DNA of 50,217 nucleotides from contig JAOPVX010000235.1 in assembly GCA_025965975.1 (NCBI GenBank), positions 1 through 50,217 of the forward strand, given 5' to 3'. Within the stretch, counting starts at the first letter, position 1; the number at the start of each line of letters is the position of its first letter. Source of the stretch: Mycobacterium sp. (GTDB taxonomy: Bacteria; Actinomycetota; Actinomycetes; Mycobacteriales; Mycobacteriaceae). A program made the position numbers and the translations under genes. Below, in pieces: positions 1-50,217 of the stretch. The notes beneath the pieces are model-generated. The model ran no database searches, had not been told where the DNA came from, and was given only the letters and a program-made list of their open reading frames with translations.

Positions 1-11
1 GGGGGATCACC

Positions 12-2042
12 GTGGACGACCTGTTCGAGAAGCTTCGCGCAAGCAACGCCCAAATGCAGCGTCGCGACAGCAACCTGTCCAAGGAGCTCGACGAGAAGCG
101 CAGCACCGCCGGTCCCGTCGATGAGGAAGCGGTCGCGCCGGCGCTGACGGGAATGGCGGTCAGCGACGATGTCGACGCGGGTGATGTCCTACAGGAGTCG
201 ATCGTCAGGCGCACCGGCCGCCCGGTTCTGGCGATCATCCGGGACCGGGCACAGCTGAGCATCGACGACCCGGACAGCACGGTGTGGAAAGCGCGGTTAA
301 CGAAAACCCATCAACAGCTGGAAATCGCGGCACGAGCCGTTGGCCGGATTGAGGTGACGGGCCACAGCCTGTCGTGGCTGGGGACCGGCTGGCTGGTCGC
401 ACCCAACGTGATCGTCACCAATCGACATGTGGCATCCGAATTCGCCCGGCAGTCGGGCGCGAATTTCGTGTTCCGTCAGGGACTGTCGGGGAAACCGATG
501 ACGGCATCGATCGATTTGCTGGAGGAGGTCGGCCGAACCGACGAATGGACCTTCACGATCGAGAAGGTGCTGCACATCGAGGACCCCGACGGACCAGACC
601 TCGCGTTCTGCGGCGTCGTACACACCAGCGGCGAACAGGCACCGGCACCGATCTCCTTCTCGCAATCGGCCCAAGACGATGAGCTGGTCGCCGTCATCGG
701 CTACCCGGCCCGCGACAGCCGGGTTCCCGAACAAGCGCTGATGGACCAGATCTTCGGCGATGTCTATGACAAGAAACGGCTCGCGCCGGGTCAGGTCACC
801 GGCACCAAGGTCGATGTGCTGACCCACGACTGCTCCACCCTCGGGGGGAACTCCGGCTCGGTCATGCTGTCGCTGTCGAGCGGGGATGCCGTCGGCCTTC
901 ACTACGGGGGACGGTTCCTCGAATCCAACTTCGCGGTTTCAGCGGCCGTGGTGGATCGGCGCCTCAAACAAGTACTCAGCGGTACCCCGATCGCCGCGCC
1001 GGCACCCAACATCGCGGCCCCCGAGGGCATTACCGGCAAGCCGGAGCAGCCGGCAGCGACGAGAGCAGCCGACAACACAACGCAACTGACCTACATCGTT
1101 CCGATTCGCATCACTGTTGATATCGACACCGCCGTCCGCCATGCGGGTTCGGCGGCAGCACAACCGACACCGTCGGCAACCGGAGCTGGCGAGGACGAGG
1201 TGTTCACCGAAGCGGTGGCCGCCGACCTTGCCGACCGCGAGGGCTACAACGAGGCGTTCCTGGGCCAAAAGTTCGGTGTTCCGTTGCCGGAGGTGACGGC
1301 CGCCGATGACGTCCTTCAGTTCAGCGCCAACGGCGAAACCAATCAGGTGCTGCGCTACGAGCACTTCTCCGTCGTGATGAGCCGCAGTCGGCGGATGTGT
1401 CACTTCAGCGCTGTGAACATCGACGGCAAGCGATTCAAGGCGCTCCCGCGGAGCGGGTGGCGAACCGATCCGCGGATACCGGCCGAGGCGCAGATCATCA
1501 AGGAGTGCTATGGCAACGCGCCGAAGTTCGCCCGCGGGCACATGACCCGTCGCGAGGACCCCATCTGGGGCACCGGTGACGCGCCAGGACTGGGCAACTC
1601 GGATTCCATGCACGTCACGAACGTTGTTCCGCAGATGCAGCCGTTCAACGCCGGGGTGTGGCTGGATCTCGAGCAGTTCGCTTTGCAGAACGCGCGCAAG
1701 GACAAGATGGTGATCTCGGTGTTCACGGGTCCGTTCCTCGCCGACGACGATCCGGTGAAATTCCGCGTGAAGGTGCCCGTCGAGTTCTGGAGGGTCATCG
1801 CGTTCATCCACGACGAGACGGGCAAGCTGTGTGCGACCGGCTACACGATGTCGCAGAAGGATTTCCTGACCGACGAGGAATTCGTGTTCGGCCAACACAA
1901 GACGACTCAGACCTCCATCGCCACCATCGAGCAACGCGCCGGGCTGTCGTTCGGTGAGCTCTCCCGCCACGACCCGCTGGACAAGATCGAGGCTGTTGCG
2001 GCCCCGGAATTGACCGATGTGCGCCAGATCCGGTTCGTCTGA
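12..2042 (+). CDS. Trypsin-like serine protease fused to a DNA/RNA non-specific (EndoG/NucA-type) endonuclease
   Basis: A 676-residue two-domain protein without a signal peptide. The N-terminal half carries a chymotrypsin-fold triad: His near residue 139 in TNRHVA, Asp near 196 in GPDLAF and Ser near 281 in GGNSGS. After a linker rich in Ala, Pro and Glu, the C-terminal part (about 430-650) resembles the beta-beta-alpha-metal nuclease family. It has ARGHMTRR near residue 508, where the family usually has DRGH, then an Asn/Gln-rich stretch around VTNVVPQMQPFN. The start is the GTG after GGGGGATCACC; an upstream start outside the window cannot be excluded. The pairing suggests proteolytic control of a nuclease, which is inference. 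Changing the Asp of DRGH to Ala may alter or weaken catalysis. Confidence 0.75.
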   Translation: MDDLFEKLRASNAQMQRRDSNLSKELDEKRSTAGPVDEEAVAPALTGMAVSDDVDAGDVLQESIVRRTGRPVLAIIRDRAQLSIDDPDSTVWKARLTKTHQQLEIAARAVGRIEVTGHSLSWLGTGWLVAPNVIVTNRHVASEFARQSGANFVFRQGLSGKPMTASIDLLEEVGRTDEWTFTIEKVLHIEDPDGPDLAFCGVVHTSGEQAPAPISFSQSAQDDELVAVIGYPARDSRVPEQALMDQIFGDVYDKKRLAPGQVTGTKVDVLTHDCSTLGGNSGSVMLSLSSGDAVGLHYGGRFLESNFAVSAAVVDRRLKQVLSGTPIAAPAPNIAAPEGITGKPEQPAATRAADNTTQLTYIVPIRITVDIDTAVRHAGSAAAQPTPSATGAGEDEVFTEAVAADLADREGYNEAFLGQKFGVPLPEVTAADDVLQFSANGETNQVLRYEHFSVVMSRSRRMCHFSAVNIDGKRFKALPRSGWRTDPRIPAEAQIIKECYGNAPKFARGHMTRREDPIWGTGDAPGLGNSDSMHVTNVVPQMQPFNAGVWLDLEQFALQNARKDKMVISVFTGPFLADDDPVKFRVKVPVEFWRVIAFIHDETGKLCATGYTMSQKDFLTDEEFVFGQHKTTQTSIATIEQRAGLSFGELSRHDPLDKIEAVAAPELTDVRQIRFV

Positions 2043-2195
2043 CATGTGGCGGGCATTCGTGGCGGCAACCGGCCAACGGTCGAGTCGGCTACCCAAAATC
2101 AGCTGGCGGACAAATGTATTCGCTGACACAGCGCTCGACCGAGTGTTTCACGCCACCGAGAAACCGAGAAACCCTAGAACGACGAGGAGAGGCCC

Positions 2196-2423
2196 ATGGT
2201 TGCAAGTCTGGTGTTGGTCGAAGGCGAGAAGGTGATCGGGGAGAACCTGTTCATCCCGCTGACCAACGTCGACGAAGTGCTCATCGGTTCAGCCGACGGA
2301 TTCGGTCACCTCGTTCACTTCGTCGCGAACTCGACGTCGGACCTCGACGCGGCGGTGCGGGGCTTGGCAACAGTCCCCAATGTCACCGGCGTGCTCACGC
2401 TCGCGACAAGGCTGTCGGCGTGA
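2196..2423 (+). CDS. Small protein resembling a stand-alone Lrp/AsnC ligand-binding (RAM) domain
   Basis: A 75-residue protein starting at an ATG behind GGAGAGGCCC. The second half (VDEVLIG, then GHLVHFVANSTSDLDAAV, then VTGVLTLATRL) follows the beta-alpha-beta spacing of RAM domains, which bind amino acids in Lrp/AsnC regulators. There is no DNA-binding helix-turn-helix. It is the first gene of the run to 8041 and sits about 95 bp before the LodA-like gene. Because a radical SAM/SPASM enzyme is encoded downstream, it could instead be a ribosomally made substrate, but it has no cysteine and no obvious leader/core division, so I favour a sensor or partner role. This is inference. Confidence 0.6.
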   Translation: MVASLVLVEGEKVIGENLFIPLTNVDEVLIGSADGFGHLVHFVANSTSDLDAAVRGLATVPNVTGVLTLATRLSA

Positions 2424-2519
2424 CACGACATATGCACCGTCGCTTACAGATTCATCGTCACCGGATAACAACCGATGTCGAGGTCTTAGCGCCGGTAGAC
2501 GAACGGCAAAGGAGATGCG

Positions 2520-4142
2520 ATGGCCACTGACACGATCCGCAGATTGTTCTTCACCCCGCCGATCGCCATCGCGCGACTGGGCGGCAGCAGCACCCCCCTT
2601 GAGGCGTTCGGTTGGGGTCCCGGCGACCCGCACACCATCGGCGAAACCCGTATCCGGCCCGCGTGGTCTTTCAACGTCGACGCGCTGGGCACTGTCACCG
2701 CTTTCCTGCCCACCGAACTGCATCTGCGCGACGGTGCGCTGCAGCGGCCGGTGGCACCGTTTCTGGAACTGTGGGCGCTGACCGGCGACGGCCCGGCGGC
2801 CAGCTGGGTGCCGACCGCGGTGACCCCTGCGCTGCTGGCGGCCAACGGGATCGACGAATCCAACGTCACGTTCAGCGTGACCGCGATGAACATGAAGGCC
2901 GCACGCCGTACCGGCAAGTCGTCACTGCGGTTCGGCACCTTTCCACCCGTCGCACTGGCCGCCAGTGAACACGGCGCGGTGTCGCTGAATGGCGAAAGCC
3001 CGCCCGATGCCGACCAGCCGATGATTCCGCGCGGCCGCCACATTCCGCTGGGCCGCGTGCAGGTGATGCGGCCACAACCGCAGCCCGCCGCCGATGTGGT
3101 ACCACCGGAGGTCAGGCTGGATGTGCTGCGGCTGCGCTACACGCCCGCCCATGGGCTGTTCTACGGGCCCCCGCAGGCCGCGACGGCACAACCCGCCGAC
3201 GGTCCGGCCGTCCCGGCCGAAAGGGCGTTCCTCAATCCCAACGCCGGCTGGATGAACGCGTCATTCGCGCGTAACGGAGTTGTCCAGACGGCCGTGGTGA
3301 TACCGCCGGACACCTACGACATGGTTCGCCGCGACAACCGAGGTGTCTCGTTGGGCGTCGTCGACGACACCTGCGAGCTGGTGATCGCCGCGACCGCCTC
3401 GATCAACGGCGCCCCACTCGCGGCTCGCGCGAACATCACCGTCGGCCCACCGCATTTCGCACCCGATCGGCGGCCGTTCCTGTCGCTGGCCGACGAGATC
3501 AACGACCGCGAGCACGACCCGGCCCGTGACGCCGCGCTCAGCGACCAGGACCGTGACCGTTGGGTCGAGGACCTGTTCGAGAGGGTGTATGAAACCGCGT
3601 CACTGCTCGATCTCGACTTCTGGCGGGCACTTCGCGGCGCCACCGTGCCGCAGGGGCAGCGCAGACCGCGGCGGCTGCCGCCAGATGATGGAGTCGAACC
3701 GCCCGAACAGGCGATGGGGGGCAAGGATCCACTGCGCGATCCCGACATCCGCATTCCAGCGCCAGAGCCTGGCCAACCCTTCCCGTTGTCGGAGCGGGCC
3801 CGTGAACGGCACCGTTCACTGTCGGATCTCAGCGCGCTGCAGTCCTTGTTACTGCAGCATCCCGACCGCTTCGATGCCCTTGTGCGCAAGCCGTTCTCGG
3901 TGTCGGCCGTGGAAAGCGGAGACGCAACGACCATGCAGATGCCGCCGTTTATGCGCAACAGCAACGCGTTCCCGATGACGCTGGCCGATTGGCAATATCG
4001 GCTGCTGATGGCCTGGAAAGACGATCTGCTGGCAAGCGGTCTGGTCGCCGAAGGCCGTGACGAGGGCGGCGGGCCGCTATCGACGTTGGCCGCCCAGCGC
4101 CGTCGCGACGTGCTTGAACTGCTCGCCAAGGACGACCGATGA
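2520..4142 (+). CDS. LodA/GoxA-like protein, apparently without the CTQ-forming residues
   Basis: A 540-residue protein starting at an ATG behind AAAGGAGATGCG. The N-terminus (TPPIAIARLGGS, then IRPAWSFNVD and APFLELWAL) and the C-terminal segment (QMPPFMRN, LADWQYRLLMAW) resemble the LodA/GoxA family of amino-acid oxidases. Those enzymes carry a cysteine tryptophylquinone made from a C-terminal Cys and Trp. I see a single cysteine (DDTCEL, near residue 285) and none in the C-terminal third, so the standard cofactor should not form. A LodB-like flavoprotein, the usual partner, is encoded in the same operon. It may be a divergent oxidase with another cofactor or a non-catalytic scaffold. Family assignment rests on short motifs read by eye. 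Confidence 0.55.
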   Translation: MATDTIRRLFFTPPIAIARLGGSSTPLEAFGWGPGDPHTIGETRIRPAWSFNVDALGTVTAFLPTELHLRDGALQRPVAPFLELWALTGDGPAASWVPTAVTPALLAANGIDESNVTFSVTAMNMKAARRTGKSSLRFGTFPPVALAASEHGAVSLNGESPPDADQPMIPRGRHIPLGRVQVMRPQPQPAADVVPPEVRLDVLRLRYTPAHGLFYGPPQAATAQPADGPAVPAERAFLNPNAGWMNASFARNGVVQTAVVIPPDTYDMVRRDNRGVSLGVVDDTCELVIAATASINGAPLAARANITVGPPHFAPDRRPFLSLADEINDREHDPARDAALSDQDRDRWVEDLFERVYETASLLDLDFWRALRGATVPQGQRRPRRLPPDDGVEPPEQAMGGKDPLRDPDIRIPAPEPGQPFPLSERARERHRSLSDLSALQSLLLQHPDRFDALVRKPFSVSAVESGDATTMQMPPFMRNSNAFPMTLADWQYRLLMAWKDDLLASGLVAEGRDEGGGPLSTLAAQRRRDVLELLAKDDR

Positions 4143-5407
4143 CCGCGCCACCGCAATGGCATCGGTTCGGTTCCCGGATCGGCGATCACGTGCTCGTCCT
4201 AGCGGGCAGTCAGATCGTGGACGTACCCGAAGGCGCCGAGTTGGATACTGGTTCGCTGGGTGAATTCCTGGCCCATGGCGAGACTTTGGGCCTGGACAAC
4301 GTACCCGAGGTGCGCCCCCAGGGCATTTCGCTGAACGTGACCTCGGCCTGCAACCTGGGCTGCTCCTACTGCTACGCAGACCGTGGCCGGTTCGCCGGGC
4401 GGCAGCAGGGCAGCATGTCGCGCGGCACCGCTGCGGCCGCGATCGACGCGCTGCTGCGCCATTGCGATCGCAAGGCACGCGCCACCGTCGGCTTCCTTGG
4501 CGGTGAACCATTCCTGCATCCCGCCCTCATCCACGAGGTGGTCGCCTACGCCGGTGCCCGTGCCGCCGACGTCGGGCAGGCCATCGGCTTCTCGGTGACC
4601 ACCAACGCAACCCGCCTGCGTGAAGCCGACCACGATCTGATCCGGGCGAACCGCTTCGCGCTGACCGTCAGCGTCGACGGCGGCCCGGCAACACACGACC
4701 TGCTACGCCGAAACCTGCTGGGACAGGGCAGCTTCGCCGACGTGATGGCCGGGGTCGCCCCGCTGCTCGCCTCCCCGGGGCACGCCACGGTGACCGCGCG
4801 CGCAACTTTGGTGAGCGGACAGCTGAACTTGGCCCAGCGCTACGACGCCCTGCGCGCGCACGGTTTCACCCGCATCGGGTTCTCGCCGGTGCGACTGGGG
4901 TTCGGCGCCCTGACCGACGACGACTGGCCGGTCTGGACACGGGCCTCGATCGAACTCGCCGAGCGCGAACTGGCCGAACTACTTGCCGGCAGCGACACCG
5001 GATACGACAACTTCGCGACCGCGCTGCGCATGCTGCACGCCGGCGCCTCGTCACCGTTCCCCTGCGGCGCGGGCGGCGGCTATGCATCGGTGGCCACCGA
5101 CGGCCGCTGGTATGCCTGCCACCGCGCCATCGGCGACGCCGACTACGCCCTGGGTGACGACCTCGCCGAGGTCGACCCGCAACGCCAACAGCGATTCCTG
5201 GTGGCCCGACACGTCGATCGTCTCGAGCCTTGCAACAGCTGTTGGGCGCGGTACCTGTGCAGCGGGGGATGCCACCAGGAGGCGCCCGCCCGCACCGACG
5301 CCTCATGTCAGGCGATCCGTGACTGGCTGGACTTCTGCCTCGACGCCTACTGCGCGCTGACCGCAGCGCGACCCGAATGGTTCGGAGATCACCATGGAAA
5401 TCGATAA
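4139..5407 (+). CDS. Radical SAM/SPASM-domain enzyme
   Basis: A 422-residue enzyme whose ATG overlaps the preceding stop (ATGA). The radical SAM 4Fe-4S motif is CNLGCSYC at about residues 71-78, followed by a glycine-rich FLGGEP motif near 122. The C-terminus has a SPASM-type cysteine set: CGAGGGYASV, then YACHRAIG, then CNSCWARYLCSGGCHQEA and a later Cys. SPASM enzymes usually modify peptides or protein side chains (PqqE, QhpD and AnSME types). The tight coupling to the LodA-like gene suggests that protein, or the 75-residue product of 2196-2423, as substrate; this is inference. Both iron-sulfur cysteine sets look intact. Confidence 0.85.
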   Translation: MTAPPQWHRFGSRIGDHVLVLAGSQIVDVPEGAELDTGSLGEFLAHGETLGLDNVPEVRPQGISLNVTSACNLGCSYCYADRGRFAGRQQGSMSRGTAAAAIDALLRHCDRKARATVGFLGGEPFLHPALIHEVVAYAGARAADVGQAIGFSVTTNATRLREADHDLIRANRFALTVSVDGGPATHDLLRRNLLGQGSFADVMAGVAPLLASPGHATVTARATLVSGQLNLAQRYDALRAHGFTRIGFSPVRLGFGALTDDDWPVWTRASIELAERELAELLAGSDTGYDNFATALRMLHAGASSPFPCGAGGGYASVATDGRWYACHRAIGDADYALGDDLAEVDPQRQQRFLVARHVDRLEPCNSCWARYLCSGGCHQEAPARTDASCQAIRDWLDFCLDAYCALTAARPEWFGDHHGNR

Positions 5408-7043
5408 GCTTCTGCCTCGAAACCGCACCGCCCGGCTGGCCGCGGCCCGTGCCGCCGGAAACCCGATCGTCACCGAACTCGCATCCGGAGTCGGAAACTG
5501 CTTTCCCGGGCTGGAATTCGACGCCCGCAACCTTGATCGCCGGTTCTTCCCCTATCTGGTGGTCGACTTCGTCGACGACATCGTGGTGAACCAGGTCGAG
5601 CTGGCCCGCGCCGAGGCCGACGGCGTCACCGGTGACCTGCTGACCGCACTGCGCGAGGCAGCCAAACCGGCCACGCAGTGGCGCGTCGCACGACTGAGCG
5701 GCACGTTCGCCGGTTTCGGCGCGCGCGACCTCGTCGTCGCGCAGCTGGGCCCCACCACCGAGGGACCACCGGACGGCTGGACCGCGGTGCGGCTGCTTGT
5801 CCCCGGCACCGAGGTGACGATCACCCTGCAAGCGGACAGCGGTAAGCAGCTCGAGCTGGCGGCCACGCGGGCGTCTTACCTGCGCGACGACGGAGCGTTC
5901 GCCGAAATGTTTGCGGCCGGCGAGCTCACCCAGTCGCTGTGCTCGCCGTGGACACACGACTTCCGCGATTGCGGCTGCTTCTACTGGGCCTCAAACCATC
6001 CCGACATCGTCCAGCCCGCCGTGCCTGCGCCATCGGCCGTCGACGATCCGGCCTTCGCGGTGCGGGTGTCCTGGCTGCGCAGCGACCGGGTCACCTCCCC
6101 ACCGGCGCCGGATCCGCAACACCAGGGCGAGCTTCGCCATCACGAGATCAACGCGCGATGGCAGGAACTCGACGTTGTCGTCGACGGCCGCGAACAACGG
6201 ATGCCTTATGCACCCGGTGTGGTGCCCGGCGTGGCCCTCGACCCCGCAGCGCTCGTTCCCACCCTGCGGTACGCGGCGGGGGTGGAACAAGCAGTCATGC
6301 TCGAGTACCTCGCGGCGGCGTTCTCGCTCAACCGCGACGCCGGCGACGACAACAGCACCGTGCGCCAAGACGTGGCGGTCGCACAGTTCGAGATCATGCG
6401 CGTCGCCCAGTCGGAGATGCGCCACCTCAAGGCGGTCAACGGGCTTCTGCTACACGAACATCAGGTCTCCGGCGCCGTCGGCGCGTTCCAGCCGGTTCTC
6501 GGGGTGGCGACGGTCATCCCCGGTGCCGGCGGCATGCGGCTGCCATCGATGAATTTCCGCCCGCTGACAGCACAGGTCCTCGAGGACTTCGTGCAAATCG
6601 AGGCACCGTCGAAGTCAGTGGACGCCCTCTACGGGCGGATCCTGGCCACCTACCAGCGCGCCGGGCGCGACACGCAAGCCGCCACCGTCGCGCAGATCAT
6701 GGCCGAGGGAGCCGACCACTTCGCCAGTTTCCGGGTCATCCAGGAACTCTTGGGCCGACATCAGGAAAGCGAATACCTGCTGCCCGTGAGCATCCCGGTG
6801 GCAGGGGATGGGAGGCTAACGACGTTGCAGCAGCGCTACGAGACGATGCTCGACCATTTCTTCAAGGGCTACAGCGTGGGTGTGCCGCCGGGGCGCACCG
6901 AGATCGCTGCCGCGCGCTCGATCATGTTGGGCTCTCGCGGTGTCGAGGGCGCATGCGAGGCGCTCGCCGCCCAGAATGTGTTGCCTGTGTTCGCGATACC
7001 GACCGACAACCGGTTCGCGCCGGTTGACCCGCCCGCCCCATGA
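5394..7043 (+). CDS. Ferritin-fold protein related to VioB-type iminophenyl-pyruvate dimer synthases
   Basis: A 549-residue protein whose ATG lies 14 bp inside the previous gene. The middle has a ferritin-like helical pattern with paired carboxylates and histidines: EQAVMLEYLAAAFSL near residue 298, then EIMRVAQSEMRHLKAVN near 335 (ExxxxxxExxH), with further acidic helices to about 470. This matches the ferritin-like domain found in VioB and related amino-acid oxidase partners. In violacein synthesis VioB couples oxidised tryptophan imines made by the flavoenzyme VioA. A similar oxidase-plus-coupling logic is possible with the LodA-like and flavin neighbours, but the substrate is unknown. The N-terminal 200 residues are unassigned. 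Confidence 0.6.
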   Translation: MEIDKLLPRNRTARLAAARAAGNPIVTELASGVGNCFPGLEFDARNLDRRFFPYLVVDFVDDIVVNQVELARAEADGVTGDLLTALREAAKPATQWRVARLSGTFAGFGARDLVVAQLGPTTEGPPDGWTAVRLLVPGTEVTITLQADSGKQLELAATRASYLRDDGAFAEMFAAGELTQSLCSPWTHDFRDCGCFYWASNHPDIVQPAVPAPSAVDDPAFAVRVSWLRSDRVTSPPAPDPQHQGELRHHEINARWQELDVVVDGREQRMPYAPGVVPGVALDPAALVPTLRYAAGVEQAVMLEYLAAAFSLNRDAGDDNSTVRQDVAVAQFEIMRVAQSEMRHLKAVNGLLLHEHQVSGAVGAFQPVLGVATVIPGAGGMRLPSMNFRPLTAQVLEDFVQIEAPSKSVDALYGRILATYQRAGRDTQAATVAQIMAEGADHFASFRVIQELLGRHQESEYLLPVSIPVAGDGRLTTLQQRYETMLDHFFKGYSVGVPPGRTEIAAARSIMLGSRGVEGACEALAAQNVLPVFAIPTDNRFAPVDPPAP

Positions 7044-8041
7044 GCGCTCTGCGCACTGTGGTCGGCAGCGGCACAACGGCTTTGGCCGCGGCGTTATTCG
7101 CGGCCCGCCGTGGGCCGGTGGATCTGTACGCGCGAAGCCGCACTCCGCGGTCACGTTCGGTGGAAAGCCTTCCCGCCGCCGCGCTCACCCTGCTCGTCGA
7201 ACTCGGGATCACCCCGGACGAACTCGACGTCGAAGGGTTGTCCAGAAAGCGCATCGTGGCCTGGCAAAACTGCGAGCCTGAAGTGCTCGACGGGCCGGCA
7301 TGCGCGCACATCGACACGGCCGCACTGCATCACGCGCTGCTGGGCCGCGCCGCGAACAACCCAGCTGTCACGTTCAAAGCCGGGCTGGACCCGTCGAGCC
7401 TGCGGCCCGGATGGGTCGACGCCACCGGTCGCAGAGCGGTCTCGGCCCGCCGACACATCAGACCGCCGCGCACGTGGACGGCGGCTCTGGTCACGGTGCC
7501 CGCCGACGACACGGGTGAGCTGCGGCTGGCGGCCGCGCATGACGGGTACGCCTACCGGCTCGGCTCGGCCGACTGGACGAGCATCGGCTGGGTAAGTCCC
7601 GACAGGCCGCCGCTGACCGGTGGCCAGCTGCGCGCGTACATCGAAAAGCGTGGTGCCGCATGGCTGCTCGGCGGCGTGCACATCCCCGATGGAATTGACA
7701 CCTACCGTCGTCCGGCCAGCGCAGCCGTTCCGCAGCCGTCGACTGCCGCGATCCCGGTCGGTGATGCCGCGCTGGCCCGTGATGCACTCGCCTCCCAGGG
7801 CGTGTCGATCGGATTGTCGGATGCGTGTTTGGTCGCTGACCCGGCAACAACCGTTGACGGCATGACACGCCGCCGAAACGACGCGATTCTCAGGCACTTT
7901 CGCCACCTTCGGCAGATGGCCACCACCTGTCGCTACGCAGACTCGCGATGCTGGGCGGAATACCTCGCCTGGGTTACCCAAGCGAGCACCGGCTGGTCGT
8001 CGGAGCGGACGACGGCACTCGCGCGCCACGGTGCGCATTAG
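7040..8041 (+). CDS. FAD-dependent monooxygenase-like protein (LodB-like)
   Basis: A 333-residue flavoprotein starting at an ATGA overlap. The N-terminus has a beta-alpha-beta dinucleotide-binding fold (VVGSGTTALAAALFAARR). Near residue 240 it has the second FAD motif of the aromatic hydroxylase/halogenase family (VGDAALARDALASQGVSIGL; the family form is close to GDAAHxxDPxxGxG). LodB-type flavoproteins of this fold hydroxylate the precursor Trp during CTQ formation in LodA-type oxidases. Its place with a LodA-like gene supports that role by family knowledge, although the partner lacks the expected Cys. It is shorter than most monooxygenases of this class and is the last gene of the coupled run from 2196. 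Confidence 0.65.
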   Translation: MSALRTVVGSGTTALAAALFAARRGPVDLYARSRTPRSRSVESLPAAALTLLVELGITPDELDVEGLSRKRIVAWQNCEPEVLDGPACAHIDTAALHHALLGRAANNPAVTFKAGLDPSSLRPGWVDATGRRAVSARRHIRPPRTWTAALVTVPADDTGELRLAAAHDGYAYRLGSADWTSIGWVSPDRPPLTGGQLRAYIEKRGAAWLLGGVHIPDGIDTYRRPASAAVPQPSTAAIPVGDAALARDALASQGVSIGLSDACLVADPATTVDGMTRRRNDAILRHFRHLRQMATTCRYADSRCWAEYLAWVTQASTGWSSERTTALARHGAH

Positions 8042-8098
8042 GGAGGTGGCCAGCTGCCGAACAACTGCGGACACGCACAACAGCGCGACCAAAATCGA

Positions 8099-8110
8099 GT
8101 AGTTCGCTAC
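8099..8110 (+). promoter_or_regulatory. Palindromic site 1 (GTAG-TTCG-CTAC), pointing right
   Basis: A perfect inverted repeat of four bases with a 4-bp spacer, in the context GAGTAGTTCGCTACGCATG. It lies 128 bp before the start of the HEVLE-motif gene at 8239. It is one of ten copies in the window that share the core, a preceding A/G-rich base pair and a following KCRYG-like pentamer. Function as an operator is inferred from recurrence and position. Confidence 0.7.
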
Positions 8111-8238
8111 GCATGGGTGGCTGTCCTGGCAGTACTTATCGTCGCCATGAAGCGAACAGAGCGGAAAGGATCACCCATCGCCCCGATTACCCGGTCAATC
8201 ACACGCCTGAATTCGAACGCACAGTTAGGGCTAGGAAC

Positions 8239-9075
8239 ATGTTGATCAGACAGATCGCCGTCGTACCCGATGGCGTGGATATCGAAGTGAAGGAAATCCT
8301 TCGGGTCACCTCTGCCCTGCAGAAGCAGGTGACGCGCGACTTCGGACCGATCTGGGAGGTGTCGGCCACCGTCGACGGATTCGCAAGCTTGGAAGAGGTA
8401 CCACTGGGCTGTTGGCCGGTGACGATCAAACAAGATGTCAAGAACGCGGCGGGCTTCCACGTCGACAAGAACGGACAACCGTTCGCCGTGGTGGAGGCCG
8501 GCGACAGCTGGTCGCTGACCGCCAGCCACGAGGTGCTGGAGATGCTCGCCGACCCGTTCGGCAACCGGCTGATCGCCGGGCGCTCACCCAACGCGGACCA
8601 GAACCGGGTGAATTTCCTCGTCGAGGTCTGCGACCCGTCCGAAGACGCAGAATTCGCCTACACCGTCAACGATGTGTTGGTGTCCGACTTCTACACGCCG
8701 CAGTACTTCGATCCGGTGCAAAACGACGGTGTGCGCTACAGCTTCACCAACGCCATCAAAGAGCCGCGGCAAGTCCTGAAGGGCGGGTATCTGAGCTGGC
8801 ATGATCCCGTCAGCGATCACTGGTTCCAGCAGACCTTCTTCGGCGCGAAACCCGCTTCCAACGATCTGGGTGTCCTGGAGCGCAAGAACCGCAGTTTGCG
8901 CGAAATGATCGACGAACTGACTCCCCAGACCAAGCGCCTTTCGCACCTGAAGGAGGAGGCGCCGCAGCTCACCGGCGCGATTTCGGCCGCGGAATCGTCG
9001 GCCACCGCGACCACGGCTCGGGCGGCATCGTTGCGCGCCGCGATACGGGCCGCCGACAAGCGCAAGCCGGGGTAG
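8239..9075 (+). CDS. Uncharacterised protein with an HEVLEMLADP motif, possible zincin-like metalloprotease
   Basis: A 278-residue soluble protein. The central motif SHEVLEMLADP (near residue 100) has the HExxE spacing seen in some predicted metallopeptidases. Further acidic and histidine residues follow, such as VEVCDPSEDAEF, but I cannot identify a third metal ligand. The last 70 residues form a charged, alanine-rich helix (RKNRSLREMIDEL onward) that may be a coiled coil. The start chosen is the ATG just before LIRQIAVVPDG, where the conserved-looking fold begins. An in-frame ATG at 8113, inside the downstream edge of palindrome 1, would add 42 residues if the message were leaderless. Protease function is not proven. 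Confidence 0.6.
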   Translation: MLIRQIAVVPDGVDIEVKEILRVTSALQKQVTRDFGPIWEVSATVDGFASLEEVPLGCWPVTIKQDVKNAAGFHVDKNGQPFAVVEAGDSWSLTASHEVLEMLADPFGNRLIAGRSPNADQNRVNFLVEVCDPSEDAEFAYTVNDVLVSDFYTPQYFDPVQNDGVRYSFTNAIKEPRQVLKGGYLSWHDPVSDHWFQQTFFGAKPASNDLGVLERKNRSLREMIDELTPQTKRLSHLKEEAPQLTGAISAAESSATATTARAASLRAAIRAADKRKPG

Positions 9076-9085
9076 CGTTTGTCGT

Positions 9086-9241
9086 ATGCAGGACCGGGCG
9101 ACGGAGGCTGAACTCCGCAGGCGGCGGGCCGAAGAGCTCCGTTCGGAGATCGAGGAGGTCGAGAGCGGCGATGCCGCGTCGCCGCCGTCGCCCCGGGAGT
9201 TCACCGACCGCGCGGCCGCGGAGGCCGCCGAGAAGGACTGA
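9086..9241 (+). CDS. Small charged helical protein, 51 residues
   Basis: A short frame beginning 10 bases after the previous stop. The product is rich in Arg and Glu (QDRATEAELRRRRAEELRSE) and ends in an alanine/glutamate tail, which suggests a single amphipathic helix or coiled coil. Third codon positions are strongly G/C. No clear ribosome-binding site is visible, so it would depend on coupling to the HEVLE-motif gene. I recognise no family. It may continue the coiled-coil theme of its neighbour's C-terminus. Confidence 0.35.
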   Translation: MQDRATEAELRRRRAEELRSEIEEVESGDAASPPSPREFTDRAAAEAAEKD

Positions 9242-9452
9242 CCCACTGCCGTCTCGAGCCGGGGGGCCGTGCAGACCGCCGCCGACGGCTCGAACGCAGC
9301 CTGTGTCGCCCGACTGCCGTATCGGTGATGTGCTGCGGCACAACGCAGTTGCCGATCTGCGTCATTTGGTTTCATCGCGTCATTTGCTTCGATCGCCACG
9401 TCGCTCACTGACATGATTAGGCCTGGGGTGAAACACCGATCAATGGGGGACT

Positions 9453-9620
9453 GTGACGGATCCGGGCACGGGCGGGGCGGTGATCGAGATTCGGACACGG
9501 ATCTGGCGGCGCAGTGACGGCGACGGACTGGCGCTCTGCGCGTACTGGCTGGCCGGCGTTGGACACCGGCCGGTCACGGCAGGTAATAGCGGCCCGGGTG
9601 GGGGGAACGTAATCGAGTAG
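9453..9620 (+). CDS. Possible small protein, 55 residues
   Basis: A GTG-initiated frame preceded by ATGGGGGA. The product begins VTDPGTGGAVIEIRTRIWRR and includes a short hydrophobic stretch (LALCAYWLAGVG). Its stop codon is the TAG inside palindrome 2. Codon use is compatible with coding, but I recognise no family. The stop inside a regulatory site could also mean this is chance. Confidence 0.3.
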   Translation: MTDPGTGGAVIEIRTRIWRRSDGDGLALCAYWLAGVGHRPVTAGNSGPGGGNVIE

Positions 9621-9628
9621 CCCGCTAC
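9617..9628 (+). promoter_or_regulatory. Palindromic site 2 (GTAG-CCCG-CTAC), pointing right
   Basis: The most extended copy: CGAGTAG and CTACTCG form perfect 7-bp arms around CCCG (9614-9631), followed by TGTGC. It lies about 80 bp before the start of the 82-residue protein at 9709. Confidence 0.7.
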
Positions 9629-9708
9629 TCGTGTGCGCCGATGAGGCCGCGACCAGACTGGGTCTGTCGGATACACACCGACACGGCTTTCGGCGACTAG
9701 GAGCCACG

Positions 9709-9957
9709 ATGCCACCACCGAGCCTGGGCACTGCCACCATCGACGCCGTCGGTCACCAGCCCGCCATCGGGTCGCAGCAACAGCCGCAGAGCATCGCGCG
9801 GCCGTGCACAGATGAATTCGTCGGCCCCGCAGAGCTTTCCGGAACCTGCTTCGAGCGCTGCAGCCCGATCCGGACCCGCTGCCCGGGTCCGGCAGCGCAG
9901 ATGTCGGTGAACGAGGACGGCCACTGGATGCCCGTCTGCCGCCGAGCCGTCAGCTAG
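9709..9957 (+). CDS. Small cysteine-containing protein, 82 residues
   Basis: The ATG follows TAGGAGCCACG, a good ribosome-binding site. The product has five cysteines, four of them in the C-terminal half (TCFERCSPIRTRCPG and PVCRR), with no signal peptide or membrane segment. It could bind metal or form disulfides, but no known motif is recognised. It lies 31 bp before the propeller gene and downstream of palindrome 2, so the two probably share a transcript. Confidence 0.5.
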   Translation: MPPPSLGTATIDAVGHQPAIGSQQQPQSIARPCTDEFVGPAELSGTCFERCSPIRTRCPGPAAQMSVNEDGHWMPVCRRAVS

Positions 9958-9988
9958 CCACCAACCGGCAACGAAAGAGAGACGGCCC

Positions 9989-10783
9989 ATGGCTTCCGAA
10001 TCCTTGGTCATCGAGGTCAACGAGACACCGCACAGCGCCGCCGTGAGTCGAGATGGTGCGCAGGTCTATGTCACACAGTTCCGCACCGGCACGGTCACCG
10101 TGCTGGACGCGGTCGGCAACTCCATCGAAAAGTCGCTGAAGGTGCAAAGCGAGCCGGGGCCGTACGGTGTTGCGACTCACCCGGACGGCGGCATCTATGT
10201 GGCCGATAACAGTCGCGATTTCGTCCGGCGGGTCGATCCCGCCACCGGCGACATCGGACCCGATGCTGGAATCAATGTTCGCCCTTATGGGTTGGCGACG
10301 AACCACGCGGGGTCTTTGTTGTTCGCGGCCTGCCCGCTGGATGACTGCATCGAAGTCCTGGATGCCGGTATCAAGAACGTCTTCCGGCTTCGCTACGACG
10401 ACTTCTGCGTGGGCGTGGCGGTCAGCGCCGATGGCGCCACGCTGTATGCCACGAACTACTTCTCCAATACGGTGTCGATCGTCGACATATCGACTCTGGA
10501 GACGGCCATGAACGGTGGTGAGGTCAGCGGTGACGCGGCGGTCGCCAACACCGTCAGGGTGGCGGAGGGGCCGTACGGAATCGCGCTGAGTCCCGACGGG
10601 CAACGGCTCTATGTGGCGCACTTCGGCTCCGCGCACGTCGTGTCGGTGATCGACGTCGACAGCCGCACCGTCATTGACACCATCGGCCTGGCCCACGGCA
10701 TGGTGCGTGGAGTTGTCGCGGTCGGGGACCGCCTGTATGTGACGAACTATTTCGACGGTTCAGTCTCCGTGATCGACGTTTAG
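9989..10783 (+). CDS. YVTN/NHL-type beta-propeller protein
   Basis: A 264-residue protein made of repeated propeller blades, for example PHSAAVSRDGAQVYVTQF, GPYGVATHPDGGIYVADN, GVAVSADGATLYATNYF and PYGIALSPDGQRLYVAHF. The recurring xxVAxSPDGxxLYVxN pattern is that of YVTN/YncE-like repeats, about six to seven blades. The ATG follows AAAGAGAGACGGCCC. There is no signal peptide, which is unusual because many YVTN proteins are exported. It probably acts as a binding scaffold or lactonase-like fold; no catalytic residue set is recognised. Confidence 0.8.
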   Translation: MASESLVIEVNETPHSAAVSRDGAQVYVTQFRTGTVTVLDAVGNSIEKSLKVQSEPGPYGVATHPDGGIYVADNSRDFVRRVDPATGDIGPDAGINVRPYGLATNHAGSLLFAACPLDDCIEVLDAGIKNVFRLRYDDFCVGVAVSADGATLYATNYFSNTVSIVDISTLETAMNGGEVSGDAAVANTVRVAEGPYGIALSPDGQRLYVAHFGSAHVVSVIDVDSRTVIDTIGLAHGMVRGVVAVGDRLYVTNYFDGSVSVIDV

Positions 10784-10785
10784 GT

Positions 10786-10866
10786 GTGCAGGCCGACGTC
10801 GATGCGGCGCGCGCCGAAATCGAGCAGCTGATCATCGACCGTCTGCAGCAACAGAACTCGGCGTGA
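10786..10866 (+). CDS. Possible 26-residue peptide after the propeller gene
   Basis: A GTG two bases after the propeller stop opens a short frame (VQADVDAARAEIEQLIIDRL and a QQQNSA tail). The product would be one amphipathic helix. Codon positions look coding, and placement suggests translational coupling. It may equally be the tail of an ancestral longer gene. There is no recognised family. Confidence 0.3.
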   Translation: MQADVDAARAEIEQLIIDRLQQQNSA

Positions 10867-10918
10867 CACGAATGGCGCGGGGTTGTGCGGCTCAGCCCGG
10901 CGCCGCAGTGCGGGCAGG

Positions 10919-13522
10919 TTACTTCTCGCCCAGCTCGCCGCGGACGATCTTGCCGAGTTCGTCGCGGTCGGCCACATCGAGCTTGATGCAGGCGCGGTAG
11001 ATATGGCCCTCGATGGTTCGGACCGACACCACAAGCTCGTTGGCGATGTCCTTGTTGGACAGTCCCGATGCGACGAGCCCGGCGATTTCGCGCTCGCGCG
11101 ATGTCAACGGCAGCGGTTGGGCCGCTGACCGCAGCGCCGGGGTCGCCGCTCCACCGCATCGCGTCGCCAGACGCAATGCGCGTGCCGCCGATTCGATACT
11201 CTTGCTCCGGCCACCGTTGCGCTCGTGCAGCGGAACCGCTTGCGCGGCCGAATCCGCCGCAGACAACAGCAGTCCCGCGGCTTCGAACTGAGCGCTCACC
11301 ACATCCAGCGCCCGCGCGTCCGCCTCCGCGACGGCCGCGGCATGCCGCGCCTGGATAGCGACTACGTCTCCGTCGACCTTGTGGGTGAGCGCCGCGAGCC
11401 GCTCGGCAACGCCGGTGTCGCCGAACCTCGCGGCGTGGTGCAACGCGTCTGCTTCGATGGCGTACTGGCCGCAGTCGCGCGCGGCGTCGGCGGCTTCGCG
11501 CGCCAGTTCGGCACCCGGGCGCTCACCGGCCTTGGCCGCCGCCGCCCAGGCCTTGGAGATCAAGAACTGGGGACGGTGCAGCGCCACGGACTGACCGCTG
11601 TGTTCCTTGGCGTCGGCCAGCACATGCTCGGCCTGGTCGACACTGCCCAGTGCGGCGTAGCACCGCGCCAGCAGCACCCGGGCCGGCAGCAGCCAAGGCA
11701 ACGACGTCTCGGCCGCCAACGCCGCCAACGCCTGCTCGAACGCGGAAATGGCGTCGGGAAAGCGCCCGCGGGCCGTCGCGACCACGCCCGTCGCGATCTT
11801 GGCGATCGCCCACCCGAGGAACTGCCCGGCCGAGGAGAACTGGGTGTATTCCGCGGCACGCCGATCGGCCAGATCCAGTCGGCCGGCGTGCGTCAAAGCC
11901 AGCACGTCGCCGTAGCGCACCATGATGCGGATCATGCCGTCGGTGGCCTTCTGCTCGGAGCGACACCGCGCCGCGATCGGTTCGAAGTCGCCTCCGCGGC
12001 CGGCGACCGGCATCGCCAGACCGGCCGCGAACGCCGCGAAATCAATCGCTTGTTTCGGAGAGTGCGGGTTCGCCAGCACCGTTTCCGCGGCTGCAATGCC
12101 CTCAGCGATCTCGTTCTCGTGCACCGCGATAGCCGATCCCGTCGCATCCACGATCAGCTTGAGGCCGGGGTGCTGCACGCGCTCACGAAGCAGCGCCAGC
12201 ACGTCGTGGGCGCGCTCTACATCCCCTATCGACCAGAACAGGATGGACAACCGGGGGATGCCCCACATCACCAGCTCCAGCTCGTCAAGGTCGTCCGGTG
12301 AGAACCCAGCAAGGACCTCGTCGGCCTGCGCCGGGTGGCCCTGCCACAACAGGGCGCGTGATAGCAGCTCGGCGGCTTGCAGACCGCCGTCGCGCTGGAA
12401 GGCGGCCCGCGCGAGATGTTCGCCCAGCGGAACGTTGGACAAGAACATCGCGTCTTTGGTCGCCGTCACCAGAAGGTCCGTCCCAACCTGCTGGTCGCTG
12501 TCGACCGATAGCTGGGCAAGCCGCAGCCGGGCCGCGGCCGTGTCGAGCTGCCGATCGCGCAGCACCTTCACGATGCGTCCGCGCAGCCTGCGCGATGACA
12601 CCGTGCCCAGCCGCTTGCGCAGGACATCTCCGTAGAGCGGATGGCGGAAACGGGCGTTGAGCGTCGGGCCATCCTGGCTGATGCGGATCAGCCCGGCCAA
12701 TTCCGCGGCTTCCACAGCGTCCTCGCCGACGAGCTCGCACAGCGCGTCGACGTCGAGTGGCTCGCACAGTGCCAGCAGCTTGAGAACATTCACGGCGGCA
12801 TCGCCGACTCGGTCGAGACGGTCTTCGAGCAACGCGGCCAGACCAGACGGGACGACTGTGCGCCCGCGCATCTGCCAGACCCCGTCGACCTCCGCCAGCG
12901 TTCCGGCTTCGACGGCGCCTTCGACCATGTGGCGTAAGAACAGGGGGTTACCGCTCGAGGCCTCCCACATGACGTCGGCGGACAGACCCTCAAGCGTGCC
13001 ACCGAGCACGGATTCCACGAGCGCGATGCTCTGCTGCTTCGTAAACGGGTCCAGATCAACACGTTTGAGGTAGTCGTCTTTCCACAACGCGGTGACGGCG
13101 TCGGGTACGCGCTCACCGCTGCGGATCGTGGCCACGATCCGCCCGGCATGCTCGATGGCGATCTGGTGTAGCAGCGTCGAGGAAAGCTCGTCGAGCAAGT
13201 GCGCGTCGTCAACGCCGATGACGGTGTCGGGGCCGGTGATGATGGATTCTCGTGCTGCGGTGAGAACGGCAAGGGGGTCACGGGAGCCCGTGGCCGGGAT
13301 GCGGTGCGCGAAGACCCCGAGCGGGATGCTTCGCGAGGACTCGGTGCAGCCGACCCAGTTCACGTCTGAACGCAGTGACGCCGTCACCGTGTGCGCCAGC
13401 GTGGTCTTGCCGACGCCGGCAGCCCCGATGACGACGACACCGCCGCCGTTGCCGTCAATCAACGTCGACCGCACCGAGTCGAACTCCGCCGGACGATCCA
13501 GCAACTGCCAACGGCTAGCCAT
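10919..13522 (-). CDS. LuxR-family transcriptional regulator of the large ATP-binding (LAL) type
   Basis: A protein of about 867 residues. A STAND-type ATPase lies at the N-terminus: Walker A GAAGVGKTT at about 33-41 and Walker B VIGVDDAH at about 101-108. A long alpha-helical TPR-like region follows (about 300-790), then a C-terminal LuxR helix-turn-helix (LTSREREIAGLVASGLSNKDIANELVVS split across the last 65 residues, ending near the C-terminus). LAL regulators such as MalT bind ATP and an inducer before activating promoters. I chose the internal ATG before ASRWQLLDRP because the domain normally starts about ten residues earlier; another ATG lies 30 bp upstream. No ribosome-binding site is clear for either. 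It is the largest regulator in the window and one candidate for the shared palindromes. Confidence 0.85.
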   Translation of the reverse strand: MASRWQLLDRPAEFDSVRSTLIDGNGGGVVVIGAAGVGKTTLAHTVTASLRSDVNWVGCTESSRSIPLGVFAHRIPATGSRDPLAVLTAARESIITGPDTVIGVDDAHLLDELSSTLLHQIAIEHAGRIVATIRSGERVPDAVTALWKDDYLKRVDLDPFTKQQSIALVESVLGGTLEGLSADVMWEASSGNPLFLRHMVEGAVEAGTLAEVDGVWQMRGRTVVPSGLAALLEDRLDRVGDAAVNVLKLLALCEPLDVDALCELVGEDAVEAAELAGLIRISQDGPTLNARFRHPLYGDVLRKRLGTVSSRRLRGRIVKVLRDRQLDTAAARLRLAQLSVDSDQQVGTDLLVTATKDAMFLSNVPLGEHLARAAFQRDGGLQAAELLSRALLWQGHPAQADEVLAGFSPDDLDELELVMWGIPRLSILFWSIGDVERAHDVLALLRERVQHPGLKLIVDATGSAIAVHENEIAEGIAAAETVLANPHSPKQAIDFAAFAAGLAMPVAGRGGDFEPIAARCRSEQKATDGMIRIMVRYGDVLALTHAGRLDLADRRAAEYTQFSSAGQFLGWAIAKIATGVVATARGRFPDAISAFEQALAALAAETSLPWLLPARVLLARCYAALGSVDQAEHVLADAKEHSGQSVALHRPQFLISKAWAAAAKAGERPGAELAREAADAARDCGQYAIEADALHHAARFGDTGVAERLAALTHKVDGDVVAIQARHAAAVAEADARALDVVSAQFEAAGLLLSAADSAAQAVPLHERNGGRSKSIESAARALRLATRCGGAATPALRSAAQPLPLTSREREIAGLVASGLSNKDIANELVVSVRTIEGHIYRACIKLDVADRDELGKIVRGELGEK

Positions 13523-13613
13523 GTAGTCAGAGTGTAAGTGTGTGTCTCGCATGTCGCGTGGTTAATCACGTCCGCGAAATTCCGCGGCTCTGTCGGGTAG
13601 GTGCAATCGAGTC

Positions 13614-13648
13614 GGCACGGGCACCGGTGGAACCGCCGGTGCCGTGCC
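13614..13648 (-). terminator. Strong GC-rich hairpin, likely terminator
   Basis: Arms 13614-13627 (GGCACGGGCACCGG) and 13636-13648 (CCGGTGCCGTGCC) pair over 13 bp with one bulged G and an 8-base loop. It lies just past the stop of the small minus-strand gene at 13671 and before the LAL gene. There is no clear T-run, as is common for mycobacterial terminators. Confidence 0.55.
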
Positions 13649-13670
13649 CGCGCTTAGTTGGGCAGGTCGG

Positions 13671-13868
13671 CTACAGCTTGCCGTCGCGGGCATCATCGAG
13701 CATCTCCGCCAGCACACGGTGATAGCGGGCCCAATCGTTGTACCGGTCCTTGATCGACAACACGTAGCGACCCCTCAACGGCCGGCCGTGCCGAGTCGAC
13801 GGGCTTCTACAAAGAGTCGTTGACTCAGCTACGTTCGGCGGCCTCAAAATCACGCCCCATGTGACCAT
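13671..13868 (-). CDS. Small hypothetical protein, 65 residues
   Basis: No family is recognised. The C-terminal half (RYVLSIKDRYNDWARYHRVL, then AEMLDDARDGKL) reads like a genuine helical protein end. The N-terminal half is less convincing, so the true start may be internal. Support for expression comes from context: a copy of the palindrome points at it from 88 bp upstream, and a strong hairpin follows its stop. It could also be the tail of a decayed larger gene. Confidence 0.4.
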   Translation of the reverse strand: MVTWGVILRPPNVAESTTLCRSPSTRHGRPLRGRYVLSIKDRYNDWARYHRVLAEMLDDARDGKL

Positions 13869-13955
13869 CCCACAACGGATCCATCAGTCGATGACGAAAT
13901 CTAACACCTCCCGCGGGCGCCTGGGATGTTGCTGCCCAGCCGCCGCAGAATGCGA

Positions 13956-13967
13956 GTAGTGCAGTAC
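13956..13967 (-). promoter_or_regulatory. Palindromic site 10 (GTAC-TGCA-CTAC on the minus strand), pointing left
   Basis: Read on the minus strand the context is AGGTACTGCACTACTCGCAT. One arm deviates (GTAC for GTAG), but the right half and the downstream TCGCA fit the other copies. It points at the 65-residue gene at 13868. Orientation is judged from the asymmetric flank. Confidence 0.55.
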
Positions 13968-14039
13968 CTGCCCTGGAGAGTGCCTGGAGAGCATCAATTC
14001 GGCCTGGTGTCGGCGGGTTTGCTGCAGCTGCATGCGGCC

Positions 14040-14066
14040 GCTTCGCGGCTTGCGTCGCCGCGAAGC
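14040..14066. repeat. Perfect 9-bp inverted repeat between two divergent palindromic sites
   Basis: GCTTCGCGG (14040-14048) and CCGCGAAGC (14058-14066) form a 9-bp stem with a 9-base loop. Further GC-rich pairing is possible outside. It lies in the 353-bp gap 13869-14221, which holds no convincing gene but contains palindromic sites 10 and 3 pointing away from each other. It may insulate the two transcription units; its role is unknown. Confidence 0.5.
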
Positions 14067-14105
14067 CGGGTCGCGCGGCCGTCCGTGGGATCGATTCGGA
14101 AATAG

Positions 14106-14117
14106 GTAGCGGACTAC
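14106..14117 (+). promoter_or_regulatory. Palindromic site 3 (GTAG-CGGA-CTAC), pointing right
   Basis: Context AGGTAGCGGACTACTCGCG, with the same core and spacer as site 6. It lies 104 bp before the GTG start at 14222 and heads the unit 14222-18446. Confidence 0.7.
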
Positions 14118-14221
14118 TCGCGCACGTGGCCTCTAGCGCGAGCGACCATCGTTTTAGCCGCGCGAGGCGTGGTGAAACGGCGGCGCTACGGCAGCGCGCG
14201 CCGGGAAATAGGAGTGATTGC

Positions 14222-14977
14222 GTGGTCTTTCCGGTCGAGATCAAGGTGAACATCCCCGCTTCGGGCGCCGATGTAGTCGCGGCGTTGGTGCAGGCATCGA
14301 CAGCGATGTCGAAGCGGCGGATCTGGTTCGCTGAGGATCGGGCCGGCGTTGAAAGTGGCCTATTGCCCCTGCTGGCAACCCAGGTCATCGTGCTACTGAG
14401 CAGCGGCGCAGGCTCGGATGAGCTAACGGTCAAGCTAGGGTCCTGCGTGGAACGGCAACTCGTCGGTCGATGGAGGGCGCCCTTCGAAACGGAGTCGTTC
14501 ATATATCGCATCGAGGGCCAATGGCGCGCACAGCGCCGCGGACTGGCCGCCGTGGCGGTCAGTGAGCGTGCGGAAGGCTCGCTGCTCGAAGTGGTCGGTA
14601 CCTATGCAGATCCGGCGGAGGCGATCACCAGCAAGCAGCGACAGTTTCTGAATCAGTGTGCACCGCCCAATGTTCGGGTCGATCGCCTGGTCGCGTTGGG
14701 GCCGATCGAGTCCACGAAATGGATCGATGTTCCAGTCGGGGGTTTCAGGGTCAACGTGGAGAGGTGGACCACCCCGAATCTGGACCTCGTCGAGCTGTCG
14801 ATGAGGGTCGAACCGAAAGACGATGAGCAGCCAGTCGACTTCGAATCGCGGGTCGCCGCCCAACTAACACTGCTAGAGGCGGCTGCACGTGAAGGTGGAT
14901 TGCCGATCGACACTCACGACGACACGAAGACCCAGCGCCTTTTAACCTCGCTCGCCCATATTCGCGTCCACCACTGA
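14222..14977 (+). CDS. Uncharacterised protein, 251 residues
   Basis: The GTG start has AATAGGAGTGATT upstream. The protein is soluble, with alternating beta segments and conserved-looking charged patches (VEIKVNIP, KRRIWFAEDR, DELTVKL, ESFIYRIEGQWRAQRR, GPIESTKW). The series of basic and acidic residues on beta strands is loosely reminiscent of CYTH/triphosphate-tunnel proteins, but I cannot match the EXEXK signature, so I do not assign that family. It is the first gene downstream of palindrome 3, about 200 bp before the subtilase gene. Confidence 0.6.
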   Translation: MVFPVEIKVNIPASGADVVAALVQASTAMSKRRIWFAEDRAGVESGLLPLLATQVIVLLSSGAGSDELTVKLGSCVERQLVGRWRAPFETESFIYRIEGQWRAQRRGLAAVAVSERAEGSLLEVVGTYADPAEAITSKQRQFLNQCAPPNVRVDRLVALGPIESTKWIDVPVGGFRVNVERWTTPNLDLVELSMRVEPKDDEQPVDFESRVAAQLTLLEAAAREGGLPIDTHDDTKTQRLLTSLAHIRVHH

Positions 14978-15038
14978 ATATCATGTTTGCTGAATCGTTC
15001 GACCTCGCCGGCCACCCTCAGCTGAGGAGAGGACATCC

Positions 15039-15194
15039 ATGAAGGTTCGTCTCGGTGGTGGTAGGGCCACTTTGCAGTTCGCGAAGTCAACCCTCGGTAC
15101 CCGCAAACGGCAGACGTCCGATAACGAAAATCTGGGCCGTCGGGGTCTGCACCGCGGCCATCTCTCTGGCGGGGGGCGCCGTGAGCACCACTGA
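15039..15194 (+). CDS. Possible 51-residue leader peptide overlapping the subtilase start
   Basis: An ATG with an excellent ribosome-binding site (GAGGAGAGGACATCC) opens a basic frame (MKVRLGGGRATLQFAKSTLG) that ends at a TGA inside the first 21-bp repeat at the subtilase start. Translation through it would bring ribosomes to the GTG starts of the subtilase in another frame. Alternatively, a single-base frameshift has detached the original N-terminus of the subtilase. I cannot choose between leader peptide and frameshift. Confidence 0.4.
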   Translation: MKVRLGGGRATLQFAKSTLGTRKRQTSDNENLGRRGLHRGHLSGGGRREHH

Positions 15195-15222
15195 CAATGA
15201 CGTGAGCACCACTGACAATGAC
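15181..15222. repeat. Tandem 21-bp duplication at the subtilase start
   Basis: GTGAGCACCACTGACAATGA plus C occurs twice back to back (15181-15201 and 15202-15222), and a third GTG follows at once. Each unit is 7 codons (VSTTDND) and in frame with the protease, so two identical start regions exist. The first GTG is preceded by GGGGGGCGCC. It looks like a recent slippage or recombination event. Confidence 0.85.
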
Positions 15223-17085
15223 GTGTGGGCCAACCGTGTCCACTGTGCGCTCGGCGGGCTGGAGTCGATGAACATCGACGCGGATCGCATCGCCCTTCTG
15301 CAGGCGGTGGCGGCGCGGTTCGCGTCGCGCTTCGATCCGGACGATCGACTCTATGAAGGCGGCGAACCTCAATGGCATCACCGTGTCGATGAAGCGGTGG
15401 ACCGCCTCGTCGACCAAGGGGTGATCTCGCGGCGGACATCCCGGGCGGCCAGGACCAAACGCGCCGAAACAACCGAACCACCGTTGCGGCTGACCGCGAC
15501 CGGTAAGCGAAGTGTGGATGCGGCGTGCGCGCCGGCGATGGAACAGGCCGAGCGCACGCTGCCCACCACGCGTTCGACCGGCCAGGCCCCCGATAAGGAC
15601 CCCGTGCTAGGCGGTGTCTTGACACCGCCGCTGCGCAAAAAGTTCGTTCACGATCCCGATGCGGACGCCGAAACGCTGCAAGCGCTTCCGGATACCGAGC
15701 CGATCATGATCGAACTGAATCTGAACTACGCGGCCGGCGTCGCCGCGGCGGCGCAACAGGCGTTGTTCCTCTGGCACCTTGTCGGCGGCGCCGGCGAGCC
15801 GGATAAGCTCGCCGACCACTATCTCACCGGCGAGCTGTCCACCAGCCAGCTGGAGGCGATCGTGTCCGCCGATGCGGCGGCCGGCGATTGGCCGAAGCGG
15901 GCGATCTACCGCATCTGGCCCGACTTCCCCGCTCGCCCCCAGATCGATGCGTCCGGGGCAACCATCAAGGCACGTGCCGCGCAGCGGACGTTCGAGAGCT
16001 GCGGTGACGGGATCGTGTGGGCGGTCGTGGATTCCGGCATACAGGGCGACCATCCGCACTTCCTCGGATACCAGACCGTAGACCACCCATCGGTGAACGA
16101 TCTGCATCGAGACTTCACGGACGACAGCGACAACCCCCTTACCGACGAGGACGGGCACGGCACGCATGTCGCGGGCATCATCGCCGGAGGGCTGGAAAAG
16201 TGGAAGTCGTCTCCCCGCAAGGTGATTGCGACCGAGAAGCGATTCAACGTCGCCTCGCCGGACGATGGTTTCCCCATCATCGAGCCTCGCGCGGTTACCG
16301 ACATCGACCGCCTGGCCGGGATGGCCCCGCACGCGAAGCTGGTCAGCCTTAAGGTGCTCGGCGGAGGCGGAGACCGCAACACCCGGGTGAGCAAGGTGAT
16401 GCGTGCCCTGGCATACGTGCGCGAAAAGAATGCCGCCAGCGACACGGTCATGCGCATCCACGGCGTCAACTTGAGCCTGGGCTATGAGTTCGACGCGGAA
16501 TGGTATGCGTGCGGCCAGAGTCCGCTGTGCGTCGAGGTGGACAAGCTCGTGCGCTCAGGTGTCGTCGTTGTTGTCTCGGCGGGCAACACCGGGTATGTCA
16601 CCTTGAACCCCAAATTCGCCACCGACGTCACCAAGTTCAGTGCGGGCACGACAATCAACGATCCGGGCAACGCCGAACGCGCCATCACGGTCGGGTCGAC
16701 GCACCGCGATTCACCCCACACCTACGGCGTTTCCTACTTCTCCTCGCGGGGACCGACCGGAGACGGCCGCCACAAGCCCGATCTGGTCGCGCCGGGGGAG
16801 AGGATCACGTCGGCAGCAGCGGGCGCGAACCTGGAAATCGTGAAGCAGTCGAAGCCGGAAGGCTTTGACGGGGCGGCCGTCTACGTCGAGGAGAGTGGCA
16901 CCAGCATGGCAGCGCCGCACGTATCCGGCGCCATCGCCGCGTTTCTGTCCGTGCAGAAGGAGATGATCGGCCGTCCCGAAGAGGTCAAGCAGATCTTCGT
17001 ATCTTCGGCGATGTCTCTTGGCCGCGACCCCTCCTTCGAGGGCGCCGGCCTGGTCGATCTGCTGCGCGCTCTGCAATCCGTTTGA
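15181..17085 (+). CDS. Subtilisin-like (S8) serine protease
   Basis: About 634 residues from the first GTG of the 21-bp repeat. The triad is complete: Asp near 284 in VVDSGIQGDH, His near 326 in GHGTHVAG, Ser near 575 in SGTSMAAPH. The oxyanion Asn lies in SAGNTG. The first 270 residues have no mature-protease similarity that I recognise and may be a regulatory or pro-region. Between Asp and Ser there are insertions of the kind seen in intracellular bacterial subtilases. An open frame extends upstream to 15055 with a hydrophobic stretch (AVGVCTAAISLAGGAV), which could be a signal if translation starts earlier, but no start there has a good ribosome-binding site. It is cotranscribed with the 14222 gene and the hydrolase gene at 17109. 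Confidence 0.85.
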   Translation: MSTTDNDVSTTDNDVWANRVHCALGGLESMNIDADRIALLQAVAARFASRFDPDDRLYEGGEPQWHHRVDEAVDRLVDQGVISRRTSRAARTKRAETTEPPLRLTATGKRSVDAACAPAMEQAERTLPTTRSTGQAPDKDPVLGGVLTPPLRKKFVHDPDADAETLQALPDTEPIMIELNLNYAAGVAAAAQQALFLWHLVGGAGEPDKLADHYLTGELSTSQLEAIVSADAAAGDWPKRAIYRIWPDFPARPQIDASGATIKARAAQRTFESCGDGIVWAVVDSGIQGDHPHFLGYQTVDHPSVNDLHRDFTDDSDNPLTDEDGHGTHVAGIIAGGLEKWKSSPRKVIATEKRFNVASPDDGFPIIEPRAVTDIDRLAGMAPHAKLVSLKVLGGGGDRNTRVSKVMRALAYVREKNAASDTVMRIHGVNLSLGYEFDAEWYACGQSPLCVEVDKLVRSGVVVVVSAGNTGYVTLNPKFATDVTKFSAGTTINDPGNAERAITVGSTHRDSPHTYGVSYFSSRGPTGDGRHKPDLVAPGERITSAAAGANLEIVKQSKPEGFDGAAVYVEESGTSMAAPHVSGAIAAFLSVQKEMIGRPEEVKQIFVSSAMSLGRDPSFEGAGLVDLLRALQSV

Positions 17086-17108
17086 TCACAACCCGAGAGG
17101 ACACCGAC

Positions 17109-18446
17109 ATGACCCAAACCATCACCGCGCAGACACCCGCCCGCTTGGTCTTCGACAAGGACGGCGACGTCGACCCACAGACAATGGACGACGTGATCGA
17201 AGCGATTCGCGCGGCCGGCCTCACCGACCTGGTCGCGTTCTCGCACGGCTGGAACAACGACGAGGCGGCCGCGACGTCGTTGTACGGGAGGTGGTTCGGG
17301 CTGTTGGCCGCGCAGGTCGATGCCGGCCGCAAGATTGGCTACGTCGGGGTCCGCTGGCCCGCGGAGCTGTGGCGGGACGAACCCATACCCGACTTTGCCC
17401 CCTCGCCTGCGGCCGGTCATCAAGGGGCCGCCACCCTGGACGAAAAGCCCGTCATTCAGGCGGGCCCGCCCACCATCGATCCGGCCCAACTGGCCGATCT
17501 GAAAGAGATGTTCCCCAGCGGCAGCAAGCAGTTGGACACGATCGCCGACCTGCTTGCCCAGCCGGCCGGACCCGAAACAGCCGACAAACTGTTCGCCGCC
17601 ATGCGCGAGTTCAGTTCGGCGGCCGGTGTCGACTCCAGCGACGGCGAAGCCAAGCCGTCCAAGGAACCGGGAATGCTTGACGAGAAATGGGATCCCGGCG
17701 ACCTGTTCACGACCTTCGCCGACCGGCTCGCCGATGCCGGGGTCGAGTTCGGACACGGCGGCGGCGCAGCGGGTTTGGGTGACTTCGGGGCCAAGCTGTT
17801 AAACGGCGCGAAGGAGGCGCTGCGTCAGCTCACCTATTGGCAGATGAAGAATCGAGCCGGTGTGGTCGGACAGAATGGGCTCGGTCCGGCGATCGACCGG
17901 CTGGCCGGCGAGTTCCCCAACCTGCGTATCCACCTCATCGGGCACAGCTTCGGCGCCCGCCTGGTGTCCTTCGCGCTGGCCGGACTGCGCGAGTCGACGC
18001 CGTCTCCGGTCAAGACGGTCACCCTGCTGCAAGGCGCCTATTCCCGGTTCGCGTTCGGCCACGGCCTGCCGTTCGGCGGTAACGGTGCGCTGGATGGCAA
18101 GCTGGCGCGCATCGACGGGCCGCTCACCGTGTGCTTCTCCAGCCACGATGGCGCACTGAGCAACTTCTACCCCCTTGCCTCGGCGGCCGCGGGCGATGCC
18201 ACGGCAGGCGTCGAGGATCCGCTGGCGCGGTTCCGAGCGATGGGGCAGCTTGGCGCGTTCAATGTGGCGCCGCAAATGCTGGGCGCGGTCGGCGCGGCGT
18301 ATCCGTTCAAGGCCGGGGAGATACTCAACCTCGATGCCTCCGACGTCGTGATCGCGGGTGATTCTCCGTCGGGTGCGCACAGCGACATCTTTCATCCCGA
18401 GCTCGCCTGGGTGGTAGCGTCGGCCAGCGGTCTGAAGACCGCGTAG
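17109..18446 (+). CDS. Alpha/beta-hydrolase-fold protein
   Basis: A 445-residue protein whose ATG follows GAGAGGACACCGAC, 23 bp after the subtilase stop. The nucleophile elbow is GHSFGARL (Ser near 280). AFSHGWNND near residue 44 resembles the oxyanion strand (HG) of lipases and the DUF900-type hydrolases. About 150 residues of low-complexity linker separate the two, an unusually large insertion. There is no signal peptide. Pairing with a protease fits an intracellular hydrolytic operon; the substrate is unknown. Confidence 0.7.
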   Translation: MTQTITAQTPARLVFDKDGDVDPQTMDDVIEAIRAAGLTDLVAFSHGWNNDEAAATSLYGRWFGLLAAQVDAGRKIGYVGVRWPAELWRDEPIPDFAPSPAAGHQGAATLDEKPVIQAGPPTIDPAQLADLKEMFPSGSKQLDTIADLLAQPAGPETADKLFAAMREFSSAAGVDSSDGEAKPSKEPGMLDEKWDPGDLFTTFADRLADAGVEFGHGGGAAGLGDFGAKLLNGAKEALRQLTYWQMKNRAGVVGQNGLGPAIDRLAGEFPNLRIHLIGHSFGARLVSFALAGLRESTPSPVKTVTLLQGAYSRFAFGHGLPFGGNGALDGKLARIDGPLTVCFSSHDGALSNFYPLASAAAGDATAGVEDPLARFRAMGQLGAFNVAPQMLGAVGAAYPFKAGEILNLDASDVVIAGDSPSGAHSDIFHPELAWVVASASGLKTA

Positions 18447-18569
18447 CGCTATCCGGTTGTCCGCTAACCAATCCGGCGACTGGTCGGGCAGGCTTTGCGC
18501 ATCAGCGCGTGTTGTCGCGGTCTGTCGGCATGCCGTGGTGATCCCAGGACAAGACGGCAAACCGGATCG

Positions 18570-19094
18570 TCACAGCCAATGCCGCACGATTCGGGCGCCT
18601 CGAGTGACCGCAACAAACAGTGCGAAACCGCCGATGAGACTGGCCACGATGATCTCGACGTCCTGCGCCTGATCGATGGGCCAGGTAAGGCAGGAACTGA
18701 CCGCGACGGCGCCGGAACTGACGATGAACGCGGCAGCGTCGACGTACAGGTGCCGTCTTCCCGCTCGGTCGATCTCGGCGGAAACGGTCTTCGTCTCGGG
18801 CTCGCCGCCGAGATGCGGCAATCGGTGCCACATTTCGCCGAGTTGCCCGCGGATCAACGCAGCGAGGTGCTCTTTGCCGGAGACGTTGTCCGGCCACTCC
18901 TTGTATATTCCGATCAGTGCCTGCAATCGGTCCGACGGCGTTTTTCGCGCATTGAAGAAAGCGGCGAACGCCGCGATCGCGGCCCCGCAGACTGCAGCGA
19001 TCGGGGCGAGGAGGTCCTTCGACTGAGCCTCCCCCAAAAGGGCTGACACCACGAACACGCTCAAAAGTGTGTCACCGGATTTTCCGCCGGTCAT
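18570..19094 (-). CDS. Membrane protein with three predicted helices
   Basis: 174 residues from the ATG at 19094. Hydrophobic segments are near residues 30-50 (LLAPIAAVCGAAIAAFAAFF), 112-135 (DAAAFIVSSGAVAVSSCL) and 145-167 (IIVASLIGGFALFVAV). Between the first two lies a soluble stretch with the motif IYKEWPDNVSGKEHLAALI. No family is recognised. The ATG lies two bases downstream of palindrome 4, with no ribosome-binding site, so a leaderless message or a later start must be considered. Confidence 0.6.
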   Translation of the reverse strand: MTGGKSGDTLLSVFVVSALLGEAQSKDLLAPIAAVCGAAIAAFAAFFNARKTPSDRLQALIGIYKEWPDNVSGKEHLAALIRGQLGEMWHRLPHLGGEPETKTVSAEIDRAGRRHLYVDAAAFIVSSGAVAVSSCLTWPIDQAQDVEIIVASLIGGFALFVAVTRGARIVRHWL

Positions 19095-19096
19095 GC

Positions 19097-19108
19097 GTAG
19101 TTGACTAC
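19097..19108 (-). promoter_or_regulatory. Palindromic site 4 (GTAG-TCAA-CTAC on the minus strand), pointing left
   Basis: The minus-strand context is GAGTAGTCAACTACGCATG. The ATG of the flank is the first possible start of the membrane protein gene, so bound protein would sit directly on the start region. Confidence 0.7.
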
Positions 19109-19229
19109 TCGTCTTTGGGCGTTGTGCGCGCCAGGCGGGGTGCGGTAGCGCGGGCGTGAGGACTGCGCCGATGCGGCTCCGAATTAGCGCGGGCAAGCAA
19201 GCATCGCGGGCAGGCCGCTGCGGCCGGCG

Positions 19230-19937
19230 TCAGTGGAATTCGACCGGTCTGCCGTTCCAGTTGACGAGCGTCCAGCCGTCGGTCGGGTTTCCGGTGACCA
19301 CCACGTGCGCGGTATTCGGGAGCGGGTCGCTGGCCAGGGACATGTCGGGATTCTTGACCGTCATGAGAACCCAGTACAAGATCGCCAGCCCGTGAGAGAA
19401 CGCAACGGGATTCGTTTCGCCGCTGTCGTAAATGGTCTTGACTGCTTCGTTGAACCGCGACTGGAACTCGACGCCGGTTACCGATCCCGGGATGCGTGCA
19501 CTCCGGTCGCCGCGCAGCCACGCCACCGGCGCCGGGAACCTCGGCGCCGTTGCCTCGGGCAGTCCTTCGTTTTGGCCCGCCTCGATCTCCCGAAGGCCGG
19601 GCAATACCGTGACGGGCTCGTCGAGTGCCTGTGAAAGCGGCGCCGCGGTCTCCTGCGTGCGCACCATCGTTGACGCGTAAATCCCGTCGTAGGTGTTGAC
19701 GCTCAACTGATTGGCAGCATCAGCGGCCTGGCCGAAGCCGAAGGGGGTGATATCCGGACCCGGCACGGAGCTATCGATCACCCCCGCCGCATTCGCGGCG
19801 GACTGCGCATGACGGATGAAGGTCAAGACGATGGTGTGGTGGTCGGCAGCGTGCGCGCCGGCTGGGGCGTGAACGGGCGCGACGAGCAGCGTGGCAGCGG
19901 CCAGTAACGCTCCGAGCAACCGGGTGCGCGTTGACAT
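19230..19937 (-). CDS. Secreted histidine phosphatase (phosphoglycerate mutase-like)
   Basis: About 235 residues. The N-terminus is a signal peptide (STRTRLLGALLAAATLLVAP, then an AHA-type cleavage site). The catalytic RHG-type motif is FIRHAQSAAN, and later residues fit the fold: R in MVRTQET, E in LREIEAG and H in AFSHGLA. This superfamily hydrolyses phosphate esters through a phosphohistidine. The start is the ATG before STRTRL; a GTG three codons upstream is possible. It lies outside the palindrome-linked units and may be an ordinary resident gene. Confidence 0.85.
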   Translation of the reverse strand: MSTRTRLLGALLAAATLLVAPVHAPAGAHAADHHTIVLTFIRHAQSAANAAGVIDSSVPGPDITPFGFGQAADAANQLSVNTYDGIYASTMVRTQETAAPLSQALDEPVTVLPGLREIEAGQNEGLPEATAPRFPAPVAWLRGDRSARIPGSVTGVEFQSRFNEAVKTIYDSGETNPVAFSHGLAILYWVLMTVKNPDMSLASDPLPNTAHVVVTGNPTDGWTLVNWNGRPVEFH

Positions 19938-20143
19938 GAGGATCACAGACTAACCCGGCCTCGGCACATGCAGCTGACTTCTGCGCGGGCAGTCGCCGCG
20001 CAGAACGCCAGCGGCGAGCGCGCGACCACTAACGGCGATTCGGTCCTACAACTTCGCCGTCTAGGCCAGAATCAGGTGTACGAGGCGAACGCCGGGCTAC
20101 GCCGATGGGCAGGAACGGCCCGCGAAAGAAAGGGCGAAAGCAC

Positions 20144-20317
20144 ATGAGCGCCAAGACAGGAACCGTACTCACCTGTATCCATGAGGACTGTGGGTGCCGG
20201 GTCCGCGTAGAGGTCGAATGCGATTGCCCCGATGCCGGTGGCCCGTACCAATGCACCTGCGGAGCAGAAATGGTCGCCGTCGAGCAACCGGACAACGCTC
20301 CGGCCGGGGCCGGTTAA
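20144..20317 (+). CDS. mymT: Copper-binding metallothionein, MymT type
   Basis: 57 residues with seven cysteines (11, 16, 18, 26, 28, 37, 39) in the pattern CxxxxCxC, CxC, CxC, in the context TCIHEDCGCRVRVEV and YQCTCGAEM. This is close to the Mycobacterium tuberculosis metallothionein MymT, which binds Cu(I) and protects against copper. The ATG follows a purine-rich GAAAGGGCGAAAGCAC. I do not see an obvious RicR-type operator upstream. The neighbouring gene on the other strand encodes a predicted copper radical oxidase, so copper buffering may be functionally linked (inference). Confidence 0.85.
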   Translation: MSAKTGTVLTCIHEDCGCRVRVEVECDCPDAGGPYQCTCGAEMVAVEQPDNAPAGAG

Positions 20318-20398
20318 GCCACACCTTCACGACAACCATCGCGGACCGGATGGTTCGCGATGGCTCTCGCGTCTGTTGGGTGTTGATGATGAGGACGT

Positions 20399-22675
20399 CT
20401 ACGGAGTCGGTTGGCGGGCGCTGAAATGGCTGGCGACGGTCGGCGCGGACAGCGCAGTGTCGTAGACGGCGGCGTCTGCCAGGGTGCCGGCGTAGAAGTT
20501 GACGCCGGTTTGCAGAACGCCTAAGCGCAGTCCCGGCGCGGCGAACAACGGTTGGGTTCCGCCGTGTGCGGTGGCGACGCGTACCCCGTCGACGTACAGC
20601 GTCAGTTGACCGGAATGCTGGGTGCGGGTGAAAACCACATGATGCCAGGCGTCGTCGTTGAGGCCGGGCCCCGAGTGGATCGAGGTGTCCGGGTTGCCGG
20701 TGCCGGCCCAGACTTGACCGGAGGCGTCCAGTGAGATGCCGAAGTCGTCGGTCACACCGGCGACCTCGCCGTCGAGCAGGCCGGCGCCCTGCCACCATTG
20801 GGTGTTGCCGGTGCCGACCCCACCGCCGGGGCTGCGGAACCACACTTCCAGGGTGAAGTCGTTGCGGATGTCGCGCGGCACAATCGCGTAGTCGTCGGTG
20901 CCGTTGAAGCCGACCGCGGACCGCTGCGGTGGTCCGCTGGCGCCGAGCACCGGATGGTTCATATAGCTGCCGTGGTGGGTGCCGGCGATGTCGTAGACCA
21001 CGGTGCCTTTGGTCTCGGCCAGCGGCCAGTACGCGATCAGTCCGGGCGTGCCCAGCACGGCCTCGGCGTAGCTGTCGGTGGGTGTGGCGGCGGCGGGCGC
21101 CTTGGCCAGGTGCACCCAGTTGGCAACGGAGGGAACGCCGTTGGTGTTGGTGATGAACAGCATGTACCAGCCGGTTGGGGCGAGGTTGGGTTCGTCGGTG
21201 ACCTGCACTTGCACACCGGCGCCGTCACGCGCGGTGATGGGCAGGTCGACCAGGCGTTGGTTGGTGTTGAAGGAGTGGGTGGTGGCGCCGGGGCGGATCA
21301 GGCTGACATCACGCACGGTGGCCGCATCGGAGGTGGCGATGGTGACGCTTTGGCCGTACTGCCATTCGGTCGGTGCGGCATCGATGGTGGGGCGCGGTCC
21401 CCGTGTTGGGTCGAGGTAGGGCGGGGAGAAGATCTCCATCCGCATTTCTTCGTTCGGGTCGGGCGGTTCCCACGCGACCTGTTTGCCCTGCGCCGGGTTG
21501 CCGCAGGCGGTGACGACGCGTGCGTCGGGCAGCAGCAGCGCTACCGAGTGATACATCCGCACCACCGACGCCGCGGCGAGCTCGGTCCAGCCGCGTTCGG
21601 GATGGGCCGGGTCGAAGATCTCGGCGTGGTTGGTGCCTTGGGGCTTATTCTCCCTGTGCAGCGATCCGCCGGTGACCAGCACGGTGCGGTCGGGCAGCAG
21701 GGTGGCATTGACGTGGATGCGAGGCGAGTGCATATCCGGCACGCGATGGTAGGTCGGATTCGGTTCGGTGAAGTCGATGACATCGACGTTGGCGATCGCG
21801 TCGGCCTGCTCGCCGGGGGCGCCGCCGATGATCATGACCTTCTGGTCCTGGGCGGGCGGCAGCAGCACGCTGGCGCACTGGTCGCGGGCGTCGATGCGGG
21901 ACAGCCCTGCCACGTCGGTGACGTTGGCGGGACTTCGGGTCAGGTTCAGCCGCAGCGGTGCTTGCTGGGCGTCGTCTTGGTGACCGCCGGCGTAGAAGAC
22001 CGACCCGTCGGCGAGCAGGTACATATGCGCGTAGAGGGGAACCCCGCCAAATCCGGCTGGCATCGTCAATGTCTGCCAGTGGTCGGCATGGTGGAAGAAG
22101 GTCTCCAGGCTGGCGTTGCGGGCACCGTGCGCGTGCTCGTCGAAGCCTGCCGAGGCGAGCGCGCGCCCGTCGCCCAGAGTGATCACTGAGGGATACCAGC
22201 GGCCGTGCGCCATCGACCGGGTCACCGTCCACTTCGCGGTGGCCGGATCGAACAATAGGGTGTCGGTACGGCCGGCGAACGTTGTGCCCTGGCCCGGATA
22301 GCTTGCGGTGCCACCGGTGCACAGCACTTGACCGTCTTCGAGGACGGTCTCTCCGCCGCAGAAGAAGTCCAGCACCTTGCCCGCACCGTCACGCATGGTG
22401 TCGGGGTGCACGAAATTGGTGTCATGGCCCGGTGGCGGGGACACCGTGGGGTCCCACAGCACGCTGGTCCAGAATTTCAGCGCCGTATTGCCGAAGTTGG
22501 GGTCGGCGAAGCGGAAGGCGCTGTTGCCGGAGCCCGCCGCGAACAGCACCTTGCCGGTGTGCAGTAGCACCGCGTGTACGGCCAGCACCTCGGAGTGAAA
22601 CGGCAACAGCTCCCATTTGCCCTGAGTGCCAATAGCCGCCACGGCGGCCTCGGGTGCGGAAACAGAATCGGCCAT
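20399..22675 (-). CDS. Copper radical oxidase (galactose oxidase/GlxA-like) with C-terminal LamG domain
   Basis: A 758-residue protein. A seven-bladed kelch propeller spans about 20-420. It has the residues that build the galactose-oxidase site: Cys106 (FFCGGE) and Tyr161 (GRWYPS) for the thioether crosslink, Tyr375-His376 (MYHSVALLLPD) and His467 (THSFNTNQR). The last two are followed by the Ig-like DUF1929 domain (about 425-520). Residues from about 560 to the end form a concanavalin/LamG domain (AYWPLAE, GFNGTDDY, LEVWFRSPG, WHHVVFTR, LYVDGVR). No signal peptide is visible, unlike most family members. The ATG after GGTGGGGATC is chosen over one three codons earlier. Palindrome 5 lies 113 bp upstream. 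The substrate is unknown. Confidence 0.8.
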   Translation of the reverse strand: MADSVSAPEAAVAAIGTQGKWELLPFHSEVLAVHAVLLHTGKVLFAAGSGNSAFRFADPNFGNTALKFWTSVLWDPTVSPPPGHDTNFVHPDTMRDGAGKVLDFFCGGETVLEDGQVLCTGGTASYPGQGTTFAGRTDTLLFDPATAKWTVTRSMAHGRWYPSVITLGDGRALASAGFDEHAHGARNASLETFFHHADHWQTLTMPAGFGGVPLYAHMYLLADGSVFYAGGHQDDAQQAPLRLNLTRSPANVTDVAGLSRIDARDQCASVLLPPAQDQKVMIIGGAPGEQADAIANVDVIDFTEPNPTYHRVPDMHSPRIHVNATLLPDRTVLVTGGSLHRENKPQGTNHAEIFDPAHPERGWTELAAASVVRMYHSVALLLPDARVVTACGNPAQGKQVAWEPPDPNEEMRMEIFSPPYLDPTRGPRPTIDAAPTEWQYGQSVTIATSDAATVRDVSLIRPGATTHSFNTNQRLVDLPITARDGAGVQVQVTDEPNLAPTGWYMLFITNTNGVPSVANWVHLAKAPAAATPTDSYAEAVLGTPGLIAYWPLAETKGTVVYDIAGTHHGSYMNHPVLGASGPPQRSAVGFNGTDDYAIVPRDIRNDFTLEVWFRSPGGGVGTGNTQWWQGAGLLDGEVAGVTDDFGISLDASGQVWAGTGNPDTSIHSGPGLNDDAWHHVVFTRTQHSGQLTLYVDGVRVATAHGGTQPLFAAPGLRLGVLQTGVNFYAGTLADAAVYDTALSAPTVASHFSARQPTP

Positions 22676-22788
22676 GATCCCCACCTTTCCGGTGTTCGTT
22701 TCGCGGCGGTTCGCGTGGTGTGCGCTTTCCCCGCCAGCGGTGAGCCTTGGTGTCCTTATGCTCGCCGACCGGGTCGCCGTTTACATGC

Positions 22789-22800
22789 GTAGTGCACTAC
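22789..22800 (-). promoter_or_regulatory. Palindromic site 5 (GTAG-TGCA-CTAC), pointing left
   Basis: A perfect 12-bp palindrome; minus-strand context GAGTAGTGCACTACGCATG. It lies upstream of the copper radical oxidase gene, in the 379-bp divergent gap (22676-23054) that also holds site 6. Apart from the two sites I see no gene there. Confidence 0.7.
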
Positions 22801-22981
22801 TCGATCGCGAAGTCATGAAGTGCGGCGCCGCAGCGACGTTCGGCTGGGTCGGTATGGCATCGGATGCATCCCGCGTTCCGGCGGCGAGATTCACAGCATT
22901 CTCACAGCAAACAGCCAGCTTGAGTCTGCGGATGCCATTCCGCCACAACGTGGTTGGTGTCAGCTCGATCGCTGCAAACAG

Positions 22982-22993
22982 GTAGCGGACTAC
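22982..22993 (+). promoter_or_regulatory. Palindromic site 6 (GTAG-CGGA-CTAC), pointing right
   Basis: Context AGGTAGCGGACTACGCATG, nearly identical to site 3 on its left side. It lies 61 bp before the phospholipase D start. Confidence 0.7.
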
Positions 22994-23054
22994 GCATGTG
23001 GCCGGCGCGCCGAGCTTCGACGATATGCACATAACGGCTCGGGAGGAGACGGAC

Positions 23055-24806
23055 ATGTCCACCACACTGAAGGTCTATGTCAACGACGACGACGCGCTGC
23101 TGTTCTGGCGGCCATCGCAACCGATCGCGGGCTGCCGCGGATTCGCCATCCAGCGACGCAGGCAACGCGCTGGGTCGGCAGTCGACGAGTCCTATCTGCC
23201 CAACCGGATGGGTTTCGCCACCGAACCGGCCATCAACCTCGTCGGCAAGGAGACCGACGAAGCCGACCCGCCATCAAAACCTTCCTCGGAGTGGCCGTTT
23301 CAGCGGTTCTCCTGGACCGATCACGACGCCGACGCCGGCGACACCGTGTCCTACCGGGTCATCCCGGTGATCCGTGACGATGTGGGCGCACTGCAGCTCG
23401 TCGAGGCCGAGGCCAGTGACTTCAGCCCCGAGCGCACACTGGGAGCCACTCCAACGGGCACCTACCAACCGTTCTTCAACCGGGCATTCGTGATCTCGCA
23501 ATTCATGGCCCGCTACCTCGCCGAGAAGAAGCTGACGCTTAAGCAGTTCAAAGAGCAGATCACCAACAACGTCGATGACGAGATCCGGAAGTTCCTGTCC
23601 GGCGGCCTGCGCACAGAGCTGCTGCAGCTGGTGGACACCGCCACCGACGACGACTTCGAGGTCTACGCGGCGCTGTTCGAGCTGTCCGACGCCGAGCTCG
23701 TCGACAAGCTGGTCGAGTTGGGATCGCGAGCTCACGTTGTGCTGGCCAACGGCTCGATCGCCAAGGCCGCCGACGAAACCACGGCGCAGGCGCACGAGCG
23801 CGACGAGAATGCCGATGCCCGCGCCAAGCTCATCGCCGCCGGCGTCGATCTCGAGAAGACCAACCGGTTCACCTCACCGGGGCCGTTGGGTCACAACAAA
23901 TTCCTGGTGCGCACCCACCGCGGCGGTCAGCCGATCGCGGCATGGACCGGAAGTACCAACTGGACCCCGACCGGGCTGTGCACCCAAGCCAACAACGGCC
24001 TGCTCATCAACGACGCGGCCACCGCCGATGTCTATCTGCAGCAGTGGCATCGGCTGCGCGACGCTGCCAGCGCCTTCCCGCCCGAGCTGGTAGAAAGTAA
24101 CAGCGCGGCGCACCCGGTCCCCGACGACGGCACCGACCCCGGCAGCGCCAGCACGGTTTGGTTCACCCGCGCGGCCCGCCATGTCGACCTCGACGCCCTG
24201 CGCCATGAGGTGGCCCAGGCCAAACAGGGCATCTTGTTCCTGATGTTCATGCCCGGCGCCACAGGCCTTTTCGGTGACGTGATGGCACGCTCGGCCGAAC
24301 CCGACCTGTATGTGCGCGGCGTCGTGAGCGAGCTGCCGCGGGGCCGCGGCGACGAAAGCCAGGCCGACGTCAGCCTGATCGATGGCAGCACCACCCACCA
24401 GATGAGCCTGGACATCGTCCAGCCCGAGGGGGTACAGCAACCGTTCGCGAACTTCGCCGCCGAGGTGACCCACAAGCAGTTCCTCAGCCAGGTGGGCCAT
24501 GCCATCGTGCACAGCAAGGTGTTGGTGATCGACCCGTTCTCCGACAACGCCACCGTCGTCACCGGCAGCCATAACTTCTCCACCTCGGCATCGGCCAAGA
24601 ACGACGAAAACTTCGTCATCATCAAGGGCGAGCGGGCGCTGGCCGAGGCCTATGCGGTCAACGCCCTTGCGGTGTACCAGCATTACCGTTGGCGGGCGTT
24701 CCTGGGCCAGAGCAAGCACCCGTTCAACGGGCTCGAGGACGACGACACCTGGATGGCGCCGATGCTGAAAAACAACGAGCGCGACCTGCAGTTCTGGGGG
24801 GTCTGA
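23055..24806 (+). CDS. Phospholipase D-family protein with two HKD motifs
   Basis: A 583-residue protein whose ATG follows GGGAGGAGACGGAC. Two PLD active-site motifs are present: HNKFLVRT with downstream GSTNW (His near 280), and HSKVLVIDPF with GSHNFS (His near 486). Each gives the HxK and the following Asn expected for a phosphohistidine mechanism acting on phosphodiesters. The N-terminal 200 residues include a fibronectin-like or beta-rich region (FAIQRRRQRAG, DTVSYRVIPV) and an acidic helical region. No signal peptide is visible. It is divergent from the copper radical oxidase gene, with facing palindromes, which suggests shared control. Confidence 0.85.
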   Translation: MSTTLKVYVNDDDALLFWRPSQPIAGCRGFAIQRRRQRAGSAVDESYLPNRMGFATEPAINLVGKETDEADPPSKPSSEWPFQRFSWTDHDADAGDTVSYRVIPVIRDDVGALQLVEAEASDFSPERTLGATPTGTYQPFFNRAFVISQFMARYLAEKKLTLKQFKEQITNNVDDEIRKFLSGGLRTELLQLVDTATDDDFEVYAALFELSDAELVDKLVELGSRAHVVLANGSIAKAADETTAQAHERDENADARAKLIAAGVDLEKTNRFTSPGPLGHNKFLVRTHRGGQPIAAWTGSTNWTPTGLCTQANNGLLINDAATADVYLQQWHRLRDAASAFPPELVESNSAAHPVPDDGTDPGSASTVWFTRAARHVDLDALRHEVAQAKQGILFLMFMPGATGLFGDVMARSAEPDLYVRGVVSELPRGRGDESQADVSLIDGSTTHQMSLDIVQPEGVQQPFANFAAEVTHKQFLSQVGHAIVHSKVLVIDPFSDNATVVTGSHNFSTSASAKNDENFVIIKGERALAEAYAVNALAVYQHYRWRAFLGQSKHPFNGLEDDDTWMAPMLKNNERDLQFWGV

Positions 24807-24969
24807 CAGCGCGTCGGTGCGGGCCGGTTCCGGCTGCGGACGGTGTCGCCGGCGGTGAGCTCGACGTGGTTGTCGCGAGATGGTCTCGTTTCCACTGCTT
24901 CTCACGTCGACTTACGCTCAGGCGCTGAGCTCGGATCGACCGCTGGCGGCACGTTCCGTTCGACAAGGG

Positions 24970-25458
24970 TCACGAAGGCCTTGCGAGGTCGGCGAGCGTG
25001 GCACGCAGCCGGGCCCAGTCGCCGGCGCGAACGCGCCAGCGGCGTTCGATGCGGCGCGTCGCCGCCTCGCTCACACGCGCGACTTGATGGCCGGTCTGGG
25101 TGAGGTGGATTCGTTTGGCGCGCCGGTCTTCCGGGTCGGCGACGCGCACGAGATAGCCGTCGCGCTCGAGGCGGTCGACGACGAACATGAGGGCTTGTTT
25201 GGAGGTGTTCAGCCGGGCCGCCAACTCGGTGAGCCGGGCGTCTGCGCGGGCCAGCAAGATGAACAGCGACGCATCTAACGGCTGGGCGGTGATGTCGTGC
25301 GCGGCGTACTCGGCCGCGAGCTCGCGCCCGAGTTGGTGACTGAGCCTGGCCACCAGCGCGGTCAATGGCAGCGCATACGGGTCGACCTCGGCACCGACGG
25401 GTGGCACGGTCGAGTCGGTCCTTGGCCCTCGGGCACTGCGCGGGGCGGGCATGGACAT
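24970..25458 (-). CDS. MarR-family transcriptional regulator
   Basis: 162 residues. The winged helix-turn-helix is recognisable: LTELAARLNTSKQALMFVVD as the recognition region and LERDGYLVRVADPEDRRAKR as the wing with the typical DxRxxR. The start is the ATG before SMPAPRS; further in-frame starts lie two codons upstream (GTG) and two codons downstream (ATG). It is divergent from the esterase at 25498, only 39 bp away, with a palindrome between them, so it most likely represses that gene and itself. Confidence 0.85.
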   Translation of the reverse strand: MSMPAPRSARGPRTDSTVPPVGAEVDPYALPLTALVARLSHQLGRELAAEYAAHDITAQPLDASLFILLARADARLTELAARLNTSKQALMFVVDRLERDGYLVRVADPEDRRAKRIHLTQTGHQVARVSEAATRRIERRWRVRAGDWARLRATLADLARPS

Positions 25459-25475
25459 CACCACCAACTCTGAAA

Positions 25476-25491
25476 AAAGTACAGTATCTTT
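25476..25491. promoter_or_regulatory. Probable MarR operator overlapping the esterase promoter
   Basis: AAAGTACAGTATCTTT is an imperfect 16-bp palindrome (AAAG...CTTT). TATCTT at 25485-25490 fits a -10 element and ends seven bases before the esterase ATG, so the esterase message is probably leaderless. A protein bound here would block the promoter. Confidence 0.6.
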
Positions 25492-25497
25492 ACCATT

Positions 25498-26267
25498 ATG
25501 CATCCACGCCTCAGCCCGCGGCGCCACCGGCGCCGGCTTCTTGCCGTCGCCGTGAGCTGTGCGGTCGTGTTTTTCGCAGATGGATACGGGCGCGCATCGG
25601 CGAGTCCTGACCAGCCCGGGCAGCTGGATTTCGGTGGCCTGGTGCGGACGTACATTGTTCATGCGCTCGCCGGGGTGAGCCATCCGGTCCGTCTCGTGGT
25701 GAACCTGCATGGTGGTGGGGGTACTGGGCGGGGCGAGGAGGCGCTGACCCACTATGACGCGGTCGCCGACGCGCATGGGTTTGTTGTCGTTTATCCCGAT
25801 GGCATCGATACGAACTGGGCCGATGGACGCGGGGCGTCCGAGCCCGACCGACGCGGGATCGACGACGTCGGGTTCATCTCTGCGCTCGTCGGCAAGCTCG
25901 CCGCCGACTACGGCGTCGATCCGGGGCGCATCTTCGCCACCGGCATCTCCAATGGCGCGTTCATGACCAACCGGCTGGCGTGCGATCGCGCCGATCTATT
26001 CGCCGCGATTGCTCCGGTGTCGGGAACCCTTGGCGTCAACGCCGGGTGTGCGCCGTCGCGACCGGTCGCGGTGCGCGAAACACACGGGACCGCCGACCCG
26101 ATCGTGCCCTCCGACGGCGGCCCGATGATTGGTCGCGGCGGCCCAAGCACGATCGGGTCCGCGCCATCGATGATCGACCGGTGGCGCGAGATTGACGGCT
26201 GCCACGGCGTTCCGACCGAGGACGAACTGCCCAGCGTTGGCGACGGCACCGAAGTACACCGGTTTAG
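25498..26267 (+). pseudogene. 5' part of a split secreted esterase (LpqC/PHB depolymerase-like)
   Basis: The first 256 codons of an exported alpha/beta-hydrolase. It has a signal peptide with a twin-arginine-like basic start (RRHRRRLLAVAVS), oxyanion motif LHGGGG, nucleophile GISNGAF and acid HGTADPIV. The catalytic His is missing here because the gene is interrupted after HRFS. The frame runs 25 bases into the IS end and adds SLDPLMSWD before a stop at 26295. The missing part, with GGGHTWPGG-like sequence, lies at 42164-42335 in the matching phase. The two parts would make 313 residues, normal for the family. The truncated protein should be inactive. Confidence 0.9.
26263..26267. repeat. Left target-site duplication TTTAG
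   Basis: TTTAG directly precedes the left IS end here and directly follows the right IS end at 42159-42163. Only one copy belongs to the intact esterase (codons TTT AGT). Confidence 0.8.
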
Positions 26268-26590
26268 CCTCGATCCACTGATGAGCTGGGATTGACAAGG
26301 CCGGCGAGCGGTTGATCTTGATTTCGGGTTCTGGGCAGCGGCTATCTGCTGGTTTGCCCAGCTTTCCTCTGTTCTCCGCTCGGGCCTTTCGGCGGGTGGT
26401 CAGACTGTGGTGGGCAGTGGCGGTGAGTGCCCGATGGTGTTGCGCCACAGTGCAAGCCAGGCCCTGGGCCAGGGCCAGTGGCTGGGTAGGTGCAGGACGG
26501 GTCGCCGTTGCGCGCGGGTCAGGCGGGGCAGCGATGTTGACGATCTTGCGGCGCGCTCCACCGATGGAGAGCAGGTCAGAGCGGAAAGCT
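26268..26590 (-). mobile_element. Degenerate IS1380-type element, left copy (transposase C-terminus only)
   Basis: The terminus CCTCGATCCACTGATG matches the left end of the copy at 40833. Minus-strand coding remains give the transposase tail (LHLPSHWPWPRAWLALWRNT, then IGHSPPLPTTV). It is clearly homologous to, but diverged from, the right copy, with many scattered differences. The rest of the element is lost. The right limit is approximate. Confidence 0.75.
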
Positions 26591-26835
26591 CTGGCCTGCT
26601 TCTTATTTGGTCGGGTGACGCGTCTATTAGATAGCTCGCTCCAGATACCAAGTGCACCAAATGATTTCGGTCAAAGGCTCGGCGATGACGTCGTCGGACT
26701 CGGGTGGCAGACAGCGCACTGGTTACATGTGCGCTCAATCATCCACGTCAACGCGCAGGATGCCTCCCAGCTGCGCACGGCGCAGGGCGCGCACGCTGCA
26801 ATGGGGCCGGTCCATCGCAGCCTTAACCTGCTCGC

Positions 26836-26932
26836 TGCCGCGCACCTCGGGTTCGGCGGCGGCGGCGTGCACTTCTGCCTGGGCGCCCAGGTGGCCAGGC
26901 ACAACAGTCGCATCGCGGTAAGCCGTCGCTGA
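26836..26932 (+). pseudogene. Cytochrome P450 remnant (haem-binding loop only)
   Basis: The plus-strand frame ending at 26932 reads HLGFGGGGVHFCLGAQVAR then HNSRIAVSRR. HLxFGxGxHxCxGxxxAR is the cysteine-ligand loop of actinobacterial P450s. No other P450 segment is recognisable, so this is a fragment of a lost gene. Confidence 0.6.
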
Positions 26933-27033
26933 CGTACACGTTGCCGGCGGCATCGACCGCCACCCCGGCAATGGAATCGTCAATGACGCCGCCGTCGCAG
27001 AGATCGAGGCCGGTGAACGCCCGGACGGAGCCA
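26923..27033 (-). pseudogene. NHL/propeller-repeat remnant
   Basis: The minus-strand reading includes VRAFTGLDLCDGG, then AGVAVDAAGNVYVSDG, the blade consensus of NHL repeats as in the extracellular domain of mycobacterial PknD-type kinases. Only about one blade remains. Confidence 0.5.
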
Positions 27034-27106
27034 GATCCGCAGGTCTGCCATCCGCTGCTCGGGACCACTGACAGTAAGACCAGGTACTCACTGGTAGTCA
27101 AATGGA

Positions 27107-27118
27107 GTAGTCGACTAC
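27107..27118 (+). promoter_or_regulatory. Palindromic site 7 (GTAG-TCGA-CTAC), pointing right
   Basis: A perfect 12-bp palindrome followed by GCGCG. An extra GTAGTC half-site precedes it (27094-27099). It lies 39 bp before the small gene at 27158 and heads the isoprenoid operon. Confidence 0.7.
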
Positions 27119-27157
27119 GCGCGACACCGCCGTCGACGATCGCCAGAGTTACGGCCC

Positions 27158-27388
27158 ATGACCGCAATATCACCGGCACCCGAACGCTTCCCCGTTGGGA
27201 AGCTTGATCGGCGGCCGGATGCGGGGCTGCGCGGGCACGTACTCAAACAACAGCATTGGCTCGTCGGCTGCCGCACCGGCTCGATGATCCTGCCCAACCT
27301 GTTGCTGATCAACCAGAACGTGCAGGACAACCCGCTGGCGGGCGAACCTAGAAATCGGCTCCCGATGGAGGAGTGGCGTGCTCGCTGA
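27158..27388 (+). CDS. Small protein at the head of the isoprenoid operon, 76 residues
   Basis: An ATG-started frame overlapping the next gene by 11 bp. It has biased codons and a plausible protein sequence (HVLKQQHWLVGCRTGSMILP, then NLLLINQNVQDNPLAG). There is no recognised family, signal peptide or membrane helix. Its position between palindrome 7 and the prenyl synthase start, with overlap, supports real translation. It might be a remnant of a larger gene that now works as a translational lead. Confidence 0.45.
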   Translation: MTAISPAPERFPVGKLDRRPDAGLRGHVLKQQHWLVGCRTGSMILPNLLLINQNVQDNPLAGEPRNRLPMEEWRAR

Positions 27389-28364
27389 CCAAAATTCGCT
27401 GATGGCTCCACCTGATCAATTGACGCTGATCGGTGCTCGACTGCACGAAATCCTCATCACCGGTGGCACTTTCGACGCCATCTACCGCCACATCCTGGCT
27501 GCCCCCGGCAAACGGGTCCGCGCCGGCCTGGTGCTGGCCTGCGCCCGCCTGTTGCCCTCGACCGCCGCCGTGCCAATGCACGACGCCGTCGACCTGGCGT
27601 GCGCGATGGAGATGTTCCACGAGGCGTCGCTCATGCACGACGACATCTGCGACGGTTCGCTCTCGCGGCGCGGTGCCACGTCGGTACCGGCCGCGTTCGG
27701 CATTCGCACCGCCGCCCGGGCAGGATTCCACCTTGCTGGCAACGCCTTACAGGTGCTCGCGCGCGTGCTGGCCGACAACCCGGCGGTTTTCGCCGAGCTC
27801 GGTGAGGTCCCAGGCGTCACCTATTGCGATCGGTTCGCGGACATCTCCTTCGGCCAGCTCGTCGAGACCCTGCCGCCCGCTGTCGACGACGCCGCCCTGC
27901 GTAGGCATTACGAACTCGTGGTCGCGGCCAAGACGGGCACCCTGTTCCGGCTGGCCTGCTCCTACGGCGGCACGGCAGGCGACGTCGACCACGATCGGCT
28001 GCGCGCCCTGATGAGGTACGCCGACCAGCTCGCCCTCGCCTTCCAAATCATGGATGACGTACGCGATGTCGAGGGCGGCGCGTCGCTGGGCAAGGAGGCG
28101 GGCGGCGACCTCGACCGCCGGGTGCCGACCTGGCCGGTAATCGAATGGCTGGCCACCCGGCCGGGCGCTCGTGAGATGTGGCTCTCCGACCAGACTTCCA
28201 GTGCCGACCTGCAGGCCGACCTCGTGCAAAGCGGTGCCACCCGGCTCGCCCGCTCGGTCGCCGTCCGCACCGCCGAGACGGCCCGCCGGGTGATCGACGT
28301 CTTCCCGCCTTCCCCGGCGCACGAGTACCTGTGCAAACTTTCGGTGCGGGTGGTCTCCCGATGA
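27378..28364 (+). CDS. Trans-polyprenyl (probably geranylgeranyl) diphosphate synthase
   Basis: A 328-residue prenyltransferase. The first aspartate-rich motif is HDDICD (near residue 87) and the second is MDDVRD (near 225), each flanked by the usual Arg and Lys residues. It condenses isopentenyl diphosphate with allylic diphosphates. Chain length cannot be fixed by eye; the downstream head-to-head synthase suggests a C20 (or C15) product. The GTG start follows GGAGGAGTGGC and overlaps the upstream frame. ATGA overlaps link it to the next two genes. Confidence 0.85.
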   Translation: MLADQNSLMAPPDQLTLIGARLHEILITGGTFDAIYRHILAAPGKRVRAGLVLACARLLPSTAAVPMHDAVDLACAMEMFHEASLMHDDICDGSLSRRGATSVPAAFGIRTAARAGFHLAGNALQVLARVLADNPAVFAELGEVPGVTYCDRFADISFGQLVETLPPAVDDAALRRHYELVVAAKTGTLFRLACSYGGTAGDVDHDRLRALMRYADQLALAFQIMDDVRDVEGGASLGKEAGGDLDRRVPTWPVIEWLATRPGAREMWLSDQTSSADLQADLVQSGATRLARSVAVRTAETARRVIDVFPPSPAHEYLCKLSVRVVSR

Positions 28365-29653
28365 GCACGCGGGGGCTCGGCGCCCTGGCCCTGGGGCTGC
28401 GGCAGCTGCACCGCGAACCCGACCTGGCCATGTTGCGTGCGGCCCGGTCACCGGACGGCTTGGCCCGGCTTGCGCTGGTCCCAGCGGCCCGGAACCTGGG
28501 CGTCGCAATCAATTTCCTGCCCGCAGACCTACGGTTCGAGGCCACCGCTGCCCTGCTGGCCTGCCGGGTTCTCGATGCCTACGAAGACCTCATCATCGAC
28601 CGCCCGCTGGCGAGCGGTGCCGTCCTGAGCGCCGTGGGCTATCTGACCGGCACCACCGACACGCCGCCTCGGCCACCGCACGCGGTCGCCGTCCGCGACA
28701 GCGAAGCCGTCGACTTGGTGCTGGCCGAGCGCATCCGCGACGTCCGAGCGCTACTGTCGGCGCTGCCCTTCTCGGGACGGGAAAGGGTCGGCCAGATGCT
28801 GGTTGACGTCGGCCGCGTGATGGCGCGCAACCTCGATTCACCCCTGCCGCGGCTCGCCTACAGCGAGGGCGTGCTCGGGCGGGTGGCGCTCTACGCGTGC
28901 TCACTAGTCACCGAAAACGCCTGCAGCGAGGCGGATCTGGGCGAGCTTGCCGGGTGCATCGGCGTCATCGCCCAACTAGCCAACGACCTCCGGGACGGCG
29001 AACTGACCCTATACGGTGCCGGCGACCGCCAGGATCTGACCAGGGCGGTGATGCTGCGGCTGCTGGTCCCGGCGCTGGGTGGCTTCGCCCTGCTGGCCGG
29101 GCTCGGCCCGCGAACTCCCAGCCGCGGCGCCCGGACGGCGATGGCCTACATGACCATCACGACGACCGCTTTCCTGTGCGCCGCCGTCGGGTCACCTGCG
29201 CCGTACCGTCGGCGGCTGCGACTGGGCGCGGCCGTGCTGGCCGCGCGCTCCCCGGGTCACTGGGCCAAGATGCTGCAGCGGGTGCGGCGATCCGCCGACG
29301 ACGCGATCCACCGGTTGCTCAATGGTTCACGCGACCTTTCCGCTGACACCGGTCTCGCTGCCGTGCCGGGCCCAGCTGCGCAGGTGCTCGGTCTGGACGA
29401 CGATCGCTCATCGTCGCCCGCGATGGGGCCGCTGATCGTCGGCACCACCTTCGCCCTCGTGCATGCGCTGCCGGAACAACCGCTGACCGGCGAACTGCCC
29501 GCCCCGCAGGTGCGCCGCATGATGATCGCCGATCATCTGGCCTTCGGCGCCCTGGAACGGTTGCGACCCCGCGACACCGACGCGATGGAGGTCCTCGCCG
29601 CGGAATTCCAGCTCGCGGCCCTCGACACGACTGCCCCAGGAGCCCACCCATGA
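28361..29653 (+). CDS. Phytoene/squalene-synthase-like (head-to-head prenyl synthase) protein
   Basis: A 430-residue protein starting at an ATGA overlap. Two acidic motifs fit the trans head-to-head family: VLDAYEDLIID near residue 72 (DxxED) and ANDLRDGE near 206 (NDxRD, normally NDxxDxxED). These bind the diphosphates of two prenyl substrates through magnesium. The C-terminal 190 residues exceed the usual 290-310-residue length and contain hydrophobic stretches; they resemble nothing I know. It probably condenses the product of the preceding enzyme, but an altered reaction is possible because both motifs are non-standard. Confidence 0.65.
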   Translation: MSTRGLGALALGLRQLHREPDLAMLRAARSPDGLARLALVPAARNLGVAINFLPADLRFEATAALLACRVLDAYEDLIIDRPLASGAVLSAVGYLTGTTDTPPRPPHAVAVRDSEAVDLVLAERIRDVRALLSALPFSGRERVGQMLVDVGRVMARNLDSPLPRLAYSEGVLGRVALYACSLVTENACSEADLGELAGCIGVIAQLANDLRDGELTLYGAGDRQDLTRAVMLRLLVPALGGFALLAGLGPRTPSRGARTAMAYMTITTTAFLCAAVGSPAPYRRRLRLGAAVLAARSPGHWAKMLQRVRRSADDAIHRLLNGSRDLSADTGLAAVPGPAAQVLGLDDDRSSSPAMGPLIVGTTFALVHALPEQPLTGELPAPQVRRMMIADHLAFGALERLRPRDTDAMEVLAAEFQLAALDTTAPGAHP

Positions 29654-30663
29654 TCACCGAATTGACCGGTAGCACAAGACCGCCCGTCGCGTCATCCGAA
29701 CGAACGCCCTTCAGCCGGAAGGTGCTAAAGCTCGAGCACCCGGCGAATGTCGGCCCGCTGATACACGTCGCGTGCTGGTTCGGGCTGCTGGCTTTTGGTC
29801 TGCTCGTGCCGGCCGCCACGAACTGGTACCTGGCGGTGCCGCTGATCGTGACGTTGTCGCTGCTGAACCTCTCGATCACCATCGGCGTGCTACACATGCA
29901 CACCCATCGGCCGCTTTTCGTGTCGCGGCGGGCGAACCGAGTGATCGACGTGTTGTGCGGCGTGCCTGCCGCGTTGACGGCGGCCGAGATGCGCGAGGTG
30001 CACGTCCTCAACCACCACCGCTACGACGACGGGCCCGGCGACGTTACCTCGACAGAGGGGAGTGAGCGGGGGCTGCGCGCTGTCTGGTACTGGATCAGGT
30101 ACGGCACGATCGTCAAGAAGCACACCGTGCGAACGGTTTTCGCAGCCGATGCGTCGGCCGGCCGGCGCAAGCGGCGCCGCCAGTTCGTGATCGACTTGAC
30201 GCTGGTCGTGGCGCTGCTGCTGGCCACCTGGGTGGTCGCCGATGCCACCCGGAATGTGCTCTTCTACTGGATCCCGTTCCTCGTGACCCAGGTCAACTCC
30301 GGCTATTTCGCCTGGCTGAGCCACGCCCCGGCGCGGGTCTATGAGGACGGCCCGAGCAAATCGGTGAACACGGTGGGCAACTGGCTCAACTTCTTGATCT
30401 TCAACCAGGGCTACCACAGCGTGCACCACCGCTATCCCGGCATCCACTGGAGCCAGATCCCCGACAAGCTCGACTTCATGAGCCAGGTCCGGCCCGCCGT
30501 CATCGTGCCCTATTGGATGGTGCTCAGCTCGGCGTGGCGCCTCATCGTTCCCAAAGCCTTCCTCGACGCGACCTACGGCGAGCGGTGGAAGGCCAAATTC
30601 GAAAAGCGGATGGCGCGGGGCACCATCCGCTCGCGGTACCTGCCGTGGTTCGCATGGATCTGA
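29650..30663 (+). CDS. Membrane fatty-acid desaturase/hydroxylase-like di-iron protein
   Basis: A 337-residue integral membrane protein with the three histidine boxes of the desaturase/carotenoid-hydroxylase superfamily: HMHTH near residue 82, HVLNHHRYDD near 118 and HSVHHRYPGIHW near 257. Membrane helices lie around 40-80 and 180-225. It could hydroxylate, desaturate or ketolate the terpenoid made by the upstream enzymes. The ATG overlaps the previous stop. Confidence 0.75.
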   Translation: MITELTGSTRPPVASSERTPFSRKVLKLEHPANVGPLIHVACWFGLLAFGLLVPAATNWYLAVPLIVTLSLLNLSITIGVLHMHTHRPLFVSRRANRVIDVLCGVPAALTAAEMREVHVLNHHRYDDGPGDVTSTEGSERGLRAVWYWIRYGTIVKKHTVRTVFAADASAGRRKRRRQFVIDLTLVVALLLATWVVADATRNVLFYWIPFLVTQVNSGYFAWLSHAPARVYEDGPSKSVNTVGNWLNFLIFNQGYHSVHHRYPGIHWSQIPDKLDFMSQVRPAVIVPYWMVLSSAWRLIVPKAFLDATYGERWKAKFEKRMARGTIRSRYLPWFAWI

Positions 30664-31439
30664 TCACGCCGCGCCAGGCAAGGGACGTGCTGACGGACCG
30701 CCGTCGGCTCCTCCCAGCCCTGCTGGCGTTCGTCGGATACGCCTTCGCCGGGGTGACCGTGCCCATGATGCTGCTGTTCGCCGGGGGCTGGTGGCTGCCG
30801 AAGACCGTCGACGCCGGACCGCACCTGTCGACCGGTCCGTCGGTGGTGATCGACCTGCTGCTCGTCGCGTTGTTCGGCTTGCAGCACTCGGGCATGGCCC
30901 GGGGTCCATTCAAGGCCTTTATCACCCGCTGGGTGCCCGAAGCCCTGGAGCGCACCGTCTATGTCGTGGCGGCCAGCGTGGCCGTCTGGGTGCTGTGTCT
31001 GGGTTGGCAGCCTCTGCCGCAACGGATCTGGTCGTCCACAGGCATCCTCGGAGCGGTACTCGACGCCGGGTTCTGGCTCGGCTGCGCGCTGGTCTACGCG
31101 GCCACCCTGTTGCTGAACCACTTCCACCTACTCGGTTTCAGTCAGGCCTACCGGGCCTACGTGCGCCGCGTGCCGGACGCGATCTCCGACCGGCTCCAGG
31201 TGCAGGGGCCCTACCGCCTAGTGCGGCACCCACTGATGACCGGTCTGCTGCTGTGCTTCTGGTGCGCAAGCACATTCACGGCCGGGCACCTGCTGTGGGC
31301 GGCCAGCCTGACGGGCTACATCCTGCTGGGCACCGCGCTGGAGGAGCGCGACCTCATCGCTCGGTTCGGCGCGGCTTACCGCTCGTACATAAGTCGAGTG
31401 CCCGCCTTCTTCCCGTCACCGCTGAAGAAATTGGACTAA
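30654..31439 (+). CDS. Membrane methyltransferase of the NnrU/MddA/ICMT type
   Basis: A 261-residue protein with five to six hydrophobic helices. The C-terminal motif (GPYRLVRHPLMTGLLL, then ALEERDLIARFGAAYRSYISRVP) is the S-adenosylmethionine-binding signature of isoprenylcysteine/methanethiol methyltransferases (RHPxY-like and EExxLxxxFGxxYxxY). The ATG lies 10 bp inside the desaturase gene. In this operon it may O- or S-methylate a polar group on the terpenoid (inference). Confidence 0.7.
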   Translation: MDLITPRQARDVLTDRRRLLPALLAFVGYAFAGVTVPMMLLFAGGWWLPKTVDAGPHLSTGPSVVIDLLLVALFGLQHSGMARGPFKAFITRWVPEALERTVYVVAASVAVWVLCLGWQPLPQRIWSSTGILGAVLDAGFWLGCALVYAATLLLNHFHLLGFSQAYRAYVRRVPDAISDRLQVQGPYRLVRHPLMTGLLLCFWCASTFTAGHLLWAASLTGYILLGTALEERDLIARFGAAYRSYISRVPAFFPSPLKKLD

Positions 31440-31444
31440 AGCGC

Positions 31445-33013
31445 ATGAACCAGACCGGACCAGTCGCGGCCGACAGCCACGAGCAGCTGGAGACCACCGT
31501 TGCGATCGTCGGCAGCGGGTTCTCGGGTCTCGGCATGGCGATTCAGTTGCGCAAACGGGGCCGTGAAGACTTTCTGATCTTGGAGAAATCGCACGATGTA
31601 GGCGGGGTATGGCGGGACAATACCTATCCGGGCTGCGGCTGTGACGTGCCGACGACCGTATACTCGTATTCGTTTGAGCAGAACCCGTTCTGGTCCAAGA
31701 TGTGGTCTTCGCAACCCGAAATCTACGCATACCTACGAAGAATGGCCGACAAGTACGACCTACGCCGCAAGACGTTGTTCGGCGCTGAGGTCGTGGCAGC
31801 CTCCTGGGATTCGGCGGCCTCGAGGTGGCGCCTGCGTTCAGCCGACGGACGCACCATCATCGCCCGATTCCTGGTGATGGGCATCGGCCCGATGACTGCG
31901 CCAAAATTGCCGGACCTCAAGGGCATTGAGTCATTCACCGGGGCGGCGTTCCACTCCGCACGATGGGATCACACCGTGGATCTGACCGGTAAGAAGGTCG
32001 CCGTAATCGGCACCGGCGCCAGCGCAATCCAATTCGTGCCGGTCATCGCCGAGCAGGTGGGGCAGCTGCAGCTGTATCAGCGCACCCCGCCGTGGGTTCT
32101 CACCCGCTTCGACCCGGGCATCCCCAAGTCACTTCGGACGCTGTTCGCCAAGGTGCCATTGATCCGCAGCATCTTCCGAGCAACGACGTACTGGATCGCA
32201 GAGGCGCAGGCCATCGCGCTGCACGGGTACGGGATCCTGCACAAGCCGCTGGAATGGGCCGCCAAGGCCCACATCCGCAAGCGAATCAAGGATCCGGCGC
32301 TGGCGGCCAAGCTCACCCCCGACTATCAGATCGGCTGCAAGCGCATCCTGTACTCCCCCACGTACTACCCGGCGCTTGCGCGGCCCAATGCCGAGGTCGT
32401 GACGGACGGTATCGCAGAGGTGCGACCCGGGAGCATCGTGACCGTCGACGGCACCGAGCGCGCGGTCGACGTCATCATCTACGGCACTGGGTTCAACCTC
32501 ACCGGTCCCGTCGAATCGCTGAATATCCGCCTCGGCGATGGCGAGTCGTTGATGCAGCGGTGGCGCACCTCGGGTATGCAAGCTCACATGGGTGTGACCG
32601 TCGCTGGGATGCCCAACGCGTTCTTCCTTATGGGCCCCAACAGTGCGATCGCGCACAACTCGATCGTGTTCATGATCGAGCAGCAGATCAAGTTGGTGCT
32701 GCATGCCATGGACGGTATGCACCAGCGCGCGGCCACCGCCATCCAAATCCGCACGGATGCCCAGGAGAGGTTCAACGGGGACATCCAGCGCCGGCTCGGG
32801 AGGCGGGTGTGGTCATCCGCGGGTTGCAGAACTTATTTTGTCGATGACGACGGTGTGAATCGGGTCCTCTGGCCGGGTTTCAGCTGGGAGTACTGGCGTG
32901 CGGTGCGCAACTTCGACGAGACCCAGTACGAGTTCACCGGCACGGACCAAGACGCCGCCGCCGGCGACGCTCACGCGTCTGGATACGCAAACCATGTTGC
33001 GGCCCCCGCTTAG
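31445..33013 (+). CDS. Baeyer-Villiger-type flavin monooxygenase
   Basis: A 522-residue enzyme. The first Rossmann motif is VGSGFSGLG near residue 24 and the second, for NADPH, is VIGTGASA near 190. The fingerprint FTGAAFHSARWD (near 166) matches FxGxxxHxxxWD of type I Baeyer-Villiger monooxygenases. They insert oxygen next to ketones using FAD and NADPH. The start is the ATG five bases after the methyltransferase stop. It is the last gene of the operon that starts at 27158, before a new palindrome. Confidence 0.85.
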   Translation: MNQTGPVAADSHEQLETTVAIVGSGFSGLGMAIQLRKRGREDFLILEKSHDVGGVWRDNTYPGCGCDVPTTVYSYSFEQNPFWSKMWSSQPEIYAYLRRMADKYDLRRKTLFGAEVVAASWDSAASRWRLRSADGRTIIARFLVMGIGPMTAPKLPDLKGIESFTGAAFHSARWDHTVDLTGKKVAVIGTGASAIQFVPVIAEQVGQLQLYQRTPPWVLTRFDPGIPKSLRTLFAKVPLIRSIFRATTYWIAEAQAIALHGYGILHKPLEWAAKAHIRKRIKDPALAAKLTPDYQIGCKRILYSPTYYPALARPNAEVVTDGIAEVRPGSIVTVDGTERAVDVIIYGTGFNLTGPVESLNIRLGDGESLMQRWRTSGMQAHMGVTVAGMPNAFFLMGPNSAIAHNSIVFMIEQQIKLVLHAMDGMHQRAATAIQIRTDAQERFNGDIQRRLGRRVWSSAGCRTYFVDDDGVNRVLWPGFSWEYWRAVRNFDETQYEFTGTDQDAAAGDAHASGYANHVAAPA

Positions 33014-33065
33014 CCGCCCGCACGGGGGTTACTCCTAGTCATGGGGCGTGACAGATGCAATTCGA

Positions 33066-33077
33066 GTGGTCGACTAC
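33066..33077 (+). promoter_or_regulatory. Palindromic site 8 (GTGG-TCGA-CTAC), pointing right
   Basis: One mismatch in the left arm (GTGG). The flank GCACG fits the family. It lies 37 bp before the DXP synthase ATG at 33115. Confidence 0.65.
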
Positions 33078-33114
33078 GCACGACAAGCGCACGTTCGATC
33101 GACAGAGTTGTGGC

Positions 33115-34980
33115 ATGACAGTAACTTCGCTGGCATACGACCGCTCCATCCCGGAGCTTGATCTGGACCGTGACGATACGGCCGGAGCTTCGGTTTCAGC
33201 TGACGTCCTCAGCCGTGTCCGGGGCCCGCGCAGCCTGGACGGGTTGTCGCGTGCCGAGTTGACAAAGCTCGCTGCCGAGATCAGGGCATTCCTGATTGAG
33301 AAGGTGTCGGTGACCGGGGGGCACCTCGGCCCGAACCTCGGTGTGGTCGAGCTGACGATCGCGCTTCATCGCGTATTCGATTCACCCCGTGATGCGTTGA
33401 TCTTCGACACCGGCCATCAGGCCTACCCGCACAAGCTTTTGACAGGCCGCCGAGACCGCTTCGACCATCTGCGTGCGTCCGGCGGTCTGTCCGGGTACCC
33501 GTCGCGAGCGGAGAGCGAGCACGATTGGGTGGAGTCCTCGCACGCGTCTGCCTCCCTTTCCTACGCCGACGGGTTGGCAAAGGCGTTCGAACTGGCCGGC
33601 AATCAGGATCGCAGCGTCGTCGCCATCGTCGGTGACGGTGCGCTCACCGGTGGAATGTGCTGGGAGGCAATCAACAACATCGCTACCGGCAAGGGGCGTC
33701 GTGTGATCGTAGTTGTCAATGACAACGGCAGGTCTTACGCACCGACGATCGGGGGACTTGCTGAGCGCCTGTCCAGCCTGCGGATGCGTAGCGGTCACCG
33801 TCCGCGGATGTTGTTCGCGGACTTGGGTATCAAGTATCTAGGCCCGATCGACGGACACGATGTGGTCGCGCTCGAGCGGGCTTTGCGAAAGGCAAAGGAA
33901 GTTGGTGGCCCGGTAGTCGTCCATACTGTCACCCGCAAGGGAATGGGATACGGTCCAGCGGAGGAAGATCCAGCCGACCGAATGCATGCCTGCGGTCCCT
34001 TCAATCCGCGCAATGGCGAACCCAAGTCGCCCACTGACGCGAAGCAGTGGACGGACGTATTTGCCACCGAGCTGCTCGAGTGGGGCGGGCGCCGCGAGGA
34101 TCTCGTCGCGATCACCGCCGCGATGTCAGGCCCGACCGGTTTGGCGGAGTTCGGAGCGCGGTTTCCGAACCGACTGTTCGACGTAGGGATCGCCGAGCAG
34201 CACGCGGTGACGTCCGCTGCGGGGTTGGCGCTCGGCGGTATGCACCCGGTGGTCGCTGTCTACTCCACGTTCCTCAACCGTGCCTTCGACCAAGTAATCA
34301 TGGATGTCGCTCTGCTGAAATTGCCGGTGACATTCGTGCTGGACCGGGCGGGCATTACCGGGCCTGATGGGGCCAGTCACAACGGGATGTGGGACTTGTC
34401 GCTGCTGGGCATCGTGCCCGGCATGCGAGTCGCCGCCCCACGCGATGCTTCCTCGCTCCGCGAGCAGCTCGGCGAAGCGCTCGGGCTAGACGACGGCCCC
34501 ACTGCGATCCGGTTTCCGAAGGGTCCAGTGGGTGCCGATATAGCAGCCGCGGAACGAATAGAGGGCGTAGATGTGCTTCTTCGCCCGCAGGATCCGGACG
34601 TTCTGCTGGTGGCGGTCGGACCACTGGCCGGGATCGCACTGACAGCGGCGGCGACGCTCGCCGAGCGTGGTGTGGCCGTCGCGGTGGTGGATCCCCGATG
34701 GGTGCTGCCAGTGCCCGACCAAGTGGTGAAGATGGCCAGCGATGCCCAGCTGGTCGTGACACTGGAGGAGTCGGGGCTACATGGCGGGTTCGGGTCAGCA
34801 GTCGCGGCCCGGATGCGGGATGCCCGAATCGACACACCGGTGCGCAGTGTCGGTGTGCCGCAGCGGTTTCTCGCTCACGCCTCCCGGGGCGAGATCCACG
34901 CAAGTCTCGGCCTGACGGCTGCCGACCTGGTCACCAGCATTGGCTCGTGGGTCGAGCGGCCGGGCGGACAACTGTGCTAG
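33115..34980 (+). CDS. dxs: 1-deoxy-D-xylulose-5-phosphate synthase
   Basis: A 621-residue enzyme that makes DXP from pyruvate and glyceraldehyde 3-phosphate, the first step of the MEP isoprenoid pathway. It has the thiamine diphosphate motif [15 protein letters not shown], the N-terminal [13 protein letters not shown] and [16 protein letters not shown], and the transketolase central domain ([20 protein letters not shown]). The ATG before [10 protein letters not shown] is chosen; the reading frame is open further upstream through palindrome 8. As a member of this cluster it is probably a second, pathway-dedicated copy, comparable to dxs2 near idsB in M. tuberculosis; this is inference. Confidence 0.92.
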
Positions 34981-37247
34981 AACGAATCGCTCGCCTCGCG
35001 ATAGCGGCGCCGCGGCGGGTCATCGCGGTCGCGGTGCTGATCATGGTGGGCGCCGGGATCTTTGGCATCGGGCTAACCAAGAGCCTGTCCGCCGGGGGCC
35101 TTCACGATCCGAACAGCCAATCGTCCCAGGCCTCCCGGCTGCTGTCGGAGAAGTTCGGCCAGGGCGATATGCAGATGACCATTGCCGTCACGTCCGAAGC
35201 CGGCGCACGAAGTCCCGTCGCACGCGCCGTCGCAACCGAACTCATCCAGCGTCTGCAGGAGTCGCCGTACGTCGTCGGTGTGAACTCGGCATGGGCCGCA
35301 TCGCCTGCCGCGGCCACATTGATCAGCGAAGACGGCAAGACCGGCTTGATTGTCGCGGGCATCAGCGGCGGGGAGAACGGTGCACAGAAGCACGCGAAGG
35401 CGCTGGCTGATCAGCTGGTGCACGACCGCAATGGCGTTACAGTGCGCGCGACCGGCGATGCAATGACCTACGTACAGATCAACGCGCAAACCGAAAAAGA
35501 CCTGCTTCTGATGGAGTCCATCGCCATCCCGCTGAGTTTTGTGGTGCTGGTGTGGGTGTTCGGCGGCGTGCTGACCGCGATGCTGCCATTGGCCGTCGGC
35601 GGGTTCGCGATTCTCGGTTCGATGGCCGTGCTGCGCGCCGTCGCGCTGGTGACCGATGTGTCGATTTTCGCACTAAACGTGACTGTGGCTATGGGACTGG
35701 CGCTGGCCATCGATTACACGCTGCTGGTGATCAGCCGGTTCCGCGATGAGCTGGCCGATGGCGCCGGGCGCGAGGAGGCCTTGGTGCGCACGATGGCAAC
35801 TGCGGGGCGCACCGTGCTGTTCTCGGCGGTGACAGTGGCGTTGTCAATCGTGGCGATGGTGCTGTTCCCAATGTATTTCCTGAAATCGTTTGCCTACGCG
35901 GGGATTGGAGTGGTTGCGTTCGCTGCCATCGCCGCGATCGTGGTAACGCCGGCGGCGATCATGTTGCTCGGGGACCGACTGGACGCACTGGATGTGCGCC
36001 GACTGGGCCGGCGCGTCTTCGGTCGTCCGGAACCGGGGCAGCGCCCGGTTGAGCGAGCCTTCTTTTACCGCTCGACCAAGTTCGTGATGCGGCGGGCGAT
36101 TCCGGTGGGCATCGGCATCATCACACTGCTGTTGATGGTCGGCGCACCTTTCCTCGATATCAAATGGGGCTTCGCCGACGACCGCGTGCTGCCGTCGTCG
36201 GCCTCGGTGCGCCAGGTTTCTGAGCAGCTGCGCAGCGATTTTGGCGGCGATGCCACTGCCAACGTGATCGTCGTGGTTCCGGATACGAACGGGGTGACGC
36301 CCGACGAGCTCGCCCACTATGCGGCCCAGCTGTCACGGGTTCCCGGGGTGACCTCGGTGTCCACGCCCGGCGGTGTGGTCGTTGGCGGCTCGCTGGCCGG
36401 GCCGCCTGCCGCGCCGACAGCCATCAAGGATGACAGCGCTTTCTTCACCGTTGGCAGCGCAGCGCCGCTCTTCTCCCCGGCCTCGGACATCCAGCTGGAC
36501 CGGTTGCACGCCGTCGCCGGTCCCGGCGGCCAACGTGTCCTGATGACCGGCTTGGCGCAGATCAACCGCGACACTTCGACCGCGATCACGGGCCGGCTGC
36601 CGCTGGTCCTCAGCCTGATCGCGGGGATCACGTTTGTGGTGTTGTTCTTGCTGACCGGTAGCGTGGTCTTGCCCCTGAAGGCGTTGCTGCTCAACATCTT
36701 GTCTCTGAGCGCCGCGTTCGGAGCGTTGGTCTGGATCTTCCAAGATGGGCATTTGGGCGCACTCGGCACCACGTCAACTGGCACCCTCATGGCCCCCATG
36801 CCGGTGCTGTTGTTCTGCATCGCATTTGGCCTGTCGATGGATTACGAAGTGTTTCTGGTGTCGCGAATTCGTGAGTACTGGCTCGAGTCACCGCGCTCCG
36901 GGGCCGATAACGATGAAAGCGTCGCGCTAGGGCTGGCTCACACCGGTCGGGTGGTGACGGCTGCCGCACTCGTGATGTCGATTTCGTTCGCCGCGTTGAT
37001 CGCGGCGCAGGTGTCGTTCATGCGGATGTTGGGTGTCGGACTGGTGTTGGCGGTACTGGTCGATGCGACGCTGGTGCGGATCATGCTGCTGCCGGCGTTC
37101 ATGCACGTGCTGGGCCGCGGCAATTGGTGGGCGCCCAACCTGCTGGTCCGGATTCATCAGCGGTTCGGGATCAGCGAGACAGCGACGGCGGAGCGGACCC
37201 AGGCTGCCTCGGAGCAGACCGGTCGCTCTGTCGGTATCGGTGCCTAA
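34974..37247 (+). CDS. MmpL-family RND transporter
   Basis: A 757-residue protein starting at a GTG that overlaps the dxs stop (GTGCTAG). It has two repeats, each a periplasmic loop followed by a bundle of helices. The RND/MMPL signature is in the first ([22 protein letters not shown]) and second ([20 protein letters not shown]) helix sets, both with the conserved Asp and Tyr of proton relay. It is smaller than classic 950-residue MmpL proteins, similar to short MMPL family members. Coupling to dxs suggests it exports the terpenoid or a lipid carrying it (inference). Confidence 0.88.
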
Positions 37248-37265
37248 CCCGACTGTGGGCGTATG

Positions 37266-38701
37266 TCACCTGCCTGTCGGTACCCAGCTGCCGCAGCATC
37301 CGGCGGGCACTCGGTGCGGCAGCTTGATGCTCGCGATGCTCTGCAGCGTCTGCGCGTCCAGGATCGCTAGTTCGCTGCGGTCGGTGCTCCGGTCGTACAC
37401 GTACCCCAGCACGACGCCGTCATCCTCGGCGGCGTCAGAGGACGAAGGATGGAAGATGAACTCGCCGACCGCCTTTTCGGCGCCGAAGCAGCGCGACTGC
37501 GTGCTGTTGCGGAGGAAGTCGTGCTTGAGCAGGGTGTTGCCGAAGACGACCTCGCCAGTGGGCGCATAGCCGTACCGATGCCGCTTGCCGATGAGACGCT
37601 CGTCCACGCGCGGAAATTCTTGCCCACGATCGTCGAATCGCGATTCGCGCACCTTGCCGTCGGCGAGATCGATGGTCCAGCGGTCCAGTGTCCGGTCCTT
37701 CGCTCGGTCCTATTTAGTTGCGGTCGAACATCTTCGGGTGCCGCACCACGTCGAGCACGATGGTGTCTCCGTCGTCGTAGGCGTTCATGGGATGGAATAC
37801 GTAGCAGGGTTCCACCTCAAACCAGCGAACGTCGGCGTTGCTGCCATCGCGCGGCATCACACCGACGCGGGCGGGGTGCTTCGGATTCCACGAGTACGGG
37901 AACGGGTGGTCGTGGATCTTTGAACCGGGCTGGATTGCGGCGATCAGATCCGGGATGCGGACCCTGCCGACAACGGCCGACAGCAGCAGCCGCGCGGGCA
38001 GACGCAGTCCGGGTGGCATTCTGACCGCCGCGGCTCGTCGGGCGTCGAAGGTTACCGGCAGGTCGTAGAACACGATGTGACGCTCGGTCAACGACAGGTT
38101 GTCCATCATGGCTGCCTGCCACCTCGATGTCCACGGTGCGGCGCGCCCGACCATCGACGCCGATCACCGAGTATTGGACCCGGTTGCCGCGATACGGGCT
38201 GTGCGAAACACCATGCAGCTCGCCGGTTTCCGGGTCGCGTTTGGGGTGAGCGGTGTACCCGTGGGTCATTGTTCCGTCAAAGTCGCAGATACGTACGGTT
38301 TCCAGCTCGTCGGTCAACTCGTAGGGTGCGACACCGGCCTCCATCAACGCGAGGGTCTTGCCTGCATGTCCGATCACGTTGGTGTTTGGGCCGATTGGCA
38401 CGGTGCCGAAGCGCCGGATCGGCGACCGCTCGCCCAGCGCCTTGGCTACGTGCGGACCACGCATCCAGCGGTTGCGGTACCACTCCGCCTTGCCGTCGCG
38501 GATGCGGATGCCGTGCACCATGCCGTCGGCCATAAACCAGTGATGACGTAAGGGATCGAGCTCACCGATCGGATTGGATCCGTTCCGCAGGTACCGGCCG
38601 TCGAGGTAATCGGGGATGTTCCCGACGACCTCGAGGTCGGTGTGGGTGTACTCCTGCTGCAGCGGAGTGAAGTGGCCCTCCAGGTAGGGGTTTGTCACCA
38701 C
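37266..38701 (-). pseudogene. Carotenoid cleavage oxygenase, broken by frameshifts and a nonsense codon
   Basis: Three frames together give a carotenoid oxygenase (RPE65/CCO family) of about 478 residues. Segment one (38701 to about 38110) has NPYLEGHFTPLQQEY, GRYLRNGSNP, WFMADGMVHGI and THGYTAHPKRDPETG. Segment two (about 38110 to 37714) has LTERHIVFYDLPVTFD and CYVFHPMNAYDDG. Segment three (about 37690 to 37266) has VRESRFDDRGQEFPRVDERL and KHRYGY. The breaks are a frameshift near 38110, an in-frame TAA at 37714-37716 and a second frameshift near 37690. Several of the His ligands of the iron are still present. It follows the P450 by 7 bp, in one operon. Confidence 0.88.
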
Positions 38702-38708
38702 GCCACCT

Positions 38709-40076
38709 TCAATGTCGCGCCGTCACCCGGGCCGGAATCGGTGCTCCGGCAACCGTCGTCATCGGAACGGCGAGCGGGAAATCTGTTTCGAGGGAGTCGA
38801 TTTCGGTGCGCCTTATGACGGTGGCCAACGCAAGGGTTGCCTCGAGCATGGCGAAATGGTCACCGATGCACGACCTCGGGCCCGCGCCGAACGGCATGTA
38901 TTGCCAGCGGTCGCGGTTCTGAGAGTTTTCCAGGGTGAACCGGTCGGGATCGAAAACCAGCGGGTGCTCCCAGAGCGTGGCATCGCGTTGTACGGCGTAC
39001 ACGCCGTACACGACGATGGTGCCGGCCGGGACTCGGTAGCCGTCGACCGCGATGTCCTGCAGCGTCGTCCTGCCGATCGCGGCTGCCGGCGGGCACAGCC
39101 GCAGCGCCTCGCGCAGCACCTGAACGGTGTATCCCAGCCTGGGAACGTCCTCGGGTGTCAGCTCCCGATCGCCGATTGCAGTTGCCTCCGCGGCAACCCG
39201 CTGCTGAATCTCGGGGTTGCGGCCGAGGGCCCAAAACGCGTACGCCAGCGTGGTGGCGGTGGTGTCGTGGCCGGCGGCCATGAATATCACCAGCTCGTGG
39301 CAGATCTCGTCATCGGAGAGCTCCCGGCCGGTCGCGGGGTCCGTCGTTGCGATCAGCGCGTGTACGAGCGGTGCATCCTGGGCTGGGTCTCGACGGCAGC
39401 CCTGCAGGATGTCCTCGGCCAGCTGGTGCAACTTCGCGCTTGCGGTGCGCGCGCGGCGTCGTGCAGGCGTCGGCAACCATCGCGGCGCACGAACCGGCCG
39501 CAGGGAACGATCCGCGACGTAGCTGAGTACAACCCGCAACGGCTCGGCGATCGCGTCGGCGCGTTCATCGAGATTCAGGCCGAACACCGAGCGGCCCAGC
39601 GCGCGCAGCGTCAGCAGGCGAGCTTCGACGTCGAGATCGATCACACTACCGTCGAGCCAACCCTCTCGGACCGTCTCGGCAGCCCGCGACATATGACCGG
39701 AGAAGGTGCGGACACGTTGTTTGGTGAAGACGGGCTGCAGCGCTCTTTTGCGCCGCACCCACTCCTTGTGGGGGAGATCGAATAGGTTGTCGCCCAGCAG
39801 ATGCCGCATTTCGGCATGAAGTGTGGTTTTGTCGACAAAGGCATCGCTGCGGCTGAGAAAGTCCCGTCCGCCTTGCGGTGACGTCACGATGACGACGGGC
39901 GGTATCAGCCGCGTAATGCGCGGGCTGAACTGGGTGACCGGACCACCGGCATCGCGCAGCGTTTCCAGCCCGGTATGGAAATCCCTGAGCGCCTTGAGCC
40001 GCTGGCGCAATGGCAGCGAATTTTTCGGCGCACGTGGCAGCGCGCCGACTTCGATCCGATCGCTCAGCTCGGTCAC
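38709..40076 (-). CDS. Cytochrome P450
   Basis: A 455-residue class with the full set of P450 motifs: I-helix AGHDTTA, ExxR in EALRLCPP, and the haem loop FGAGPRSCIG with the Cys ligand. The sequence resembles the CYP137/CYP138-like group of mycobacterial P450s, but I do not name a subfamily. The GTG start follows GGAGGAACCGA. Palindrome 9 lies 79 bp upstream on the same strand. With the downstream carotenoid oxygenase it would oxidise or cleave the product of the cluster. Confidence 0.88.
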   Translation of the reverse strand: MTELSDRIEVGALPRAPKNSLPLRQRLKALRDFHTGLETLRDAGGPVTQFSPRITRLIPPVVIVTSPQGGRDFLSRSDAFVDKTTLHAEMRHLLGDNLFDLPHKEWVRRKRALQPVFTKQRVRTFSGHMSRAAETVREGWLDGSVIDLDVEARLLTLRALGRSVFGLNLDERADAIAEPLRVVLSYVADRSLRPVRAPRWLPTPARRRARTASAKLHQLAEDILQGCRRDPAQDAPLVHALIATTDPATGRELSDDEICHELVIFMAAGHDTTATTLAYAFWALGRNPEIQQRVAAEATAIGDRELTPEDVPRLGYTVQVLREALRLCPPAAAIGRTTLQDIAVDGYRVPAGTIVVYGVYAVQRDATLWEHPLVFDPDRFTLENSQNRDRWQYMPFGAGPRSCIGDHFAMLEATLALATVIRRTEIDSLETDFPLAVPMTTVAGAPIPARVTARH

Positions 40077-40155
40077 TCGGTTCCTCCACCGCAAGCCCCA
40101 ACCGTGGTGTTGTGGGCATGCTCGAGAATGCCCACTCGAATTCGGGGCGCATAGA

Positions 40156-40167
40156 GTAGTTCAGTAC
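40156..40167 (-). promoter_or_regulatory. Palindromic site 9 (GTAC-TGAA-CTAC on the minus strand), pointing left
   Basis: One arm deviates (GTAC). The minus-strand flank is TCTATG. It lies 79 bp before the P450 start. Nothing else is seen in 40168-40386. Confidence 0.5.
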
Positions 40168-40386
40168 TTCAGTTTTCTCGATGTCCTTCGCAACATGCGG
40201 GTGGTGCTCGGGATGGGCAGCCAACACAGCTCGATGTAACTAACGCTGAGAACGGCGGACTATAAATCCGTGCTGCACGGCAGGCACGCCGATGCTCGCG
40301 TCTCCGCAGGTCGTTTCACGTAGTTTGGCGTCGTTTCGCGTCGGCGGAATCAGCGTTTCTGCAGGTCAAGGGAATTTCGGCGCCGA

Positions 40387-40408
40387 GTTCGATTCCCGGC
40401 AGCTCCAC
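40387..40408 (+). other. tmRNA (ssrA) 3'-end fragment, probable attachment-site scar
   Basis: GTTCGATTCCCGGCAGCTCC plus AC has the T-loop and acceptor end of mycobacterial tmRNA as I remember it. The gene body is absent and CCA is replaced after CAC. tmRNA 3' ends are classic integration sites for islands, so this marks an att site or an island border. No integrase is encoded in the window. Confidence 0.6.
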
Positions 40409-40779
40409 TCGAATCGGCACCTAAACGTCCTTACTCGAACCTGGCGAACCTAAACGAGTCAGTCGAGCATTTCTGGGTTCAAGCGCCGCTGGGTTCACTC
40501 ATTCCCACAGGTCAGGGTTTTGCGTGGCCGGCGGTGGTGGGCGGTGCGTTCAACTGGATAGCGGTCCGACGGCGGATACGGCGCGAGCTACTTGGCGGTG
40601 CGGCCGGTCGCGGGGGCTGGCGTGGTCGCCCTACGCCACCCTCGGCAACGGGGCAGTTGCGGCGACTACTCGCAGGACTCAACCGCAGCCCTCGAGTACG
40701 CCCTGGCGGCTGGTCGCCACTTTTGCACGTGGGCAAGAAGAGTCGCCGCCATGGTCGCGATTATGTACGAGATGCCAGA
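40409..40779. other. Non-coding stretch with a short direct repeat
   Basis: I see no convincing gene. CCTAAACG occurs at 40420-40427 and 40449-40456 next to the tmRNA-like fragment and could be the remains of integrase arm sites; this is weak. Open frames here lack ribosome-binding sites and any family resemblance. Confidence 0.4.
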
Positions 40780-40826
40780 CCCGCGAAAGGCGCGGGCTTT
40801 CCGCCGGTTCAATAACAATCCGGCGG
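40780..40826. terminator. Two adjacent hairpins just outside the right IS copy
   Basis: CCCGCG-N5-CGCGGG (40780-40796) is followed by CTTT, and CCGCCGG-N12-CCGGCGG spans 40801-40826. The pair sits two bases before TTTAG and the IS left end. They resemble a terminator pair, or may be the target the IS entered. Confidence 0.55.
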
Positions 40827-40832
40827 ATTTAG

Positions 40833-42158
40833 CCTCGATACACCGATGTTCCGTGGTGACTAGTGTCGGCGATTGTTGATCTTGATTATTTGGGTGTGGG
40901 CGTGAGTTATCTGCTGGTCTGTCCAGCTTTTCCTGTACGCTCCGGTCGGGCCTTGTCGGCTGGTTGGTCAAGTTGTCGTGGGCAGTGGTGGGCTGTATCC
41001 GATGGTGTTGTGCCACAGCGCAAGGCAGGCCTTGGACCAGGGCCAGTGGGTGGGCAGGTGCAGGCCCGGTCGGCGTTGCGGTCGGGCCAAGCGGGCGGGG
41101 ATCTTGATGATCTTGCGCCGTAGCGTCGATCCGCGGGCTCGGGTGTGTTGGTCGCCGGCCAGGACGCCGGCAGCGCGCATCAGAGATCCACAACCCGGTG
41201 TCGGGATCTTGGACCGCGCCGGGGTAACGCACCGGGGTCCATCCGTCGTCGGGGATCGCGTCGATCGCTTTCTGCACAGCGGTGTTCTTGGTCAGGACCA
41301 GCGAGAATTGGGCGCGCGCGCGGCGGGCGGCACCGATGACCGCGCGGGTGCCGTAGGCGCTGTCACCGCGCACCAGGATCTGTCCGCTGGCCCCCGCGGC
41401 CCGCGCGGTGGCGATCGCCTGAGCGACCATCCGCCCCGCACCCTTGCCGGAGTTGGCCCGCCCGGCGCGCAGCCGCATCCCGGCGATCACCGGCGTGGCC
41501 ATCTCGGTGCTGATCGTGGTCGCCAGCGGGGACAGGCCCTTGCGCAGGACCTGCTTGCCGGCGATCTTGGTGTGCCCGTAGCTCGCGCCCTGCTTCGCGT
41601 GCCCGATGTCCCCGAACGCGCGCTGATCGAGCCCGGGTAGCAGATCGACGTGGGCACACAGTGCCACCAGATGTGCGCCCAGCACCGCCTCCAGCTGACG
41701 GGCATGGCCGAAGGTAAACTCCCGCAACAGGGTTCCGATCGTCGAGGGCGCATACACGCCGCCGAACAGGGTCTTCATTCCGCCGCTGCGCAACACCTCG
41801 ACGTCGTCGATGCAGTCCGCTCCCGCACACATCCCGACGATCAGGGTGGCCAATTTGGGGGCGGGGTTGGCCGAGCCCGACTTGATCCGCGGCGCCGCGA
41901 TCTGCACCATCTGCGCCAACAGATCCGACATGCCGGTCCGTTCGGCCAGCGCCATCACCGGCACCAGACCGGCACACGACACGAGGTTGTCATCGTCGAA
42001 CACCGCAGAATCTACGGAGAATCTGTGCGAAACTTGCACCGGAAGTGCCTTTCCGAACTGGGTCCGATTAATGCGTGAGAACATCAATCATCGCAGTTCA
42101 GAGGGCACTTTCCTCATTTCGACACCCAGATGCCCATCGGTTTGTCGGTGGATTCAGG
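40833..42158 (-). mobile_element. IS1380-type insertion sequence, right copy, 1326 bp, with both ends
   Basis: Left end CCTCGATACACCGATG and right end (read inward) CCTGAATCCACCGACA match as imperfect terminal inverted repeats. TTTAG flanks it on both sides (40828-40832 and 42159-42163). The element is shorter than the roughly 1.65 kb usual for the family because of an internal deletion in the transposase gene. Confidence 0.8.
40968..42084 (-). pseudogene. IS1380-type transposase, internally deleted and out of frame
   Basis: The N-terminal 300 residues are intact in one frame (HRFSVDSAVFDDDNLVSCAG, DIDD-like acid residues in GADCIDDVEVL, and RGDSAYGTRAVIG with a catalytic Asp). They end at WISDA near 41180. 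The C-terminal part continues in another frame (RAAGVLAGDQHTRARGSTL to LHLPTHWPWSKACLALW). Roughly 100 residues that normally carry the last acidic catalytic residue are missing at the junction. The enzyme cannot be functional. Confidence 0.8.
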
Positions 42159-42163
42159 TTTAG
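42159..42163. repeat. Right target-site duplication TTTAG
   Basis: It matches the copy at 26263-26267 and restores the esterase codons TTT AGT when one copy and the insert are removed. Confidence 0.8.
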
Positions 42164-42335
42164 TTCAACGGCGTGTTCGGGCGGCTCGGCAGCGGTGTTC
42201 ATGCAGGTCGACAACGGCGGACACACATGGCCCGGCGGTACCCAGTACCTGCCCACGGCCATCATCAGCCCGACCAGCCACGCCTTCGACGCCTCCGAAA
42301 CCAGCTGGCAGTTCTTCGCCAGCCACGCCCAATAA
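42164..42335 (+). pseudogene. 3' part of the split esterase
   Basis: In the same phase as 25498-26267 it continues as STACSGGSAAVFMQVDNGGH, then TWPGGTQYLPTAI and ends FASHAQ. The GGHTWPGG motif supplies the catalytic His missing from the 5' part. It has no start signal of its own. The distance from the 5' part is the 15.9-kb insertion. Confidence 0.9.
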
Positions 42336-42436
42336 GCCCGGCGCCCGTACACCCAGCCACAGTTTGCGCCGAGGTCTGCAAACGGGAGCCGCCAGATGGG
42401 CTGTGTGAGAGCAGGTTAGTACATGGGTAATAACGA

Positions 42437-42640
42437 TCATCCACGACAACCGCATGGGCGCGATGTGTGGCGGGGAGGAGCGAAAGTGTAGCTCTGCCCG
42501 TCCAACTCGCGATTTCGCCAAAGCATGAGCACTAGTCGCAGCGCTGCGTCTACGCGCCGCATTTCGTCGACTGTCAGCCGGCCGGCGCCTTCACCCAGTC
42601 GATTCGGCGTCGAGTCAAGGGACTCGGCCACGAGGGTCAC
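42437..42640 (-). pseudogene. Second MazF-like C-terminal fragment
   Basis: A GTG overlapping the mazF stop opens a frame whose first half (AESLDSTPNRLGEGAGRLTV, then DEMRRVDAALRLVLML) aligns with the mazF tail just upstream (AEQIRSVSTERLRRRIGRVS, AAELAELDRALRRHLEL). The rest of the frame is unrelated. This looks like the leftover end of a second, tandem toxin gene. Confidence 0.45.
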
Positions 42641-42983
42641 AACTCGAGATGGCGCCGCAGCGCCCGATCGAGTTCTGCGAGCTCAGCCGCAGAGACTCGC
42701 CCGATCCGACGCCGCAGCCGCTCAGTTGAAACGGATCTGATCTGTTCGGCCTGCGCCTTGGAATCCACGGCGGGACCGCTCGTCGCCGCCGACAAGAACA
42801 CTTGAAACGGATAAATCCTGGCGACGTTGCTCGTTAGCGGGACGACGGCGATGACCCACGCCCGAGCCCGGGTTACAGTCGCGTTTGCCCGATCGTTGCT
42901 GACGACGACCGCGGGGCGGTGCTTGTGACTTCGTTACCCGGTGCGGGGTCAAAGTCGACTTGCCATATCTGACCGCGCAGCAT
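42637..42983 (-). pseudogene. mazF: MazF-type toxin (mRNA interferase), frameshifted
   Basis: The ATG at 42983 begins MLRGQIWQVDFDPAPGNEV, the typical MazF start. The frame is then lost. Removing one base's worth of shift near 42927 gives RPAVVVSNDRANATVTRA, then VIAVVPLTSNVARIYPFQV and SVSTERLRRRIGRVSAAELA to the stop. The total length of 347 nt (3n+2) fits a single-base deletion. A possible antitoxin remnant of 28 codons lies at 42949-43035 (ASDEDVWVNTAGNGLGDAAR), overlapping it. The toxin should be inactive. Confidence 0.75.
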
Positions 42984-43059
42984 CACCGAGCCCATTGCCG
43001 GCGGTGTTGACCCACACATCCTCGTCGCTGGCCATAGCAGGAAATTTGGTTATTGCGTT

Positions 43060-44196
43060 TTAAGATGTGCCTGGCCCGCTGGTCAACCTGCGAATCGTTT
43101 GGATCTCGCTGTCCTGGTAGGGCCGTCCATCGGGTTGCACGAGGTCGCTGAACCACACCTTTGGAGCAGCTCTGTATGGGTGGTCCCACGAATCCCACGG
43201 CAGATACGTTTGAGTCTTGCCGGCGACAAACCCCCAATTGAGTGCACCAACGTTGTGCCGCTTCGCAATCGGCAAGATTCCCTCGACAGTGCTGCCCAAC
43301 GGCCGAGCCAGGTACTCGGTGCATAGGATCGGTCGCCGCAGTGGAGAAAGTTCGGTGATCCGGGCCTCGAACTCGGCCGGCTTGCCGTAGCAGTGGAATG
43401 TGATCACGTCGGCGTTGTCTAGTTGGATGCCACTGATTGCACTGCGGCTGTTGGGATCTCCCCAGTTTCCGTTCCAGACAGCACTCGTCAGCGGTTGGAC
43501 AGGATCGACTGAACGCGCCCATTGGAACACTTGGGGAAGCAGCGCTGCGACAAGTTCCTGCTTGTCTTTCCTCTCCACCTTGCGGTACACGCGCGCGGGA
43601 TTGTCGGGTTCATTCCACAGGTCCCAACCCAAAACGCGATCATCATTGCGGAATTGGCTCAACACTCCCCTGACATAGTCGTACAGAATGCCGCGGTAGC
43701 GGGGGTCATCGATGTGCGCGGCACCCGGGCTTTGCACCCAACCGGAATTGTGCACTCCCGGTGTCGGCGGGGGCTGCGGACCTACCCGGGGGAACGGGTT
43801 CCAGCAGGAGTCGAACAGGACAAAGAGCGGTTTGATGCCGTGGCTGGCCGCGATGGCGACGAACTGTGCGAGACGGCCTAGGAATCCTCGTGGATCCTGG
43901 GCCCACAGCTGATCGTGCAGGAAAACCCGCACGGTGTTGAACCCGAGCAGCCGAGCGAAGCCCAGCTCACTATCGATGCGCCGGGGGTCATACGTGCCCG
44001 GCTGAAACATCTCGAGCTGATTGACGGCGGTTGAGGTGACGTAGTTGGCGCCGACGAGCCAACCTTGGGCTTGATACCAGCTGTTGGCGCGGTCAACCGA
44101 CCACTGGCCTGGCTCGGCAAAGGCGCGAGGCATGCGGGCCACTGCCGAGCCCACTGCCAGCAGCAGCGGCAGCTTCAGGGCCGTTCGACGGTGCAC
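43060..44196 (-). CDS. Secreted GH5-like glycoside hydrolase
   Basis: A 378-residue protein with an N-terminal export signal (RRTALKLPLLLAVGSAVARM, Tat-like RRT). The TIM-barrel acid/base Glu is in DLWNEPDN (near residue 205) and the nucleophile Glu in LCTEYLARP (near 295), as in clan GH-A family 5-type enzymes. Start: GTG. No palindrome precedes it. Substrate unknown; beta-mannan or beta-glucan type by family. Confidence 0.8.
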   Translation of the reverse strand: MHRRTALKLPLLLAVGSAVARMPRAFAEPGQWSVDRANSWYQAQGWLVGANYVTSTAVNQLEMFQPGTYDPRRIDSELGFARLLGFNTVRVFLHDQLWAQDPRGFLGRLAQFVAIAASHGIKPLFVLFDSCWNPFPRVGPQPPPTPGVHNSGWVQSPGAAHIDDPRYRGILYDYVRGVLSQFRNDDRVLGWDLWNEPDNPARVYRKVERKDKQELVAALLPQVFQWARSVDPVQPLTSAVWNGNWGDPNSRSAISGIQLDNADVITFHCYGKPAEFEARITELSPLRRPILCTEYLARPLGSTVEGILPIAKRHNVGALNWGFVAGKTQTYLPWDSWDHPYRAAPKVWFSDLVQPDGRPYQDSEIQTIRRLTSGPGTS

Positions 44197-44361
44197 GAAG
44201 TAACGCTAGTTTGCCCAGCGATGTGCTTAGACGTGCTTACCGATTCGTAATCAATTGAGGTTGAGATTGTTACCAAAAGGGGCCGGCAATACGACAGCGG
44301 TGGCCACCCGGCACAGATACTGGCCGGGTTCGAGCAGGACAAGATGGAACGAGGAGCTGGC

Positions 44362-44448
44362 TGACCTGCATGGCGCCGAGGACCGTCACGTCAACGTGGC
44401 CGCCGCGGATCATGCCGAAAGACTGTGCGGAGTCGAAACATGAGCCAC
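44362..44448 (-). pseudogene. 3-oxoacid CoA-transferase beta-subunit remnant
   Basis: The minus-strand reading [20 protein letters not shown] then TVLGAMQVS is the conserved block of scoB/atoA-type CoA-transferase beta subunits. The sequence before and after is unrelated, so about 29 codons survive. Confidence 0.65.
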
Positions 44449-44472
44449 CGGCGATACAGTGCCCCCGGCAGC

Positions 44473-44512
44473 GGTGCCCCCGGCATGATTCGAACATGCG
44501 ACACCGGCTTTT
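44473..44512 (-). other. tRNA 3'-half fragment, probable attachment-site scar
   Basis: The minus strand reads AAGCCGGTGTCGCATGTTCG then AATCATGCCGGGGGCACC, with a T-arm (GCATG-TTCGAAT-CATGC) and acceptor strand plus CC. The 5' half of the tRNA is absent. Fragments from anticodon loop to 3' end are typical att cores left by integrases. GTGCCCCCGGCA also occurs as a direct repeat at 44459-44470. Confidence 0.55.
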
Positions 44513-44872
44513 GAATTCTTCACTTCTTGCTCGTGCTCGAACATTCCTACTTTGTGGTACTGAACTGCGAGACTGCCTTCGGCAAATGCTCGATGACTCT
44601 GGTTCGATCCCCTTTACATCTCGTTACATCTCGCCATATTCGATGAATAAGCGATGGCGCAATTTTGAACTCTGCCGTGACGCGAACGACCAGGTCGGTT
44701 CTGCCGCCGTTGCCGTCTCCACAACCATCTCGCGGCGGTAGTCGCCGCCGTGCGCGACTTCGAGGGCGGCGAGGGCCTGGTCTTCCTCGAGGTGGCCTCG
44801 CGCTGTCTGTGAAACGAAGGACCTGCCGTCGTACAACGCGTAAAGTCCAGGTCGGTCGGAGGGAGACTCGCA
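44513..44872. other. Intergenic region upstream of the molybdenum hydroxylase operon
   Basis: No gene is supported. It contains degraded sequence and presumably the operon promoter, but I cannot identify -35/-10 elements with confidence. A ribosome-binding site GGAGGGAGAC lies just before the GTG at 44873. Confidence 0.4.
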
Positions 44873-45757
44873 GTGAAGATGTCGCCATTCGATTACCACC
44901 GACCGGACACGGTCGACGGGGCGGTCGCACTGCTCGAAACGTACGGCGGGGACGGCAAGGTGCTTGCCGGTGGGCAAAGCCTTCTTCCGGTGCTCGCCCT
45001 CCGGCTCACCCATCTCGGGCATCTCATCGACATCGGCCGGGTGCAAGGCTTGCAGTCGATCGAGGTGGATGACGACGGCACTGTCTCGGTCGGAGCGACA
45101 GTGACACACGCACGGGTCGAGAGGTCCGATGTCATGGCCGCCGCCGCGCCCGCGGTAGCCGGCGCCATGCCGCACGTCGGTCATCGGGCGATCCGGAGTC
45201 GGGGGACGGTGTGCGGGAGCTTGGCCCATGCCGATCCGGCGGCGGAACTGCCGGCAGTTGCCCTGGCGGTCGGCGCGGAGATGATCGTGCAGGGTCCGGC
45301 GGGACAGCGGACGATGGGGGCGGGTGACTTCTTCGAGGGATATCTGTCATCCGCGCTGGGGGAAGACGAGTTGCTCGTCGGAGTGCGCTTCCCCGCATGG
45401 GCCCCACGCGCGGGATGGTCGGTGCTGGAGGTGAGTAGGCGTCACGGGGACTTCGCGTTGGTCGGGCTGGTGACGACGCTCGAGATCGACGAGGCCGGGT
45501 TGCTGCGGCGACCGGCGTTGTCGTTCTTCGGGGTAGCCAGCACGCCGGTGCGCATTGCCGAGGCCGAGCAGTTGCTCGACGGCAACGCTCCCGACCCCGC
45601 TCTCTTTGCGGAGGCAGCGAAGGTCGTGTCGGGTGCATTGGAGCCGCCCGCTGACGACCACGCATCGTCCGAGTACAGGGCGCATGTTGCGGGGGTGCTC
45701 ACCCGCCGCGGGCTCGCCGAGGCCGCGGCGCGGGCCACGGAACGGGCGGGCGTCTGA
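44873..45757 (+). CDS. FAD-binding medium subunit, CO-dehydrogenase-like molybdenum hydroxylase
   Basis: A 294-residue protein of the CoxM/xanthine dehydrogenase FAD-subunit family. It has the diphosphate-binding AGGQSLLPVLALRLT near residue 33 and RSRGTVCGSLAHADPAAELP near 100, the two standard FAD motifs (AGGxS and TxGG-like). It passes electrons from the 2Fe-2S subunit to an acceptor. The GTG is chosen, with an ATG two codons later as alternative. The stop overlaps the next gene's start. Confidence 0.88.
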   Translation: MKMSPFDYHRPDTVDGAVALLETYGGDGKVLAGGQSLLPVLALRLTHLGHLIDIGRVQGLQSIEVDDDGTVSVGATVTHARVERSDVMAAAAPAVAGAMPHVGHRAIRSRGTVCGSLAHADPAAELPAVALAVGAEMIVQGPAGQRTMGAGDFFEGYLSSALGEDELLVGVRFPAWAPRAGWSVLEVSRRHGDFALVGLVTTLEIDEAGLLRRPALSFFGVASTPVRIAEAEQLLDGNAPDPALFAEAAKVVSGALEPPADDHASSEYRAHVAGVLTRRGLAEAAARATERAGV

Positions 45758-46248
45758 TGCGGGAGATCACCCTCCGGGTCAACGGTCGGGACGAGCGCGC
45801 GGTGGTCCAGGGTCGCACGACCCTGGCCGAATTGCTTCGCGACCACCTCGGGCTCACCGGCACGCATCTCGGTTGCGAGCACGGTGTGTGTGGTGCGTGC
45901 ACGGTGGCGGTCGACGGTCAGCCCGTCCGGTCCTGCCTGATGCTGGCGATGCAGGCGGAGGGAGCGATCGTCGAGACGGTCGAGTCGCTCGGCGACGGTG
46001 ATGGCCTGGGGCTCATCCAGCAGGCGATGTGGGAGCGCCACGCATTCCAGTGCGCGTTCTGCGCACCGGGATTCCTCATGACGGTGCGGTGCCTGCTGGC
46101 GGACAACCCGACGCCGACGACGGCGCAGATCAAAGAAGAGCTCTCCGGCAACCTGTGTCGTTGCACGGGATACGCATCGATCCTCGAGGGTGTCGCCGAA
46201 GCGGTGGCCAAGTTGGCCTCCACCGCGGGAGGTGCGAATGTTGCGTGA
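45757..46248 (+). CDS. 2Fe-2S small subunit, CO-dehydrogenase-like molybdenum hydroxylase
   Basis: A 163-residue protein with both iron-sulfur sites. The plant-ferredoxin-type cluster is CEHGVCGACTV plus the later RSC, and the C-terminal cluster is CAFCAPGFLMT with CRCTGY. It transfers electrons from the molybdenum subunit to the flavin subunit. Overlaps at both ends indicate strict coupling. Confidence 0.92.
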   Translation: MREITLRVNGRDERAVVQGRTTLAELLRDHLGLTGTHLGCEHGVCGACTVAVDGQPVRSCLMLAMQAEGAIVETVESLGDGDGLGLIQQAMWERHAFQCAFCAPGFLMTVRCLLADNPTPTTAQIKEELSGNLCRCTGYASILEGVAEAVAKLASTAGGANVA

Positions 46249-48835
46249 ACAGATCATGGGGCGATTCGTCGGCGCCCGCGTCCGGAGGGTTGAGGACCGC
46301 CGCCTGCTGAGCGGGCGCGGTCGGTACGTCGACGATGTCGTCGTCCCGGACATGGCGCACGCGGCATTCGTCCGGAGCCCATGGCCCCACGCCCTGATCC
46401 GCGGTATCGACACCACCCGCGCCGCCGCGGTTCCCGGGGTGTACGCGATCTTCACCGGTCCTGACATCGCTGCGATCACCAACCCGCTGATGGGGATGCT
46501 CGCCCTGCCGGGCCTTTACGACCCGTGGCACTGGGCCCTGGCCGTCGACCGCGTTCGTCTGGTCGGGGATCCGGTTGCCATCGTGGTAGCGACGTCACGC
46601 GCGGTGGCCGAGGATGCGGCAGAGATGGTCGACGTGGAGTACGAGGAGCTGGAACCGATCGCGACGTTGGCGCACGCCCACGATCCCAGCCGGCCGGCGA
46701 TCTGGCCGAAGGCCAACGGCAACGTCGTCTACGCGGCATCGGAGTCGTTCGGCGACGTCGATGCGGCGTTCGCCGGGGCGGATCGAGTGATCAGCGAGAC
46801 GTTCCGCCAGCACCGGCACGCCAACCAACCGATGGAGACCAGAGGCACGGTGGCCGAGATCGACGCCGACGGCAACCTCACGTTGCACGCAGCCCATCAG
46901 GCGGCGCACGCCCTCAAGTGGGCGATGGCAGTGTGCCTGGCCCGCCAGCCAGTGTGGATGTCGGTGCGCGACATGTTCCGCCAACGCGAACAGACGAAGG
47001 CCATATTCGCCGGGGCTCGCGAGTTCGTTCGCGCCCACCCGACGATGATGAAGGACACACGGCTGATGATGCCGATCATGCTGCGTCAGATCGCCAGGGA
47101 TCCGATGCGGATGGTCCACCTCAACCGGGCACTCCTCGGATTGATGGCAACGCCCAAGGAACGCCTCCCGCGCGTCGTGACGGGCGACATCGGCGGTGCG
47201 TTCGGATCGAAGACGACGGTGCTGCGTGAGGACATCGCCCTGTGCGCTGCCGCGCGGCGCCTCGGTCGATCGATCAAGTGGATCGAGGACCGCAACGAGC
47301 ACCTCGTGCTCGGCGGCCAGGCCCGTGACGAACAGGTCGCCGTCGAGGCTGCGGTGATGAACGACGGGACGGTGCGGGGCCTGCGCGCCAAGCTCACCAT
47401 GGACGTGGGGGCTTATCCGGGATTCCCTGTCGGGGCACCGATGTTCTGCCGCATCATCCAGACGATGTTCCCCGGTCCGTACCGGTTCGACGCCATGCAG
47501 TTCGACATCGAGGTCGTCTCGTCGAACAAACCGACATACGTCGCCTACCGGGGCCCGTGGGCGGTCGAGACCTGGGTCCGCGAACGGCTATTCGATGTCA
47601 TAGCCCGCGAGCTGGGGATCAGCCGCGCCGAGATCCGGCTGCGCAACATCGTCGGTCCCGACATGCTCCCGACGACGATGATCACCGGTCCGACCCTCGA
47701 TGTGCGCATGTCGGCCAAGACCACCCTCGAGAGGGCGCTCGATGTCGCTGACTTCGAACATTGGGCAGAGCACCAGGCGGCGGCTCGGGAGCAGGGTCGC
47801 CGCCTCGGCCTCGGTATCGCGACCTACATCGAAGCGGCTCCGGGGCCGCCCGGGTACTTCGACGCGGTCATGCCCGGCTTCTCCGCGTTCGTCGGCGCCG
47901 AGCCGATCCACGCAGTCCTCGAAGGCGATGGCAGCGTCACGGTCCACACCCGGCAGGTGCCCCATGGCCAAGGCCACGAGACGACGCTCGCGCAGGTGGC
48001 CGCCGACGAGCTCGGCGTTCCCGTTGAGGCCATCCGAGTCAGATACGGCGACACGAACTTCGCGCCGTTCGGCATCACGGGCACCGGCGGAAGCCTGTCG
48101 GCGGCGATGGCGGGCGGTGCGGTCGGGCTGGCGGCGCACACGTTGCGCGAGCACATTGTCGACATCGCCGAGGACCTGTTGGAGGTATCGCCGGCAGACA
48201 TCGTCATCGAAGACGGTGCCATTCACGTCGGGGGCGTCCCCACGATGTCGCTGACCTTCCGCGAGGTCGCTGAGGAGGCGATGCGGCGTGGCGTGGTCGG
48301 CAACACCGACCGGCTGGGCCCTGGTGAGGCCATCCGGGTTCACCGGGACTGGGACGGCGGCGAAGGGGGATGGGCGCAGTCCACGCACGTGTGCTGGGTC
48401 GAGGTCGATCTCGAAACCGGCCACGTGAGGATTCCTCGCTACGCGGTCGTGGAGGACTGCGGCGAGATGATCAACCCGGCCATCGTCGAAGGCCAGATCC
48501 GCGGTGGCGTCGCGCAGGGCGTGGGCGCCGTGTTCTACGAGAAGACGACGTACGGGGAGGACGGGCAGCCCCGGTCGGGGACGTTCATGGACTACCTGAT
48601 CCCGACCACGATGGAAATCCCCGAAATCGAGATCCACCACATCGAGACGCCGACGGACATCGCCTACAACTATCGAGGCGTCGGCGAAGGGGGCATGATC
48701 GGCGCACCGGCGGCGATCACCAATGCGGTGGAGGATGCCCTCGCCGACCTCGGCGTCCGGATCACCGAACAGCACCTCCCGCCGACCAGGATCCTCGAGC
48801 TCGCAGGCGTCATCCCTGAACGCACCGACCGATAG
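46238..48835 (+). CDS. Molybdopterin-binding large subunit, CO-dehydrogenase-like (not form I)
   Basis: An 865-residue protein of the xanthine oxidase/CoxL family. It has GDIGGAFGSKT (molybdopterin loop), AYRGPWAVETWVRERLFD and the catalytic Glu in YRGVGEGGMIGAPAAITNA. True CO dehydrogenase (form I) has AYxCSFR in the active-site loop; here it is AYRGP, so the substrate is more likely an aldehyde or N-heterocycle. The ATG 11 bp inside the small-subunit gene follows GGGAGGTGCGA and is preferred to later ATGs. No maturation genes (CoxD/E or XdhC-like) follow in the window. Confidence 0.88.
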   Translation: MLREQIMGRFVGARVRRVEDRRLLSGRGRYVDDVVVPDMAHAAFVRSPWPHALIRGIDTTRAAAVPGVYAIFTGPDIAAITNPLMGMLALPGLYDPWHWALAVDRVRLVGDPVAIVVATSRAVAEDAAEMVDVEYEELEPIATLAHAHDPSRPAIWPKANGNVVYAASESFGDVDAAFAGADRVISETFRQHRHANQPMETRGTVAEIDADGNLTLHAAHQAAHALKWAMAVCLARQPVWMSVRDMFRQREQTKAIFAGAREFVRAHPTMMKDTRLMMPIMLRQIARDPMRMVHLNRALLGLMATPKERLPRVVTGDIGGAFGSKTTVLREDIALCAAARRLGRSIKWIEDRNEHLVLGGQARDEQVAVEAAVMNDGTVRGLRAKLTMDVGAYPGFPVGAPMFCRIIQTMFPGPYRFDAMQFDIEVVSSNKPTYVAYRGPWAVETWVRERLFDVIARELGISRAEIRLRNIVGPDMLPTTMITGPTLDVRMSAKTTLERALDVADFEHWAEHQAAAREQGRRLGLGIATYIEAAPGPPGYFDAVMPGFSAFVGAEPIHAVLEGDGSVTVHTRQVPHGQGHETTLAQVAADELGVPVEAIRVRYGDTNFAPFGITGTGGSLSAAMAGGAVGLAAHTLREHIVDIAEDLLEVSPADIVIEDGAIHVGGVPTMSLTFREVAEEAMRRGVVGNTDRLGPGEAIRVHRDWDGGEGGWAQSTHVCWVEVDLETGHVRIPRYAVVEDCGEMINPAIVEGQIRGGVAQGVGAVFYEKTTYGEDGQPRSGTFMDYLIPTTMEIPEIEIHHIETPTDIAYNYRGVGEGGMIGAPAAITNAVEDALADLGVRITEQHLPPTRILELAGVIPERTDR

Positions 48836-48867
48836 ACGGCGAGCGCTGGAGCTAGCTGGCCCGGTCG

Positions 48868-48985
48868 GTGAGGAAGCAGGCCCTGGCCACCGATATCCGC
48901 ACCAGCGAAGAGCTTGCGGTTGCCGTCGCGAATGGCATGCATCCGGCCAGGATCGTTGTGCATGGTGACGCGGCATCAGCATGCA
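48868..48985 (+). pseudogene. PLP-dependent decarboxylase (LysA-like) remnant
   Basis: The frame reads ATDIRTSEELAVAVANGMHP then ARIVVHGDAAS, matching the DVxSxGELxxALxxGxxPxRIxxHGNxKS block of diaminopimelate/ornithine decarboxylases. Only about 35 codons are recognisable. Confidence 0.5.
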
Positions 48986-49091
48986 AGGCGAGGGCGACCT
49001 TTACATCGAAGTCGGCGAGCCCGACCAAGGCGGCGCCATGCTGCTGGATGAGGCCCGGCAGCAGCACGACAGTGAGGTGCAGCACGCATGA
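48981..49091 (+). CDS. Small acidic protein, 36 residues
   Basis: The ATG-led frame (MQGEGDLYIEVGEPDQGGAM, then LLDEARQQHDSEVQHA) ends in an ATGA overlap with the next gene. Codon use and coupling suggest real translation. It may be the C-terminal piece of a longer gene cut by the preceding remnant. No family is recognised. Confidence 0.4.
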   Translation: MQGEGDLYIEVGEPDQGGAMLLDEARQQHDSEVQHA

Positions 49092-49399
49092 CCACCACCG
49101 CACCGCACGATGTCCCAATCCCCGCCGGAGCACGTGCCGATGATTGGCAGGACGACGTTCCGCAGCCGTACCGGGTGCTGCTCGGCGAAGTCCGCGGCAT
49201 CAACGGCGTTAACACCGACCACGTGAGCGTCCAGCCCACAGCCATCCAATTTTCCGATGGGCGCATCGACGACGGCAGCGTGCACGAGGCGCCGAGTGTC
49301 TATCTCGGCGACGACGCGCTGACCACCGCGCAGGCCCGCGCCCTGGCCGCCACGCTGATCGAGACAGTTGACGAGGTCGACGGTTGGGCGGCCAAGTGA
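49088..49399 (+). CDS. Hypothetical protein, 103 residues
   Basis: A soluble protein with an acidic N-terminus and a C-terminal helix (TTAQARALAATLIETVDEVD). The region VNTDHVSVQPTAIQFSDGRI looks beta-rich. Overlaps at both ends place it in a run of four small genes of the type common in mycobacterial islands and prophage remnants. The function is unknown. Confidence 0.65.
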   Translation: MTTTAPHDVPIPAGARADDWQDDVPQPYRVLLGEVRGINGVNTDHVSVQPTAIQFSDGRIDDGSVHEAPSVYLGDDALTTAQARALAATLIETVDEVDGWAAK

Positions 49400-49875
49400 C
49401 CGCCAAGACGAACGGCCGGGTGCAGGACGAGCAGGTCCACATACACAGTCATTGCATCGTGTCGTGCGGGTGGCTCGACCTCGAGGACCACGGCGACTAC
49501 TGCGAGCGCGCAGTCGGCAGTAGGGCAACGGCCGTGACCGAACCCGGTTGGACCGAAACGCAGATCTGGTGTTCCGTGATCTCTTCGTACATTCGTGGCA
49601 CCGTTCCGCTGTCCTACAACCAGGACTGCAACCGCTACCGCAACGGCGTGCAAGCCACCATCCAAGCGCGCGGAGAAATCACGATCGACCGTGAATCTGA
49701 GGCGGGCTGGAGCAAGGTGCGCTTCAACTTCACCCCCGCCGAGGCAAGGCAGCTCGCCGCCCAGCTCACCGCCGCCGCGGACAGCCACGACGGCATCGGG
49801 CAGTGCGAGTTCATCATGCGCAGACTGGAGAAGATCGCCGAACACGTCGGCGCCGAAATTTGGGGGACGCGATGA
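49396..49875 (+). CDS. Hypothetical protein, 159 residues, His/Cys-rich N-terminus
   Basis: Starts at a GTGA overlap. The N-terminus has a His/Cys cluster (EQVHIHSHCIVSCGW, later DYCERAV and WCSV), which may bind metal. The C-terminal half (FTPAEARQLAAQLTAAADSH) is similar in style to the tail of the preceding protein, so the two may be paralogous partners. The function is unknown. Confidence 0.6.
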   Translation: MTAKTNGRVQDEQVHIHSHCIVSCGWLDLEDHGDYCERAVGSRATAVTEPGWTETQIWCSVISSYIRGTVPLSYNQDCNRYRNGVQATIQARGEITIDRESEAGWSKVRFNFTPAEARQLAAQLTAAADSHDGIGQCEFIMRRLEKIAEHVGAEIWGTR

Positions 49876-50015
49876 GGGGAATCGCCTGCCCTATCTGTGG
49901 CGCATCTCCGGGCGAGCCTTGCCGGAACATCGTGAACGGGCAAGTACAACTGCCACATCTCAGCTGCAGGTACCGAATTGGTGCGCTGGCACCGCCCGGC
50001 CCCCGCTTACGCTGA
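49872..50015 (+). CDS. Small zinc-finger-like protein, 47 residues
   Basis: ATGA overlap with the previous gene. The motif CPICGASPGEPCRN with a later PHLSCRYR fits the short actinobacterial zinc-ribbon family (CPxCGAxPGxPCR...PHxxR), often encoded in phage and island gene runs. It is probably nucleic-acid or protein binding, from family knowledge only. Confidence 0.7.
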   Translation: MRGIACPICGASPGEPCRNIVNGQVQLPHLSCRYRIGALAPPGPRLR

Positions 50016-50032
50016 ATCCGGTTTCTCCCTCA

Positions 50033-50071
50033 TCGGCCCGCCATCCAAGATCCCCACGGGTGGCGGGCCGA
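50033..50071. terminator. Bidirectional hairpin terminator between convergent genes
   Basis: TCGGCCCGCCA (50033-50043) and TGGCGGGCCGA (50061-50071) form a perfect 11-bp stem with a 17-base loop, followed by CCTATTT. It lies between the plus-strand small-gene run and the minus-strand gene entering from the right. Confidence 0.75.
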
Positions 50072-50103
50072 CCTATTTCGCCGCCACGTCGCGCACCCAG
50101 TCA

Positions 50104-50217
50104 TCAAGCGAAAGTGGATTCGCGATCCGGCTCGGGACCGAACTTGAACCGCCGGCCGGTGATCTCCAAGGCGATCACCCGTACGTAGAGAGGCTTCAAC
50201 GTCGCGGTCCACGGCAG
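50104..50217 (-). CDS. C-terminal end of a gene entering from the right (partial)
   Basis: An open minus-strand frame runs from the window edge to a TGA at 50104-50106 and reads LPWTATLKPLYVRVIALEIT, then GRRFKFGPEPDRESTFA. It looks like a genuine protein end, but I cannot assign a family. The start lies outside the window. Confidence 0.6.
   Translation of the reverse strand: MPWTATLKPLYVRVIALEITGRRFKFGPEPDRESTFA

What the first reader, a model, noticed from the sequence alone, without database searches (positions are those of the whole stretch)
26263..42163. A 15.9-kb isoprenoid island splits an esterase gene with base-exact borders, like a composite transposon
Seen in sequence: the 5' part of a PHB-depolymerase/LpqC-like gene ends at TTTAG (26263-26267) and its 3' part resumes after TTTAG (42159-42163). 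Deleting 26268-42163 gives one 942-nt frame (313 codons plus stop) that regains the GGHTWPGG catalytic His. IS1380-type ends in the same orientation lie at both borders (26268 and 42158). Inference: IS-flanked DNA inserted as a unit with a 5-bp duplication. Alternative: two separate IS insertions followed by recombination, since the right copy also has TTTAG on its own left (40828).
Basis: seen in the sequence. Interest (0 to 1): 0.9.

Follow-up and report, generated by a model that had tools for sequence, protein, structure and literature searches.

The report
Terpenoid genes lodged inside transposon ends
In a mycobacterium, about 15.9 thousand bases carrying terpenoid-making genes sit between the two ends of a small jumping element that once cut an esterase gene in two; the borders are real and exact, but the evidence does not show that the whole block jumped in as one piece.

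Summary
TTTAG lies at 26263, 40828 and 42159, and IS1380-type ends abut them. Searched as two separate pieces, the esterase halves project onto intact homologues exactly 6 nt apart in 22 of 26 loci, so the outer TTTAG pair is a true 5-bp target duplication left by one transposition event with ends at 26268 and 42158.

Unit insertion of a composite transposon is not shown. The left "IS" is a 286-bp remnant, and the right one is a dead 1,326-bp element lacking about 300 bp. They are not copies of each other (72-78% identical; sister grouping rejected, p 0.0036). This IS group prefers [ACT]T[AT]A[AG] targets, TTTAG among them, so the third TTTAG is weak evidence. The best match of the left end among 396 genomes, and the only other match of the right end among 158, are the two ends of one 375-bp element in another mycobacterium. 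That favours, narrowly, a single IS hit in the esterase into which the cargo came later by IS-IS recombination (0.45), over a transposition unit like those of ISEcp1 or ISPme1 (0.38).

The cargo is a largely intact but patchily distributed terpenoid cluster. Overall this is a decayed case of a known kind of rearrangement. Interest 0.3.

The parts
25498..26267 (+). 5' part of an Esterase_PHB (PHB-depolymerase/LpqC-like) gene, ending in the first TTTAG
   Evidence: Pfam PF10503 E 5.8e-7; homologues run on past the border
26263..26267 (.). TTTAG, left copy of the target duplication
   Evidence: sequence; halves contiguous on homologues with one 5-bp copy
26268..26553 (-). ISL: 286-bp remnant, the end at the 3' side of an IS1380-type transposase gene
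   Evidence: 91% to G054 and 89% to G381 elements; 15/16 end match; similarity stops at about 26553
26554..27377 (.). degenerate inner left stretch with no gene recognised
   Evidence: no IS similarity beyond chance; elsewhere in the genome only matches of 49 to 88 bases
27378..28364 (+). polyprenyl (GGPP-type) synthase
   Evidence: PF00348 E 4.6e-45
28361..29653 (+). divergent squalene/phytoene-synthase-like protein
   Evidence: no Pfam, NCBIfam or PDB hit of its own; 6 of 14 family members weakly match SQS_PSY, best E 0.0056
29650..30663 (+). fatty-acid-desaturase family oxygenase
   Evidence: PF00487 E 6.4e-36
30660..31439 (+). NnrU/MddA-like methyltransferase
   Evidence: PF07298; NF045656 E 5.9e-65, below its cut-off
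31436..33013 (+). flavin monooxygenase (FMO-like)
   Evidence: PF00743 E 7.3e-16
33055..34980 (+). additional 1-deoxy-D-xylulose-5-phosphate synthase
   Evidence: TIGR00204 above cut-off; a separate dxs lies on G000:C3
34977..37247 (+). MMPL-family transporter
   Evidence: PF03176 E 1.6e-77
37263..38701 (-). carotenoid-cleavage (RPE65) oxygenase gene, reading frame broken
   Evidence: three separate pieces match PF03055; stops in all three frames
38709..40094 (-). cytochrome P450
   Evidence: PF00067 E 1.1e-68
40387..40408 (+). 22-base tmRNA-gene 3' end, probably a relic attachment core
   Evidence: one exact copy in the window, none expected; matches the 3' ends of two tmRNA genes of the genome, and with its flank a place on G000:C86
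40828..40832 (.). inner TTTAG beside the left end of ISR
   Evidence: sequence; the stretch just left of it is no recognisable IS end (3/16)
40833..42158 (-). ISR: IS1380-family element with a dead transposase, about 300 bp missing internally
   Evidence: NF033539 180.0 bits at cut-off 180; relatives with both ends found are 1647-1661 bp
41177..41183 (.). 7-nt overlap at the internal junction of ISR
   Evidence: blastn pieces 1-351 and 345-1326 against longer relatives
42159..42163 (.). TTTAG, right copy of the target duplication
   Evidence: sequence
42164..42335 (+). 3' part of the esterase gene with its GGHTWPGG motif
   Evidence: tblastn of this piece alone to homologues

Best explanation
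One IS1380-family element (call it X) transposed into a TTTAG site of the esterase gene and left a 5-bp duplication; its two ends are the present outer borders, 26268 and 42158. Later, DNA carrying the terpenoid cluster and another IS of the same family (B, whose left end is 40833 with its own TTTAG) recombined with X. This split X, brought the cargo inside it, and left ISR as a fusion of B's left part and X's right part. Decay then removed most of the left fusion and about 300 bp of the right one, so the structure cannot move by itself now. Shown: the borders, the target duplication, the IS family, the target preference, that ISL and ISR differ, and the decay. Inferred: that both outer ends belong to one element type, and that the cargo arrived by recombination.
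For: Esterase halves contiguous with exactly one 5-bp copy in 22 of 26 loci and at a locus that shares the divergent MarR gene. The best match of ISL in 396 genomes is G054 at 91%. The right end of ISR was sought in 158 genomes with a 30-base pattern made from ISR and G054 (N at the three positions where they differ, up to 3 mismatches): 2 genomes match, the window's own and G054. In G054 these are the two ends of one 375-bp element, and its right end agrees with ISR at 27 of 30 bases by my count from the printed strings, against at most 21 of 32 for the other elements compared. The left part of ISR is not ISL-like (p-AU 0.0036). Its nearest rows (L125, L169, L124; no starred branch) differ from that of its right part (L123, 100/99), and the right part held together with L124, L125, L126, L129 and L169 is rejected (p-AU 1.2e-6). 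Recombination among these IS looks common: 7 of 30 elements have unequal flanks (one of the seven holds an N), mostly of target type on both sides.
Against: The AU test does not reject ISR-left together with L123 (p 0.34), so ISR as one unmixed element remains possible. Rank correlations of left and right parts did not decide (ISR-left/ISR-right 0.62, ISL/ISR-right 0.47, cross pairs 5-95% -0.29 to 0.66). L133, the other close relative of ISL, has a different right part (ISR-right with L133 rejected, p 0.0125). The flanks of the G054 element are unequal (GTTAG, CTAAG), so it may itself be a recombinant. The inner TTTAG must equal the outer one by chance (3 of 23). The AU groups were named after earlier trees had been seen.
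Confidence: 0.45

Rival explanations
1. Transposition unit. The transposase of ISR, when intact, paired its own outer end (42158) with the end of an older IS remnant (26268), skipped its inner end (40833), and moved the whole 15.9 kb into TTTAG as one piece, as described for ISEcp1/ISEc9 and the ISPme1 transposable modules.
For: The whole block has a 5-bp duplication. The cargo lies at the 3' side of the ISR transposase, as in transposable modules (PMC9330008 section 24), and ISEc9 is reported to have moved a 36-kb segment (PMC12116815, passages). The alternative end at 26268 matches the element ends at 15 of 16. ISL and ISR are different elements.
Against: No second copy of the block turned up in the genomes searched; of 19 other loci of the cluster, one has an IS1380 transposase match in the fetched stretch (bare IS ends were not sought there). 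It does not explain why both outer ends match one element in G054. The transposase is dead, so movement cannot be seen.
Confidence: 0.38
2. Classical composite transposon made of two copies of one IS.
For: Same-orientation IS1380-type sequences at both borders, with an outer duplication.
Against: ISL and ISR are 72-78% identical, like distinct members of the group, and their sister grouping is rejected. ISL keeps only 286 bp.
Confidence: 0.05
3. An earlier unit ended at 40827 with a weak, one-ended terminus, and ISR inserted afterwards into its right TTTAG.
For: It makes all three TTTAG copies expected; ISEcp1B transposition with distal ends of only 3 to 12 matching bases is reported (PMC12116815, passages).
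Against: The stretch before 40828 scores 3/16, reached by 96% of window positions. Its polarity is opposite to known modules. ISR would have had to hit one site among many (43 target-type 5-mers in 50 kb).
Confidence: 0.05
4. Assembly artefact or contaminating contig join.
For: The genome is a draft in 449 contigs with 4.6% estimated contamination.
Against: Both halves of one gene with an exact 5-bp duplication at the two IS ends would hardly arise from a false join. G+C is even across flanks and cargo (0.61-0.66).
Confidence: 0.04

Closest known systems
Transposable modules (TMos) of IS1380-family ISPme1 in Paracoccus, and ISEcp1/ISEc9 transposition units
   Same: IS1380 family, 5-bp duplication, cargo at the 3' side of the transposase, variable distal end, sizes up to 36 kb reported (passages and one section read)
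   Different: Here the distal end is a real IS end of another element; the transposase is dead; unit movement is not shown; the cargo is a biosynthetic cluster
Composite transposon
   Same: Two IS-type sequences in the same orientation at the ends, with an outer target duplication
   Different: The two are not copies, and the left one is a 286-bp remnant
IS-mediated cointegration or integration by recombination between IS copies (recalled, no call)
   Same: Cargo between hybrid IS copies; outer flanks from one IS, inner flanks from the other
   Different: Left hybrid mostly lost; the donor molecule is not found

Membership tests
IS1380 family (ISR) | IS1380-type transposase | tested here: met
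   NF033539 180.0 bits at cut-off 180, E 5.7e-53; PF13701
IS1380 family (ISR) | terminal inverted repeats and 4-5 bp duplication | tested here: met
   15/16 and 14/16 ends, TTTAG on both sides; 23 of 30 relatives with both ends found, of 45 loci inspected, have equal 5-bp flanks
IS1380 family (ISR) | complete transposase gene | tested here: not met
   1326 bp against 1647-1661 bp, about 300 bp missing
Composite transposon | two copies of the same IS | tested here: not met
   72-78% identity, AU p 0.0036
Composite transposon | target duplication around the whole block | tested here: met
   22 of 26 homologous loci
TMo / ISEcp1-type transposition unit | cargo beside the 3' side of one IS copy, duplication outside the unit | tested here: met
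   transposase on - strand, 3' side at 40833 facing the cargo; duplication
TMo / ISEcp1-type transposition unit | moved as one unit | not testable with these tools
   no second copy in the genomes searched
ssrA-integrated genomic island | two attachment sites and an integrase | tested here: inconclusive
   one core copy in the window; no integrase among the reading frames given to Pfam, which were not all frames of the island

The most novel reading that the evidence does not exclude
A 15.9-kb IS1380-family transposition unit with ends from two different elements carried a whole terpenoid pathway as one block in Mycobacterium, which would give this patchy cluster a transposon-based route of spread.
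Probability: 0.35. Interest if true: 0.5.

Novelty: new member of a known kind. Interest (0 to 1): 0.3.

Why it matters
It gives an order of events (esterase broken by an IS, terpenoid genes inside the IS ends) and a 5-bp target preference for a mycobacterial IS1380 group. With a sister genome, one could decide between transposition as a unit and IS-IS recombination as the route by which a patchy biosynthetic cluster spreads in mycobacteria.

Tried and rejected
Close relatives with an empty site: none seen among the 396 sampled genomes of the genus; the five best esterase DNA matches are 73-76% identical, so the 15-base empty-site string of the finding could not be tested usefully and was not searched. 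Plasmid origin of the cluster: the squalene/phytoene-synthase-like protein has no match in 72,556 plasmid records; the IS itself has relatives on actinobacterial plasmids, at 70-74% for ISR and 70-81% for ISL in the rows listed (12 of 80 and 10 of 25 records). Structure of that protein: AlphaFold model mean pLDDT 52, too poor to use, so no fold search was made; a profile of it finds no solved structure. A first comparison of IS left and right parts used a wrong column range (stray alignment columns of ISL) and its left part is withdrawn; replace it. One search failed by a script error (wrong record picked) and was repeated. The right end of ISR in viral contigs: no exact match to a 22-base pattern. 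Literature: listings only, and no paper; passages of PMC9330008, PMC12116815, PMC3281130, PMC3925955 and PMC3832669 and one section of PMC9330008. No mycobacterial IS1380 unit with biosynthetic cargo was named in the titles and abstract starts of those listings, which cover open-licence PMC papers only.
Full report
What was checked. The window is the whole contig C303 of a 7.44-Mb draft genome (449 contigs; contig length). Its genus group holds a genome whose contig 1 has the length (615,278) and the matching IS position of the Mycolicibacterium chubuense NBB4 plasmid record, so the host is a mycobacterium in the broad GTDB sense (an inference).

Borders. TTTAG stands at 26263-26267, 40828-40832 and 42159-42163. 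TTTAG occurs only 6 times on the + strand of the window. The left esterase piece (255 aa) and the right piece (56 aa) were searched separately by tblastn against 26 homologous loci, 24 of them distinct. In 22 of 26 the projected end of the left piece and start of the right piece lie 6 nt apart in the same frame, which equals one TTTAG plus one base. The four others (-15, -36, +3, -87) had left alignments that stopped short. In G335 the esterase stands next to a divergent MarR gene (65% identical), as in the window, and is uninterrupted; the other flanking genes tested were not found within the 20 kb fetched there. The outer TTTAG pair is therefore a real target duplication of one insertion event with ends at 26268 and 42158.

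The IS group. Searching the right IS in 396 genomes gave matches in 72, this one included. Of 45 loci inspected (the best-scoring and some further places), both ends were located in 30; these elements are 1647-1661 bp long, and 23 of the 30 have identical 5-bp flanks: CTAAG 8, CTTAG 4, ATAAG 4, TTTAG 3, CTAAA 2, ATTAG 1, TTAAG 1 (the four ATAAG elements look like copies of one element). The target is thus about [ACT]T[AT]A[AG]. TTTAG is a normal target, and a third TTTAG beside ISR has a chance of roughly 3 in 23, not 1 in 1024. Seven of the 30 have unequal flanks (one with an N), most of them target-type on both sides, which suggests frequent recombination between copies.

The two IS sequences. 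ISL is a 286-bp remnant: its similarity to IS elements stops at about 26553. ISR is 1326 bp; against longer relatives its positions 1-351 and 345-1326 match with about 300 bp missing between them and a 7-nt overlap. ISL and ISR are 78% identical by local alignment and 72% over the whole left part, where 24 distinct relatives have a median of 70% among themselves. Holding them together as sisters is rejected (p-AU 0.0036). So these are two different elements, not two copies.

Which end goes with which. ISL groups with G054 and L133 (100/99), and G054 is its best match in 396 genomes (91%). A 30-base pattern of the right end, made from ISR and G054 with N where they differ and allowing 3 mismatches, occurs in 2 of 158 genomes: here and in G054. 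In G054 it closes a 375-bp element whose left 346 bases are the ISL-like ones. Hence the outer ends of the island look like the two ends of one element type, while the left part of ISR is of another type. This favours a single IS insertion in the esterase that was later opened by recombination with another IS that brought the cargo. The right part of ISR goes with L123 (100/99), and grouping it with L124, L125, L126, L129 and L169, among which lie the nearest rows of its left part, is rejected (p-AU 1.2e-6). Against it: ISR-left with L123 is not rejected (p 0.34), the placement of ISR-left has no starred branch, rank correlations are undecided, the flanks of the G054 element are unequal, and L133 has an ISL-like left end but another right part (ISR-right with L133 rejected, p 0.0125). 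The alternative, movement as one unit by an ISEcp1- or ISPme1-like mechanism, fits the geometry: the cargo lies at the 3' side of the transposase, as a review describes for transposable modules (PMC9330008, section 24 read), and a 36-kb ISEc9-mediated acquisition with a 5-bp repeat has been reported (PMC12116815, passages read). I hold the two nearly even, 0.45 and 0.38.

Cargo. Between the IS sequences lie a polyprenyl synthase, a divergent squalene/phytoene-synthase-like protein, a desaturase-family oxygenase, a methyltransferase, a flavin monooxygenase, an additional DXS, an MMPL transporter, a carotenoid-cleavage oxygenase with a broken frame and a P450. The first five genes overlap by 4 nt each, so they are probably one operon (inference). 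The synthase-like protein is found in 19 of 396 genomes of the genus including this one. At 19 of the 20 other places found (the G355 fragment was left out) the polyprenyl synthase is beside it in 18, desaturase and methyltransferase follow in six and the desaturase alone in one; in the stretches fetched (up to 20 kb, some cut by contig ends) none has all nine genes, and one has an IS1380 transposase match. The cluster is thus patchy, and on this evidence not generally tied to these IS.

Further relics. The 22 bases at 40387-40408 match the 3' end of tmRNA genes, a common attachment site of mobile elements (recalled); the genome's fragments hold two tmRNA genes. The Rfam tmRNA match here is far below its gathering score. 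The cargo may have passed through such an element, but no integrase was seen among the frames searched.

Verdict. The borders are real and exact; the island is a decayed IS1380-bounded insertion, not a demonstrated composite transposon. It is a new case of a known kind.

Noticed in passing
40296-40413 (core 40387-40408): 22-base 3' end of a tmRNA gene, with about 87 flanking bases like a place on G000:C86; the genome carries two different tmRNA genes (tags ADSNQRDYALAA and ADSNQRDFALAA) on C86 and C179. Looks like a relic attachment site of an ssrA-integrating element.
   Followed up: partly
28361-29653: A conserved 430-aa protein family (19 of 396 genomes of the genus) next to a polyprenyl synthase, without Pfam, NCBIfam or PDB hit of its own; 6 of 14 members show a weak squalene/phytoene synthase signal. 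Possibly a new branch of that enzyme family.
   Followed up: partly
L163 (G054:C1, about 5271022-5271396): A 375-bp MITE-like IS1380 derivative with an ISL-like left end, an ISR-like right end and unequal flanks.
   Followed up: yes
L209 (G187:C1, about 3713000-3715600): An IS1380 element (flanks TTTAG and CTTAG) beside a truncated copy of the squalene/phytoene-synthase-like gene: a second case of this IS group at this cluster.
   Followed up: partly
37263-38701: Carotenoid-cleavage oxygenase gene with a broken frame, while the neighbouring cargo genes are open.
   Followed up: partly
26554-27377: Stretch between ISL and the cargo in which no gene was recognised; a - strand reading frame looks like NHL/PknD-type repeats by eye (no family search made).
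   Followed up: no
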